This document shows, in pieces, positions 1 through 47,714 of a stretch of 47,714 nt of DNA (position 1 is the first letter of the stretch; the number at the start of each line of letters is the position of its first letter). The stretch is from Candidatus Yanofskyibacteriota bacterium (GTDB lineage Bacteria; Patescibacteriota; Minisyncoccia; 2-02-FULL-40-12; GWA2-44-9). The position numbers and the translations under genes were made by a program. The notes beneath the pieces are model-generated. The model was not told the DNA's origin, did no database searches, and worked only from the letters and a program-made list of their open reading frames with translations. Location: assembly GCA_016181145.1 (NCBI GenBank), contig JACOZW010000051.1, forward strand, positions 1 to 47,714, read 5' to 3'.

Positions 1-215
1 CCGTATCATTTTCGAGACCGTTGCGGGAGGGATAGGTATAAACAATGATTGATAAACCGACAGGAAAGCGGGAACTGACCGAAGGGAATTCACGAAGGCT
101 TCCGTCTTGGTGGGGCAGTGCTTTAGCCTGCCCTATAGTCTCCATAGGTTTTCAATCATTGTTTGTCTATCCCGGAGCACAGGCCGAGAAAATGATGAGG
201 AAAGGGGTGAGCTTT
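1..215 (+). ncRNA. Putative structured element, outer-module copy E with a distinct inner module
   Basis: CATTTTCGAGACCGTTGC...GGGATAGGTATAAACAATGATTGA/TCAATCATTGTTTGTCTATCCC...GGAGCACAGGCCGAGAAAATGATGAGGAAAGG. Confidence 0.6.
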
Positions 216-265
216 ACTTTCTCTACCTTTTATACTAAAATACCCCTAACAACATTTAACCAGCT

Positions 266-496
266 ATGAAACAAGCTATTCACCCACAATATAACCCTAA
301 AGCGACAATGAAATGCGCTTGCGGTAAAACCTGGAACATAGGATCTACGGCACCTGAAACAAATATCAGTATTTGCGCCAATTGCCATCCTTTTTATACC
401 GGCACAGAAAAAATAGTAGATACTCGAGGTCGCGTCGATAAATTCAAGAAAAGAATGGAGAAGGCCGGTCCTAAAACTCCGGGCAAAAAACGCTAA
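266..496 (+). CDS. rpmE: 50S ribosomal protein L31
   Basis: MKQAIHPQYNP start, CACG...CANC zinc-ribbon cysteines, HPFYTGTEKIVDTRGRVDKF signature. Confidence 0.95.
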   Translation: MKQAIHPQYNPKATMKCACGKTWNIGSTAPETNISICANCHPFYTGTEKIVDTRGRVDKFKKRMEKAGPKTPGKKR

Positions 497-504
497 ATTA
501 GAGT

Positions 505-1260
505 ATGTCCAATGAGGCTATCATAGAGATACGCGCAGGAGCCGGCGGCGACGAAGCCGCTCTTTTTGCTTCTGACCTCTACAATATGTACAAGCGCTAT
601 GCCATGAACACTGGCTGGGGTATCGAAGTGATAGACTTCAATCAGAATGCTGTCGGCGGTTATAAATCAATGGTTTTTGAATTAAAGGGTCAGGGAGTTT
701 ATGATAAAATGAAATATGAATCGGGGGTTCATCGCGTTCAAAGAGTTCCTAAGACAGAAAAATCCGGCAGAGTCCACACATCTACCGCAACCGTAGCCGT
801 TCTCCAAAAAGCAAGCGAAAAAGACATCCAAATACGTCCGGATGAGCTTGAGTTCAACTTCTCGCGAGCCGGCGGGCCAGGCGGTCAGAATGTAAACAAA
901 GTGGAATCAGCAGTACGAATAACCCATAAACCGACCGGAATAGTAGTGTCTTGTCGCCAAGAACGTAATCAACAGAGAAACAGGGATAAGGCGATGGAGC
1001 TATTGAGGACTAAGCTCATGGAAATAAAGAGAATTGAAGAAACGGGCAATGTCACAGAAGAGCGAAGAAGACAAATAGGCACCGGCGACCGGTCGGAGAA
1101 GATCAGGACATACAATTTCCCCCAAGACCGCATTACTGATCATAGAATAAAGAAAAGTTGGGGAAATATAGATCGTATTATTAACGGGGACTTGGATAAA
1201 ATATTCAACACCCTTATTAAAAATGACCAGCCTCAAACAGACACAACTTCCAATAAATAA
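505..1260 (+). CDS. prfA: Peptide chain release factor 1, short form lacking N-terminal domain 1
   Basis: [33 protein letters not shown] (RF1-type PxT), [19 protein letters not shown] (GGQ), [14 protein letters not shown]; starts 8 nt after rpmE stop. Confidence 0.9.
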
Positions 1261-1417
1261 AGATGGTTCTCTAGACATCAAAAGCCCTATTTTCACTCCC
1301 CGTCCTGGCTGGGGCGGTAAATTAAAAAAGTGGCTCTCTCGCCACTTCGAATCAAGAATATTACCAACAGTTTCTGTGACAGTACTGGCAATAGGAGTAT
1401 ATTTAATTATAAAATAA
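1223..1417 (+). CDS. Small protein with C-terminal transmembrane segment, overlapping the prfA 3' end
   Basis: 64 aa ORF, hydrophobic C-terminus [15 protein letters not shown], followed directly by a terminator. Confidence 0.5.
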
Positions 1418-1440
1418 CCCCGCTATGGCGGGGTTATTTT
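1413..1440. terminator. Bidirectional intrinsic terminator between convergent genes
   Basis: AATAACCCCGC-TAT-GGCGGGGTTATT. Confidence 0.85.
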
Positions 1441-1453
1441 ATAATATTTGATT

Positions 1454-2146
1454 TTATTCTGCTTTCACCTCAGCTTCTTCTTCCCCTTCTGCAGGAACTT
1501 CCTCCTTCTTCTTCTCGATTACCTCAACATCCTCAACGCCCTTAGACGGCTCAGCTAGCTCAGCCTCTAATTCTTCTTGAGATTTAGGTTCTTGAACAGT
1601 CGCCAGAATTAATTCCTCGTCAGTCACCAATTTAACATCTGGTCCCAATTTAATATCTTTAACTAAAATCTGGTCACCAAAATTCTTCAGCGATGAGATG
1701 TCTATATTAATCTCATGTGGTAAATTCTGCGGTAAAGCCTCAACTTCTAGCTCATTTACGTTTTTGATTAAAATACCGGATAAATCTTTAACCGCCGGAG
1801 ATTCACCGATAAACACAACTGGAACCTCAGTCTTTATTTTTTCAGTCAAACTTACTTTATAAAAATCGGCGTGAAGGATAGAATCGTTAACCGGATCTAA
1901 GGATACATCGTGGATAATAGTCGGATAAGAATGGCTACCAACCCCAACATAAACTAAGGTTGACTCCCCTGCCTCCTTCAAAACTTTATTAAAATCCTTA
2001 ACCGGAACCTGCAGAGGAATGGATTTCTGACCTTTCCCATACAAAACCACCGGCACATAACCGGATTTCCTCAAAGCCTTAACACCGCTTCCCAATATTG
2101 TTCTTTCCTCGGCCCTTAATTCAATTTTGTGTTGTGCGTGTGCCAT
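1454..2146 (-). CDS. rplY: 50S ribosomal protein L25/general stress protein Ctc
   Basis: L25/CTC N-terminal domain (ELRAEERTILGSGVKALRKSGYVPVVLYG) plus C-terminal beta domain and acidic tail. Confidence 0.93.
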   Translation of the reverse strand: MAHAQHKIELRAEERTILGSGVKALRKSGYVPVVLYGKGQKSIPLQVPVKDFNKVLKEAGESTLVYVGVGSHSYPTIIHDVSLDPVNDSILHADFYKVSLTEKIKTEVPVVFIGESPAVKDLSGILIKNVNELEVEALPQNLPHEINIDISSLKNFGDQILVKDIKLGPDVKLVTDEELILATVQEPKSQEELEAELAEPSKGVEDVEVIEKKKEEVPAEGEEEAEVKAE

Positions 2147-2191
2147 TTGTTTAGCTTAGTTATAGTAGCAAAAATGTTTTGATAAATCAAG

Positions 2192-2402
2192 GTCGCTCAG
2201 CCCTAACCCTTCTCGCTCTCGGCTACTTTCTTCTCGGGACACGCTTGCAGACCCAGCGAGTCTGCTTCGCTATGTGAAGTCGCTGCTTTTGTAAAGAGCC
2301 CTTCGCTAAGAAGCGAAGGGTCTATGACAAATCATGCAAGCTAGCGACTTTAAATGTCCCTAGAAGACAGATAGCCTACGCTCGATTTGAGAGTTAGGGC
2401 TT
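2192..2402 (-). ncRNA. Putative structured RNA/hairpin element, family 2 (diverged copy)
   Basis: Same architecture as copies at 24381 and 37133: outer stem near GGCTATCTG, inner stem AGTCGCT/AGCGACT, TTTGTCA...ACAAAA hairpin, loop CGCTGG hairpin. Confidence 0.5.
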
Positions 2403-2447
2403 CGTTTGTTTTTACAAAAAAGCCCGCAAGCGACGGGCAACATACAA

Positions 2448-2768
2448 TTATCTACACCTAGGTGACAGTTGGTAAAAATACTCATCTTTATCCCATACCT
2501 TTCTCTTCAATTCTTCAGAATAAGAACTGAGAAAATTGCTGATAATACTGCACTCATCGATATACCTCGTCATTTGACCGCACCGAGTACAGTATTTACG
2601 ATGCTGACCTGTTGAGTGGCAATGATTACAAATGCCAAGCTTCTTCCTTAGCTCGGCCTCGGAGCGTCGCTTACGCTCCCGTTCCCGCGCTAAAACGAGA
2701 TTAGTCCCGCAATCACCACAAAAATTGTCAGTGAGCTTAGCCGAATCACAGCATTTATTCTTGAACAT
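2448..2768 (-). CDS. Small zinc-ribbon protein
   Basis: CCDS...CGDCG and CNHC...CTRCGQ cysteine pairs; ORF track runs to 2825 but an SD-preceded ATG (MFKNKCC) lies at 2768 and a promoter overlaps the longer version. Confidence 0.65.
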   Translation of the reverse strand: MFKNKCCDSAKLTDNFCGDCGTNLVLARERERKRRSEAELRKKLGICNHCHSTGQHRKYCTRCGQMTRYIDECSIISNFLSSYSEELKRKVWDKDEYFYQLSPRCR

Positions 2769-2811
2769 TTCTGCCCCCTCTCCCCTTCTTTCTGTTTCCG
2801 TACTCTTCAGT

Positions 2812-2841
2812 ATAATACTATACACAATGGATATATGTCAA
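2812..2841 (-). promoter_or_regulatory. Sigma70-like promoter of the zinc-ribbon gene
   Basis: TTGACA (2836-2841, minus strand), 18-nt spacer, TATTAT (2812-2817). Confidence 0.6.
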
Positions 2842-2859
2842 GAGTACAGCGTGGCAATT

Positions 2860-3723
2860 TTATTTCCCCATAAAGAGTTTAACTTTAGCCAGAACCACTT
2901 TCTTCATTTCATCAACTCCCGGCTTGAGGTACTTGTAGGGAGTGGTTTCTCCGGGTTTATCGTGAAGAGCTTTATGAAGTCCTTCTGTGTAAGCCACTCT
3001 AAGTTCCGTATTAAAATGGACATTAGTTACGCCTGCCTTGATGGCTGCCTGAACATCCGAATCTTTCAACCCAGAAGCACCATGAAGAACATAATATGGC
3101 CCAGGAACAGCTTCTATAATCTTCTTAAAATGCTCTATATCGAGCTTTTCCTCCTGGTCGGTAACGATTCCATGGATATTTCCAAAAACCACCGCTAAGC
3201 GATCAACGCCGGTCTTCTCGACAAATTCCTTAGCCTCTTCCGGTTTAGTATAGTCTGCTGAGGTAACCTCAACTTTCTTTTGCACCTCTGATGATCCGCG
3301 TAAGTAGCCAATCTCGCCCTCAACTGTCACATTACGGTTAGCTGACTTAGCATACTCCACTACTTTTTTAGTAATGGCCATATTATCAACAAAAGGCATT
3401 TTTGATTCATCGATAATGACCGAGTCATATCCAGCATCGATTACTTCCCGACACCTGTCAAAACTCTTAAAATGATCCGCATTCAGAAAAACCGGAAAAT
3501 TATAATGCTTAGCTACGGCCTTAACTAATGCCGATGCCTCATATACTCCTACAAAATCAGCCTCACCTTCTGATGTTCCAACCATAACCGCCGGTGCGCC
3601 ACCCTCCATTGACGCCTCCACGATCCCCCTCAAAACATCTTCGGTAGAAAAATTAAAATGACCAATCGCTTGGCCATTTTTTCTAGCTTCGTTCAAGTAA
3701 TCGTTCAGAGTGTATGTAGCCAT
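2860..3723 (-). CDS. fba: Class II fructose-bisphosphate aldolase
   Basis: FPVFLNADHFKS, VEGEIGYLRGS, GNIHGIV, LHGASGL motifs. Confidence 0.9.
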   Translation of the reverse strand: MATYTLNDYLNEARKNGQAIGHFNFSTEDVLRGIVEASMEGGAPAVMVGTSEGEADFVGVYEASALVKAVAKHYNFPVFLNADHFKSFDRCREVIDAGYDSVIIDESKMPFVDNMAITKKVVEYAKSANRNVTVEGEIGYLRGSSEVQKKVEVTSADYTKPEEAKEFVEKTGVDRLAVVFGNIHGIVTDQEEKLDIEHFKKIIEAVPGPYYVLHGASGLKDSDVQAAIKAGVTNVHFNTELRVAYTEGLHKALHDKPGETTPYKYLKPGVDEMKKVVLAKVKLFMGK

Positions 3724-3726
3724 TAG

Positions 3727-3903
3727 TTATCGGGGCTTACGCGTTTGACCAAGTTCGAGGCAAAATCGAGTACTGATTCGAGACGTACTACAGATACGGC
3801 GAGAATCAGGCGGAGATTTTAACGAAGAAATTGGTTAAACCCTTTAGGGCTTGAACTATGTTGAGCCCAAGATTTCAGGGCTCTGTAGTTCAAGCGCATA
3901 GAC
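3727..3903. other. Putative structured intergenic element (long interrupted stem plus hairpin)
   Basis: Nested pairings GTTTGACCAA/TTGGTTAAAC, TTCG/CGAA, AAAATC/GATTTT, CTGATTC/GAATCAG, CGTA/TACG; then GCTTGAACTA..GAGCCC/GGGCTC..TAGTTCAAGC. Confidence 0.5.
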
Positions 3904-3904
3904 C

Positions 3905-5167
3905 CTAATCAAGCTTAATAAAACCGCTAATAATATTCTCCTCAATCAGTCGATTCATCGTCTCCCTGCCCATATATTCAGAAAATATCTTATTCCACAA
4001 AGCTTCCTGATGATGGTATAGATATTTAACATGACCCTTTTTTACCAAAGACATAGCTAAGTCAATAAAATTAAAACTCACGATATGGTCTTCTCCGTTT
4101 CTGTCTTTGAATTCACCCCCTACAAAATCGAGTCCAGTCCAACAGTTCAGGCCAAGCTCACCCTCATCTTTTCTCATCATTCTTGCTAGTCGCCCAAAAT
4201 CTCCTTCTGCTCTAAACCAATGCTCGGCCTCAGGATTAACATGGGGCTCAAACAACCGTGGATCATTCTCATTATCCTTAGCCAAATATCTCTGAACTAT
4301 TCGCCAAACAACTTTACCGCCATCCATAATGGGGCCGGAAGGAACATCGCCTCTCAGCAACGACCTGAATTTAGTATTAAAATCCGAATCACCCATAAAC
4401 CGCCTAAACAAACCGGCATAGAATGGAACTTCGTGCAGATAGTGAAGTATTAAAGTAAACATCCTTGAAGTCTCACCGGGAGAGTCAATAACAATCGGCG
4501 TAACAAAAATAACTCCAAATTCCTTGAGGTGGCTGACGTTATGATATTTCTTCTTAAGAAACTTCTCAGCAACTTCAAGCCATTTATGATCTAGGACAAT
4601 CAGTTCCACATCTCTTTCTTCGAAATCACTAGGCTTTAAACTGGTATAGGCCTCATCGAAAAACTTATGCATCCATTCCTCGCTCTGGGCGAAACGAAGA
4701 GCACTTACCACTGGAGCAAAACCCTCTTTTTCAACTAATTCGTCCACCGAAGAGTACTTGAAATGCTCCAGCAGGTTATTTGGTTTATATTTATTAAGAA
4801 GTTCGACCGCCTTTTCTTGCTTCATAAATAAACCCTTAGGCGGAGTAAAAGTCTGGAATGCCACTTCGCACATCTTTCCGCACATATTCGCCATGTTAGC
4901 CAAATCAGGTTTACCAATCAGCTCAAAAATATGCTTATCTATGTGAGTTAATTTGCCGATTAATGCTGAGTAAATCTCATCCGCAACTGCATCTTCCGGC
5001 AAACCCAACTCCGTCAAACTCTTCTTTACCAACATATCATTTTCGTTCGAGATCGCTTCAATAACATCTTTCTGACCAGTCATCGCTGACATCTTCTGAT
5101 CCAAATCCATAAGAACCCCAGGAGAGATCCTTAAAATTCTGGCTATTTTTTTATAATGTCCGTTCAT
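3905..5167 (-). CDS. Hypothetical protein, about 420 aa, in a sugar-phosphate operon
   Basis: Long intact ORF; ORF track extends to 5224 but MNGHYKKIARIL at 5167 follows the upstream stop; no family recognised. Confidence 0.75.
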   Translation of the reverse strand: MNGHYKKIARILRISPGVLMDLDQKMSAMTGQKDVIEAISNENDMLVKKSLTELGLPEDAVADEIYSALIGKLTHIDKHIFELIGKPDLANMANMCGKMCEVAFQTFTPPKGLFMKQEKAVELLNKYKPNNLLEHFKYSSVDELVEKEGFAPVVSALRFAQSEEWMHKFFDEAYTSLKPSDFEERDVELIVLDHKWLEVAEKFLKKKYHNVSHLKEFGVIFVTPIVIDSPGETSRMFTLILHYLHEVPFYAGLFRRFMGDSDFNTKFRSLLRGDVPSGPIMDGGKVVWRIVQRYLAKDNENDPRLFEPHVNPEAEHWFRAEGDFGRLARMMRKDEGELGLNCWTGLDFVGGEFKDRNGEDHIVSFNFIDLAMSLVKKGHVKYLYHHQEALWNKIFSEYMGRETMNRLIEENIISGFIKLD

Positions 5168-5178
5168 AGATAATAATC

Positions 5179-6159
5179 CTAGATGGTAGTTTTTTCTACA
5201 TCTATAAGCTTCCATGGCCCCCAATCACCTTCCTTCAAAATCCCGGCCTTGGAACCATACTGCGTCACCACCGATGAGGCGTTTGCCGTAGCAAATTGTA
5301 TAGCTTTTGAAATGTCACCCGACCTTATATATTCTACCACGAAGCCGGAACTGAAAGAATCCCCAGCCCCCGTTCTTTCTACAACCGGTGAATCAGGCAC
5401 GCCGGCAGAATAAATATCCTTGCCATCAGACACAACAACTCCCTCCGGACCCCTAGTCATAACAAAAATCCCACCGATAATCTCATCCATGAATTTAAAT
5501 ATTTCCTGTTCATTTTTATAATCAATACCGCTTAGTCCGGCCGCTTCTTCCTGATTCATTATAACGATGGAAAAATGTTTTAGGAGGGGCTTTAATTTTT
5601 CAAGGCCATGAGCTAATTCTTTACCTCCAGGATTCGTTGCCAGTTTTATATTATTCTTGACAGCGTGATTGACTAAACCCTCAAGCACATCATAATTACC
5701 CCCCAAACTATCGAGGAAAAACCACTTAGACCGAAGTTCTTCAAATGGGATCTTAGCCGCATCAAAGTGCTGACCCTCACCTTTGTAGGACATAATTGTT
5801 CGCTCACCTCCAGGGTGGACCAAAATAACCGAATAGGCAGTATAGTCATCGTCGTGTTTCTGGAAATAGCGTGTATCTATCCCCTCGCTCTCGAGCTCCC
5901 TCATTATATCTCCTCCGTTAAAATCATTGCCGACTACCCCAATATTCGCAGTCTTTAATCCCTGGCGGGCAAAAGTTACTGCTGCATTAGTGCCTCCACC
6001 GCCCGAAGTAAGCACTATTTTTTTCATCTCAATCTTTGAGCCGTAGCCAAGACAAATCGCCTCTCCGGTGGGAAATTCGGACATTTTAAATTTCTTCAGT
6101 TCATCCGCTGAAAAAAATACATCACGAGTAGCTGATCCTATTGAAATTATGTCGTACAA
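5179..6159 (-). CDS. PfkB-family carbohydrate kinase
   Basis: SGGGGTNAAVTFARQG and VERTGAGDSFSSGFV signatures; TTG start. Confidence 0.88.
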   Translation of the reverse strand: MYDIISIGSATRDVFFSADELKKFKMSEFPTGEAICLGYGSKIEMKKIVLTSGGGGTNAAVTFARQGLKTANIGVVGNDFNGGDIMRELESEGIDTRYFQKHDDDYTAYSVILVHPGGERTIMSYKGEGQHFDAAKIPFEELRSKWFFLDSLGGNYDVLEGLVNHAVKNNIKLATNPGGKELAHGLEKLKPLLKHFSIVIMNQEEAAGLSGIDYKNEQEIFKFMDEIIGGIFVMTRGPEGVVVSDGKDIYSAGVPDSPVVERTGAGDSFSSGFVVEYIRSGDISKAIQFATANASSVVTQYGSKAGILKEGDWGPWKLIDVEKTTI

Positions 6160-6252
6160 TTGAGTTAAAAGTTCATAAAGTTTATAGAGTTCATAAAGTA
6201 GGAAATCCGACTCAAAAAAACTTTATAAACATTATAACTTTAAAAACTTTAT
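6160..6252. repeat. AT-rich inverted/tandem repeat element, copy 1 (TTCATAAAG/CTTTATAAA units)
   Basis: AGTTAAAAGTTCATAAAGTTTATAGAGTTCATAAAGT ... ACTTTATAAACATTATAACTTTAAAAACTTTATAAACT, filling a gene junction. Confidence 0.8.
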
Positions 6253-6881
6253 AAACTACTCCTCAGTTTTTCTATCGCTTCTCCAAAATTATCACTCTTA
6301 ATTATGTAGCTTCCGACAACTACTATCGATACTCCAGCCATCTTCAGCTTAGGTGCAGTCTCGGGAGTGATCCCACCATCAGCTATTATTACGATATCTG
6401 GATATGCTTTGCGAAAATCAGATATTATATTTATAACACCCTCCACAAACTCACCCCCCTGAAATCCAGGATGAACAGTCATAAATTGAATATAATCTAT
6501 TTTACCAATAAATTCTTTAATTTTATCCACTTCTGTCTCAGGATTTAAAACAAGTCCTACTTTTCTCTCATTTTTATGGATATCTTCAATTATAACATTC
6601 AAATTGACATCTGATTCCGCGTGAATAAAAAACCTATCGGCATGAGTCGAGAACCACTCTCTTATTACATCCTGAGGCCTCTGAACCATTAGATGTACAT
6701 CAAATTTCAAGGCCGATTCAAACCCCCTTAGTTCATCATAACCGTTGATAGTTTTATTAGGAACAAAAACGCCATCAGCTATATCAATATGGACCCTAGA
6801 GGCATAGGGTTCTATTCTAAGAGCCAGGTCTTTAAATTTAACCGAAGAATCCGTGAGAATTGCGGGGATGATTTCTACCAA
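6249..6881 (-). CDS. rpe: Ribulose-phosphate 3-epimerase
   Basis: PAIL, VHIDIADGVFVPN, DVHLMVQRP, MTVHPGFQGGEF, DGGITPETAPKL. Confidence 0.88.
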   Translation of the reverse strand: MVEIIPAILTDSSVKFKDLALRIEPYASRVHIDIADGVFVPNKTINGYDELRGFESALKFDVHLMVQRPQDVIREWFSTHADRFFIHAESDVNLNVIIEDIHKNERKVGLVLNPETEVDKIKEFIGKIDYIQFMTVHPGFQGGEFVEGVINIISDFRKAYPDIVIIADGGITPETAPKLKMAGVSIVVVGSYIIKSDNFGEAIEKLRSSL

Positions 6882-6885
6882 AACA

Positions 6886-7008
6886 AGTTAAAAGTTCATA
6901 AAGTTCATAAAGTTCATAAAGTAAGGAGTCTGGTCCAAGAAAACTTTATAAACATTATAACTTTAAGAACTTTATAAACATTATAACTTTAAGAACTTTA
7001 TAAACTAT
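6886..7008. repeat. AT-rich inverted/tandem repeat element, copy 2
   Basis: AGTTCATAAAGTTCATAAAGTTCATAAAGT ... (ACTTTATAAACATTATAACTTTAAGA)x2 ACTTTATAAACT, same orientation as copy 1. Confidence 0.8.
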
Positions 7009-7976
7009 TTCACCAAATTAGGCGGTGTTCTTCCCTCAAATGCTTCAATAATATTTTCAGCAGCCATTGAAGCCATTTTATTGCGGGTTTCCTCGGTTGC
7101 AGAAGCTATGTGGGGCGTAATTATGACATTGTCCAGATCTTTAAGTTCCGGCACTATGTCTGGCTCAAATTCAAAAACATCCAGCGCCGCCCCTCTAATA
7201 ACCTGCTCCTTCAATACTTTGGCGAGGGCCTTTTCATCAACTATCGGCCCACGCGATGTATTAACCAAATAAGCAGTTTTTTTCATTATTTTAAAACGGG
7301 CTTCGTTCATAAGATGATGGGTTGAATCTAATAATGGCACATGGATAGAGACAAAATCACAGTGAGGTAGCATATCATCTAATTTTTCTACGAATTGTGC
7401 TCCAAATTCTTTTTCAAAATCAGGATTAGGTTTTGGATCATTATACAAAACCTTCATTTCAAAGCCCTTAACTGCATGAAGGGCAACTCTAGAACCTATT
7501 CGTCCAAGACCCACTATTCCAAGGGTTTTACTAGACATATCAGTGCCCAAGAGAAGACTGGGACCCCAGGCCTTATATCGTCCGGCACGAGCAAAACGGT
7601 CCGCCTCACTTATTCTGTGGGCGATTGCAAGCATTAAAGCAAAAGTATGCTCAGCTACTGTATTAGTTAATACTCCAGGAGTATTAGTAACCATAAGGCC
7701 CTTCTTTTTTGCGGCATCTAGATCAATATTGTCAAATCCAACTGCATAGTTAGCAATTATTTTAAGCGTCGGTAAGCCGGCATCCATCACCTCACCATCA
7801 ATTTTGTCAGTTAGAATAGACAAAACCGCATCAGTACCCTTAATGCCCTCGAGCAATTCTTCTTTGGTTGCAGCCCTATTCTCGGCCTTATCGTTAATTA
7901 CAACTTCATAGCCCTTAGCCCTCAGAAGGCCTATTCCTATTTCCGGTATCGGACGCGTTACAAACACTCTAGACAT
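7005..7976 (-). CDS. D-isomer 2-hydroxyacid dehydrogenase (glyoxylate/hydroxypyruvate reductase-like)
   Basis: GIVGLGRIGSRVA, LVNTSRGPIVDEKAL, ITPHIASAT motifs. Confidence 0.88.
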   Translation of the reverse strand: MSRVFVTRPIPEIGIGLLRAKGYEVVINDKAENRAATKEELLEGIKGTDAVLSILTDKIDGEVMDAGLPTLKIIANYAVGFDNIDLDAAKKKGLMVTNTPGVLTNTVAEHTFALMLAIAHRISEADRFARAGRYKAWGPSLLLGTDMSSKTLGIVGLGRIGSRVALHAVKGFEMKVLYNDPKPNPDFEKEFGAQFVEKLDDMLPHCDFVSIHVPLLDSTHHLMNEARFKIMKKTAYLVNTSRGPIVDEKALAKVLKEQVIRGAALDVFEFEPDIVPELKDLDNVIITPHIASATEETRNKMASMAAENIIEAFEGRTPPNLVK

Positions 7977-8039
7977 AAATTATTTTTATAGATAATATTT
8001 CGCCAGAACCTTAACTAAGATTATGACAGGATATAATCC

Positions 8040-8156
8040 ATGTTTAAAAATTTTATTAAATACATTCCAGGAGCTATACTTGGTTTCCTCCTAGTTACTA
8101 TAGCATTTTATCTAGCTAACGCCCTATACAACGCCTATCTCTCAGCCCTGCAATAA
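8040..8156 (+). CDS. 38-aa single-TM peptide (not in ORF track)
   Basis: MFKNFIKYIPGAILGFLLVTIAFYLANALYNAYLSALQ*, followed by a hairpin terminator. Confidence 0.45.
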   Translation: MFKNFIKYIPGAILGFLLVTIAFYLANALYNAYLSALQ

Positions 8157-8159
8157 TTA

Positions 8160-8187
8160 TTCCGCTATTTTAGGATAGCGGAATTTT
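8160..8187. terminator. Bidirectional intrinsic terminator
   Basis: ATTCCGCTAT-TTTAGG-ATAGCGGAAT flanked by A/T tracts. Confidence 0.75.
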
Positions 8188-8644
8188 AATTATTGGCTTC
8201 AATATCCTTTATTTCTTCCAGGCGACGCTCATATCTTTCTTCTTTGGCGTATTTAGCCTCGAGAAAAGCTTTAGCAATTTCTATGGCCTTATCTTCGCTT
8301 AGAAAATCAGACGATAAGGACAGCACATTCAAATTTTCATCATGAACCGAGGCTCTGGCCTGTTCCGGCTCTGATATCGTACCGGCACGGACACCATCTA
8401 TCTTATTGGCGGCTATATCAATACCAACACCCGAACCGCAGATTAAAACTCCCTTAGCACCATTGCCCTTCGACAAGCTCAGGGCGACTGCCTTTCCAAC
8501 GGCAGCCGCAAAGATCGGGTAATCATCGTCTTTATTATACTCAAAAGGACCCACATCTTCATAGTCAAACCCCCACTCGGTAAGTTTGGTTTTTAATTTC
8601 TCTTTGAGGGCAAATCCCCGATGATCACTTCCAAGATATATCAT
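8186..8644 (-). CDS. rpiB: RpiB/LacA/LacB family sugar-phosphate isomerase
   Basis: IYLGSDHRGFALKEKLK, GVLICGSGVGIDIAANKIDGVRAG. Confidence 0.9.
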   Translation of the reverse strand: MIYLGSDHRGFALKEKLKTKLTEWGFDYEDVGPFEYNKDDDYPIFAAAVGKAVALSLSKGNGAKGVLICGSGVGIDIAANKIDGVRAGTISEPEQARASVHDENLNVLSLSSDFLSEDKAIEIAKAFLEAKYAKEERYERRLEEIKDIEANN

Positions 8645-8889
8645 GGCAGATTAATTAGCTCTTTCTTAATACAGACTAACTCACGAAACCACTCTTGAGG
8701 AGAAAATTCTAAAATACGTTGAAAAACATTGCGATGAAGAGGAGGTACACCGGGCATATAAAATACGCAATCGCCTCGTGATTCATAACGTGGGTATAAT
8801 ACTGATGGAATAATCAAATACTGAAACGTCAATACTGCAATAACGATGCCAAGAAAGATGCCGATTGTTATTTTGCTTGATCTTCTCAT
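8641..8889 (-). CDS. Small membrane-anchored hypothetical protein
   Basis: N-terminal TM (ITIGIFLGIVIAVLTFQYLIIP), ATGA overlaps with both neighbours. Confidence 0.65.
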   Translation of the reverse strand: MRRSSKITIGIFLGIVIAVLTFQYLIIPSVLYPRYESRGDCVFYMPGVPPLHRNVFQRILEFSPQEWFRELVCIKKELINLP

Positions 8890-9806
8890 TTTAGCTTATT
8901 TAAATATTGCACCACACTCAGCGTTGCCGTACATCCTTGACCGGCAGCGATGACTATCTGCTTGAAGGGTACATCAGAGACATCGCCCGCCGCATACAAT
9001 CCAGGGATATTAGTTTCGCACCTAGCGTTAACTTTAATCTCCCCGAATGGATTTTTTTCAACATTATCAGGAACAATATTAGAATTGGGAACCATTCCTA
9101 TGTGAACGAAAATACCGTCAACTTTAATTTCATGTTCCGCATTAGCCTTGTCTATATATTTTAAGCCATTTACAAACTTGTCTCCGACGACCCCCTTAGT
9201 GGCAACTTCATAAATTATTTCTACCTTATCTTTAGGATAAGAAGTAAGTTTTTTTATTAAGACGTCATCGCCCTTAAAGGTGGCGTTCTTATTGATGACA
9301 TAAACCTTCTTGCAGATATCAACGCCCATCAGAGCTGACTCCAGAGCCGAATTACCACCTCCGACAACGGCAACGGTCTTGCCGCCGAACAAAGGCATAT
9401 CACAAGTCGAACAATAACTTACGCCCTTATTGCGATATTCTTTCTCGCCGGTAACACCAAGCTCTCTCGGATGAACACCAGTAGCAACTATAACAGCTTT
9501 GGCCATATAATTATTTCCTTTTTGAGTAGCAACCAAAAAAGTCTCATCTGCCTGTTTAGTTATTTTGCTGACCTCGACACCCTCCTCGATATCAACCTTA
9601 TAATGCTCAAGGTGCTTCCTAAATTTATCGGTCAAAGTAATGCCGTCAGTCATACCATCTCCCGGCCAATTGCCTATCTCTCCTGAAGTTATAACCTCGC
9701 CTCCAAAATCTTTGGTTATTATTTTTAAATTAAGACCCCTTCGGATACCATATATACCGGCCGTTGTTGCAGCAGCGGAACCGCCGATGATTAATAGATC
9801 GAACAT
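8886..9806 (-). CDS. trxB: Thioredoxin reductase
   Basis: GGSAAATTAGIYGIRRGL, CSTCD redox motif, VVGGGNSALESAL, GLYAAGDVSD. Confidence 0.92.
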   Translation of the reverse strand: MFDLLIIGGSAAATTAGIYGIRRGLNLKIITKDFGGEVITSGEIGNWPGDGMTDGITLTDKFRKHLEHYKVDIEEGVEVSKITKQADETFLVATQKGNNYMAKAVIVATGVHPRELGVTGEKEYRNKGVSYCSTCDMPLFGGKTVAVVGGGNSALESALMGVDICKKVYVINKNATFKGDDVLIKKLTSYPKDKVEIIYEVATKGVVGDKFVNGLKYIDKANAEHEIKVDGIFVHIGMVPNSNIVPDNVEKNPFGEIKVNARCETNIPGLYAAGDVSDVPFKQIVIAAGQGCTATLSVVQYLNKLK

Positions 9807-9821
9807 TAATAAGAAGTACTA

Positions 9822-9900
9822 AGGGGCTAGTATTAAGTATTGAGGATAAGAAATTCCATAATACTTAATACTTAATACTTAATACTGGATTCTAGATTCT
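9822..9900. repeat. AATACTTA short tandem/inverted repeat tract
   Basis: TAGTATTAAGTATT ... ATACTTAATACTTAATACTTAATACT. Confidence 0.7.
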
Positions 9901-9927
9901 AGCTAAATTATAGTATATCATAAAAGT

Positions 9928-10644
9928 ATGGACAAAATACAACTCAGTATCGTTCTTCCCGCCCATAATGAAGCCGAAAATCTACCAAAGCTAGTAGGAG
10001 AGATAAACTCATATATGAACACTTCGGGCTGGGACTACGAGATTGTAATAGTTAACGATGGGAGCACGGATAACACTGGGAATATACTAGAATCTCTTCA
10101 AAAATCAGACAATCACATAAAAGCTATCCATCATCCGAAAAACCGTGGGTACGGTGCGGCATTGAGAAGCGGTTTTTCCGCCGCAACCAAAGAATGGATA
10201 TTTTTGACCGACTCTGATCTTCAATTCAATATAAAGGAGCTATCCAGACTGGCTGAACACACCGACAAATATGACATGGTTATCGGATATCGAAAAAATC
10301 GCCGGGACCATTTCATCCGAAAAGTAAATGCAGCAATTTTCAATCTGGCCGTAGACCTGCTTTTCGGCCTCTGGATAAGAGATATAGACTGCGCCTTTAA
10401 ATTAATGCGCCGGGAAATCACCGATAAGGCTAATCTCGAATCAAACGGGGCGCTGATCAGTACCGAACTACTAGTCAGGGCGAAGAGGTTAGGTTATAAA
10501 ATAAAACAGGTACCGGTTACCCACTATCCCCGCTTATCCGGCCAGTCAAGCGGAGGAAATATTAAAGTTATACTGAGGGCAGTAAAAGAGATCATGCTTT
10601 TCCGTATTACCGGCCGGACAATTTCGGGACCCAAACACAGCTAA
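9928..10644 (+). CDS. Family 2 glycosyltransferase (dolichyl-phosphate mannose synthase-like)
   Basis: SIVLPAHNEAENLPKLV, VNDGSTDNTG, FLTDSDLQF. Confidence 0.9.
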   Translation: MDKIQLSIVLPAHNEAENLPKLVGEINSYMNTSGWDYEIVIVNDGSTDNTGNILESLQKSDNHIKAIHHPKNRGYGAALRSGFSAATKEWIFLTDSDLQFNIKELSRLAEHTDKYDMVIGYRKNRRDHFIRKVNAAIFNLAVDLLFGLWIRDIDCAFKLMRREITDKANLESNGALISTELLVRAKRLGYKIKQVPVTHYPRLSGQSSGGNIKVILRAVKEIMLFRITGRTISGPKHS

Positions 10645-12302
10645 TTGAATTGTCTGGTGTCATAGATCCGATAATTATCATTACGGAATATCAGCGGAAA
10701 ATGCTCCGAAAAGTATTTTTCATTTGCATTAAGGTCATTTATTTCCGTCGGACCAATTACAACATAACTGATATTATATTTTTTCAAAAGCTCACTAACA
10801 TCCACGCCTAGATACATTTCCCTCATATCAGCCTCTCTCGAAGAGTAGTTAAAACCAAAATTCCACGCCCAAGCTGTATAACCCATTAGTATTGGCCTTA
10901 AACCCCAGACCATTACAAAATGATTATGAGATGGGGCGGTAAGAAAAACAGCCAGGGAGTCTGTTTTTTCTCTTATTTCAAGACCAAGATTTATATCATC
11001 TGTACTCGTCATCATAAAATCATGTTTATCAACTTGGACTAGTCTCGTAAGCTCGGTAATCCCCGTAAGAGTTAGGATTAGAAATAATAATATTGCCATA
11101 ACCCTAAATATAAAATTCCTCTTGGCCCAAATACTAGCCAAAGCCATCGATACCGGCGCTGACAATATTAAATAAGACCACCAAAAAATTTTAGAATTGT
11201 CCCAGGCTATCGGCTGGAGAAGATACAGGTTTCCAACCGTAAAAATCATAAATGCGGAAATATATACCGCCCACCCTGAATAATTGATACTATTTCTCCA
11301 AAAATACAGACCTAAAATAGCCATGGGTAGCATAATCCCCCACAATAACGACCACATTTTAACCCAGTCAAAAAAATCACCTTTTACTGTATAGCCAGGG
11401 TTCCATTTTACAAATGAATTGTTTTCAATCCCGCCCCATATAAAAGTCAGATAAAGGACAGATGAAATTATTCCCGCAATCAGAACAAAATGCCAGAGAA
11501 TCCTCCATTTACTAAAGCTAAATAGACAAATTAAACCGGTGATTAGGAATACCGCCATAAAGCTGTGCGGATGGGCTATTGGGAGAACACCGGCTAGAAT
11601 TCCTGAAATTACTAATATCTTAGTTTTAATACTTTCGGCAAGATTATCTCTTAAAATCACATAGAGGACGCCGACTATAGCCCAGACGCCCAAAGTAACA
11701 CCGATAAGAAATGAGCGCTGTGGTATTAAAAGCCCTACTGCCATATTACCGGCGAACCACTGATAAATATCATATCGGCCGTAATCTATCGGCGGATATT
11801 TCAAAAATTCAAATGAAGGATTCCGCCACAATTCTTTCAAGAAATTAACAAATCCCGTTCCGGCAGAAAGAAAAAAAATAAAAACCGAAAGAACAGAAAG
11901 TTTTTTTGATTTAACCAGAAGGTAAAACAATAAATAAAGTCCAACCAATAGAGAAAAGGTTAAGAATATGGATGGCAATACGAAGGCATGCTTGAGCGGC
12001 ATTCCCAGCTTCATAAGCATGCCTGATATCAGATTTGTTAAGAATGGATAGGTAAATTTACCTCCGGCATACAGCGGATGGTAAGCGAACCAATCCTGGA
12101 GGCTTTTAAAGGCAAAGGTATTAGCTATTGAAATGTGTAAAGACCAATCGCTCCAAACATTAACATGACCGGCATACAAACCATCCGGCTTAAAATCCAA
12201 AATTTTCCAGAATACTATTGAAAAATAAGAACCAAGAGTTAAAATTAGAAATAGCAGATACCTGAAATGAGCCCTGATTGTTTTTGATAATAATTCAAAC
12301 AT
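10641..12302 (-). CDS. Polytopic membrane protein, probable GT-C-type glycosyltransferase
   Basis: Many TM segments, N-terminal loop with WSDWSLH; ORF track reaches 12353 but MFELLSK at 12302 is the likely start. Confidence 0.65.
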   Translation of the reverse strand: MFELLSKTIRAHFRYLLFLILTLGSYFSIVFWKILDFKPDGLYAGHVNVWSDWSLHISIANTFAFKSLQDWFAYHPLYAGGKFTYPFLTNLISGMLMKLGMPLKHAFVLPSIFLTFSLLVGLYLLFYLLVKSKKLSVLSVFIFFLSAGTGFVNFLKELWRNPSFEFLKYPPIDYGRYDIYQWFAGNMAVGLLIPQRSFLIGVTLGVWAIVGVLYVILRDNLAESIKTKILVISGILAGVLPIAHPHSFMAVFLITGLICLFSFSKWRILWHFVLIAGIISSVLYLTFIWGGIENNSFVKWNPGYTVKGDFFDWVKMWSLLWGIMLPMAILGLYFWRNSINYSGWAVYISAFMIFTVGNLYLLQPIAWDNSKIFWWSYLILSAPVSMALASIWAKRNFIFRVMAILLFLILTLTGITELTRLVQVDKHDFMMTSTDDINLGLEIREKTDSLAVFLTAPSHNHFVMVWGLRPILMGYTAWAWNFGFNYSSREADMREMYLGVDVSELLKKYNISYVVIGPTEINDLNANEKYFSEHFPLIFRNDNYRIYDTRQFN

Positions 12303-13731
12303 GAGAATAACGAATAATAAATTATACCTAATAATTATCCTCGCTTCTAGCATTTTAGTTCATTTTCTTTTTTTCGGACACCCTAACCAGGTTGTTTTTG
12401 ATGAAGTATGGTATGGAAGACACGTTAATGACTATATCAACAAAACCTTTCATTTTGACGGTCATCCCCCTCTTGGACGAATGACCATTGCCGGATTTGC
12501 AAAAGTTATGGACTATAAACCGGCCAATTCCTTCACTAATATCAGCGAGCAGTTCAATGACAAACAATATCTTATCTTACGATTTTTGCCGACCTTAGCT
12601 GGTGCCATTTTACCGCTTATAATTTATCTGATAATCCGTGAATTGGGACTGACTCCCTTTGCCGCATTTGCCGGAAGCATGTTAATGGTATTTGAGAATA
12701 GTTTTGTCGCTCAATCGCGCCTGCTATTGATGGATTCGTCTTTGATTCTATACGAGTTTACTTCTCTATTTTTCTATCTGCGCTATCGCAATCACAAGAA
12801 AATTTATATGCTGTTTCTGGCTGGTATATTCTCCGGCTTAGCCTTTGCGGTTAAATGGGTCGGCCTGTCTTTTGTTGCTCTTCCCGTCTTATTTGAGGGA
12901 CTCAACATGTTATCCGAAATGAAGAGAAAAGGAATATCAGTATTAAAATCATCAAAAGTATGGCTTACTTTCACGGCGCTGATTATCATTCCTTTTGCTG
13001 TGTATTTCTCGGCCGTAACCGCTTATTCCCTGATTTTAAATAAATCCGGCACAGGCGATGCCTTTATGAGTGCGGGTTACCAGAAGACATTACAAGGCAA
13101 TAATTACCAGAATGATCCAAGCCTTAAAACGCCAAGCATGTTCAGCAAGTTCACTGAGCTAAACAGGCAGATGTATGCAGTCAACCAAGCATTCACTGAG
13201 CTAAACAGGCAGATGTATGCAGTCAACCAAGCATTGACTGCCAGCCACCCCTATGCAAGCGGCTGGTATACCTGGCCCTTGATGCTCAGGCCTATTTATT
13301 ATTGGGTTAGCGGCAACGCCAGAATATACTTCATTGGCAATCCTGTAATTTGGTGGTCTGCAACCATAGCAGTATTGTATGGTCTGCGAATCATTATTTA
13401 TAACCTATGGCTAAAATTAAGAAGATATGACATATCGCCATCGCTTTCATCCGATAATATATCTGTACTTCTTGCAGGATACGCCCTCAATATGCTTCCT
13501 TTTATGGGCGTAAAGCGTGTCATGTTTCTTTATCATTATTTCGCCGCCTATATTTTTGCAGTACTTCTACTTGTTTATTTTATATCGCAACAAAAAAGCT
13601 CCAAACAAATCTTTGGAGCTTTACTCACAGTAAGCATTGTGGCTTTCATATTCTTCGCACCGCTGACCTATGGCCTCAACCTATCACCAAAAGCCTATGA
13701 GCTAAGGGTATGGTTTAGCTCGTGGAGGTAG
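12301..13731 (+). CDS. PMT/ArnT-like GT-C glycosyltransferase (protein O-mannosyltransferase family)
   Basis: FDEVWYGRHVNDYINKTFHFDGHPPLGR, multiple TMs, GVKRVMFLYHYF. Confidence 0.8.
   Translation: MRITNNKLYLIIILASSILVHFLFFGHPNQVVFDEVWYGRHVNDYINKTFHFDGHPPLGRMTIAGFAKVMDYKPANSFTNISEQFNDKQYLILRFLPTLAGAILPLIIYLIIRELGLTPFAAFAGSMLMVFENSFVAQSRLLLMDSSLILYEFTSLFFYLRYRNHKKIYMLFLAGIFSGLAFAVKWVGLSFVALPVLFEGLNMLSEMKRKGISVLKSSKVWLTFTALIIIPFAVYFSAVTAYSLILNKSGTGDAFMSAGYQKTLQGNNYQNDPSLKTPSMFSKFTELNRQMYAVNQAFTELNRQMYAVNQALTASHPYASGWYTWPLMLRPIYYWVSGNARIYFIGNPVIWWSATIAVLYGLRIIIYNLWLKLRRYDISPSLSSDNISVLLAGYALNMLPFMGVKRVMFLYHYFAAYIFAVLLLVYFISQQKSSKQIFGALLTVSIVAFIFFAPLTYGLNLSPKAYELRVWFSSWR
13150..13233 (+). repeat. 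Exact 2x42-bp in-frame tandem duplication
   Basis: (TTCACTGAGCTAAACAGGCAGATGTATGCAGTCAACCAAGCA)x2 = (FTELNRQMYAVNQA)x2. Confidence 0.97.
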
Positions 13732-13750
13732 TCGCTCAGATCACTAATTT

Positions 13751-14365
13751 TTATTCTAGCTCAAACTTCCTAGCTCTCTGGTACAATTCCTCTATCTTAT
13801 CCCAATTGAGATTGTCGAAAAATGCCTTAATGTAGGTTGCCCTGTCGGAGCCGGTATCAATGAAATAAGAGTGCTCGTAAACATCCATGCATAAAACAGG
13901 AACCGCTCCCCAAATTCCTCCATGATTCTGAGCATCACAGGTAAAAATACGCAACTCCTTTTCATGCATATCCCAGGCCAATACTGCCCAGCCCCTAGCT
14001 GACATTCCACAGGCAGAGAAATAATTTTTAAAATTATCAAAAGATCCGTACTTTTCGGCTAGTTTAGTCGCTATCTCGCCTCTTGGCACCCCGTCCCCGC
14101 CCATAACCGCAAAATAGTTCTCGTGCAGATAAACTCCGTTGTTAGCAAAAGATTCGCCATTCTTTAGAGATCTCAACTCACTGTAGATTTGATTACCCTC
14201 TGCTTTTCCGCTTTTTGCTATAGGCCCAAGTTTATCCTTAATATCGTTTGATTTATCGACATAGCCCTTGTATAGCTTCCCATGATGAATCTCTATAGTC
14301 TTTTCTGAAATGCCCTTCAATAATCCCGCCCCATACGGTAATTCCTTGAATTGTTTCTTTGGCAT
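13751..14365 (-). CDS. Fe/Mn-family superoxide dismutase
   Basis: EIHHGKLYKGYV, LHENYF, WAVLAWD, DVYEHSYFID; likely start MPKKQFKELPYG at 14365. Confidence 0.85.
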   Translation of the reverse strand: MPKKQFKELPYGAGLLKGISEKTIEIHHGKLYKGYVDKSNDIKDKLGPIAKSGKAEGNQIYSELRSLKNGESFANNGVYLHENYFAVMGGDGVPRGEIATKLAEKYGSFDNFKNYFSACGMSARGWAVLAWDMHEKELRIFTCDAQNHGGIWGAVPVLCMDVYEHSYFIDTGSDRATYIKAFFDNLNWDKIEELYQRARKFELE

Positions 14366-14467
14366 GGTATTAATGTAAAATGCAAATATCAAAATGGAAA
14401 ATTATAATTCAAAATCTTAAAATTTTATAATTTTACACTGTCATTTTGCACTTTGATTTTTAAATTT

Positions 14468-14707
14468 TCAATTTTTTATATCGAGCAGTTCATCTATCTT
14501 CCCCTTATCAAATCCAACTACGATCTTACCGCCTATATCAAGAACCGGAACTCCCATCTGACCGCTTATTTTTATCATTTCTTCCTGCGCCTTCATATCT
14601 TCGGCGACATTAAAATTTTCAAAAGCAACTCCTTTTTCATCTAGATATGCCTTGGCCTTTTTACACCAGGGACATGTGGGGGTTGAGTATATTTTTACGG
14701 TAGTCAT
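14468..14707 (-). CDS. Glutaredoxin family protein
   Basis: MTTVKIYSTPTCPWCKKAKAYLDEKG (CPWC), GVPVLDIGGKIVVGFDKGKIDELL. Confidence 0.85.
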   Translation of the reverse strand: MTTVKIYSTPTCPWCKKAKAYLDEKGVAFENFNVAEDMKAQEEMIKISGQMGVPVLDIGGKIVVGFDKGKIDELLDIKN

Positions 14708-14820
14708 ATGACATAATATTATCATAGGAATAGGAAAACATAAAGAGAATGGCCAGACTTGCAAAAAAGCTAAAAATAGTGTAGTATATTCCTTATTCTT
14801 TGACAGTAGGAGGATCACTA

Positions 14821-15597
14821 GTGGTTTTCATCGTCCTCTTTGTATTCATGCTCGTTTTTCCTGGCCATATCTACGCCCAGAATCTATCTCCCCAGCAGAT
14901 AATGAACCTTGCCATAGATCAGTTGCGGGAAGATGAACAATTGAAAAAGGGTTTAGTTTACGAGAAAAGATATCTAGAAGAAGATATCGAGTATAAAAAC
15001 GGCAAGCTATCAGTAAAGAAAAAGGTCAATGAAGAGCTTTACGAAGTATATGAAGACCAGGGAACTTGGCTGGAGAAGCTAAAGGAGAAGAACGGTAAAC
15101 CCGTAAGTGCCCAAGATAAACTGGGTCCTAAAATGGCTGATCAGAGACCTGTCATCGAGGAAATCCTCGGCAAACCCAGATACAATTATGGCTTTAATGG
15201 TTACAGTAGCATTCAGGAAAGAGAAGTTTATTCAATAAGCTTTGAGCCCCGGCGTACAGAATTCCAACCAGAACCAGAACCAGGTGCCTCCATCGAAGCC
15301 CAGGTAACAAACGAAATTCTGAACAACCTGAGCGGCATAATTTACATCAGTACAGATAATTTTTCTATACTGAGAATAGAGGCTCACTTAACGAATAGGA
15401 CTCCGCTAAGAATCAAGGCGGTAGGTAAAGTCTATATCTTTGATACGACTCTGGAAAAAATGGATGTGGGTGGAATAACAGTAAATCATAAGGTAGAAAT
15501 ACTGGGCAAAGGAGCGAAATTTAATATATTTATTATGGAGTTAGGCAGTCAGTTCAAGAGAGTAACCATAAAATATGAGAATTATAGGTTAAAATAA
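14821..15597 (+). CDS. Secreted hypothetical protein with signal peptide
   Basis: Hydrophobic N-terminus FIVLFVFMLVFPGHIYAQ; GTG at 14821 preceded by AGGAGG at 14810-14815 is a better start than the TTG at 14800. Confidence 0.6.
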   Translation: MVFIVLFVFMLVFPGHIYAQNLSPQQIMNLAIDQLREDEQLKKGLVYEKRYLEEDIEYKNGKLSVKKKVNEELYEVYEDQGTWLEKLKEKNGKPVSAQDKLGPKMADQRPVIEEILGKPRYNYGFNGYSSIQEREVYSISFEPRRTEFQPEPEPGASIEAQVTNEILNNLSGIIYISTDNFSILRIEAHLTNRTPLRIKAVGKVYIFDTTLEKMDVGGITVNHKVEILGKGAKFNIFIMELGSQFKRVTIKYENYRLK

Positions 15598-15602
15598 ATT
15601 CC

Positions 15603-15625
15603 TGATCCCGCCATGGCGGGATTTT
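15603..15625 (+). terminator. Intrinsic terminator-like hairpin
   Basis: GATCCCGCCATGGCGGGATTTT. Confidence 0.55.
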
Positions 15626-15638
15626 CAATAAAATTTGT

Positions 15639-16832
15639 ATGTTTGAAGTATTAAAAAAAGACAAAAGAACAAAAGCCCGGCTGGGTCTTTTAAAGACGCC
15701 TCACGGTATAATCAAAACGCCATCTTATGTGTTTGTCGGAACCTATGGCAGAATACTTCACTTATCGAGAAATGATATTAAAAACACTAAAACTCAAGTA
15801 ATAATCTCGAATACTTTCCATCTTTGGGATAAAGTTGAAAGTTATAAAAATTCGAAATCCGTAATACGAAATGAGCTAACCAGGAATTTTGGTAAACTTC
15901 CCATAATGACCGACAGCGGCGGCTTTCAGGTATTATCGCTTGCCTTTAGCGACAAGAACAAGGTCGGTAAATTTATGACCGGAGAAGCGAAAGCCGATAA
16001 ATCATATAAGCGCAGTAAAATCAAAATTACCGAAAAAGGCGTTCACTTTTTATTTAACGGGAAGAAAATGTTTCTCGGCCCAGAATTATCAATGAAACTT
16101 CAAGAAAAAATCGGGGCAGATATTTTGTTCGCTTTCGACCACATAACCTCCCCCCTTGATACTTATAAATATAACCAGAAAGCCCTGAGACTGACCAATA
16201 AATGGGCAAAAATATGCCTCAAGGAACATGCGACAAATCAAAAAAACAGAGCTAACAAGCAGATCTTGTTTGGAATCGTACAGGGCGGGCTTTTCAAAGA
16301 TTTACGCATCCAGAGCGCAAAATCAATCGGCTCAATGCCGTTTGACGGTTTCGGTATCGGCGGTTCATATACCAAAAAGCAAATTGCCAAAGTTTTAAAA
16401 TGGATAATCCCCCACCTTCCCGAAGAAAAACCACGCCACCTCCTTGGAGTCGGCAAAGTTGAAGATATATTTGAAGCAATCGAAAACGGCGTTGACACCT
16501 TTGACTGTGTTATCCCAACACGCGAGGCACGCCATGGCCGGCTCTATACTAAAACCGGCTATATAGATATCCGCAGAGGATATTACTCTAAAGATAAGAA
16601 AATCACCGAGACGGGTTGTGGCTGTTTTACCTGTACAAAGAAAATATCAAGAGCAAAAATCCGAGAACTAATAAAAAGTAAGGATAGAATTCTTAACGCT
16701 CAAGGACAAAGATGGTGTCTAATGCACAACATGTGGTTTTTTAATAATCTACTTGAAGATATACGAAAGTCTATTGCCGGAGGCAAATTCAAAGAATTTA
16801 AAAAGAAGACCTTGACAAAATTCAAATCCTAG
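15639..16832 (+). CDS. tgt: Queuine/archaeosine tRNA-ribosyltransferase family
   Basis: MTDSGGFQVLSL, FAFDHIT, GIVQGG, GGSY, CGCFTC...H zinc site. Confidence 0.9.
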   Translation: MFEVLKKDKRTKARLGLLKTPHGIIKTPSYVFVGTYGRILHLSRNDIKNTKTQVIISNTFHLWDKVESYKNSKSVIRNELTRNFGKLPIMTDSGGFQVLSLAFSDKNKVGKFMTGEAKADKSYKRSKIKITEKGVHFLFNGKKMFLGPELSMKLQEKIGADILFAFDHITSPLDTYKYNQKALRLTNKWAKICLKEHATNQKNRANKQILFGIVQGGLFKDLRIQSAKSIGSMPFDGFGIGGSYTKKQIAKVLKWIIPHLPEEKPRHLLGVGKVEDIFEAIENGVDTFDCVIPTREARHGRLYTKTGYIDIRRGYYSKDKKITETGCGCFTCTKKISRAKIRELIKSKDRILNAQGQRWCLMHNMWFFNNLLEDIRKSIAGGKFKEFKKKTLTKFKS

Positions 16833-16840
16833 ATTATCAT
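16812..16840 (+). promoter_or_regulatory. Sigma70-like promoter
   Basis: TTGACA (16812-16817), 17-nt spacer, TATCAT (16835-16840); downstream AAGGAGGCGCC-ATG. Confidence 0.65.
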
Positions 16841-16873
16841 ATACTTGGCTCGAAAAGTTCCCAAGGAGGCGCC

Positions 16874-17155
16874 ATGAACTGGAATCTTCGAAAAACACTG
16901 AAGTTCTTTGGAATTATTGCTTTTGCTTTTGCTATAGCGTTTCTAAAAAGTTACCTTATAAAATCAGACCAAGTTGAGGCCTCTCAAATTGAGAAAACTG
17001 GGCCAAGACTACAGTTACAGAATGTTAGTCGATTTGGTGATACTCGTCCAATATCGGTAATCTGTGATACCGCAACGGGAACTCTTCTCTATGTAAATGG
17101 CATTGATGGTGGTATGTGGGGAAACCCCAACGGCTGCGCTAAAAGTCGCCGTTAG
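16874..17155 (+). CDS. Short secreted/membrane-anchored hypothetical protein
   Basis: Strong SD AAGGAGG, N-terminal TM FFGIIAFAFAIAFLKSYLI, own terminator. Confidence 0.6.
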   Translation: MNWNLRKTLKFFGIIAFAFAIAFLKSYLIKSDQVEASQIEKTGPRLQLQNVSRFGDTRPISVICDTATGTLLYVNGIDGGMWGNPNGCAKSRR

Positions 17156-17162
17156 TACGCCA

Positions 17163-17191
17163 AGCCCCGACATTCGTCGGGGCATTTTTTG
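17163..17191 (+). terminator. Intrinsic terminator
   Basis: GCCCCGACATTCGTCGGGGCATTTTTT. Confidence 0.8.
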
Positions 17192-17214
17192 ACTTTAGCA
17201 CTAGGCACTTAATA

Positions 17215-17532
17215 CTAGTTTTGTGGCGGGACCATCGGGAGATTATGCTCATCATGCCTCATCTTCTGCTTAGAGAAATGATACAGATATAAAATTTCCA
17301 GGATACCCAGAGTATTTATCAATAACATAGCCAAAAACCACCATTTCTCATCTTGCTTGGCTGCGTGCCACAAAGCATGATATTTCCAATAGACGGTCCA
17401 GATGACAAGAATTAACATAAGACCACCGAACATCATCCCCCCGAAAAGATTAAAACTGGATCCGCCCCAGTTCATCATACCGGGACCCCATGAACCACCG
17501 CCCCAATTCTGATTCCACATATAGTTGTACAT
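17215..17532 (-). CDS. Small membrane protein with W/G/M-rich N-terminus
   Basis: MYNYMWNQNWGGGSWGPGMMNWGG then two TM segments. Confidence 0.65.
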   Translation of the reverse strand: MYNYMWNQNWGGGSWGPGMMNWGGSSFNLFGGMMFGGLMLILVIWTVYWKYHALWHAAKQDEKWWFLAMLLINTLGILEILYLYHFSKQKMRHDEHNLPMVPPQN

Positions 17533-17537
17533 ACTTT

Positions 17538-18362
17538 CTAAAAACCATTGAAAACGGTTTTGAGCATTAAAATATCTTTTTTAATTTTATCATGTTTAGT
17601 TTCAAGAACAAAATCAACCTTGGGGAAGACTTTCATCATACTCTCAAATCCACCTTTTCCTATTTTGCCATCACCAATATGGTCATGCCTGTCTTTACGC
17701 TCATTTAAACCAACCATAGAATCATTAGCATGAATCACTTTAACCTTTTCCAGCCCAATAGATTCTTTAAGGACCTTAGTGGTTGAATCGAAACCTTCTT
17801 TTGTTTTAATGTCATAGCCTGAAGCAAACATGTGGGCAGTATCGAGGCAAACTCCTACTCTACCACCCGAATTTTTTATAATATATTCCAATTCTTCAAA
17901 TGTATCCCCGATAACATTCCCCGCACCGGCAGAGATTTCAAGTAAAAATTCTGTCGTACCAGTGTAACCGTCCATCACTCCGCGCACGCCAGAGGCCACT
18001 AATTTAAGGGCCTCGTCTCGCGGCATATCCTTAGAGCTCCCCAAATGCGTCATTACGCATTTGGCTCCGATAAGACTCCCCCGTTCAAGTTCTTCACGGA
18101 TAACCCTGACCAAGGCTTTTCTGATTGCTTCTTTAGCTGAAGCAAAGTTAATATAATAAGGCGCGTGAATATAGCAGTCTTGCTGTTTCCATTTCTCCAT
18201 TTCTTGCTTAAATTTTTTAATAACCTCCGCATCAATCTTGGGCGCAGGTCCGCCTTGAGGTGAACGGGTAAACATCTGAAAAACCTCGCAACCTAAATCG
18301 GCGGCATTTTTGGGTGCGTTCCAGATACCTCCAGCGATTGAAACATGGCAACCGATTTTCAT
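17538..18362 (-). CDS. nfo: Endonuclease IV (AP endonuclease family 2)
   Basis: MKIGCHVSIAGGIWNAPKNA, CVMTHLGSS, VCLDTAHMFASGYDI, KVIHANDS, RHDHIGDGKIG. Confidence 0.93.
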   Translation of the reverse strand: MKIGCHVSIAGGIWNAPKNAADLGCEVFQMFTRSPQGGPAPKIDAEVIKKFKQEMEKWKQQDCYIHAPYYINFASAKEAIRKALVRVIREELERGSLIGAKCVMTHLGSSKDMPRDEALKLVASGVRGVMDGYTGTTEFLLEISAGAGNVIGDTFEELEYIIKNSGGRVGVCLDTAHMFASGYDIKTKEGFDSTTKVLKESIGLEKVKVIHANDSMVGLNERKDRHDHIGDGKIGKGGFESMMKVFPKVDFVLETKHDKIKKDILMLKTVFNGF

Positions 18363-18420
18363 AGTATTTAGTATTACATATTAAGTATTATGTATTAAGT
18401 ATTATGTATTAAGTATTATG
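18363..18420. repeat. TTAAGTATTATGTA short tandem repeat tract
   Basis: (TATTAAGTATTATG)x3 with related flanks. Confidence 0.75.
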
Positions 18421-18437
18421 GGTCAAGAAACTCGTAT

Positions 18438-18604
18438 CAAGCGAAGGGTTATCTCAGACTCGGACCACATTCGGTTTCTTCCAGCGGAAACCAAATCTTA
18501 AGTACTCGGAAAAATTGCCCAGTACCTTCATTTAAGAAATAAAGTTGCTGGGACCAAGCTAATTTTTCCTGCGTATTTCCTCCCTAGAGATAACCCCTCG
18601 CTTG
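18438..18604 (-). ncRNA. Putative structured RNA/hairpin element, family 1 copy A
   Basis: 18-bp terminal stem CAAGCGARGGGTTATCTC/GAGATAACCCYTCGCTTG enclosing conserved TAGGGAGGAAATACGC ... GAGTCT (minus strand). Confidence 0.65.
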
Positions 18605-18637
18605 AGTAAAAACACGCTCGTTATTTTTCACTAACAA

Positions 18638-18675
18638 AAAAGGAGCGGGGAGAGTTTTACCTCTGCCCGCCCCTG
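18638..18675 (-). terminator. Intrinsic terminator of the RluA-type gene
   Basis: minus strand GGGGCGGGCAGAGG...CCTCT/CCCCGCTCCTTTTTT. Confidence 0.65.
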
Positions 18676-18686
18676 CGAAAACTAGG

Positions 18687-19364
18687 CTAATTGCGCCAGC
18701 CCGCCGTTGGCACTACCCAATCTTCGAGAGTATCGTTGGCACCGCTATCCCAGTGGTGCCAGTTGAAATCGAAGCTCCTGAAATCATCTGGCACAGCTGC
18801 CTGGATCGTAGTCCAAGGACCGGGCTTACCGGATTCATCAGGAAGTCTCACCTCCATACGCCAGGCATGGAGCATCTGTCCGAGACGCGCTTCCGTCACC
18901 GGACCATTATATTTCCTGTCGCCGACGATCGGCGACCCAACGGATTTCAGGTGCTTGCGAATCTGATGAGTCCGACCGTTCTGAAGCAGTCGACACTCCA
19001 TCAGGGCAAACGAGCCTGAACGTTCCAGGACCCTGAAACCGGTAATTGCCGACTTGCCATTAAGAGACCTGTCGACGATTGTCTCATCCCACTTGGGACA
19101 CCTGGTAATTGCCAGGTATGTCTTTTGGGTAATGCTGTGCCAATGACGCGCCAAATACCCAATTTGAGTCTTCGAGACGCCGGCCAAGTTTACACCAGAC
19201 GTGAACTTATCGATCCGATGAGCCACGAAGCCCGTCGGATAGATCGACCTGACCATCTCCCAAAGTTCGGGAATGTCAGTGTCCTTGGGACCCTGACTGC
19301 ACATTCCCGGCGGTTTATTGAGCGCCAGGAAACCGTCTCGCGAAAACAACACTCCAACCTGCAT
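18687..19364 (-). CDS. RluA-family pseudouridine synthase
   Basis: FLALNKPPG, AHRIDKFTSG, GRTHQIRKHLKSVGSPIVGDRKY. Confidence 0.88.
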   Translation of the reverse strand: MQVGVLFSRDGFLALNKPPGMCSQGPKDTDIPELWEMVRSIYPTGFVAHRIDKFTSGVNLAGVSKTQIGYLARHWHSITQKTYLAITRCPKWDETIVDRSLNGKSAITGFRVLERSGSFALMECRLLQNGRTHQIRKHLKSVGSPIVGDRKYNGPVTEARLGQMLHAWRMEVRLPDESGKPGPWTTIQAAVPDDFRSFDFNWHHWDSGANDTLEDWVVPTAGWRN

Positions 19365-19426
19365 TTTCAGCCTCCAATCGACTTAGATGAGTGAGTTGTT
19401 ACCGCCCTAACCGACCATTCTCCACG

Positions 19427-19455
19427 ATTATATCATACTTTTAATAAAAAGTAAA
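19427..19455 (-). promoter_or_regulatory. Sigma70-like promoter
   Basis: TTTACT, 17-nt spacer, TATAAT (19427-19432, minus strand). Confidence 0.6.
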
Positions 19456-19475
19456 GAGCATAAATTTCCAACAAA

Positions 19476-19498
19476 AAGCGGGGTTAATCCCGCTTACC
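19476..19498 (-). terminator. Intrinsic terminator
   Basis: AAGCGGGGTTAATCCCGCTT with A/T tract. Confidence 0.6.
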
Positions 19499-20306
19499 TC
19501 ACAATATTAATCGTCTGAACAGGACACAGAGTGTTCCAGACTTTGCCCAGGATAGAATATCTTTCGCTAGCATCTTTTACTAACTGCATTACGCAATATG
19601 ATAGTCCAACAACAGCGCCGACAAAAGAGATAAGCGCTATAGCCACACCCGTAACTAACATGACCGTATTTAACCAGTTCAAACCCTCAAGCTCAGGACC
19701 AGAAACAAAAAATACAACACTGCCAAGGAGTAATCCAAAAAACACAGAACCACATAAACTCAATAAAATCCATCTTACAACTATATTTCTATTCAGTAAC
19801 TTTTCATAAAAAAGTATAAATATCTTCATCATGGCACTGACATAAGTTACCGCTAGGCCCATAGATCCCAAAAATACAGCCAATTCCTTCAACGAAAAAG
19901 TTGGTAAATGTGGATTTGAAAGAAAGGTGATGAGTGCCAAAACTGTCAAATACGACACAGTAGATACAAAAAATATGACCACTGCAGACAAAGTTAATGC
20001 AAGACTTCTAGCCCAAGACAAAAAACAATAATGAGCATTTAGCTGAGTCGCCCCAAAGCTCTCCGACAAAAATTCATATCCGCCGAGAAAATACAGAAAA
20101 CTATCCTCCCTAACGCTTATAGCTCCGAATGACATTATTGACTGGATTAACAGTGATAGATTAGATATAAAAATCGTACTCTCGATCATCATCAAGATAG
20201 TCTTTTGTCCAAGCGTTAGGCCGCTCTGCCATGTCAGGTTAGCAAGCCAAACCGTGACTGCCATAATAATCACCATCATTGCCCTAGCGAAAAATCGTCC
20301 TACCAT
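19494..20306 (-). CDS. Polytopic membrane protein, unknown
   Basis: Several TM segments; promoter TTGACT-N16-TATATT (20347-20374) and SD AGGGAGA place the start at MVGRFFARAMM (20306) rather than 20378. Confidence 0.65.
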   Translation of the reverse strand: MVGRFFARAMMVIIMAVTVWLANLTWQSGLTLGQKTILMMIESTIFISNLSLLIQSIMSFGAISVREDSFLYFLGGYEFLSESFGATQLNAHYCFLSWARSLALTLSAVVIFFVSTVSYLTVLALITFLSNPHLPTFSLKELAVFLGSMGLAVTYVSAMMKIFILFYEKLLNRNIVVRWILLSLCGSVFFGLLLGSVVFFVSGPELEGLNWLNTVMLVTGVAIALISFVGAVVGLSYCVMQLVKDASERYSILGKVWNTLCPVQTINIVR

Positions 20307-20391
20307 CTTCGTTCTCCCTGTTTTCAAGTTACCTGTTGCGAGATGTAATATATCATAATCCGAACATAAGTCAACCAATTCTATCGACTCG

Positions 20392-20756
20392 CTAGAAAAT
20401 CCCGTCGTTTTTGAGCTCTTCTAATATGTCCTGAGGAATGGCTATCTTTTTTCCAATCGGACTGATCCCTGGATATCGCCAAGCGGAGATTATTATCTTC
20501 TTATTCCCAACTTTTAACTTTTCACTTTTAACTTTTAACTTATCTTGATACATAACCCAAACCTCAGTAGGTTTTTTGGTATTAGTTGAGGGAGACATAA
20601 CTCCAATGGTATTTTCAGCAATTCCCTCCTCCACCCTCTTCGGGTTTCTTATAACTCTCTTAACCCTATCCGGAGATAAGCCATAAAAAAGCATCTTGCG
20701 GATGACATGGTTGGTCCAATGATATTTGGTATCTTTCTTGAGTGATTCGAAGTTCA
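20392..20756 (-). CDS. DUF4258-like small protein
   Basis: WTNHVIRKMLFYGLSPDRVKRVIRNPKRVEEG...VWVMYQ...IIISAWRYPG; likely start MNFESLKK at 20756, the ORF extension being repeat-derived. Confidence 0.5.
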
Positions 20757-20834
20757 TCCCGTTAGAAGTAGCCCCGCCGAGGTCCCCTTGGGACTCATTC
20801 GCTAGAGGCGAATGAGCGAGACTTCTAACGGGAT
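20757..20834 (-). repeat. Hairpin repeat family 7, copy 1 (REP-like)
   Basis: ATCCCGTTAGAAGT ... ACTTCTAACGGGAT enclosing two smaller hairpins; shared with 45379-45454. Confidence 0.85.
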
Positions 20835-20888
20835 TCATATTTATTAATCTACCAGTATATTTTCAATAATTCTAGCCATATTTTAAAT

Positions 20889-20918
20889 AAATAAAAAAGG
20901 CCGCCCCTATTGGGCGGC
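20889..20918 (-). terminator. Intrinsic terminator overlapping the stop codon
   Basis: GGGCCGCCCAATAGGGGCGGCCTTTTTT on minus strand. Confidence 0.8.
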
Positions 20919-21251
20919 CCTACCTCTGAGTGCTTCCGCAACTTCGGCGAAAAATTCACTCATCTTCTCGAACGTTACATCGCCCCTCTTCACTTCGAGA
21001 CGAAAATAACAATTCTCGATGATTTGCCGCGGCCCTGAGCCGGAGCAGTTAATGCCTGCTCGTTCCTCGAGATCCTTCCTCAATACCGGTACCAGATTAT
21101 CCCAGTTCGACTCGACGTAATCTCTTGCTTCACGCAAGCCCATATACATCGCGTCCCGCACCGTCTTGATGACCTGGATCTTGTCCCGCTTCACCCTATA
21201 ACACTCTACGTCCTTGCAAATACGATCAATCTCCTCCAGGGTCAAAAACAT
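20907..21251 (-). CDS. Protein with ribosomal L7/L12 C-terminal-like segment
   Basis: KIQVIKTVRDAMYMGLREARDYVE resembles the L7/L12 CTD KIxVIKxVRxxTGLGLKEAKDLVE; SD GGGAGG. Confidence 0.5.
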   Translation of the reverse strand: MFLTLEEIDRICKDVECYRVKRDKIQVIKTVRDAMYMGLREARDYVESNWDNLVPVLRKDLEERAGINCSGSGPRQIIENCYFRLEVKRGDVTFEKMSEFFAEVAEALRGRAAQ

Positions 21252-21281
21252 CTCGGCCTCCCTTCACTCTTTAGTCTTGGT

Positions 21282-21310
21282 ATTATATCAAATTATTATG
21301 ACTATGTCAA
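21282..21310 (-). promoter_or_regulatory. Consensus sigma70 promoter
   Basis: TTGACA (21305-21310), exactly 17 nt, TATAAT (21282-21287), minus strand. Confidence 0.85.
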
Positions 21311-21341
21311 ATTATCAATTTTAAATTATAAAAAATATTTT

Positions 21342-21716
21342 TTAGAGTAGCGGAGAGTTAAGTATGTCTATCAAAAAAATGGCTGCGCAAATAGTAGCCG
21401 ATATAATACACCAGGTACACCAATTTTTTAGAATAAATGCCTGAATAATAGTCAGGTAAGTAGAGAAAATAAAAGCACAGACGCTGGCAAGCATTAGGCT
21501 AGAAACTACAAAGGTCGTTCCGATACTGGGGAAAATCATCAATAACCCATAGCTTAGAGCCGATAAGCCGTAATATATCATGCCTAAAACCTCAAGGGGT
21601 ATGCCCAAAAACTTAGAATAATCACTATGGATAACCGTATCGCAATTGGCCTTTAACGGACAGACTAGAGCCTCCTTAACATTCTTCTTATGATGCCTAA
21701 TATACCGGGCGATCAA
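21342..21716 (-). CDS. VKOR-family protein, apparently 5'-shortened
   Basis: LVCPLKANCDTVIHSDYSKFLGIPLEVLGMIYYGLSAL and CTWC motif; no ATG, only TTG, with in-frame stop just upstream. Confidence 0.75.
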   Translation of the reverse strand: MIARYIRHHKKNVKEALVCPLKANCDTVIHSDYSKFLGIPLEVLGMIYYGLSALSYGLLMIFPSIGTTFVVSSLMLASVCAFIFSTYLTIIQAFILKNWCTWCIISATICAAIFLIDILNSPLL

Positions 21717-21744
21717 GAATCCAGCAAAAGCAAGATAATTTTAT

Positions 21745-21945
21745 CCGACCGCTGGGGGCTTCCCCCGACCCGGCCATGCGCCCGTCCCGCCAATGGCGGG
21801 ACGCGGACGTTCCGGGTCACCCCCATCGGGTCCCGAGGCGATTCCAGGGGCGGCTAAAGCACGCCCCTAAAACCTTCGCCTGAACGGCAAAATAGCATAA
21901 ATATTTTGAATTTGTAGTGACTCGGCTCTAAGGATTAAAAATGAG
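21745..21945. ncRNA. Putative structured element, family 6 copy 1
   Basis: GGGGGCTTCCCCCGACCCGGCCATGCG...CCGGGTCACCCCCATCGGGTCCC plus GGCAAAATAGCATAAATATTTTGAATTTGTAG, shared with 40967-41130. Confidence 0.6.
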
Positions 21946-21969
21946 AGGGGTTACGCTCGATCATTGTAA

Positions 21970-22312
21970 GCCCAAACCCTTTCCGTAGCATTTTCGAGAC
22001 CATCGCCACGATAGAAGTGAAGGGACTATACCCTAGGGAGGAAATATGTAGTTATCTTTTAAATAAAGAATGAGCTTACCCAATTCATTTACAGAACGTT
22101 TCGGAAGCCGACTGGGCTGGCTCGGAGAAGGTTCCCGTGCTTTAGCCGGGAATCTCTGTAGAGAGAGCAAAAACTCAGCAGAGTTTTATGCGATCTGTAA
22201 ATGAGTTGGGTAAGCGAGTTAACCCTGAGTCTGGGCGTAGTCTTTGGGCGAAACCTTGTCTATCCCGAAGCACCTGCCTGCCGGCAGGCCGAAAAAAATG
22301 ATGAGGAAAGTG
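21970..22312 (+). ncRNA. Putative structured RNA/hairpin element, family 1 copy D with outer module
   Basis: CATTTTCGAGACC..ACGATAGAAGTGAAGGGACTATACCC-TAGGGAGGAAATA ... GAGTCTGGGCGTAGTC..GTCTATCCCGAAGCAC..AATGATGAGGAAAG. Confidence 0.65.
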
Positions 22313-22330
22313 GTGTGCGATTGTTTTTAT

Positions 22331-22367
22331 AAACCAAAAACCCCTTTTCAGGGGTTTTTGGTTGAGA
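22331..22367 (-). terminator. Intrinsic terminator of the RRM gene
   Basis: AACCAAAAACCCCTTTTCAGGGGTTTTTGGTT. Confidence 0.8.
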
Positions 22368-22395
22368 GACTACAGATCTATCTGCGCAGGCAGGA

Positions 22396-22749
22396 TTAGT
22401 ATCTGTCGCCACCTCGGCCGCCACCGAAGCCGCCTCGGCCACCGCCGAAACCGCCGCGATCACTGCCACCACCGCCGAAGCTCCTTCGAGGAGGTCTGTC
22501 AGCTAATGGTCTTGCTTCGTTGACAACGAGCTTTCTGCCGTCGAGCTCATAACCATTGAAAGTTTCAACGGCTTTTGTAGCATCTTCGTCATTAGTCATT
22601 TCAACGAATCCGAATCCGCGAGATCGGCCGGTCATCTTGTCCATAAGGACAGCTGCCGACTCGACTGCACCAGCCTGAGAGAATAAATCCTTCAGGGCTG
22701 CATCGGTCGTGTTGTAGGACAAATTGCCTACATATAATTTCTTTGCCAC
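22396..22749 (-). CDS. RRM-domain RNA-binding protein with Gly-rich tail
   Basis: KKLYVGNLSYNTTDAALKDLF, GRSRGFGFVEM, RGGFGGGRGG tail. Confidence 0.93.
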   Translation of the reverse strand: MAKKLYVGNLSYNTTDAALKDLFSQAGAVESAAVLMDKMTGRSRGFGFVEMTNDEDATKAVETFNGYELDGRKLVVNEARPLADRPPRRSFGGGGSDRGGFGGGRGGFGGGRGGDRY

Positions 22750-22885
22750 TTAATAAAACACAAATAGTCAGCCAAATGAAGCGCTTTTGGGGCGTTTCAG
22801 GTAACAAGACGTTGTGTAAAAACTTTAGTAGGAACGACCTCTCGCCTTGCTCCTATTCGGAAACGCCGCTGAGAAAACCTACAGT
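22750..22885 (-). promoter_or_regulatory. Putative structured 5' leader of the RRM gene
   Basis: GGCGTTTC/GAAACGCC enclosing TAGGA/TCCTA and ACAA-CGTC-TTGT. Confidence 0.4.
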
Positions 22886-22941
22886 AATTACATGATAGCA
22901 TACTATGACTTAGATTACAAGGGATCTGCTATAATGACTAT

Positions 22942-23409
22942 ATGTACAGAAGATTTATTTTAATCCTATTTTTAACAATCACGGGATTGCTAGTTTTTTC
23001 TTATTTTAATCCATGGAATGGTATACCCTCCATAAATCAATTTCCTAAACAAAATCAGAGCATATTATCAATAAATGGAACCAATATAAAAGTAGAAATT
23101 GCCGACGAGCCAAATGAGCAAAGCCAGGGTCTTTCGGGAAGAGAATCTCTTGCTAACGACAGTGGCATGCTCTTTGTATTCCCCCAACCGATAATAACCG
23201 GATTCTGGATGAAAGATATGAAATTTTCTTTAGACTTAATATGGATAGACGAGAGAGGAAAAATTATAGAAATAACCAAGAACATCTCCCCCGTAACTTA
23301 TCCCGAAACATTCCTACCGCCCTCGCCGATAAAATACGTCCTAGAAGTCAACGCGGGTTGGTCAGACAAAAATAATATAAAAATCGGGGATAAAATTACT
23401 AGAACATAG
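22942..23409 (+). CDS. DUF192 family protein
   Basis: VEIADEPNEQSQGLSGRESLANDSGMLFVF, FWMKDMKFSLDLIWID, YVLEVNAGW. Confidence 0.9.
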   Translation: MYRRFILILFLTITGLLVFSYFNPWNGIPSINQFPKQNQSILSINGTNIKVEIADEPNEQSQGLSGRESLANDSGMLFVFPQPIITGFWMKDMKFSLDLIWIDERGKIIEITKNISPVTYPETFLPPSPIKYVLEVNAGWSDKNNIKIGDKITRT

Positions 23410-23410
23410 A

Positions 23411-23677
23411 TTCACCCTTTCCTCATCATTTTCTCAACCAATGCTCCGAGATAGACAAACTCATCGTTCAGGGACTATACCCAGACTCGGACCACATTCG
23501 GTTTCTTCCTGCGGAAACCGAATCTTAAGTACTCGGAAAAATTGTTACCATAAGAATGGTAAACCAAGCCAATTTTTCCTGCGTATTTCCTCCCTAGGGT
23601 ATAGTCCCTTCACTTCTATCGTGGTAATGGTTTCCCTGCCTGCCGGTAGGCAGGGAAAATAATTAGGAAAGGGTTCG
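23411..23677 (-). ncRNA. Putative structured RNA/hairpin element, family 1 copy B with outer module
   Basis: GGGACTATACCC/GGGTATAGTCCC stem with CAGACTCGGACC...GCGTATTTCCTCCCTA, nested in AACCCTTTCCT...AGGAAAGGGT arms. Confidence 0.65.
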
Positions 23678-24343
23678 CTATTGTTCGTTTTTACTTTGTG
23701 TATATGGTACTAGTCCCACAAACTCAAATGACTCTTTATCAAAAGAAAATTTTGTTAAACTGCCGGTCTCAACAGAAAAATCTTCGTGTTTATCGTGACT
23801 AGCTTTTGCCAAAACTGGCAGGATGGCTCGTAAGCAACCCCTGTGAGTTACAATGAGGATATTCTCACCCGCACTATTTTCTTCGGCTATTTCTTCCAGG
23901 ACATCAAACAATCTCCTCTCCATCTGTTGCCACGACTCACCATTTTCAGGAACAAAAGAATATCTTTCGTTTATATCCATTCCGGATAATTTATTAGCTA
24001 CCTCATCCCATGGAAGATCCCTCCATATTCCCCAGTCGCGTTCCTTCAAGCCATCTTTAACTTTAACCGACAAACCCAGTTCTTTGGCAATTACTTCTGC
24101 CGTCTGATGGGAGCGCCCCAATGGCGAAGTGTAAACATCGGTTACATTTATATTATTTTCTTTAAAATATCTGGCCATTGATCTTGCTTCATCCGTACCT
24201 CTTTCAGTCAATGGCGCGTCGTTCATGACCAGACATTCCGACCCTAATACATTACTTTCACTCTGACCGTGCCTGATGAACCAAAAAGAAACTTTGTCCG
24301 CATTATTCTTGACCCCCAATTTAGTTTTAATTCTGTTCAACAT
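23678..24343 (-). CDS. Histidine phosphatase family protein
   Basis: FWFIRHGQSESN, YTSPLGRSHQTAEVIA, ILIVTHRGCLRAIL. Confidence 0.92.
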   Translation of the reverse strand: MLNRIKTKLGVKNNADKVSFWFIRHGQSESNVLGSECLVMNDAPLTERGTDEARSMARYFKENNINVTDVYTSPLGRSHQTAEVIAKELGLSVKVKDGLKERDWGIWRDLPWDEVANKLSGMDINERYSFVPENGESWQQMERRLFDVLEEIAEENSAGENILIVTHRGCLRAILPVLAKASHDKHEDFSVETGSLTKFSFDKESFEFVGLVPYTQSKNEQ

Positions 24344-24380
24344 AAGTATGGATAGTTAGCAGAGCATACTAAATTTATTA

Positions 24381-24540
24381 AGCGCAGGCTATCTGCCTTT
24401 CGGGACCATCTAGTCGCCAGATTGATTGGTTTGTCAAAGGTCATTCCTTGACAAAATCTGGCGACGATCGAGTGAGTCTTGCCGCTGGAGCAAGACGAAC
24501 AGACGAACGCGTCCCGAAAGGCAGTGGCCGAGAGCGAGGA
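24381..24540 (+). ncRNA. Putative structured RNA/hairpin element, family 2
   Basis: CTGCCTTTCGGGAC/GTCCCGAAAGGCAG, GTCGCCAGATT/AATCTGGCGAC, TTTGTCAA/TTGACAAA, GTCTTGC-CGCTGGA-GCAAGAC. Confidence 0.7.
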
Positions 24541-24562
24541 AAAATTTAGAAGGATTGAGCAA

Positions 24563-24775
24563 CTACATCTTATCTTCCGAGCTTGAGAAGATACTTTTTA
24601 TCTTCTTGAGGATTTTTCTGCCTTCATAGGTGACGCAAACGAGAATAAGGCCTACGAATATTATGACTAATGGATAAAAGATGGACCAAAAACTTCCGGG
24701 GAAATAAATAATTCCCAAGTTGCGGAGCAAAAAAGCAAGACCAAAAACTATTACTATTAAACCGGATATATACAC
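24563..24775 (-). CDS. Small membrane protein (DUF5668/LiaF-TM-like)
   Basis: GLAFLLRNLGIIYFPGSFWSIFYPLVIIFVGLILV. Confidence 0.65.
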   Translation of the reverse strand: MYISGLIVIVFGLAFLLRNLGIIYFPGSFWSIFYPLVIIFVGLILVCVTYEGRKILKKIKSIFSSSEDKM

Positions 24776-24790
24776 AATAAACTAATTATA

Positions 24791-25453
24791 CTATTTCCCT
24801 TTTCCCGTAACAAGTCTGGCCAGATTATTAACAACACTCCTAACCTGATCCCGATGATGTTTCTCCTTAAGAAAGTGTGCGATAGGCGGTAAAATCGAGC
24901 CCAAAACAATCGCTAGAATTATTGGTATAAGATATTGGTCAATATTTGGTATTGCGCTGCCGAGAAAATATCCAAGCAATGGCATTCCCAAACCCCAGAC
25001 AAGACCCCCAATAAGATTGAAGAAAAAGAAATGGGAGTATTTCATCTCGCCAGCACCGGCAACTATCGGAGCGAAAGTCCTGACAACGGGCATAAAACGG
25101 GCTAAAACTATAGTCTTACCGCCGTATTTTTCATAAAACCTACTCGCGGTTTTTAGATGATCTTTATGAAAGAAGATGGAATCTTCGCGATTAAATATTT
25201 TGATCCCAACCTTCTTTCCGAAAGCATAGCCGAAGTTATCGCCCAAGACAGCGGCGGCAAAAGTCAGAAGAGCTAGTGGTACTATATGAAGGTAGCCCTG
25301 TGATGCTAAGAACCCGGCCGTGAAAAGCAAAGAGTCTCCGGGCAGAAAGAATCCGACAAATAATCCCGATTCGGCAAAAATAATAGCAAACAGACCGATA
25401 TAGCCAACGGCCTTAATTAGACTAACCAAATCAATTCCTAAAAGCTGTTCCAT
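24791..25453 (-). CDS. DedA family membrane protein
   Basis: FAESGLFVGFFLPGDSLLFTAGFLAS, GDNFGYAFGKKVG, RFMPVVRTFAPIVAGAGEM; start MEQLLG at 25453. Confidence 0.9.
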   Translation of the reverse strand: MEQLLGIDLVSLIKAVGYIGLFAIIFAESGLFVGFFLPGDSLLFTAGFLASQGYLHIVPLALLTFAAAVLGDNFGYAFGKKVGIKIFNREDSIFFHKDHLKTASRFYEKYGGKTIVLARFMPVVRTFAPIVAGAGEMKYSHFFFFNLIGGLVWGLGMPLLGYFLGSAIPNIDQYLIPIILAIVLGSILPPIAHFLKEKHHRDQVRSVVNNLARLVTGKGK

Positions 25454-25559
25454 TTCCCATATTATAGCATTAAAATCCCCCGAGACTAGTCTTCCTACTA
25501 TCAATAAGCACAATAAGAGCCCTGTCTCGGGGGCTCTTATTGCTCACCGAATATCTATT

Positions 25560-28500
25560 TTACCTACTATATACGGGGATCTGAGAAAGCGAAGTGTAAT
25601 CAATCGAGGATTTAGAATACCAGCCGAATTCATTATTGTTGACACAGAATACTTTTTTGAAAAAATTTGCATCCTCAGTAACAGCCTGATCTCCTGTCAT
25701 ATTTACCCAATGGAGAACCCCGGAATCTTCACCAGTCGCATCAACGGCGTAAACTTTAGTATCGTTGACTTCACAATTTCTAAATAAACCAGAGGTCGGA
25801 AAAGCATCCCTCGCACCGCTAACAACGCTCTTAACCCTACTCCAACCAAGGTGGGCATAGAAGTTAAATATGGCAGGATTTAAGAATAATCTCTTATAAC
25901 CCCAAGCATTGACAATGTAGATGTCGGGGTCGCTTGAACCTGTTGCGCTTACGGTATCCCCTTCGTTAAGATTATACTTAGCGAGATTGGCGGAATCGCC
26001 AACTGCAGTAACAGCACCCAACACCGAAGGTGTCGGAGTAGAAACAGGAGCAACATATGGCACATAGCTCCCGCCACCGGATGGGACTGAGCTAGTGGTA
26101 ACAGGGGCAGAAGTTGAAACTACGGCCGTCTGTGTATATGTAGCAAAACTGGTAAAGTGCTTAGTCCAGATAACTAAATCGCCTCCAACATCTATTTTAC
26201 AGTCTCCATCAGCCACCAAAGCATCTCCCGTCGCTTGGTCATCGGCCGCACAGGTGCTGGTTATTTCGGTAAATGCAGTTCCTGTTCTGACATAACCCGC
26301 TCTTTTACCAGCCTGACCCGGAAGTAAAATTCTTACGGCCTTATCAAATGACAACTTAGCTCCCGTAAATCCGACTTCTATCGCAGTACTGAGAGTTTTA
26401 GTTTCTCCCGAAGTCTCCGGCAAAGTTACTGTTGTAACTGTCGGAGCGGCGATAATACCATCCCATGCGACATCATCACTTGTAACCGTAGTAGAAGCGG
26501 GAATTGCCACATTAGCATTATTAGCGTCAGCCGAGGTAATATTAATTTCTGGAAGCATTCCGGTTCCGTCGATAATAAATGCACTGACATTAATAGTCGG
26601 ATCATCTGTGCCAGAATCTATGGTAATATTAACTTCTTGATTCGGATCGGTAATGACAACTTCCGGCTTTTCATCATTAAGAGTAGCATCGCCACTGCCA
26701 TCTTCGTCAGTTTCCGGAGCAGTCTGCGTATCTGATAATACAGAATCAACTAAGAGCAGGCTATTTGCAGTATTGCCGGCAAGATCAGTAACATTAGCAA
26801 CTACATCATTGGCAAAAATTGCTGTCTCCGTACCTGAAACTGAAATTCTTAGCTTAGCTCCATCCCCATCATTATTATCATTCCACCTAAATGTCAGCGC
26901 CCTATCGGCACCTGCAGTTAAAGCATTCTCTATGACCGTACGGCCAGCATCGTTTAATTTTTCACTAAAAGTCATAGTGGCTCCAAATAATTCTTCCCTC
27001 AATAAAGGCAGCGAGTAGTCGCTTTCATCGTTACTTAATGATTCCACCGATGGACCGGCAGTATCAATCGTAAAGTTAGCTACCTCAGACCAATCGGAAT
27101 CTCCTGCATCATTATGGGCTCTTACATCCCATGTATAATTATCGTCCTCCAGCGAGTCATCCGGTACAAAGCTGTTAACGGTTACCGTTTCTGAATAAAT
27201 AGTATCCTCGTTTGAGTCATATATCTCTACTGTATATCCAGTTACGGCCGGATCAGCCACAACTTCATCCCAAGACAATGTCGGTTGGGTGTTATTTGTG
27301 GGACTAGAGGGGTTGACTTGGAGATTAACCGGCGCTTCCGGTATTGTATTAACAACATCAACCGTTCTGGTAACCATATCGGCCGAATTACCTGCAGTAT
27401 CCATTGCGTTGTAGGTAATAGTATAAGAACCAACCGCATCCACGAATGCCGAAGCGTCAATTATTACTTCTGAATCATCGTCAGTGGTTGCGCCTAACTC
27501 TGCATATCCCGTACCAAGTTCAATTGTTTGGGGATTATCTCCCGTAAGAGTAATTATCGGGGCAATAGTATCGATATTTTCAACCGTAGCCGTAGCAGAA
27601 CCATCATTCCCGGCTTCATCAACAAACTCAAACGCAAATGAACCATTTTCAGTAAATTCGTAACTTGTTTCTCCGCCGTTGTTTGTTACGATGACATCTT
27701 CGGATGGGTCAAGGGTCGCGGTCACGCTTCCGTTTATAGGCGCAGTAGTTGAATATTCTATAGTTGCAGTTGGCGCCGTATTATCAATCGTATAGCTTGT
27801 CTGTCCTGTCGCGGCAGTATTTGGATTACCAGCCATATCATATGCTAAGATCGTAACTGTGTGTTCCCCGTCATTTTCTGACGGAACATCCCACTCATAA
27901 GTCCAAGTCAGATTATCTACTTTGGTCATCAATGCATTATCGACAAGCAATGGCTCGCTATGAACTGATATTTTTGGCGACGTTTCTTCATTAATTGCAT
28001 CGTTCTCGGTAAATGTTGCGGTAATAATAATTGTGTCAGCATCCCTGATAACTGAATCTGAATGATCATCGGTCAGTACAACGTCAGGAGCAATAGTATC
28101 AGCAACCGGATTCACTGTAATAGTAAATGTATCTGAGTAGATATTATTTGCTGATTGCCCGTCATCGGCAGTAACAGTAATAGTAACCGAACCATTAGCA
28201 TCGGCTACCGGTGTATAAATCAGTGTTCTCGTTGAACCAGCTTCAGTAATTGTTGGATTTGGAATAATTGATTGGTCACTTGAAGTAGCTGACATTGATA
28301 CTGTCTGTTCAGATTCATCCCCCGGAGAAACATTTGTAATTGAAACTGATTGTTCGGAAGAGTTCTCATTAACTGTCTGATCTCCAATCGCATCAAAGCT
28401 CGGCGGAGTATTAGCGGGTTCCTCAAGCGTTATCGTCACACTATCACTTGTAAATAAATCGGAAACATTACCCTCCGCATCCTTAACCCAAGCATAAAGA

Positions 28501-29804
28501 GTTTTTGTACCGTCTGAGGTAAAAACATAAGTATAAGAAGAAGCACCGAATGAAGACCAGTCAAGCGAGCTGGCTAAAGGCTTAGTACCGGACTCCGTAA
28601 ACATTACATCAGATGGATTCCCACGGGGATTATCATGAGCGCCAACATGAATATTATTAACAGTAAGGGAATCAGCTGTCTCTGGAATATCAAAAGAAGA
28701 GACCACCGGCTTCATCGTGTCGCGCATAAAGAACTGGGTAAAATGATCGGTTGTAAATATTATCTGTCCGTCATTTTCCTCGCTATCATAATCAAAAGAC
28801 CCCAAGTCAGGATATTCGGAATCTTCGGGATCTATTATTCCATCCGAATCATCCTTAACAACAAGGTCGTCAACCTCTACGGGATTTTCATCATCGTATC
28901 CAAACTCATTAATTCCATACATATAAATCCTAGCACCGGTAATGCTCATCTCCTCGGCGGTCTCTGAATCAAACTTAATCCAGCCGTCAGACATTTCCAT
29001 CTTCTCGCCAAGTGATTGTAGAACAGCCACCGTATCTTGATTGGTAAGATTCAAGTTAGATTCAAAAACAATCTTTCCACCATATTCTTTCTCACCATCC
29101 TCTTCCTCAACATCTTCTTTCTCAAAATACAAAGCGCCATCATCTTCGTTAGCTGGCGTACTTGAAGGATCATCTAGCTCTCCAATATTAGAAATAATGC
29201 CATCAGCCAATAATATCTCATCGATAGTGCTTAACAGCGGTGCTCTTCCATCTTGGCCGGCGTCATTAAACCAACCCCTAGTCGGAGTTTGATCCGTCAC
29301 CCAGCTACCATCAATAAGGGCACCTGATTTACCTTGATCTGATTCACTAAGGTTTTGCACAGCTCCCAAACCAGAAATATGAGAAACATCGCCATAAGAT
29401 ATTGCCGAAATTGTATTAGCACCGGACATCAACAAAATTGCATCACCTCCATCACTTAATTTAAAACCTGAATACTCATAAACAAATAATCCCATTGCGG
29501 GAATTATACCGCTAGATAAAGTCGTATCGTTTGGAGCTCCGCCACCAGTAAAATCACGCAAGACTAACGGTGTTACGCTCAAATCTATACTTGATTCAGT
29601 TGTATTCAAAAGTTCCACCCATTCTTTATCACCACTATCCGGATGAGAAACAAATTCATTAATAATTACATCTCCGATTCCAGGATCTGCCTTCGCCATA
29701 TTAACCGCAAAAAAACCGCTTACTAATGCGGCTATTGTGAGAACACTAAAAATAGTCGGCCCATAGAGACTTCCCAATCGATGAGATCCTATGATTTTTT
29801 TCAC
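25560..29804 (-). CDS. Large secreted surface protein: lamin-tail-like N-terminus, Ig/cadherin/FnIII-like repeats, conserved C-terminal module
   Basis: Signal-like N-terminus, GDVIINEFVSHPDSGDKEWVELLNTTESSIDLS, GDQTVNENSSEQSVSITNVSPGDESE, ITLTGDNPQTIELGTGYAELGATTDDD, WGYKRLFLNPAIFNFYAHLGW C-terminus. Confidence 0.88.
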   Translation of the reverse strand: MKKIIGSHRLGSLYGPTIFSVLTIAALVSGFFAVNMAKADPGIGDVIINEFVSHPDSGDKEWVELLNTTESSIDLSVTPLVLRDFTGGGAPNDTTLSSGIIPAMGLFVYEYSGFKLSDGGDAILLMSGANTISAISYGDVSHISGLGAVQNLSESDQGKSGALIDGSWVTDQTPTRGWFNDAGQDGRAPLLSTIDEILLADGIISNIGELDDPSSTPANEDDGALYFEKEDVEEEDGEKEYGGKIVFESNLNLTNQDTVAVLQSLGEKMEMSDGWIKFDSETAEEMSITGARIYMYGINEFGYDDENPVEVDDLVVKDDSDGIIDPEDSEYPDLGSFDYDSEENDGQIIFTTDHFTQFFMRDTMKPVVSSFDIPETADSLTVNNIHVGAHDNPRGNPSDVMFTESGTKPLASSLDWSSFGASSYTYVFTSDGTKTLYAWVKDAEGNVSDLFTSDSVTITLEEPANTPPSFDAIGDQTVNENSSEQSVSITNVSPGDESEQTVSMSATSSDQSIIPNPTITEAGSTRTLIYTPVADANGSVTITVTADDGQSANNIYSDTFTITVNPVADTIAPDVVLTDDHSDSVIRDADTIIITATFTENDAINEETSPKISVHSEPLLVDNALMTKVDNLTWTYEWDVPSENDGEHTVTILAYDMAGNPNTAATGQTSYTIDNTAPTATIEYSTTAPINGSVTATLDPSEDVIVTNNGGETSYEFTENGSFAFEFVDEAGNDGSATATVENIDTIAPIITLTGDNPQTIELGTGYAELGATTDDDSEVIIDASAFVDAVGSYTITYNAMDTAGNSADMVTRTVDVVNTIPEAPVNLQVNPSSPTNNTQPTLSWDEVVADPAVTGYTVEIYDSNEDTIYSETVTVNSFVPDDSLEDDNYTWDVRAHNDAGDSDWSEVANFTIDTAGPSVESLSNDESDYSLPLLREELFGATMTFSEKLNDAGRTVIENALTAGADRALTFRWNDNNDGDGAKLRISVSGTETAIFANDVVANVTDLAGNTANSLLLVDSVLSDTQTAPETDEDGSGDATLNDEKPEVVITDPNQEVNITIDSGTDDPTINVSAFIIDGTGMLPEINITSADANNANVAIPASTTVTSDDVAWDGIIAAPTVTTVTLPETSGETKTLSTAIEVGFTGAKLSFDKAVRILLPGQAGKRAGYVRTGTAFTEITSTCAADDQATGDALVADGDCKIDVGGDLVIWTKHFTSFATYTQTAVVSTSAPVTTSSVPSGGGSYVPYVAPVSTPTPSVLGAVTAVGDSANLAKYNLNEGDTVSATGSSDPDIYIVNAWGYKRLFLNPAIFNFYAHLGWSRVKSVVSGARDAFPTSGLFRNCEVNDTKVYAVDATGEDSGVLHWVNMTGDQAVTEDANFFKKVFCVNNNEFGWYSKSSIDYTSLSQIPVYSR

Positions 29805-30024
29805 GAGATACAGTGCTCATTGAATCTCCGGTGATTATTGGCAAATATTCACCAGTCCCTCAATAAGATTTATTAATAATTATATTATAACACAAGTTCA
29901 AAAATTAAGCAAGCAATAGTCGGATTGATATTTCTAGGCCGGATGTTCTTTCTCAATTAGCGTCCCACAGATACAATAGTCCTAAATAATAAAAAGATAA
30001 AGCCCTTAACCAATACATATCCTC

Positions 30025-31338
30025 TTACGGCGTTTTTCTGGTAATCATCCGCGGGAAAGGAATAGTTTCGCGGACATGTTTTAATCCGCATATCCACGCT
30101 ACTAATCTTTCCAAACCAATGCCAAAACCGGAATGAGGCACTGAACCGAATTTACGGGTATCCAGATACCACTGAAAATCTTCGGTCTTTAAATTGTGCT
30201 CTTTCAGCCTTTTAACTAACTCATCATAATTATCTTCTCTTTGAGAACCCCCGAAAATTTCTCCATATCCTTCAGGAGCCAACAGATCATTGCATAAAAC
30301 AACCGATGGATCTTTCGGATCGCGTTTCATATAAAATGCTTTCACGTCCGATGGATATTTCTCGATAAAAATCGGCTTATCATATGTATTGGTAAGTATT
30401 GTCTCGTCATCGGCACCGAGATCGCTCCCCTCCTCGATACTACTGCCAAGCTCCTGCAGTTTCTTTACCGCCTCTTTGTGCGTCATCCGATAAAACGGGG
30501 ATTTTATTTTCTCCAATGGCGCAACATCACGCTCAACCAGAGAAAGCTCAAATTTATATTCTTTCAGTATTTTATCAACTACATAGCTGACCAATTTCTC
30601 CTGTATCTGCATGTTCTCTTCGTGTTCGACAAAAGCCGCTTCGGCATCCATCATCCAAAACTCCGTCAAATGCCGGCGAGTCTTTGATTTCTCAGCTCTG
30701 AAGACCGGCCCAAAGTCATAAACCCTGCCTAAAGAACCAATCGCTGCTTCCAGATAAAGCTGTCCCGACTGAGATAAAAAGGCCTGTCCCAAATCAAAAT
30801 AATCTATACCAAAAAGAGTAGTCGTTCCCTCGCAGGCCGATGGAGTCAAAATCGGAGAATCAAAACGGGTAAAACCGTTATTTTTCAGCCACTCCTCTAT
30901 GTATCCATAAATTCCGGCTCTTATTCTTAATATCGCCCACTGTCTTTCCGAGCGGATCCACAGATGCCTGTTATCAAGCAAGAAATCAGGGCCGTGCTCT
31001 TTTTTGCCTATAGTGTACTCCGGAGAATACTGGAATACTTTCACCTCACTCACATGCAACTCAAATTCCCCTGCCTTTTTAGGGTGTTCCGAAACTGTGC
31101 CGATTAATTCAACCGATGTTTCGAGGGTAATTTTTGATGCCGAATCCCAGATTGCTTCGGCTTTGTCTCCATGCAGGCTTCTTAAACTTTTTTCCTCAAC
31201 AATCGCCTGAACAAACCCGCTTCCATCGCGAACCTGTAAAAAAATGATTTTCCCCGATGAGCGCACATTAAAAACCCAGCCCCGTATCTTTACGGTTTCG
31301 TTTTTATGTTGCGCCAGATCTTTAATCAGAATAACCAT
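30025..31338 (-). CDS. asnS: Asparaginyl-tRNA synthetase
   Basis: VKIRGWVFNVRSSGKIIFLQVRDG, FRAEKSKTRRHLTEFWMMDAE, GFGIGLERLVAWICGLKHVRETIPFPR. Confidence 0.9.
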   Translation of the reverse strand: MVILIKDLAQHKNETVKIRGWVFNVRSSGKIIFLQVRDGSGFVQAIVEEKSLRSLHGDKAEAIWDSASKITLETSVELIGTVSEHPKKAGEFELHVSEVKVFQYSPEYTIGKKEHGPDFLLDNRHLWIRSERQWAILRIRAGIYGYIEEWLKNNGFTRFDSPILTPSACEGTTTLFGIDYFDLGQAFLSQSGQLYLEAAIGSLGRVYDFGPVFRAEKSKTRRHLTEFWMMDAEAAFVEHEENMQIQEKLVSYVVDKILKEYKFELSLVERDVAPLEKIKSPFYRMTHKEAVKKLQELGSSIEEGSDLGADDETILTNTYDKPIFIEKYPSDVKAFYMKRDPKDPSVVLCNDLLAPEGYGEIFGGSQREDNYDELVKRLKEHNLKTEDFQWYLDTRKFGSVPHSGFGIGLERLVAWICGLKHVRETIPFPRMITRKTP

Positions 31339-31385
31339 GGTATATATCATTCTATGCTCCATGGGAATTAATATCAATAAAGGAG

Positions 31386-32330
31386 TTAGGATCCCCTGAA
31401 TTTAGCCAGAGAAGAAACTACCGCCAAGACCATAAGCCCCATCAATAAAAATGAGTTTGATCCCATAAGATTGCTCAATGAGGCAGATAAAGAACCGTCC
31501 TCAGCGGATTCCTCACGGAATTCTTTTGCTGTATTTTCTTCAACTATCAGAGCAGGTGCCGTAGATGGTGCAATCCTTGCCTTTATGGCAGTTGGAACAG
31601 GGGTGCTAGAAACAGAAAGTTTAACCGGACTTGGTACTGGTGTAGGAGTAGCTTCACTAACTGGCGAAGGGCTCGGAGTTGGTCTTACCGAAGGCGATGG
31701 AGTCGGAGATGCTGTGATGACAGGTGAAGGGGCAGGACTTAGCAATGGCGTAGAAGTAGGAGCTGAAGTAGGGGCTAATGTAGTCTGAGCATTTTGACTA
31801 TCGCCCGACAAAACAACATCATCTAAGTAAAAAATATCACTTGATGCCGCGCCCAAATGAGCACGAAACCTAAAAGCAAAATTATCTTTATTATCGGCCT
31901 CGGCTGGTAGATTATATGAGGTAAATTGCCAATTTGCTGACTCCCCCACAGTCGTAAAATCATCCAAAACATTCCAATTAGAGCCGTCTGGCGTCCATTC
32001 AACATAAACATGGTCTTCGCTCTCCAGACCTTTATATATTCTGTGCCAAAATTCCAGCTTAATACCCTGATAACCGACAGTGGGTACACTTTTCAACAAA
32101 ACATCATCGCCAGGATCAGTCGCGCCCGTAGCCTGAGCTCTTTTTAATCCACCATGAACTCCGGTCGCCGAGCTTGTGCCGGAAGTGGCCCACTTAACAT
32201 CATTACCCGTCCACTCAGAAAAATCAGATTCAAAACCATCAGAAAATATGATGGTTGAAGCAAGAGCGCTGTCAAAAACTACGAAAGACGCTAAAAATAT
32301 AGAAAATAAAAAAAGTAAAAATTTACCGTT
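31386..32330 (-). CDS. Secreted carbohydrate-binding/MAM-like protein with Pro/Ser/Thr linker and C-terminal TM
   Basis: Signal peptide FLLFLFSIFLASFVVFDSALA, SDGFESDFSEWTGNDVKW, PTPSPSVRPTPSPSP linker. Confidence 0.7.
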   Translation of the reverse strand, partial: NGKFLLFLFSIFLASFVVFDSALASTIIFSDGFESDFSEWTGNDVKWATSGTSSATGVHGGLKRAQATGATDPGDDVLLKSVPTVGYQGIKLEFWHRIYKGLESEDHVYVEWTPDGSNWNVLDDFTTVGESANWQFTSYNLPAEADNKDNFAFRFRAHLGAASSDIFYLDDVVLSGDSQNAQTTLAPTSAPTSTPLLSPAPSPVITASPTPSPSVRPTPSPSPVSEATPTPVPSPVKLSVSSTPVPTAIKARIAPSTAPALIVEENTAKEFREESAEDGSLSASLSNLMGSNSFLLMGLMVLAVVSSLAKFRGS

Positions 32331-32392
32331 CATTACAACCGGTTTATCAGATATCCAATATGGGGTCAATCCTAAAAATTGAAGATCCCTCT

Positions 32393-32597
32393 CGCCCCGC
32401 CTCTTTGTGAATCAGGCTTCCTCATAGGATACTCATATAAATAAATTAATCATTTTCTCTGACCGATTGGAGATACCTCTGTCAGGCCATGCGGCCAAAA
32501 GGCCGTTCCTGACATATCCAATCGGGTCCCAGGAAAACTTCATAATTATTTATTGAGTATCAGCTATTCGTGCAGATTGATTCAAAAGGGGCGGGGC
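32393..32597. ncRNA. Putative structured element related to family 6
   Basis: Stems GCCCCGCC..TGAATCA/TGATTCA..GGGGCGGGGC, GATACTCA/TGAGTATC, CCGATTGGA..TCCAATCGG, CTGTCAGGCCATGCGGCC. Confidence 0.55.
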
Positions 32598-32625
32598 TAC
32601 GGGAATAATACTAAGTTTTCCTAAC

Positions 32626-32656
32626 AAAAAAGCCTCGAATCAATTGCATTCGAGGC
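32626..32656 (-). terminator. Intrinsic terminator
   Basis: GCCTCGAAT-CAATTGC-ATTCGAGGC with A6 on plus strand. Confidence 0.75.
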
Positions 32657-32704
32657 CGACCTACCAGGCTCATTCAGAATTGAACTGAGTTAGTAAGCTA
32701 CTTC

Positions 32705-32854
32705 TTAGTTAGTTCTTCTCCGGAACGGTAACGTGGCTGCGGCTATCGAGCAGATAACCGCCTGACTTGCCAGAAAAACAGCCAGGAGATTTTCGTTTAA
32801 TCCCCAAGCCATTCCGCCAAGAAGCCCTAGTATCGCTGAGCATACAATGAGCAT
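32705..32854 (-). CDS. 49-aa hydrophobic peptide (not in ORF track)
   Basis: MLIVCSAILGLLGGMAWGLNENLLAVFLASQAVICSIAAATLPFRRRTN*, SD-like GGAAAGGGG, consensus promoter, terminator. Confidence 0.65.
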   Translation of the reverse strand: MLIVCSAILGLLGGMAWGLNENLLAVFLASQAVICSIAAATLPFRRRTN

Positions 32855-32890
32855 AATACGCCCCTTTCCTTTCTTTTACAGAATACGATA

Positions 32891-32919
32891 ATTATAGCAT
32901 TAATTTAACGATATGTCAA
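32891..32919 (-). promoter_or_regulatory. Consensus sigma70 promoter
   Basis: TTGACA (32914-32919), 17 nt, TATAAT (32891-32896), minus strand. Confidence 0.85.
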
Positions 32920-34190
32920 ATTAAATTCCTATTTTTTATCATCTCTGAGGTCTGGACAAGGAGAGAATCTTTATCCCTCATCTGTCTTTCCGCTTCCGGC
33001 CAGTCAAAATTTCCGCGAACATATAATCGAGTATCGAGTGGGGGTGTGTCTAATTCCAAATTCTTCATCCCTATCTCCGAACCGTAATAGATTACAGGCG
33101 AACCGGGCAGATCAAATAGAATTTTAAAAATATTTAATATCTTGTCCTTATCACCGCCGAATACCGTAGCTATCCTCATCGAGACCCCTCTCCCTCCCCT
33201 GAAAGAATACTTTCCTTCAGGATCGAGCCAATTAAGCAGTTCTACCCTTTCTTCTTCTTTTTCAATAGGCGTAAAGGTTATCTCATCGTGATTGCTTATA
33301 AATGTAGCCCACTGGCAATTACTCGGAATATCCGAAAATTCTTTTACAAATTTATTAATTATTGAAAAGTCATTTCTTTTGATGGACAGGTAGGTGTAGG
33401 CCATCAACCCGAAATTAAAGGCCATATGACACTCATCTCCGTCGCCGAAATATTTTATCGTTTCCTTAAAGGAACCGCCCGCCTCAGCTAAAAAAATAAC
33501 TCCGGGCCAATTTTGGTCCAGATGTAAGCGCAACTTTTTTAATACCTGATGGTCTTCCGGCAGATGACGGCAGTCAGTTCCCTCTCTTTTTACCAGGTGG
33601 CCGACAGCATCAAGGCGGAAACCATCAACTCCAAGACCCGCCCAAAAATCTATTATTTTTAAAGCTTCGTTAAAAATTGCAGGATTATCCCAGTTCAAGT
33701 CCGCCTGCTCATCAAAAAAAGTTGCATAATAATAATCACCGGTTTTTTCATTTAATTTCCAATTTCCATTAGTCATGTGGGAAAATGGGTTATAGGCCAA
33801 GCTAAATTCTTCTCCCGTTTCGGACCAAATAAAGTAATCACGCCAAGGATTATTGCGAGAAAATGAGGCCTCCTTAAACCAGGGGTGATCGATAGAGACA
33901 TGATTTAAAACAAAATCAACGATAACACGAATTCCTGACTTGTGCGCTTCGCTTATAAACAATCTAAAATCATCCAAAGTACCGAGTTCTTTGCGGACAT
34001 CCATATAATCCGAAACATCGTAACCGCCGTCGATCATCGGTGACGGATAATGGGGCAAAAGCCAGATGCAGTCAATGCCAAGTTTCTTGAGATACGGTAA
34101 TTTTTCCACCATACCCTTAAAATTCCCGGCAAATTTATCGACATAGACTTCATAGATGGTAGTATTACGCCACCAATAATCTTTGTTCAT
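32916..34190 (-). CDS. GH13 alpha-amylase family glycosidase
   Basis: DCIWLLPHYPSPMIDGGYDVSDY, VIVDFVLNHVS, GVDGFRLDAVGHL, FLAEAGG, FISNHDE. Confidence 0.9.
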   Translation of the reverse strand: MNKDYWWRNTTIYEVYVDKFAGNFKGMVEKLPYLKKLGIDCIWLLPHYPSPMIDGGYDVSDYMDVRKELGTLDDFRLFISEAHKSGIRVIVDFVLNHVSIDHPWFKEASFSRNNPWRDYFIWSETGEEFSLAYNPFSHMTNGNWKLNEKTGDYYYATFFDEQADLNWDNPAIFNEALKIIDFWAGLGVDGFRLDAVGHLVKREGTDCRHLPEDHQVLKKLRLHLDQNWPGVIFLAEAGGSFKETIKYFGDGDECHMAFNFGLMAYTYLSIKRNDFSIINKFVKEFSDIPSNCQWATFISNHDEITFTPIEKEEERVELLNWLDPEGKYSFRGGRGVSMRIATVFGGDKDKILNIFKILFDLPGSPVIYYGSEIGMKNLELDTPPLDTRLYVRGNFDWPEAERQMRDKDSLLVQTSEMIKNRNLI

Positions 34191-34215
34191 AGGGTTAATT
34201 ATACCAGAAAAAACA

Positions 34216-34251
34216 AAAAGACCCGCACACCAGAAATGTGCGGGCCGGAAA
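34216..34251 (-). terminator. Intrinsic terminator
   Basis: GCCCGCACATTTCTGGTGTGCGGGTCTTTTTG (minus strand). Confidence 0.8.
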
Positions 34252-34267
34252 GGTCCGAAGCTAGAGA

Positions 34268-35035
34268 CTAGCGAAGCTTGACCAACTGAACTTCGTCGCC
34301 AGCCAGCCTGAGCTTGCTGGCTAAGGTCGAGAGAGGGACCTTTGATCCAATACCCTGATTGGTGACCGGATCGCGACCGCCTGCGAAGACCATAATCGGT
34401 CTTTCCTCGTAGCCGATTGTATCCACGGTCTTAGTCACCACAGCACCTTCAACCTCTTCTCCGTCCTCAGTATAGAGTTGGCTGGTTATATCCTCCCTAC
34501 CCGTAACGACGGTAACCGTCTCAACCACCGGCTTGCGTCCGACGCATCCGAGCATCAGGACATCCTGACCGCTACGCGAACCGTCCGATTCACAGTAGGG
34601 ATTGAGGTGTCCTTGAATCGTCCAGAGGTTATCGCTGACCAGACTAGCCAGCGCCGTGGCCAACTCGTCGCGCTTAGCGACAAAGTTGGGGTAAAGCTCA
34701 TCGTGTCGCACAAACTCATTGCGACAATATATGAACCGGACAACTGACATCCTCCAGTTGGTAGCATGGGGCTGTTTCCATGCATCCACAAGCTGATAAT
34801 CCCCATTGGTATCAACTCTGAAAACCAGCGGAGAGATATCCACATCCTTAGTGGACTTGAGAACCTCCACGCCAGTCACCCGCTGCATCGGCGGTGCCGC
34901 CGATGGACGCTTGAGCGGAATTCCATCGGGAACCTGCTCATTGGACATCATGAACTGAATTGCCACCAGACGAACTGATGCGCCTAGCGTCACTACATTG
35001 ATAGTCTTTCTTTCTGCCGTCGCTTCTGTTTCCAC
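34268..35035 (-). CDS. Orphan hypothetical protein, 255 aa
   Basis: Intact ORF, SD GGAGG before GTG start, consensus promoter, own terminator. Confidence 0.7.
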   Translation of the reverse strand: METEATAERKTINVVTLGASVRLVAIQFMMSNEQVPDGIPLKRPSAAPPMQRVTGVEVLKSTKDVDISPLVFRVDTNGDYQLVDAWKQPHATNWRMSVVRFIYCRNEFVRHDELYPNFVAKRDELATALASLVSDNLWTIQGHLNPYCESDGSRSGQDVLMLGCVGRKPVVETVTVVTGREDITSQLYTEDGEEVEGAVVTKTVDTIGYEERPIMVFAGGRDPVTNQGIGSKVPLSTLASKLRLAGDEVQLVKLR

Positions 35036-35072
35036 GCCTCACCTCCATATTTATAAAAAGGAACGCTCTCAT

Positions 35073-35140
35073 ATTATACACCAACATTGCCACATTTGTC
35101 AACCCGCGCTCTTGAAATTCCTGAACAGATGTGGTTTAAT
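35073..35140. promoter_or_regulatory. Divergent back-to-back sigma70 promoters
   Basis: Minus: TTGACA (35097-35102) N18 TATAAT (35073-35078); plus: TTGAAA (35112-35117) N17 TTTAAT (35135-35140). Confidence 0.7.
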
Positions 35141-35178
35141 GTTAAAAACAGAACTAGTTTCTTAACAAGAGGTAGCCT

Positions 35179-35817
35179 ATGCCAAGCGAAGCATTCATGC
35201 GACTTTACTCGTACGGGACAGAGCTTTACAGGGCTGGTAAGGGAACCAAGCCAATATCATTTGCCGAAATGGCCGAAATCCACTCCCTGATAGCTACCTG
35301 CCAGAAGTCAGCCAACACTGATCAGGAAAAATCCATAGTAATTCGAGCTCAGGAGTTTTGGAATGCCTGCCTCAGAAAATGGCCCGACAGTAATCTGAAA
35401 GAATTTGAAACAAATCCAGGAATGCCCGAGCAAGAAGCCAAAATATCACAGCCCGGTCCCCGTGAAAAAGCAAGCTTATTTACAGCCCTCATAAGACTAA
35501 CGCGATCTATGGGTTCGGGCCGAGGTCTATCCGATATGACTCCTGAGGATTTCGGCCAGATGATGAAACTTATTGATCAATGCTCATCAATAGCTACAAC
35601 GAGACAAGAAAAAACAATTATTGAAGGGGCCAAGGAAACCCACACGAATCAATTCGCCAGATGGCAGGAACTCCGACAAGAGAACAGATCCGAGATGCAA
35701 GAAAATCCAGCACCTGAGTCTGATTTTGATTCAAAACTAACCAGAGATGACAGATTTCTTTTAGCCGCTCATCACCAGATCATCTTAAAAAAGATGCAGG
35801 AGGAAGAAAAAGGATAA
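35179..35817 (+). CDS. Orphan hypothetical protein with internal duplication
   Basis: Two similar helical segments (SFAEMAEIHSLIATCQ..NTDQEKSIVIRAQE / TPEDFGQMMKLIDQCS..TTRQEKTIIEGAKE). Confidence 0.7.
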   Translation: MPSEAFMRLYSYGTELYRAGKGTKPISFAEMAEIHSLIATCQKSANTDQEKSIVIRAQEFWNACLRKWPDSNLKEFETNPGMPEQEAKISQPGPREKASLFTALIRLTRSMGSGRGLSDMTPEDFGQMMKLIDQCSSIATTRQEKTIIEGAKETHTNQFARWQELRQENRSEMQENPAPESDFDSKLTRDDRFLLAAHHQIILKKMQEEEKG

Positions 35818-35821
35818 AAAA

Positions 35822-35850
35822 CAACAGCCTCGCTATAGCGAGGCTGTTTA
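35822..35850 (+). terminator. Intrinsic terminator
   Basis: AACAGCCTCGCTATAGCGAGGCTGTTT. Confidence 0.8.
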
Positions 35851-35867
35851 ATTGGAATTTTTTGAAG

Positions 35868-36500
35868 TTATTTTCCCGACCTGAAATCCTTAAATCCAAA
35901 ATCCGGTATTGTCTCGGGTCCTTTCCCACGGTAAGCATTTATAAACGCCCTAGCCTGAGATTCATCAAGAGTTTGCATTTTCAATAGATACTCCCAGGCT
36001 ACAAAAACTATCGGAACATCATTGGCTTCTCGCGAAGTCATTATTATTTTAGATCCGTAGCTTTTAGCAAGATTGGCGAGTTTTTCAATCTCGTCCGCCG
36101 GAAGATCGGGTTTATATGCTATCCAGACATGGCCATGCTCAAGATTATGAACCAACTGTTCATCCGTAAATGATTTATCATATATTCCTGATTGGTTAGG
36201 TACATCATAATGCCAACCGCTGGTCGGAGGATTGGAATTATAGGGCGGATGGGAATCTCCTGTTTTTATATGATCTCTGCCCTGAGATCGAAAATATTCC
36301 ACATCAGTAGTTTTTTGACTGACTTCTTCCTTTTGGAAATAACTGTATGCGTACAGGACCAGAAGACCGAGAACAGCTAAAACAGCCAGCCAGCCAGAAA
36401 CTCGCCTTATCATTTTTTTGCGGCGCTCCTCTTGAATAATCTTATCTTTCTCTTCCTTCTTAGCGAAATATTCATTTTTTGACTCTAAATTATTGTCCAT
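35868..36500 (-). CDS. DUF3105 domain membrane-anchored protein
   Basis: YNSNPPTSGWHY, LVHNLEHGHVWIAYKP. Confidence 0.85.
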   Translation of the reverse strand: MDNNLESKNEYFAKKEEKDKIIQEERRKKMIRRVSGWLAVLAVLGLLVLYAYSYFQKEEVSQKTTDVEYFRSQGRDHIKTGDSHPPYNSNPPTSGWHYDVPNQSGIYDKSFTDEQLVHNLEHGHVWIAYKPDLPADEIEKLANLAKSYGSKIIMTSREANDVPIVFVAWEYLLKMQTLDESQARAFINAYRGKGPETIPDFGFKDFRSGK

Positions 36501-36511
36501 AATACTAAAAC

Positions 36512-36736
36512 TTAGTTTAACGCATTATCTATTTCTTGCCTATTAAAACCAACTATAAATTTGCCGTTAATTTCAATTATCGGAGCGGCAACCATTCCAG
36601 TCTTAGACACAACCAGTTTCTGGGCGTCAGAATTGCCAACCAGGGGTATCTCTTCATATTGTAGCTCTTTTGACTTGAAATATTCTTTTGCCATCTTGCA
36701 ATAGGCACAAATTGGGGTCGTGTATATTCTAATCAT
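36512..36736 (-). CDS. Glutaredoxin family protein
   Basis: IYTTPICAYCKMAKEYFKSK, IIEINGKFIVGFNRQEIDNAL. Confidence 0.85.
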   Translation of the reverse strand: MIRIYTTPICAYCKMAKEYFKSKELQYEEIPLVGNSDAQKLVVSKTGMVAAPIIEINGKFIVGFNRQEIDNALN

Positions 36737-36782
36737 AGAAGAACATGATAACAGAAAATTAGAAAATAAGAAAAGTGGAAAA

Positions 36783-37118
36783 CTAATATCTCAGAAAAAT
36801 AGTTAGATTAGCAGTAAGCAGAAGAAGGTCTAACTCCCAGCCAGTCTTATCATGAGCCGAAAATGGTACATTCCATTTACTCATCTTATAATAAATTGCT
36901 CCTAGCATTACTGCTATCAACAAAGAAGCCGAAAGCTTCACCGCAATTCCACCCGCAATTCCCAATCCAGAAACAAACTCAACCAAACCAAGAGCCAGAA
37001 CCTTATTTGGTGTCCAACCAATACCAGAAGCCATATTTTTAGGCTCCTTTAATTTAGGTATAGCGTGGTAGATAAATATAGCCGCTACCGCCAACCTCAA
37101 AAATAACAAATTTTCCAT
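36783..37118 (-). CDS. DoxX family membrane protein
   Basis: FLRLAVAAIFIYHAIPKLKEP, four TM segments. Confidence 0.75.
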   Translation of the reverse strand: MENLLFLRLAVAAIFIYHAIPKLKEPKNMASGIGWTPNKVLALGLVEFVSGLGIAGGIAVKLSASLLIAVMLGAIYYKMSKWNVPFSAHDKTGWELDLLLLTANLTIFLRY

Positions 37119-37132
37119 ATTACTTTAAAGGA

Positions 37133-37287
37133 TTTCTCTCAGCTATCTGCCTTTCAGGACCATCTAGTCTCCGGATTGATTGGTTTGTCAAAGGTCTTTC
37201 CTTGACAAAATCCGGAGACGATCGAGTGAGTCTTGCCGCTGGAGCAAGACGAACGCGTCCTGAAAGGCAGTAGCCGAGAGAAATAGT
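37133..37287 (+). ncRNA. Putative structured RNA/hairpin element, family 2
   Basis: CTGCCTTTCAGGAC/GTCCTGAAAGGCAG, GTCTCCGGATT/AATCCGGAGAC, same loops as 24381 copy with compensatory stem changes. Confidence 0.7.
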
Positions 37288-37291
37288 AATT

Positions 37292-38629
37292 CTATAATTT
37301 TTTAAGAATCTCCCTCGTTTCTCTCTTATAATCCTCTACTTTCGGCTGATCAAATGCATTCACCCCCAACAGTCTAGCCAAATACATTGTCTCCATCATT
37401 TTTAACTGCATATATTGGCCTAGAGTGCTTTCAGATATTTTATGCATAACTATTTCTGAAAAAGGAAGGCCATTTTTTATGTAGGCTATCTTGATACCGT
37501 GATATATAGCATCCATTATATCCGACACGCTTTTACCTTCAATATCTTCGACTAGGCCAGGCATGAAAAGTTCTTCCGGGACTCTGGGAGCATTATCCTT
37601 CTGAGAAGCGTAAATAAACTGAGTCAGCTTATCTCTGCGTCCGCCAAGATAAAGCTGGGCCATTGAGTGCAAGTCAGTCGAACCGATAGAAACCACCGGG
37701 GTAATACCAATATTTACCTTCTCTCCCCTGAGATTACGCTCCCGCCCTATACTCTCAGACATAAGTTGAGCATACCACTTGCCAACCGATTTAAGTTCAG
37801 GGTTGAAAAAAAAGTTATTATCAATAATTATCCCTTTCTGATAGTGGCTGGCTGATATGATCGCCGAAACTAGCGCGGGGTTTTCATAAGTTTCATAGTT
37901 TAGACAGCGCTTGACCATCTCGGAAGCGCCATCCCAAAATCCTTCAATATTGAAATTAGCTAAGCCTAGAGGAAATAATCCGGAGGCTGATAAGACCGAG
38001 TAGCGCCCACCGACTTTTTGCGGAATTTCAAGCAATTTTAATTTTTTTTCTTCAGCTATATTCCATAGCTTAGAACCCCTATCGGTAGTAAAAACAAGCC
38101 TATCATTAGCCCTATCGCCAAATTTTTTCTTGAGAGCATTATAAACAATCTCGAAATTAGTTATAGTCTCAGTCGTCTCACCCGACTTGCTTATCATGTT
38201 AACTAAAATCTCTTCCGGCTCTTCAACCTGATTTTCTATGAAATCTATAACTTGGTTTGTTAATGGCGGAGAAACAGTATCGACAAATATCATCTTCGGA
38301 TCACCGGCATGAAGAAAAACATCGAGCCTGCCCCTTAAAGCCCGATAAAGAGCCATTGTTCCAAGATTAGAACCGCCGATACCAACCACTACAACATATT
38401 TAAGCCCACTATTTCTTTCCTCTTTTATCTTTGTAAGCAGGGATTTTTTAAAAGTTTCGTCAGAGGAAAGATTGATAGACGATTCAGGTTCATCATAGAG
38501 TCCGCTCTCCACAACTTTATTCATCAAACCAAGATACTCTTTTAAATCCTTCTCGCCGGAAGATAAATCCGCCGCATCAATATTAGCAGTATCCTGATAG
38601 ACAAGTTCTATGGGCATGTGATCGTTCAT
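37292..38629 (-). CDS. pgi: Glucose-6-phosphate isomerase
   Basis: VVVGIGGSNLGTMALYRAL, ISKSGETTETITNF, GGRYSVLSASGLFPLGLA, FDQPKVEDYK. Confidence 0.9.
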   Translation of the reverse strand: MNDHMPIELVYQDTANIDAADLSSGEKDLKEYLGLMNKVVESGLYDEPESSINLSSDETFKKSLLTKIKEERNSGLKYVVVVGIGGSNLGTMALYRALRGRLDVFLHAGDPKMIFVDTVSPPLTNQVIDFIENQVEEPEEILVNMISKSGETTETITNFEIVYNALKKKFGDRANDRLVFTTDRGSKLWNIAEEKKLKLLEIPQKVGGRYSVLSASGLFPLGLANFNIEGFWDGASEMVKRCLNYETYENPALVSAIISASHYQKGIIIDNNFFFNPELKSVGKWYAQLMSESIGRERNLRGEKVNIGITPVVSIGSTDLHSMAQLYLGGRRDKLTQFIYASQKDNAPRVPEELFMPGLVEDIEGKSVSDIMDAIYHGIKIAYIKNGLPFSEIVMHKISESTLGQYMQLKMMETMYLARLLGVNAFDQPKVEDYKRETREILKKL

Positions 38630-38718
38630 AATAATAGATATATTCTGAATAATTATACCACATTGCGCGAGGATAAAACAAAAAGCCCTGCTCAGCCTAG
38701 ACGGGCGAGAGGGACTTT

Positions 38719-39855
38719 TTAGATAATGGCGATCTGCTCAGAAGTCGGTTCAAAATATAATTCCACTAGACTATACTTCTGGAGAAAATGAAAACGGCTC
38801 ACTAGTTTTATGTTTTCCTCATATACATTACCGCTAGAGTCTTTGAAAATCATTCTGACAATCTCGCCGGACTTAAAATCTTTTATTGCCGTCCACAAGC
38901 CTTTTATATCCCTGACTTCAGTCCCATTAACAGAGTGAATGCGAAGACGCGCAATGGGCTGAATCGGTAACACCACCTCTTTTAATTCAATCGCTTGTAC
39001 CCCGTACTTATCTAAAATTTCAGTTGGCCCATTTTTTACAGCGACTAGGACGTAAACCCCATCGCGACCCTGACTAACCGCCAATCCCAAAAATGCCGTT
39101 CTGACATATCCGTACTCCCTTATCTCGCGAAATGTCTGCTGAAGATCTTCATTAGAGATGGCATAGGAAAGAGATAAGGAAAGGCGGTCGTATCTAAAAT
39201 TCATACCCACATAGCAACTATTACTATCGAGTAACGGAGTCCCGCTATAGCCGGGTACTATGCCGGAAAGATGCCGGACCACTTTTAAACCAATCCAATC
39301 CTCGAAGCCGGTAATGTATCCCCTCAGCACCTGCGCTCTTAATCTGTTATTCGGGTTTCCGTAATCTGGATACGGATTTAAAATATAATCAAACCAAGAA
39401 CGGATAAGAGACATGCTAGGAGGATGAGGATATACGATAACTTTTTTATACATATCCCGCTCACCTACGCTACGCGAACATGGCCTTTGTATCTTTATAT
39501 CACACCAGCTTAACGGCTCTAATAAAGCAACATCGGTATCACTATCAAGACCCACTATTCTGGCCGGATGAGTATCTTTGCCGTCAAAAATAGTTATTTC
39601 CGCCCGTTGACGCTTAGAATATTTAACTAACTCAACTGCGTGGTTATTAGTAGCTATATATTTATTATCTATAAAAAATCCGGAGCTAGAGGTATCAAAA
39701 TATTCTCCGGTCAGTCCATCTTGGAATTTACCTATTATCTGAACAATAGTAATACCGGAGGGATACTTTATTTTCGACCTTTCGTCAAAAAGACTAAGGA
39801 CAACCAGAGCAAAAACAGACAATACAACTAACACTACTAAGCTTTTGAGCTTCAT
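38719..39855 (-). CDS. Membrane-anchored trypsin-like serine protease with PDZ-like C-terminus
   Basis: YIATNNHAVE (His), DSDTDVALLEP (Asp), PGYSGTPLLD (Ser); RLRIHSVNGTEVRDIKGLWTAI; likely start MKLKSLVVLV at 39855. Confidence 0.75.
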   Translation of the reverse strand: MKLKSLVVLVVLSVFALVVLSLFDERSKIKYPSGITIVQIIGKFQDGLTGEYFDTSSSGFFIDNKYIATNNHAVELVKYSKRQRAEITIFDGKDTHPARIVGLDSDTDVALLEPLSWCDIKIQRPCSRSVGERDMYKKVIVYPHPPSMSLIRSWFDYILNPYPDYGNPNNRLRAQVLRGYITGFEDWIGLKVVRHLSGIVPGYSGTPLLDSNSCYVGMNFRYDRLSLSLSYAISNEDLQQTFREIREYGYVRTAFLGLAVSQGRDGVYVLVAVKNGPTEILDKYGVQAIELKEVVLPIQPIARLRIHSVNGTEVRDIKGLWTAIKDFKSGEIVRMIFKDSSGNVYEENIKLVSRFHFLQKYSLVELYFEPTSEQIAII

Positions 39856-39940
39856 CCGCTCCCACTTTTTAAGGTACGTTAATTCCTCAAATGATATCAC
39901 GGGTTAAATTAAAAAGAGATCCGTGAAGTGGATAAGTAAT

Positions 39941-40393
39941 TTAGGCGCGCGACTTAAAATCCAAAGAAAGAGAGTTAATGCAATATCTCTGACCGCTAGC
40001 CGGAGTTCCATCTGGCATGTTTTTGGGTCCGTCCGGAAACACATGACCTAGATGAGAGCCGCATTTTTTACACAAGACTTCAGTCCTAGACATACCATGA
40101 CTGGAATCATCTTTTAATTCAATGTGTTCCCTATTAACCGGATCGGTGAAACTCGGCCAACCGGTACCAGAATCAAATTTAGTATCTGAAGAAAAAAGTT
40201 CCTGACCACAAGCTCCGCAGACATACATTCCCGCTTCTTTGTTCTTATAATACTTACCGGTAAAAGCCGCCTCCGTCCCCTTCTCCCTTAAAACTTTATA
40301 CTGCTCCGGGGTCAAGCAGGTTTTCCATTCTGATTCGGTTTTCGGTCCGCCAGCTGGCGGATTATCATTATTCATATAATTAGTGCTACTCAA
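39941..40393 (-). CDS. msrB: Peptide methionine-(R)-S-oxide reductase
   Basis: [46 protein letters not shown]. Confidence 0.95.
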
Positions 40394-40578
40394 AGACTAT
40401 ACCCAGACTCAGAGTTAATTAGCTTACCCAATTCATTTACAGATCGCATAAAACTCTGCTGAGTTTTTGCTCTCTCTCAGCCCAGTCGGCTTCCGAAACG
40501 TTCTGTAAATGAATTGGGTAAGCTCATTTTGATTTAAAAAATAACTGTGTATTTCCTCCCTAAGGTATAGTCTTTGAG
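40389..40578 (-). ncRNA. Putative structured RNA/hairpin element, family 1 copy C
   Basis: 15-bp stem CTCAAAGACTATACC/GGTATAGTCTTTGAG; inner 23-bp perfect stem AGCTTACCCAATTCATTTACAGA; conserved TAGGGAGGAAATA/GAGTCTG (minus). Confidence 0.7.
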
Positions 40579-40591
40579 CTTTTATTCTAAC

Positions 40592-40966
40592 TTAGCCCTT
40601 ATAAACATTGCCGGCTCTTCTGTATGCTTCATCCTCGTACTTATTGTTTCTATAACCCCTTCTCATCTGTTCGATATAATATAAGACTGGCTGTATGAGT
40701 GGCATTCTTTGATATTGCTCAACATGGATTAATTCATGCTCCAGATCTTTGTCTTCTAATTTTGGGCCTAAAAGAACTACATGCCCAATCGTCATAGCTC
40801 TGGCACCTTTCATATAGCCAAACACCCACCAGAAATTTTTCACATTAATTATAAAAGCATAAGGATCTTTTGTAAATCTCATCCCCTTCACTCCCGAAAC
40901 CAAACCAACCACCAGACCAATAACTGTATATGGAAAATTTAAAATAAAGCTAAGCATAATCAACAT
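40592..40966 (-). CDS. Putative HExxH metallopeptidase-like small protein
   Basis: LEHELIHVEQYQRMPLIQPVLYYIEQ ... EDEAYRRAG. Confidence 0.6.
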   Translation of the reverse strand: MLIMLSFILNFPYTVIGLVVGLVSGVKGMRFTKDPYAFIINVKNFWWVFGYMKGARAMTIGHVVLLGPKLEDKDLEHELIHVEQYQRMPLIQPVLYYIEQMRRGYRNNKYEDEAYRRAGNVYKG

Positions 40967-41130
40967 TAATCAGAATATCTCCGATTTTTATGAATCCTTT
41001 GAGACGAATCGCTACAAATTCAAAATATTTATGCTATTTTGCCGGGACCCGATGGGGGTGGTCAGGCTCGGCCCCGCCTTGGCGGGGTCCGCATGGCCTG
41101 ACCGGGGGAAGGGGATATTCTGCTTAATGA
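40967..41130. ncRNA. Putative structured element, family 6 copy 2
   Basis: Closing stem CAGAATATC/GATATTCTG; GGGACCCGATGGGGGTGGTCAGG...CGCATGGCCTGACCGGGGGAAG; shared block with 21745-21945. Confidence 0.6.
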
Positions 41131-41645
41131 CAAACCTTTTGTCCCGTCTTCTCAAAATATTTCTGATGATATTCTTCGGCTTTGTAAAAAATACTCGCCG
41201 GGATTATCTCGGTTACTACAGGATTCATATGTTTACCGGATTTATCAAGCCCTTCTTTTGATTTTTCGGCCAGTTCTTTTTGCTCATCATCGTAATAAAA
41301 AATGGCTGACCGATATTGGCTGCCGACATCCGGTCCCTGACGGTTCATCGTTGTGGGATCATGGTTTTCCCAGAAAACTTTCAATAACTCATCATACGAT
41401 ATTATTGCGGGATCGTACCGCAAATAAACTACCTCGGCATGGCCAGTTTTTCCTGTACACACATCTTTATATGTCGGGACCGCTTGTGGTGAGCCGGTCG
41501 AACCACCAGCATAGCCTACTTCCGTTTCAACAACACCCTTAAGTTGGTCAAAATTATACTGAACACCCCAAAAGCATCCCGCCCCGAACATAGCTTCCTT
41601 TAACTTTGCTTTTGAAGTGAGGCTGTATTTATTAATATTGTTCAT
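41124..41645 (-). CDS. msrA: Peptide methionine-(S)-S-oxide reductase
   Basis: [34 protein letters not shown]. Confidence 0.95.
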
Positions 41646-41651
41646 GGCTAT

Positions 41652-42326
41652 TTATTTGCGAATCTCAAGCATGCCATCAAAATTACCCGAATTCGAGTCC
41701 CTTACAATATTAATTACCGCTTCAGAAAATTGATTATTTTTGCTCATTTCTGATAATTTTTTCATGGTTTCGTCGGCTAAATTATGGTGTTTTTCTGCCA
41801 TTTTACTATCCGCATACCGATCATGAACAATTACAGGATAAATCTTTATCAACCCGCCCCTTTTAACTACTCGGATAATTTCACTTAATATTTGGGGTAT
41901 TTCGAGGGGATCACCCGTTGTTGCCGTCATAATCGGTACAGAACAATGAGCAATGACTAAATCAAAACTTTCATTCCTAAAAGGAAGTTTGTCGGCCATA
42001 CCCTGAACATCAAAAGTTCCTCGCCACACACTTCCCCCATCAAGATTTACGACATTTGATTTACCGGCAATTTTTTCTAAAGCAATTTTGAACTCTCCGG
42101 GGCCAGACCCGACATCAAGAATCCTCTTACCCGCTAATTGTTCAATGGATAAATCGAGATCTAGTATGTATTCGAGAAAGGTAGTTGCCTCTTCTGTGTT
42201 CAAGTTATATTTCTTCATTAAGCGGGAAACCATATTTACCCTAACATCTGGATTGAGCTTCGGCTTTTCCTTATACACAAAGTCATCGTCCCCATATTTT
42301 ATAAATTGTCTTTCGGAAGTTTCCAT
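41652..42326 (-). CDS. Class I SAM-dependent methyltransferase
   Basis: RILDVGSGPGEFKIAL, FRNESFDLVIAHCS, VVKRGGLIKIYPV. Confidence 0.85.
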   Translation of the reverse strand: METSERQFIKYGDDDFVYKEKPKLNPDVRVNMVSRLMKKYNLNTEEATTFLEYILDLDLSIEQLAGKRILDVGSGPGEFKIALEKIAGKSNVVNLDGGSVWRGTFDVQGMADKLPFRNESFDLVIAHCSVPIMTATTGDPLEIPQILSEIIRVVKRGGLIKIYPVIVHDRYADSKMAEKHHNLADETMKKLSEMSKNNQFSEAVINIVRDSNSGNFDGMLEIRK

Positions 42327-42381
42327 AATTTTATTATATCCAAATCAACAAAACTATTACCATTTTGCTGGCCCAATACCA

Positions 42382-42933
42382 TTATTTACTGTTATAAAGC
42401 ATATCCAGCGAACCGTCGGCATTGAGATCGGCGCAGGCGACATAAACTCCCGGCTCACTAATGGACTTATGGATATTAATGGCTAACGGCAAAGACAATT
42501 TAAGCTGAAGAATAGAGGCGTCTATCGTTGTCACCGATGTACCGCCAACTACATTAGTTAGAGGATATTTAACCGCCCCGAGATTAGCACACGAACCGCT
42601 ATGTATGTGGGCCGGCATTGAAATCCCCTGAGGCGCATTCATTACCGTCAGAATAATTCTGGTCTGAGAGCTGATACCCGACGGCGAGCCGACAGCGGTA
42701 ATCTGATATTTAGCGTTAAGGCCAGAGTTATTTTGTGCACTCAGGGGGACCATAGCAGAAGAATTATCCGATGTCCTTTGAGGACCAGTTGCTACTGGTG
42801 TCGGAGATGGCTGAGGCACTCCCGGCCTGAATCCTAACCAAATCGCCAACCCAACTGCAACAATAATAATAATGACGGTAACAATAACTATTGTTGTCAC
42901 AACAAAACCTTTCTCAGAATTTATTTTCTCCAT
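42382..42933 (-). CDS. Membrane-anchored CHRD-like extracytoplasmic protein
   Basis: N-terminal TM; MPAHIHSGSCANLGAVKYPLTNVVGG...INIHKSISEPGVYVACADL. Confidence 0.65.
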   Translation of the reverse strand: MEKINSEKGFVVTTIVIVTVIIIIVAVGLAIWLGFRPGVPQPSPTPVATGPQRTSDNSSAMVPLSAQNNSGLNAKYQITAVGSPSGISSQTRIILTVMNAPQGISMPAHIHSGSCANLGAVKYPLTNVVGGTSVTTIDASILQLKLSLPLAINIHKSISEPGVYVACADLNADGSLDMLYNSK

Positions 42934-43101
42934 GCCTTATTTAGCCTTTTCCCAACAGAACAGCGAGTAGATATAGCAATCACTGTCCAATCAAGGAATA
43001 GGTAGATTAATAATTAATTCTATCACAATATTTGCATTGACAAGTCCACAATTTGTAATAATCTTCCAACTAGTCTGTACCTTAAAAACGGGGTCTGGGG
43101 T

Positions 43102-43872
43102 ATGGAAGTATGGTCCCATCGCGGAAGAACTTCACAAAAACAGTTAGGCAATAGTTATACTGGCTTCTTGTCTTTAAATAATATGGAAATAACCGGCATC
43201 GAGACCGACATCTGTCTTACTAAAGACAGGGAGGTTATTATTTATCACCCCAAGAGCGTAACGCCCGACCCTAAACTACTGACCCTAGAAGAGATCAGAT
43301 ATTCTATTTTCGACATCATGGATCTAGATTTATTCCTCCTCTACCTAAAATATAGTCAAGTATGCTGTTGCCTGGATATTAAACAAAATTCAAATCACCT
43401 CGTAGAGATGGCTGTTGAAGCAATAGTCAGACATGGACTCCAAGACAGAGTGTATCTTACAGCCTTTCAAAAAAGCATGGACTGTCCTCCTTTCAATATA
43501 GAATCCGATGGTCAACTTCTTATCTTGGCTAAAAGAATATGTCCAGAAATAAAAACACATGTTATCGTAGCCTGGCCATATGACTTATTAAAAATTGCCG
43601 ACAAGTATCAGCCAAATGCAATTTCGATTGGATGGCTTCTGGAACCGCCTGTCGTAGGCCTGATGAGTCGCACTATTTTTAAAACACTATCGTCAGTAGT
43701 AAATCTTTCCGAGCAGATAGAAAAAATAAAATTAAGAGGGATAAGAGTTCTGGCCGGCGTATTCAATAATCCGGAGGATATGCTTTATTTTGCCAGCATG
43801 GGTGTCGACGGAATTATGACCGATGAGCCTAAGATCCTAATAGACCTCATTAAAGCAAAAAAGATTCCATAA
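43102..43872 (+). CDS. Glycerophosphodiester phosphodiesterase family protein
   Basis: EVWSHRGRTSQKQLGNS, GIETDICLTKDREVIIYH, LDIKQN, GVDGIMTDEP. Confidence 0.85.
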   Translation: MEVWSHRGRTSQKQLGNSYTGFLSLNNMEITGIETDICLTKDREVIIYHPKSVTPDPKLLTLEEIRYSIFDIMDLDLFLLYLKYSQVCCCLDIKQNSNHLVEMAVEAIVRHGLQDRVYLTAFQKSMDCPPFNIESDGQLLILAKRICPEIKTHVIVAWPYDLLKIADKYQPNAISIGWLLEPPVVGLMSRTIFKTLSSVVNLSEQIEKIKLRGIRVLAGVFNNPEDMLYFASMGVDGIMTDEPKILIDLIKAKKIP

Positions 43873-43887
43873 CGGAATCTTTTTTAA
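43863..43887. terminator. Bidirectional intrinsic terminator
   Basis: AAAGATTCCATAACGGAATCTTTTTT. Confidence 0.75.
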
Positions 43888-45378
43888 TTAGCCCCTCTGT
43901 TCTGGCTGGCCACCGCGGATTTTTTTGTACTTTTCGGTATATTTATCGAGTATTTTTTCCACTTCTTCATTCGGAATTTCCAGTCTTAAAAGTTCGACTG
44001 CATGAATTGTGTCATAGATATCATTCTTATTTTCTATTTTATAAATAGCATCTCGCCACATAATAGCTTTTTCATATTCTTGCCTTGCCACTGCTTTTTT
44101 CTCAAGTTCACCGAACATCGCCATAAAACCTTCATAAACACCCCTCTCAACTCCGCCAGCCTCAAAAGTCCTTTCTTTGAACGGAATGCGCAAAACCCCC
44201 TGCCTTTCTTTGGCTATTTCATATATTTTACCGCTTCTTTTCCATTCAAATGCAGTAGAGACTATTTTTTCATAAAGATCCCGGGCACGTTCGACGGAAC
44301 TGGCATCAACATTAGGTATTCGCCGAACTATATCAAGGCATATATAGGCTCCCCGCTCTATCTCTTCTAGGCTCCACCAGGGCTTAGCTGAAGCCCACCA
44401 AAAATGATCGCTGGCCAGGGCGGCGTCCATCCTGGACCTGATTTCTCCAAAAAGAATGTGATTCTTATCAAGAGCATAGACAGACTTAAGGGACAGATTT
44501 ACCAAATCCCACTGCCATGTATGTATCTCATTTTCAGGATCTTTCCATGATAAGAACTGAACATTCCTATCAACATCCTCCTCACTGGAAGCCCAGGTTG
44601 ATTTTACCGGGGATACTTCCTCTATATCCTTATAAATCCCCATTAAGTCTGAAACTTGCACCAATTCAAAATCTTTTGATTCAAACATTTCAAACAGCAT
44701 GTTCTCAAGACCCGGCCTGTGATGACCAAAAGTCTCGCCGTCCATTCCGGTAACCAGATAACGGCCGCTGGCAAAATCTTCATGCATCGCTTCCTTTAAA
44801 GACTCGTAAGACCTTACTACTGCGCTCATAATTAAATTGCTGGGGCGCCTTTCCCTGAAAAAAGCCAGCATATCAGTCCCCTTTATTTTATATAATTTAT
44901 TGTAGTCGACTGATCCAGTTTTACCGGATTTAGCAATTTCATCGAGAATCATCCATTTAAATCCCATAGACTCGACTATTTTAGGCAAGCGCTCATCATA
45001 AGCCATCTCTGGCGGGAAAAAACCTATCGGTCTATATCCGTGATCAAAATAGTAATGAAGGGTTTCGTTATTCGTCTCTATCTGCCGGAAAATTTCTTCT
45101 TCCGTTAAAAAGGGTAACAAGGCATGAAATTTAGCCGAAGTTGTCAGCTCAAGACGACCTTCCTTAATAAGTTCTCGCAACATATCTATAATGTCGCCGT
45201 ATTGATATTTATCAAAAAGCTCGAGGAGTGAGCCATTTATATTCATGGTCAGGCGAACTTTCTTGTGTTTAGTGAGTCCGCGCAAAATCGGCCTGTAGCT
45301 TTGATTTACAACAGCCTCTAAAATGTCCGGCTGTTGGCCGGCCGGTTGGTATATGTGTAAAAAATTAGCCCACTTCAT
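43888..45378 (-). CDS. Glycoside hydrolase family 57 protein
   Basis: FLHIYQPAGQQ, GFFPPEMAYDERLPKIVESMGFKWMILDE, VTGMDGETFGHHRPG. Confidence 0.88.
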   Translation of the reverse strand: MKWANFLHIYQPAGQQPDILEAVVNQSYRPILRGLTKHKKVRLTMNINGSLLELFDKYQYGDIIDMLRELIKEGRLELTTSAKFHALLPFLTEEEIFRQIETNNETLHYYFDHGYRPIGFFPPEMAYDERLPKIVESMGFKWMILDEIAKSGKTGSVDYNKLYKIKGTDMLAFFRERRPSNLIMSAVVRSYESLKEAMHEDFASGRYLVTGMDGETFGHHRPGLENMLFEMFESKDFELVQVSDLMGIYKDIEEVSPVKSTWASSEEDVDRNVQFLSWKDPENEIHTWQWDLVNLSLKSVYALDKNHILFGEIRSRMDAALASDHFWWASAKPWWSLEEIERGAYICLDIVRRIPNVDASSVERARDLYEKIVSTAFEWKRSGKIYEIAKERQGVLRIPFKERTFEAGGVERGVYEGFMAMFGELEKKAVARQEYEKAIMWRDAIYKIENKNDIYDTIHAVELLRLEIPNEEVEKILDKYTEKYKKIRGGQPEQRG

Positions 45379-45454
45379 CCCGTTAGAAGTAGCCCCGCCA
45401 AGGTCCTTCGGACTCGTCCGCCTAAGGCGGACGAGCGAGACTTCTAACGGGATT
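45379..45454 (-). repeat. Hairpin repeat family 7, copy 2 (REP-like)
   Basis: ATCCCGTTAGAAGT/ACTTCTAACGGGAT terminal stem, GTCCGCCTTAGGCGGAC hairpin, directly abutting the GH57 ATG. Confidence 0.85.
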
Positions 45455-45459
45455 AATAA

Positions 45460-46956
45460 CTATTGAGATTCTTTATGGAACCTTAGTGCCATTTCAAAAA
45501 GTTTTACGTATTCCTGGGCTGATTTTTCCCATGAGAAATCTTTGGTCATTGCCCGCTTCATGAGCTTTTCCCATTCCTTCTTTTGGCGATAGAGTTCACT
45601 GGCTCTTATAATGGCGATGGTCAGAGAGAAAGGATCGTATTTATCAAAAACAAAGCCCGTCCCCTCTTCTTTCTCGGGAGTAAAATCTTCAACTGAGTCA
45701 GCTAGGCCACCAACCTTTCTGACGATAGGAATACAGCCGTATCGCATCGCCTCCATCTGAACAAGGCCGGATGGCTCAAAACGCGAAGGAATTAAAACCG
45801 CATCGGCTCCGCCAAAAATCATCCTGGGCAGTCGAGGATCGAATGAAAAGTGAGTTCCGACTCTATCAGGATATTTGAGCTTTAACTCTTCAAAATAAGT
45901 GCGGTAGCCAGGATTTCCCTCGCCAACGATAATGAATTGGAAATTTATATTTTCCATCAAAGAGCTGAGCATCTGGGTAAGGATATCGAAGCCCTTTTGT
46001 TCGTCCATGCGACCAACCATACCTACCACGAAGACATCACCAGAAGTTGTCGGAAGACCAAACTGTTTCTGAAGGGCAGCCTGATTTTCGAATCTTTTAC
46101 TGAGACTTTTCACGGAATAATTTACGGCTAAATCTTTGTCTGTCTCAGGGTTAAGAGATTCGGTATCAATGCCGTTCAAAACTCCAAAAAGACGGCTCTT
46201 TCTCTCATTGAGAAGCTTATCCTGGCCCTCACCAAACTCTTCGGTTAATATTTCGCGTGCATAGGTCGGAGAAACAGTATTGATGACATCAGCATACATA
46301 ATACCGCGCCGCATGCCGTTCAGTTTATTTGTTCTTGGGTCAAAGAAGTCACTAATCCGAGCCTGGCCCGCATCGTAATCCATCTCAGAAATATGCTTAG
46401 GATCAAACATCCCCTGATATCTTAAGTTATGGATAGAGAAAACTATAGGGATCTTAGACAAGACCGGATCATCTTTGTAGTCGGTGTGAACAAGATTGGG
46501 TATAAATCCGGTTTGCCAGTCAGAAGCGACAATGACATCGGGCTTCCATTCAGATTTTTTTATAAACTCAAGCGCGCCTTTAGCTAAGATTATCCAGCGA
46601 ATCGTATCGTCCGAGTATCCGTAAACATTGGCCCGCTTCTCGTAATATTCCATGTTTTCCAAAAAATAGTTAACTCCGCCACCGTCCGGATTTATGTAGC
46701 GGAGAACATTTGAGGCAAGGATACCGTGAGGATCTCGATCCCCGCTCTCAACCTCGATATTATTGAGTTCCGTTTCCAGGTGATATTTTTCCGTATCAAT
46801 AGTTGCATATTTAGGCGTCAAAACCCTGGCATCATGTCCAAGTTCGCGAAGAGCCTTAGGCAATGCGTGCATTACCTCGCCCAACCCCCCGACTTTTACA
46901 AAAGGTGCGGCTTCTGAAGCTACAAAAAGTATCTTTAATTTGGGACTATTTGGCAT
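45460..46956 (-). CDS. glgA: Glycogen/starch synthase (GT5)
   Basis: LKILFVASEAAPFVKVGGLGEVMHALPKAL, VFSIHNLRYQG, NGIDTESLNP, PSRFEPSGLVQMEAMRYGCIPIVRKVGGL. Confidence 0.95.
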   Translation of the reverse strand: MPNSPKLKILFVASEAAPFVKVGGLGEVMHALPKALRELGHDARVLTPKYATIDTEKYHLETELNNIEVESGDRDPHGILASNVLRYINPDGGGVNYFLENMEYYEKRANVYGYSDDTIRWIILAKGALEFIKKSEWKPDVIVASDWQTGFIPNLVHTDYKDDPVLSKIPIVFSIHNLRYQGMFDPKHISEMDYDAGQARISDFFDPRTNKLNGMRRGIMYADVINTVSPTYAREILTEEFGEGQDKLLNERKSRLFGVLNGIDTESLNPETDKDLAVNYSVKSLSKRFENQAALQKQFGLPTTSGDVFVVGMVGRMDEQKGFDILTQMLSSLMENINFQFIIVGEGNPGYRTYFEELKLKYPDRVGTHFSFDPRLPRMIFGGADAVLIPSRFEPSGLVQMEAMRYGCIPIVRKVGGLADSVEDFTPEKEEGTGFVFDKYDPFSLTIAIIRASELYRQKKEWEKLMKRAMTKDFSWEKSAQEYVKLFEMALRFHKESQ

Positions 46957-47046
46957 ATACGAATTAGATAGATAATTGAATTCCCTATTATTATATCAGA
47001 ATTAAGACGCCAAGCACAAGACAAAATCATGTGCTACAATACTTCT

Positions 47047-47714
47047 ATGCTATCAGTCAAAAAACTGATCCCTGCCGGCAGTGCAGTATTAGCCGGAACA
47101 ACCATAGCCTCTTACGCCCTAGGTCTTTTACGAGACCGGACTTTTGCTCAAACATTCGGCGCTTCGCGCGCTCTTGATGCCTATAACGCGGCATTCCTTT
47201 TGCCCGATCTTCTTTTTAATATACTTATTGCCAGCGGTATCGCCGCGGCTTTCGTACCTATATTTACCGAGCTTTTTCACAAAGACAAACAGAGAGCATA
47301 CGATTATACAAACTCGTCCATTAGCGGAGCCACTGGAATGATGATTCTTTCGGCAGTAATTATATTTATATTCGCCGGCCGCATCAGTGTTCTAGCTGCT
47401 CCCGGATTCCCGAATGAAGACCTCGTCTTAGTGGCCAAATTAATCCGAATACTGGCGATTTCCCCTATTCTTTTTGGCATATCAAATACTTTAGGCGCGA
47501 TGCTTATTGCGAAAAGAAGATTCTTTTTTTATGGCATGTCTCCAGTTTTATATAATCTTGGCATCATCGGAGGTGCAATATTTTTATCCCCTCAACTTGG
47601 AATAATCGGAGTTGCTATCGGAACAGTATTGGGAGCTTTTTTACATATGTTAATGCGAGCAATCGATGCTTATTTATCGGGCTTCAGATTCCATTTTAAT
47701 TTTAATTTCAAAAC
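47047..47714 (+). CDS. murJ: MurJ/MviN lipid II flippase, N-terminal part (truncated by window edge)
   Basis: MLSVKKLIPAGSAVLAGTTIASYALGLLRDRTFAQTFGASRALDAYNAAFLLPDLLFNILIASGIAAAFVPIF; not in ORF track because no stop in window. Confidence 0.9.
   Translation, partial: MLSVKKLIPAGSAVLAGTTIASYALGLLRDRTFAQTFGASRALDAYNAAFLLPDLLFNILIASGIAAAFVPIFTELFHKDKQRAYDYTNSSISGATGMMILSAVIIFIFAGRISVLAAPGFPNEDLVLVAKLIRILAISPILFGISNTLGAMLIAKRRFFFYGMSPVLYNLGIIGGAIFLSPQLGIIGVAIGTVLGAFLHMLMRAIDAYLSGFRFHFNFNFK

Follow-up and report, generated by a model that had tools for sequence, protein, structure and literature searches.

Results

Composite repeats in the window

The window analysed here, a stretch of 47,714 nucleotides, constitutes the entire contig C17 of a genome (G000) of 951,685 bp, which is contained in 68 contigs and 92% complete. 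The nearest kin of its source is Candidatus Yanofskybacteria (Patescibacteria), and among 12 exact matches to the core of the F1 module described below in named genomes, 8 belong to RIFCSPLOWO2_02_FULL_41_13 and 39_8b, with the others being scattered. At its start, the window carries a member of a multi-copy repeat family termed O-Z (1–206, plus strand), which consists of a left arm (O-left, 1–39), an interior Z (about 40–162) and a right arm (O-right, 163–206). The covariance model of this family (R2) matches positions 1–205 with 127 bits (E=5.5e-29) and flags the match as cut at the 5' end. Since the ends of contigs C3 and C54 match positions 1–99 with 100% identity, this copy is truncated on its left by an assembly break, and the motif AACCCTTTCC, which a preliminary description had assigned to it, is missing as the contig begins inside the element.

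The arms of this copy had been described as shared with two further composite elements, B and D, and their sharing is indeed far above chance, although the arm sequences had to be corrected in two details. The motif TTGTCTATCYCGRAGCAY is found exactly three times in the window without mismatches, at 163–180 and 22256–22273 on the plus strand and at 23441–23458 on the minus strand (chance mean 0.17). Similarly, GAGAAAATGATGAGGAAAGG is located at 186–205, at 22292–22311 (three mismatches) and on the minus strand at 23416–23435 (no mismatches; chance mean 0.00), and CATTTTCGAGACCRTYGC is exact at 7–24 and 21989–22006 (chance mean 0.09). Besides the missing AACCCTTTCC, the correction concerns the left arm of D, thought to be intact, which contains no whole CATTTTCGAGACC but is split by a 20-nt palindrome, thus reading CCCTTTCCTAATTATTTTC, CCTGCCTACCGGCAGGCAGG (the palindrome) and GAAACCATTACCACGATAG.

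Element B, on the plus strand, is composed of an O left arm (21975–22014), the left part of a second module, F1, with a P1 strand and CTAGGGAGGAAATA (22015–22052), an interior Y (22072–22217) with the hairpin GAGCTTACCCAATTCATTTACAGA, the right part of F1 (22225–22247) and an O right arm (22254–22313) interrupted by a palindrome similar to that of D (CCTGCCTGCCGGCAGG) at 22274–22289. The covariance model R1, built for F1 enclosing an interior X, matches B at 22020–22246, including the right part of F1, with 21.8 bits (E=8e-4) while skipping the interior, where Y stands in place of X and itself contains a 42-nt insert of an element E (22120–22161). Element D, on the minus strand, encloses a complete F1-X (23469–23610; R1 152 bits, E=4e-38) between an O right arm (23412–23460), of which 46 nt are 89% identical to window positions 161–206 (E=5.5e-11), and an O left arm (23611–23677), with the palindrome located at about 23635–23655. 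The two remaining elements, both on the minus strand, lack O arms as had been noted before. A (18437–18605; R1 18442–18600, 139.7 bits, E=7.5e-35) is a bare F1-X whose P1 helix differs in sequence (TCAAGCGAGGGGTTATCTC/GAGATAACCCTTCGCTTGA), and C (40389–40578; R1 40391–40576, 43.4 bits, E=1.6e-9) a bare F1-Y with Y at about 40420–40525. The single family core previously attributed to A–D therefore holds for the F1 ends, which are present in all four, but not for their interior, which is X in A and D and Y in B and C. A distant relative of F1-X is found at 37137–37279 on the plus strand (R1 30 bits, E=5e-6), with a second copy at 24388–24534.

The window contains additional repeats. A two-copy hairpin repeat (20753–20845 and 45374–45464) has arms ATCCCGTTAGAAGT and ACTTCTAACGGGAT with different inner hairpins (CATTCGC.. 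and CGTCCGC..). AT-rich direct repeats with short tandem ACTTTATAAACATTATA units (6163–6258 and 6886–7016) flank an open reading frame at 6249–6881, and a perfect 42-bp tandem duplication (13150–13233) resides within the open reading frame 12301–13731. A family designated V (CGGCAAAATAGCATAAATATTTTGAATTTGTAG..) adjoins B and C on opposite strands (21885–21941 and 40988–41044) and has related copies in the genomes G001 and G002.

Exchange of interiors and nested insertion

The modules are recognized by short signatures. Module O is defined by (AA)CCCTTTCCGTAGCATTTTCGAGACCRTTGC..GATAG on the left and GTTTGTCTATCCCGGAGCAC..GAGAAAATGATGAGGAAAGGG on the right, and the ends of F1 by GACTATACCCTAGGGAGGAAATACGCAG and GAGTCTGGGTATAGTC. 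Interior Z contains AAACAATGATTGATAAACCGACAGGAAAGC..GAAGGAATTTCGG..TTCCGGAGGTTTTCAATCATTGTTT, interior X a stem with a GGCTTGGT loop, CGAGTACTTAAG, a stem with a CGCTGGA loop and GGTCCGAGTC, interior Y the motif CATTTACAGAACGTTTCGGAAGCCGACTGGGCTGAGAGAGAGCAAAAACTCAGCAGAGTTTTATGCGATCTGTAAATG, whereas E is a unit of about 45–50 nt with the sequence AGGCGAAGGTT..GTGCTTTAGCC..GGAATCGCCT. When these motifs were scored over 36 representative loci from the genome itself and three congeners, O was found to enclose Z, F1-X, F1-Y or, in one relative, a further family W (O-W, G001:C26), and F1 to enclose X or Y. O-Z occupies about nine places in the own genome, some of them divided by contig ends. O-F1-X is present at C18 and, each with one damaged arm, in D and at C40:666, and O-F1-Y in B, at C33 and, with a left arm only, at C14. 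F1-X without O is found in A, at C40:3668 and in the majority of the copies in G001 and G003, F1-Y without O in C, at C51:43918 and at C40:1, and Y is bare at G000:C49:2362 and C23:12436. The interiors between shared O arms thus differ, with Z in the first copy, F1-Y with E in B and F1-X in D, and there is no fixed combination. In the case of O, F1 and Z, and of Y in F1, the evidence shows that interiors were exchanged, and no simple insertion that retained the earlier interior was seen for F1 in O, for Y in F1 or for O with respect to Z.

Nested insertion is directly evident for E and the 20-nt palindrome, as some copies carry the insert at a position where others lack it. E resides in X, Y and Z interiors and in family V, and for each of these hosts other copies have an uninterrupted site. 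It is found in the P3 loop of F1-X in C50 and in three copies of G001 and in Z at C51:40481, with two units on opposite strands at G001:C23:31726. In Y it interrupts element B, whereas every other Y copy reads GGGCTG^AGAGAGAG, and a free-standing E on the minus strand (21836–21884) interrupts a family V repeat, of which the copy at about 40988–41090 reads TTTTGCCG^GGACCCG. Further precise empty sites for E are GCTGGA^AGAAACC and CAGGAAAG^CCGAAAC. An E-like insert in the first Z of the window (105–145, plus strand; TCTTGG..GTGCTTTAGCC..GTCTC) is evident from comparison with the copies in C48 and C66, with other Z copies containing TTCCGGAGGTTTT at this place. Element B is in this way four layers deep (O>F1>Y>E), in addition to the palindrome in its right O arm. 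The palindrome (CCTGCCTGCCGGCAGGCAGG), located in two O arms of the window (23635–23655 and 22274–22289), is scattered over about 30 of 95 related genomes. Inspection by eye revealed no target-site duplication at the empty sites of E and the palindrome or around O-Z copies. The insertions are placed in loops and at helix junctions so that the fold of the host element survives, and this use of loops and junctions may reflect either targeting or selection. The varied combinations together with the presence and absence of E and the palindrome support the modular assembly or nested insertion that had been suggested.

Fold, covariation and strand preference

Both R1 and R2 were run against 45 genomes of the order. 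In a first alignment of F1-X, 24 of the 41 pairs of the fold show two-sided changes. Among 46 distinct copies over the order, compensatory changes are found at all 41 pairs, with 93.8% of the cells paired compared to 28.7–50% in slid versions and a covariation score of 0.74 compared to 0.20 after shuffling, in an alignment that was fitted to R1 and is hence biased towards its fold. F1-X is a new structured family. Searches of Rfam 15 with the window and eight element loci yielded no match above the gathering score, so that no known RNA in this collection explains either. A resemblance of GGTATAGTCC to group I introns and a tRNA-like reading of GGTCCGAGTC were dropped as neither has an Rfam match.

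The pairs of F1-X contain 73 G.U against 19 A.C in the 46 distinct copies, whose relatedness causes the nominal p value to overstate the evidence, and the predicted energy is lower on the same strand in 12 of 12 O-Z and 12 of 13 F1-X copies. Both features indicate that one single strand, either RNA or single-stranded DNA, folds or is selected. Early counts in P1 of F1, with equal numbers of G.T and A.C (7:7 by hand; 4:4), had suggested no strand preference, which was overturned by the larger count.

The closing helix P1 of F1-X encompasses 12–22 bp and is nearly perfectly paired, while its sequence differs from copy to copy (examples being TTATTAGACAGATATATTTC, TCAAGCGAGGGGTTATCTC and AAAATAAAAAGACTATACCC). 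Pairing amounts to 77–93% within a copy but to 28–54% if left and right arms are crossed between copies, and it extends by about 4–5 nt beyond the model, with the first four nucleotides outside of R1 being paired in 53–69% compared to about 25%. The end helix of O-Z is likewise specific to each copy (GGTTAATTTTTTCC/GGAAAAAATTAACC and ATTGTTTC/GAAACAAT). In one operon gap of G003, the arm of another family overlaps with the final codons of the gene upstream.

Distribution among related genomes

Full-length F1-X is present in 16 of the 45 genomes of the order, with 20 copies in G001, 14 in G012 and 10 in G000, and O-Z in 7 of 45, with eight matches in G000 and three in G002. Nearly all of 75 F1-X copies are intergenic, with overlaps chiefly involving short open reading frames of doubtful reality and, in one case in G034, a large one. 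With respect to co-directional flanking genes their orientation is random (15 same, 17 opposite), which speaks against a cis-acting leader.

Congeners lack the elements at the loci of B and D. The site of B, about 590 bp in the window, is a gap of about 60 bp in G002 and G003 with the adjoining terminator being conserved, and contains other hairpin repeats in G001. D is missing from the orthologous locus in G001 and G002. Element A is part of a block of about 2 kb (18363–20399), comprising a pseudouridine synthase gene, an unknown 294-residue open reading frame and the element, which is missing from three congeners, whose sequence reads straight across. Two gaps of one operon that harbour O-Z in the own genome are both filled by a further repeat family in G001 (TTTACCAATTTCCATTRAATTGTCATTR.., C21:7400–7530 and 8890–9000), with one of them being occupied by a third kind, a W-like repeat, in G003. 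Among the genomes compared, none of which formed a near-identical pair with and without a copy, single insertion events were observed in the nested cases only. A viral or plasmid origin was dropped, as no plasmid match was found for F1-X, no phage match for O-Z and no match to the core patterns of either in viral contigs.

A search for Y1 transposases and reverse transcriptases (RVT_1) in G000 detected neither in this 92%-complete genome, and both were set aside as probable movers. Y1 transposases are also absent from G002, whereas they are present in G001 and G003. Reverse transcriptases of about 350 residues are encoded in 24 of 29 genomes searched, with none in the own genome. They match group II- and DRT-like models below the cut-off, with no curated model passing, and by their sequence look like those of diversity-generating retroelements; a link between them and the repeat elements was not seen.

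Discussion

The window and its related genomes hold families of repeats with covarying folds and a strand preference, which are nested in each other, occur in shifting combinations and have counterparts in empty sites and in orthologous loci devoid of an element. We think it probable that the families in question (O-Z, F1-X, Y, E, W and the short palindrome) are structured repeats of a MITE-like, non-autonomous type that populate the intergenic DNA of Candidatus Yanofskybacteria and relatives, nest and swap interiors, which is the most economical account. Strong covariation counts against it insofar as it would equally be expected of a functional RNA, and so do the failure to detect a Y1 transposase or RVT_1 in the 92%-complete genome and the lack of visible target-site duplications. 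In this account, the identity of a family would reside in a one-stranded fold with conserved loop motifs, whose stems may vary freely as long as pairing holds. Copies would spread to fresh intergenic sites, presumably by a trans-acting enzyme working on folded single-stranded DNA or RNA, smaller elements would settle within larger ones, at loops and helix junctions where the larger fold is kept, and elements with common ends would swap interiors by recombination between copies, making B (O-F1-Y-E) the putative product of at least four layers. Mobility itself, the single-stranded intermediate and the recombinational exchange between copies are features that we infer.

The covariation, the strand preference and the long persistence within the order could alternatively be explained if each family were a multi-copy functional RNA of the host, such as an sRNA, a ribozyme or a regulator with expansion-prone helices, with the modules as peripheral domains of variable form and no mobility involved. 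Such RNAs are unlikely in light of copy numbers ranging from 0 to 20 among close relatives, locations that are not conserved with orthologous sites being empty, the lack of an orientation preference with respect to genes, and the occurrence of interior Y both bare and within F1. An even lower probability is assigned to REP/BIME-type elements that are moved as single-stranded hairpins by a Y1 transposase (RAYT). Folded single-strand hairpin units in intergenic regions without target duplication and the Y1 transposases of G001 and G003 would fit such a system, but G000 and G002 contain O-Z copies and no Y1 transposase, the elements extend over 140–390 nt with complex junctions compared to the 20–40 nt of REPs, and O lacks a conserved GTAG. 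Finally, it appears highly improbable that arms and interiors were shaped mainly by slippage, template switching in hairpins (palindrome correction) and gene conversion in the absence of transposition. These processes could account for P1 arms that are copy-specific yet near-perfectly complementary and for some arms that overlap the last codons of the neighbouring gene, but on their own they create no new copies at unrelated loci.

The private P1 helices, compared here in one genome per species, could reflect either selection on pairing only, the entry of copies into hairpins, or a flank copied in inverted orientation. The idea that insertions target pre-existing hairpins appears less likely given that the window contains only two short-loop palindromes of at least 14 bp, both terminator-like, and that arms at one intergenic gap differ between species. 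It is conceivable, if rather improbable, that the repeats represent a new kind of mobile element that is recognized by the shape of a folded single strand. A core with conserved loops and free stems would then be copied into new sites, the flank would be copied in inverted form upon insertion, which would endow each copy with a private end helix, and cores of different families could stack in one another's loops.

Classical MITEs are defined by conserved terminal repeats and target duplications. The repeats described here are short, non-coding, multi-copy and intergenic as MITEs are, but their terminal inverted repeats are not conserved, as the end helix of F1 varies and the ends of O are partly conserved. 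The way of working of small mobile repeats is thus better supported than a formal membership in the MITEs. BOX elements of Streptococcus pneumoniae are modular, with common ends and a variable middle made of a tandem of one unit. The elements in the window equally share ends around a variable middle, which is in their case swapped for unrelated structured families. We are not aware of covariation or conserved motifs at junctions of a similar kind in the mitochondrial hairpin elements of sponges and Allomyces. These double-hairpin or repetitive hairpin elements (sponge RHE and the Allomyces elements cited with them, PMC2800124) resemble the present repeats as multi-family intergenic hairpin repeats that move singly or in larger clusters, and no flanking duplication was reported for those of Allomyces, but they are organellar and form simpler hairpins (PMC2800124). 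The MITE-like small mobile repeats of bacteria, such as Correia/NEMIS, ERIC, RUP, RPE and YPAL, are likewise intergenic, multi-copy and non-coding units of 100–200 bp with a mostly unknown mover and a long base-paired fold from pairing of the 5' and 3' ends (PMC2229807). In contrast to these (PMC2229807), the repeats described here lack a conserved terminal inverted repeat or TA duplication, and they instead combine a copy-specific end helix with a conserved multi-branch fold containing loop motifs, in at least five families with nesting to four deep and exchangeable interiors that reside in Patescibacteria and outside of Rfam. Compared to the REP/BIME elements and their RAYT transposases (PMC2817692, PMC3733652), they are similarly palindromic, intergenic, mosaic and hairpin-based. 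They are however far larger and branched, no Y1 transposase was found in the own genome, and they do not form palindromes of 20–40 nt with a GTAG tag next to the hairpin, many copies carrying GTATC. A survey confined to the open-access literature, as opposed to subscription journals, yielded no account of such elements in Patescibacteria.

Genomes of Patescibacteria comprise about 1 Mb or less and are thought to be streamlined. The genome analysed here nonetheless holds several families of repeats, and a sister genome contains 20 copies of one of them. The families become searchable with the models R1 and R2, and their repeats break assemblies, as at position 1 of the window. The copy-specific, nearly perfectly paired end helix raises the question of the mode of insertion. 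If the elements were recognized by shape, selection would act on a grammar of nestable folds instead of terminal sequences. The repeats provide a natural archive of nested insertions whose order can be read.

Follow-up and report, generated by a model that had tools for sequence, protein, structure and literature searches.

The window, that is, the whole stretch of 47,714 nucleotides that was analysed, carries three copies of a folded repeat, here called A, B and C, and two diverged members that lie within another repeat, 'family 1' (table 1). All three copies were found where the sequence-only reading had placed them. The neighbouring genes are ordinary: a histidine phosphatase and a LiaF-like membrane gene, DoxX and phosphoglucose isomerase, and a zinc ribbon and ribosomal L25. 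Copies A and B share a 113-nt repeat (24388-24500 and 37142-37254) at 95% identity, and copy A has an 8-nt local duplication (GACGAACAGACGAAC). The outer stem P1 continues outward past the covariance model (CM) core in all three, and in copy B its pairing reaches the element ends. The P2 tip of the diverged copy C holds an additional palindrome, CCCTTCGC..GCGAAGGG. A coding reading was rejected, and the element does not belong to a longer conserved coding stretch: none of copies A, B and C has an open frame running through it, and indels separate homologues. The source genome (G000; 0.95 Mb, 68 contigs) holds at least three further copies, on contigs C8, C26 and C48, and two element fragments, on C50 and C51.

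Table 1. Members of the element in the window, and structural parts located within copy A.
Feature	Position	Strand	Remarks
Copy A, whole	24381..24540	+	CM core 24396-24520; R2 111.4 bits, E 4.8e-32
Copy B, whole	37133..37287	+	CM core 37150-37266; R2 126.8 bits, E 7.9e-37
Copy C, diverged	2192..2402	-	CM core 2231-2366; R2 73.6 bits, E 2.4e-20
Diverged member within 'family 1' repeat	23486..23598	-	R2 27.8 bits, E 3.5e-6
Diverged member within 'family 1' repeat	18459..18590	-	R2 18.7 bits, E 0.0023
P1 inner 5' arm CTTTCGGGAC	24397..24406	+	partner 24511-24520
P2 5' arm GTCGCCAGATT	24413..24423	+	partner 24455-24465
One-sided 7-nt bulge GATTGGT, conserved	24424..24430	+	family consensus GMWYGGU
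P2 distal 5' arm TTGTCAA	24431..24437	+	partner 24448-24454
J2/3 GAGTGA	24470..24475	+	tandem G.A internal loop with GAA 24497-24499
P3 hairpin GTCTTGC-CGCTGGA-GCAAGAC	24476..24496	+	covariation tests

The general plan of the fold is common to all copies. (i) The outer stem P1 is long, and is often lengthened by copy-specific pairing into the flanks. (ii) The second stem, P2, carries on its 5' strand, in every copy, a bulge of 7 nt that reads GATTGGT, GCTTGGT, GCATGGT or GCACGGT (GMWYGGU). This bulge, absent from the sequence-only reading, equals the P3 loop in constancy. The P2 tip is replaceable among copies. (iii) P3 is a hairpin of 6-12 bp with an 8-nt loop, YCGCNGGR, standing on a tandem G.A internal loop. 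The three stems meet in a three-way junction. The loop motif CGCTGG, proposed earlier as conserved, holds in all but its fourth base, which is free (CGCNGG). Stems are GC-rich in the GC-rich genome G004 and AT-rich in AT-rich genomes; the loops are identical. Within one related family (G033, G040, G042 and G030), a further hairpin with AGCCCAUUC/GAAUAAGAU sits inside the P2 bulge.

The base of P3 forms a U-GA/GA-A internal loop in which near-invariant G.A pairs lie beside a covarying U-A pair. Columns 152/179 are GA in 43 of the 48 aligned sequences, column 154 is A in 94% and column 178 is G in 87%. The U-A pair (columns 151/180) changes to C-G (36 versus 7 sequences), and a kink-turn at this position was dropped because of that covariation beside G.A. 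An extra covarying pair, C13-G142 in alignment columns (27 CG, 7 UA, 3 AU), joins two junction strands. Neither the P2 bulge nor J2/3 offers a consistent complement with which the P3 loop could pair. A TATAAT-containing motif (GTATAATNNTTC) recurs in the P2 apical loop of L024, L025, L026, L044, L056, L067, L167 and other loci; it is present in several families, is absent from the window's genus, and may represent a -10 box or a binding site.

Evidence for the fold comes from stability and from paired substitution. Folding z-scores of copies A, B and C against dinucleotide shuffles are -7.5, -9.8 and -7.4, and none of 200 shuffles was as stable as the native sequence for any of the three. The paired changes described between copies A and B are exact: CGGGAC/GTCCCG becomes CAGGAC/GTCCTG (one pair), and GTCGCCAGATT/AATCTGGCGAC becomes GTCTCCGGATT/AATCCGGAGAC (two pairs). 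The new stems of copy C, AGTCGCT/AGCGACT and GCAGAC-TCGCTGG-GTCTGC, were also verified. In a seed alignment of eight copies from two species, nine pairs show double-sided changes, versus 3.6 in shuffles. A later alignment of 48 matches has 35 structural pairs, and double-sided changes occur in all 35. It contains 478 double-changed cells versus 124.5 +/- 9.1 in shuffles, and its covariation score is 0.758 versus 0.211 shuffled, with slid controls at 0.153 or below. As this alignment was fitted to the structure, a tree-aware null was added (FastTree tree, Fitch counts, 20 simulations, APC-corrected G statistic). The maximum of all 20 simulations was exceeded by 21 of the 35 structural pairs and by no non-structural pair. 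Stem mismatches are G.T more often than A.C (65 versus 30, p = 0.0004), so the folding strand is the strand as written. Covariance models and alignments together bear out the proposal that the element is structured, with loops that are conserved and stems that change by compensation, as homologues throughout the phylum strongly prefer compensatory change. Both the structural conservation of the element and its dispersal are well supported.

Covariation of this kind could in principle be a product of mutation mechanics, with template switching or arm-to-arm correction changing both arms of a palindrome at the DNA level. Such upkeep would suit the outer P1 stems, which are perfect and copy-specific, the modest share of G.U in stems (5-7%), and the occurrence of near-identical copies with swapped hairpin tips. 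It does not account for the unpaired bulge, loop and tandem G.A, constant in two phyla, nor for the fixed side of the bulge or the excess of G.T over A.C, and as an explanation of the element it is highly improbable. Arm-to-arm correction, and not recognition, may maintain part of the pairing, a point against the recognition reading preferred below. Such upkeep is probably one reason why the outer P1 stems are perfect, but it cannot fix unpaired letters.

The element is widely and unevenly distributed. The covariance model R1 placed it in 19 of 45 genomes of the order, and R2 detected the family in 30 of 41. Copy numbers by R2, which are lower bounds given the strict filters used in scans of more than 40 genomes, are 37 in G033, 33 in both G030 and G035, and 24 in the small G042; related genomes of the order range from 0 to 37 copies. 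Within the window R2 scores four copies at 27.8-126.8 bits and the weakest at 18.7 bits, against a peak of 13.2 bits in a negative control of 49 kb from E. coli K-12; R2 E-values are rough, coming from a short calibration. All the genomes are drafts, and repeats lie at the ends of contigs such as G438:C11 and C12. When the phylum was scanned sparsely, the family also appeared in further Patescibacteria classes, each folding by the same plan. Matches also occur in 7 of 38 Omnitrophota genomes, and one metagenome-assembled genome (MAG), G437, has 21 copies. Omnitrophota copies in G441, G464, G465 and G469 retain GAGTGAG-P3-GAACG-like features on stems of their own, which makes contamination from Patescibacteria unlikely; in the G473 match (E = 2.9e-5) the fold was not seen. 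Phage and plasmid records were searched and gave no similar sequence. A single pattern match in a viral contig had no R2 match, and pattern matches in Opitutae, Myxococcales, Amycolatopsis, Pararoseomonas, Roseomonas and Dehalococcoidia were chance-like by R2 (none, or E = 0.1).

Comparison of related genomes indicates how the copies are placed. They are intergenic and mostly at non-syntenic places. Synteny links the window's genes to G001:C20, G002:C1 and G003 (about 65-80% identity); the G001 copies, 82-92% identical, are on other contigs or off the syntenic site. At the site of copy B (37133), unrelated AT-rich palindromes fill the same gap in G001 and G003. The element can also persist in place, since G030 and G033 have two orthologous copies in common (about 80% identity). 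One of these has paired P2 changes, which may reflect either point compensation or conversion from another copy.

Neighbours outside the window are unrelated housekeeping genes, and every intergenic type is found, by crude ORF calls. Outside the window the flanking genes are not always on one strand: among the 57 loci with both neighbours called, on the same crude ORF calls, 41 are tandem, 10 convergent and 6 divergent. Unrelated neighbours and the full range of intergenic types argue against a cis-regulator of one pathway, and the locus-by-locus change of neighbours and varying orientation differ from what a riboswitch or cis-regulatory leader would show. A broader proposal is that the element is an RNA useful to its host, such as a 3'-UTR stabiliser, terminator or small regulatory RNA, spread by duplication and kept by selection on the transcript. 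RNA-like motifs conserved across phyla (tandem G.A, G.U tolerance) and the retention of orthologues in two species fit this proposal, as does the finding that 27 of 39 loci have a gene end facing the element on its 3' side. That bias is not repeated on the other side, however, and is weak in the distant set; neighbours are not common across lineages, both orientations and all intergenic types occur, and the variation from none to 37 copies among related genomes also speaks against a host function, which appears unlikely.

The element had been set apart, as 'family 2', from the 'family 1' repeats. This separation does not stand. The P2 bulge and P3 loop are common to both, and R2 matches both family-1 copies, so the two families are one class. 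The bulge is GCTTGGT in each family-1 member, and the P3 loop is CGCAGGAA in that at 23486..23598 and CGCTGGAA in the other. Nesting also occurs elsewhere: four of six G001 copies lie in the family-1 outer stem (GACTATACC...GGTATAGTC). In G437, three copies lie within a MITE that has the TIR TACATTGTTACATAAG and 5-bp duplications, ACTAC or ATTAG, and other copies lie within a second MITE family. Omnitrophota copies thus occur in at least two MITE families, and the shell around some of them has the TIR and target-site duplication of a MITE. A fourth copy of the first G437 MITE (C25:29107-29252) carries, instead of the core, a plain CCCCGCCGTAGGCGGGG tip. Loci L157 and L158 have flanks and P1 in common and differ in the P2 tip. 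From the nesting, the core-less MITE copy and this pair of loci, it follows that hairpin ends are where cores and tips are acquired, lost or swapped. The core might be a passenger inside larger palindromic MITEs mobilised by DDE transposases, its fold benefiting the transposon, for example by silencing or protecting it. The G437 shells and the nested G001 copies are what this would produce. Many copies, including all three in the window, nevertheless have no TIR/TSD shell recognisable on inspection. The same core also occupies different shells, and a sister MITE copy is without it; the passenger explanation is accordingly regarded as distinctly unlikely.

Two further observations concern nested repeats. 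At 22057-22246 and 40391-40585 the family-1 outer stem (GACTATACC..GGTATAGTC) encloses a different core (AATGAGCTTACCCAATTCATTTACAG..CTGTAAATGAGTTGGGTAAGC); these are one shell with exchanged cores. Locus L007 (G000:C50:2937) is a family-1/family-2 chimera joined at the P3 loop (CGCTGGATCAAGACGAAG), and is either a recombination product or a misassembly.

The preferred reading, given about an even chance, is a non-autonomous mobile element of about 120-250 nt whose folded single strand, RNA or single-stranded DNA (ssDNA), is recognised in trans. The conserved fold, dispersed copies, nesting and tip exchange that are observed point to a trans-acting reader, and some protein or reaction probably reads the fold. 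The putative factor would recognise folded RNA or, during replication or transfer, folded ssDNA. It would copy or insert the element, by preference into or next to existing palindromes. Because the folded strand would be what is recognised, stems could drift while pairing stays, and the bulge, loop and G.A motif could not. Such a factor need not be encoded in every host genome. Copies that are otherwise nearly identical still have different P1 sequences, an unexpected pattern if one transposase bound the ends, and this counts against the mobile-element reading. Inspection of Patescibacteria copies also recognised no target-site duplication around them, a second point against it. A more tentative suggestion, possible rather than probable, is a new class of mobile element that is defined by a conserved tertiary-like fold, is common to Patescibacteria and Omnitrophota, would be recognised by its factor as a folded strand, and is inserted at or into hairpins. 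The class would be marked by a three-way junction in RNA or ssDNA, the GMWYGGU bulge, the YCGCNGGR loop and tandem G.A, without defining sequence or terminal repeats.

Two candidate mobilisers were rejected, as co-occurrence shows no association of either with the element. Y1 transposase (PF01797) is absent from the element-carrying genomes G000, G002, G004, G035, G040 and G042; it occurs in 24 of 45 genomes, in a pattern that does not follow the element. Reverse transcriptase (PF00078) is absent from the element-carrying G000, G016 and G023, an absence that is not absolute since G000 is 92% complete. That these genomes carry the element without either enzyme weighs against the mobile-element reading.

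The element family is previously uncatalogued. With Rfam 15 the window has no match at gathering thresholds, and 24300-24600 has none up to E = 10. Ten diverged relatives gave only six sub-threshold Rfam matches (five microRNA families and one frameshift site), the best with E = 1.5e-4 and 40.5 bits versus a gathering score of 149. The window contains no tRNA or tmRNA, and no integron attC core (GTTRRRY/RYYYAAC) was noticed by eye. A search of the open-access literature found no description of the element.

As far as is known, small palindromic repeats of bacteria are lineage-restricted and recognised by sequence. Small non-autonomous mobile repeats of this kind include ERIC/RU-1, YPAL/RU-2, RUP, Correia/NEMIS, the Caulobacter intergenic repeats and the Rickettsia palindromic elements (PMC2229807). 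The present element resembles the ERIC/RUP type in being short, intergenic, multi-copy, hairpin-forming and mostly non-coding; it differs in its three-way junction and in having a fixed bulge, loop and G.A across families and across two phyla on almost free stems. REPs are 20-40 bp long and fall into two super-families tagged GTAG or CGTC (PMC3733652), and REP/BIME repeats are paired with RAYT (Y1) transposases (PMC2817692, PMC3733652). They too are folded palindromes, often in inverted pairs, as seen here at L113 in G033 and L067 in G042, whereas the present element is larger, branched and does not track PF01797. Inverted, BIME-like copies about 40-110 nt apart occur at L113 (3177-3305(-)/3411-3574(+)), L067 and L179 (G438:C11). 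Intergenic repeats with base-pair compensation on Borrelia plasmids have been argued to be RNA-level motifs (PMC2674063). They share intergenic position and compensated base pairs with the present element, but are limited to those plasmids and described as stem loops. Double-hairpin elements of fungal mitochondria are nested, mobile palindromes with fast-changing stems. The likeness to them lies in nested mobile palindromes, the difference in the type of genome; no motif in common is known. What is new relative to these nearest kinds is a cross-phylum fold with free stem sequence.

Patescibacteria have streamlined genomes (about 0.5-1 Mb), yet some hold 20-37 copies of the element. That two phyla keep the fold while its stem sequence is free implies a specific reader. 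Its discovery would bring to light either a new transposition route or a new RNA-binding system, in bacteria of a lineage that is hard to work with, and it would also account for a repeat class that breaks assemblies. The covariance model is ready for annotation of the element.

Other repeats were observed in the window. A third hairpin repeat, with outer stem CCCTTTCC..ATTTTC / GAAAATGATGAGGAAAGGG, occurs at 1-212, where the contig start lies in it, and at 21980-22335 and 23415-23690; it encloses family-1 repeats at 22000-22250 and 23480-23640. A repeated hairpin, ATCCCGTTAGAAGT..ACTTCTAACGGGAT, at 20753-20845 and 45374-45464 has the inner stem ACTCATTCGCTAGAGGCGAATGAG versus ACTCGTCCGCCTAAGGCGGACGAG, a strong change that is apparently compensated. 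Two dispersed intergenic repeats, 14371-14474 and 3733-3842, are about 70-94% identical to many places in G001-G003, and the first is palindromic, judged by matches on both strands. Duplicated AT-rich short-period arrays (AACTTTATAAACATTATAACTTT) at 6163-6258 and 6886-7016 flank the ORF 6249-6881, and a perfect 42-bp tandem duplication (13150-13233) lies inside the ORF 12301-13731.
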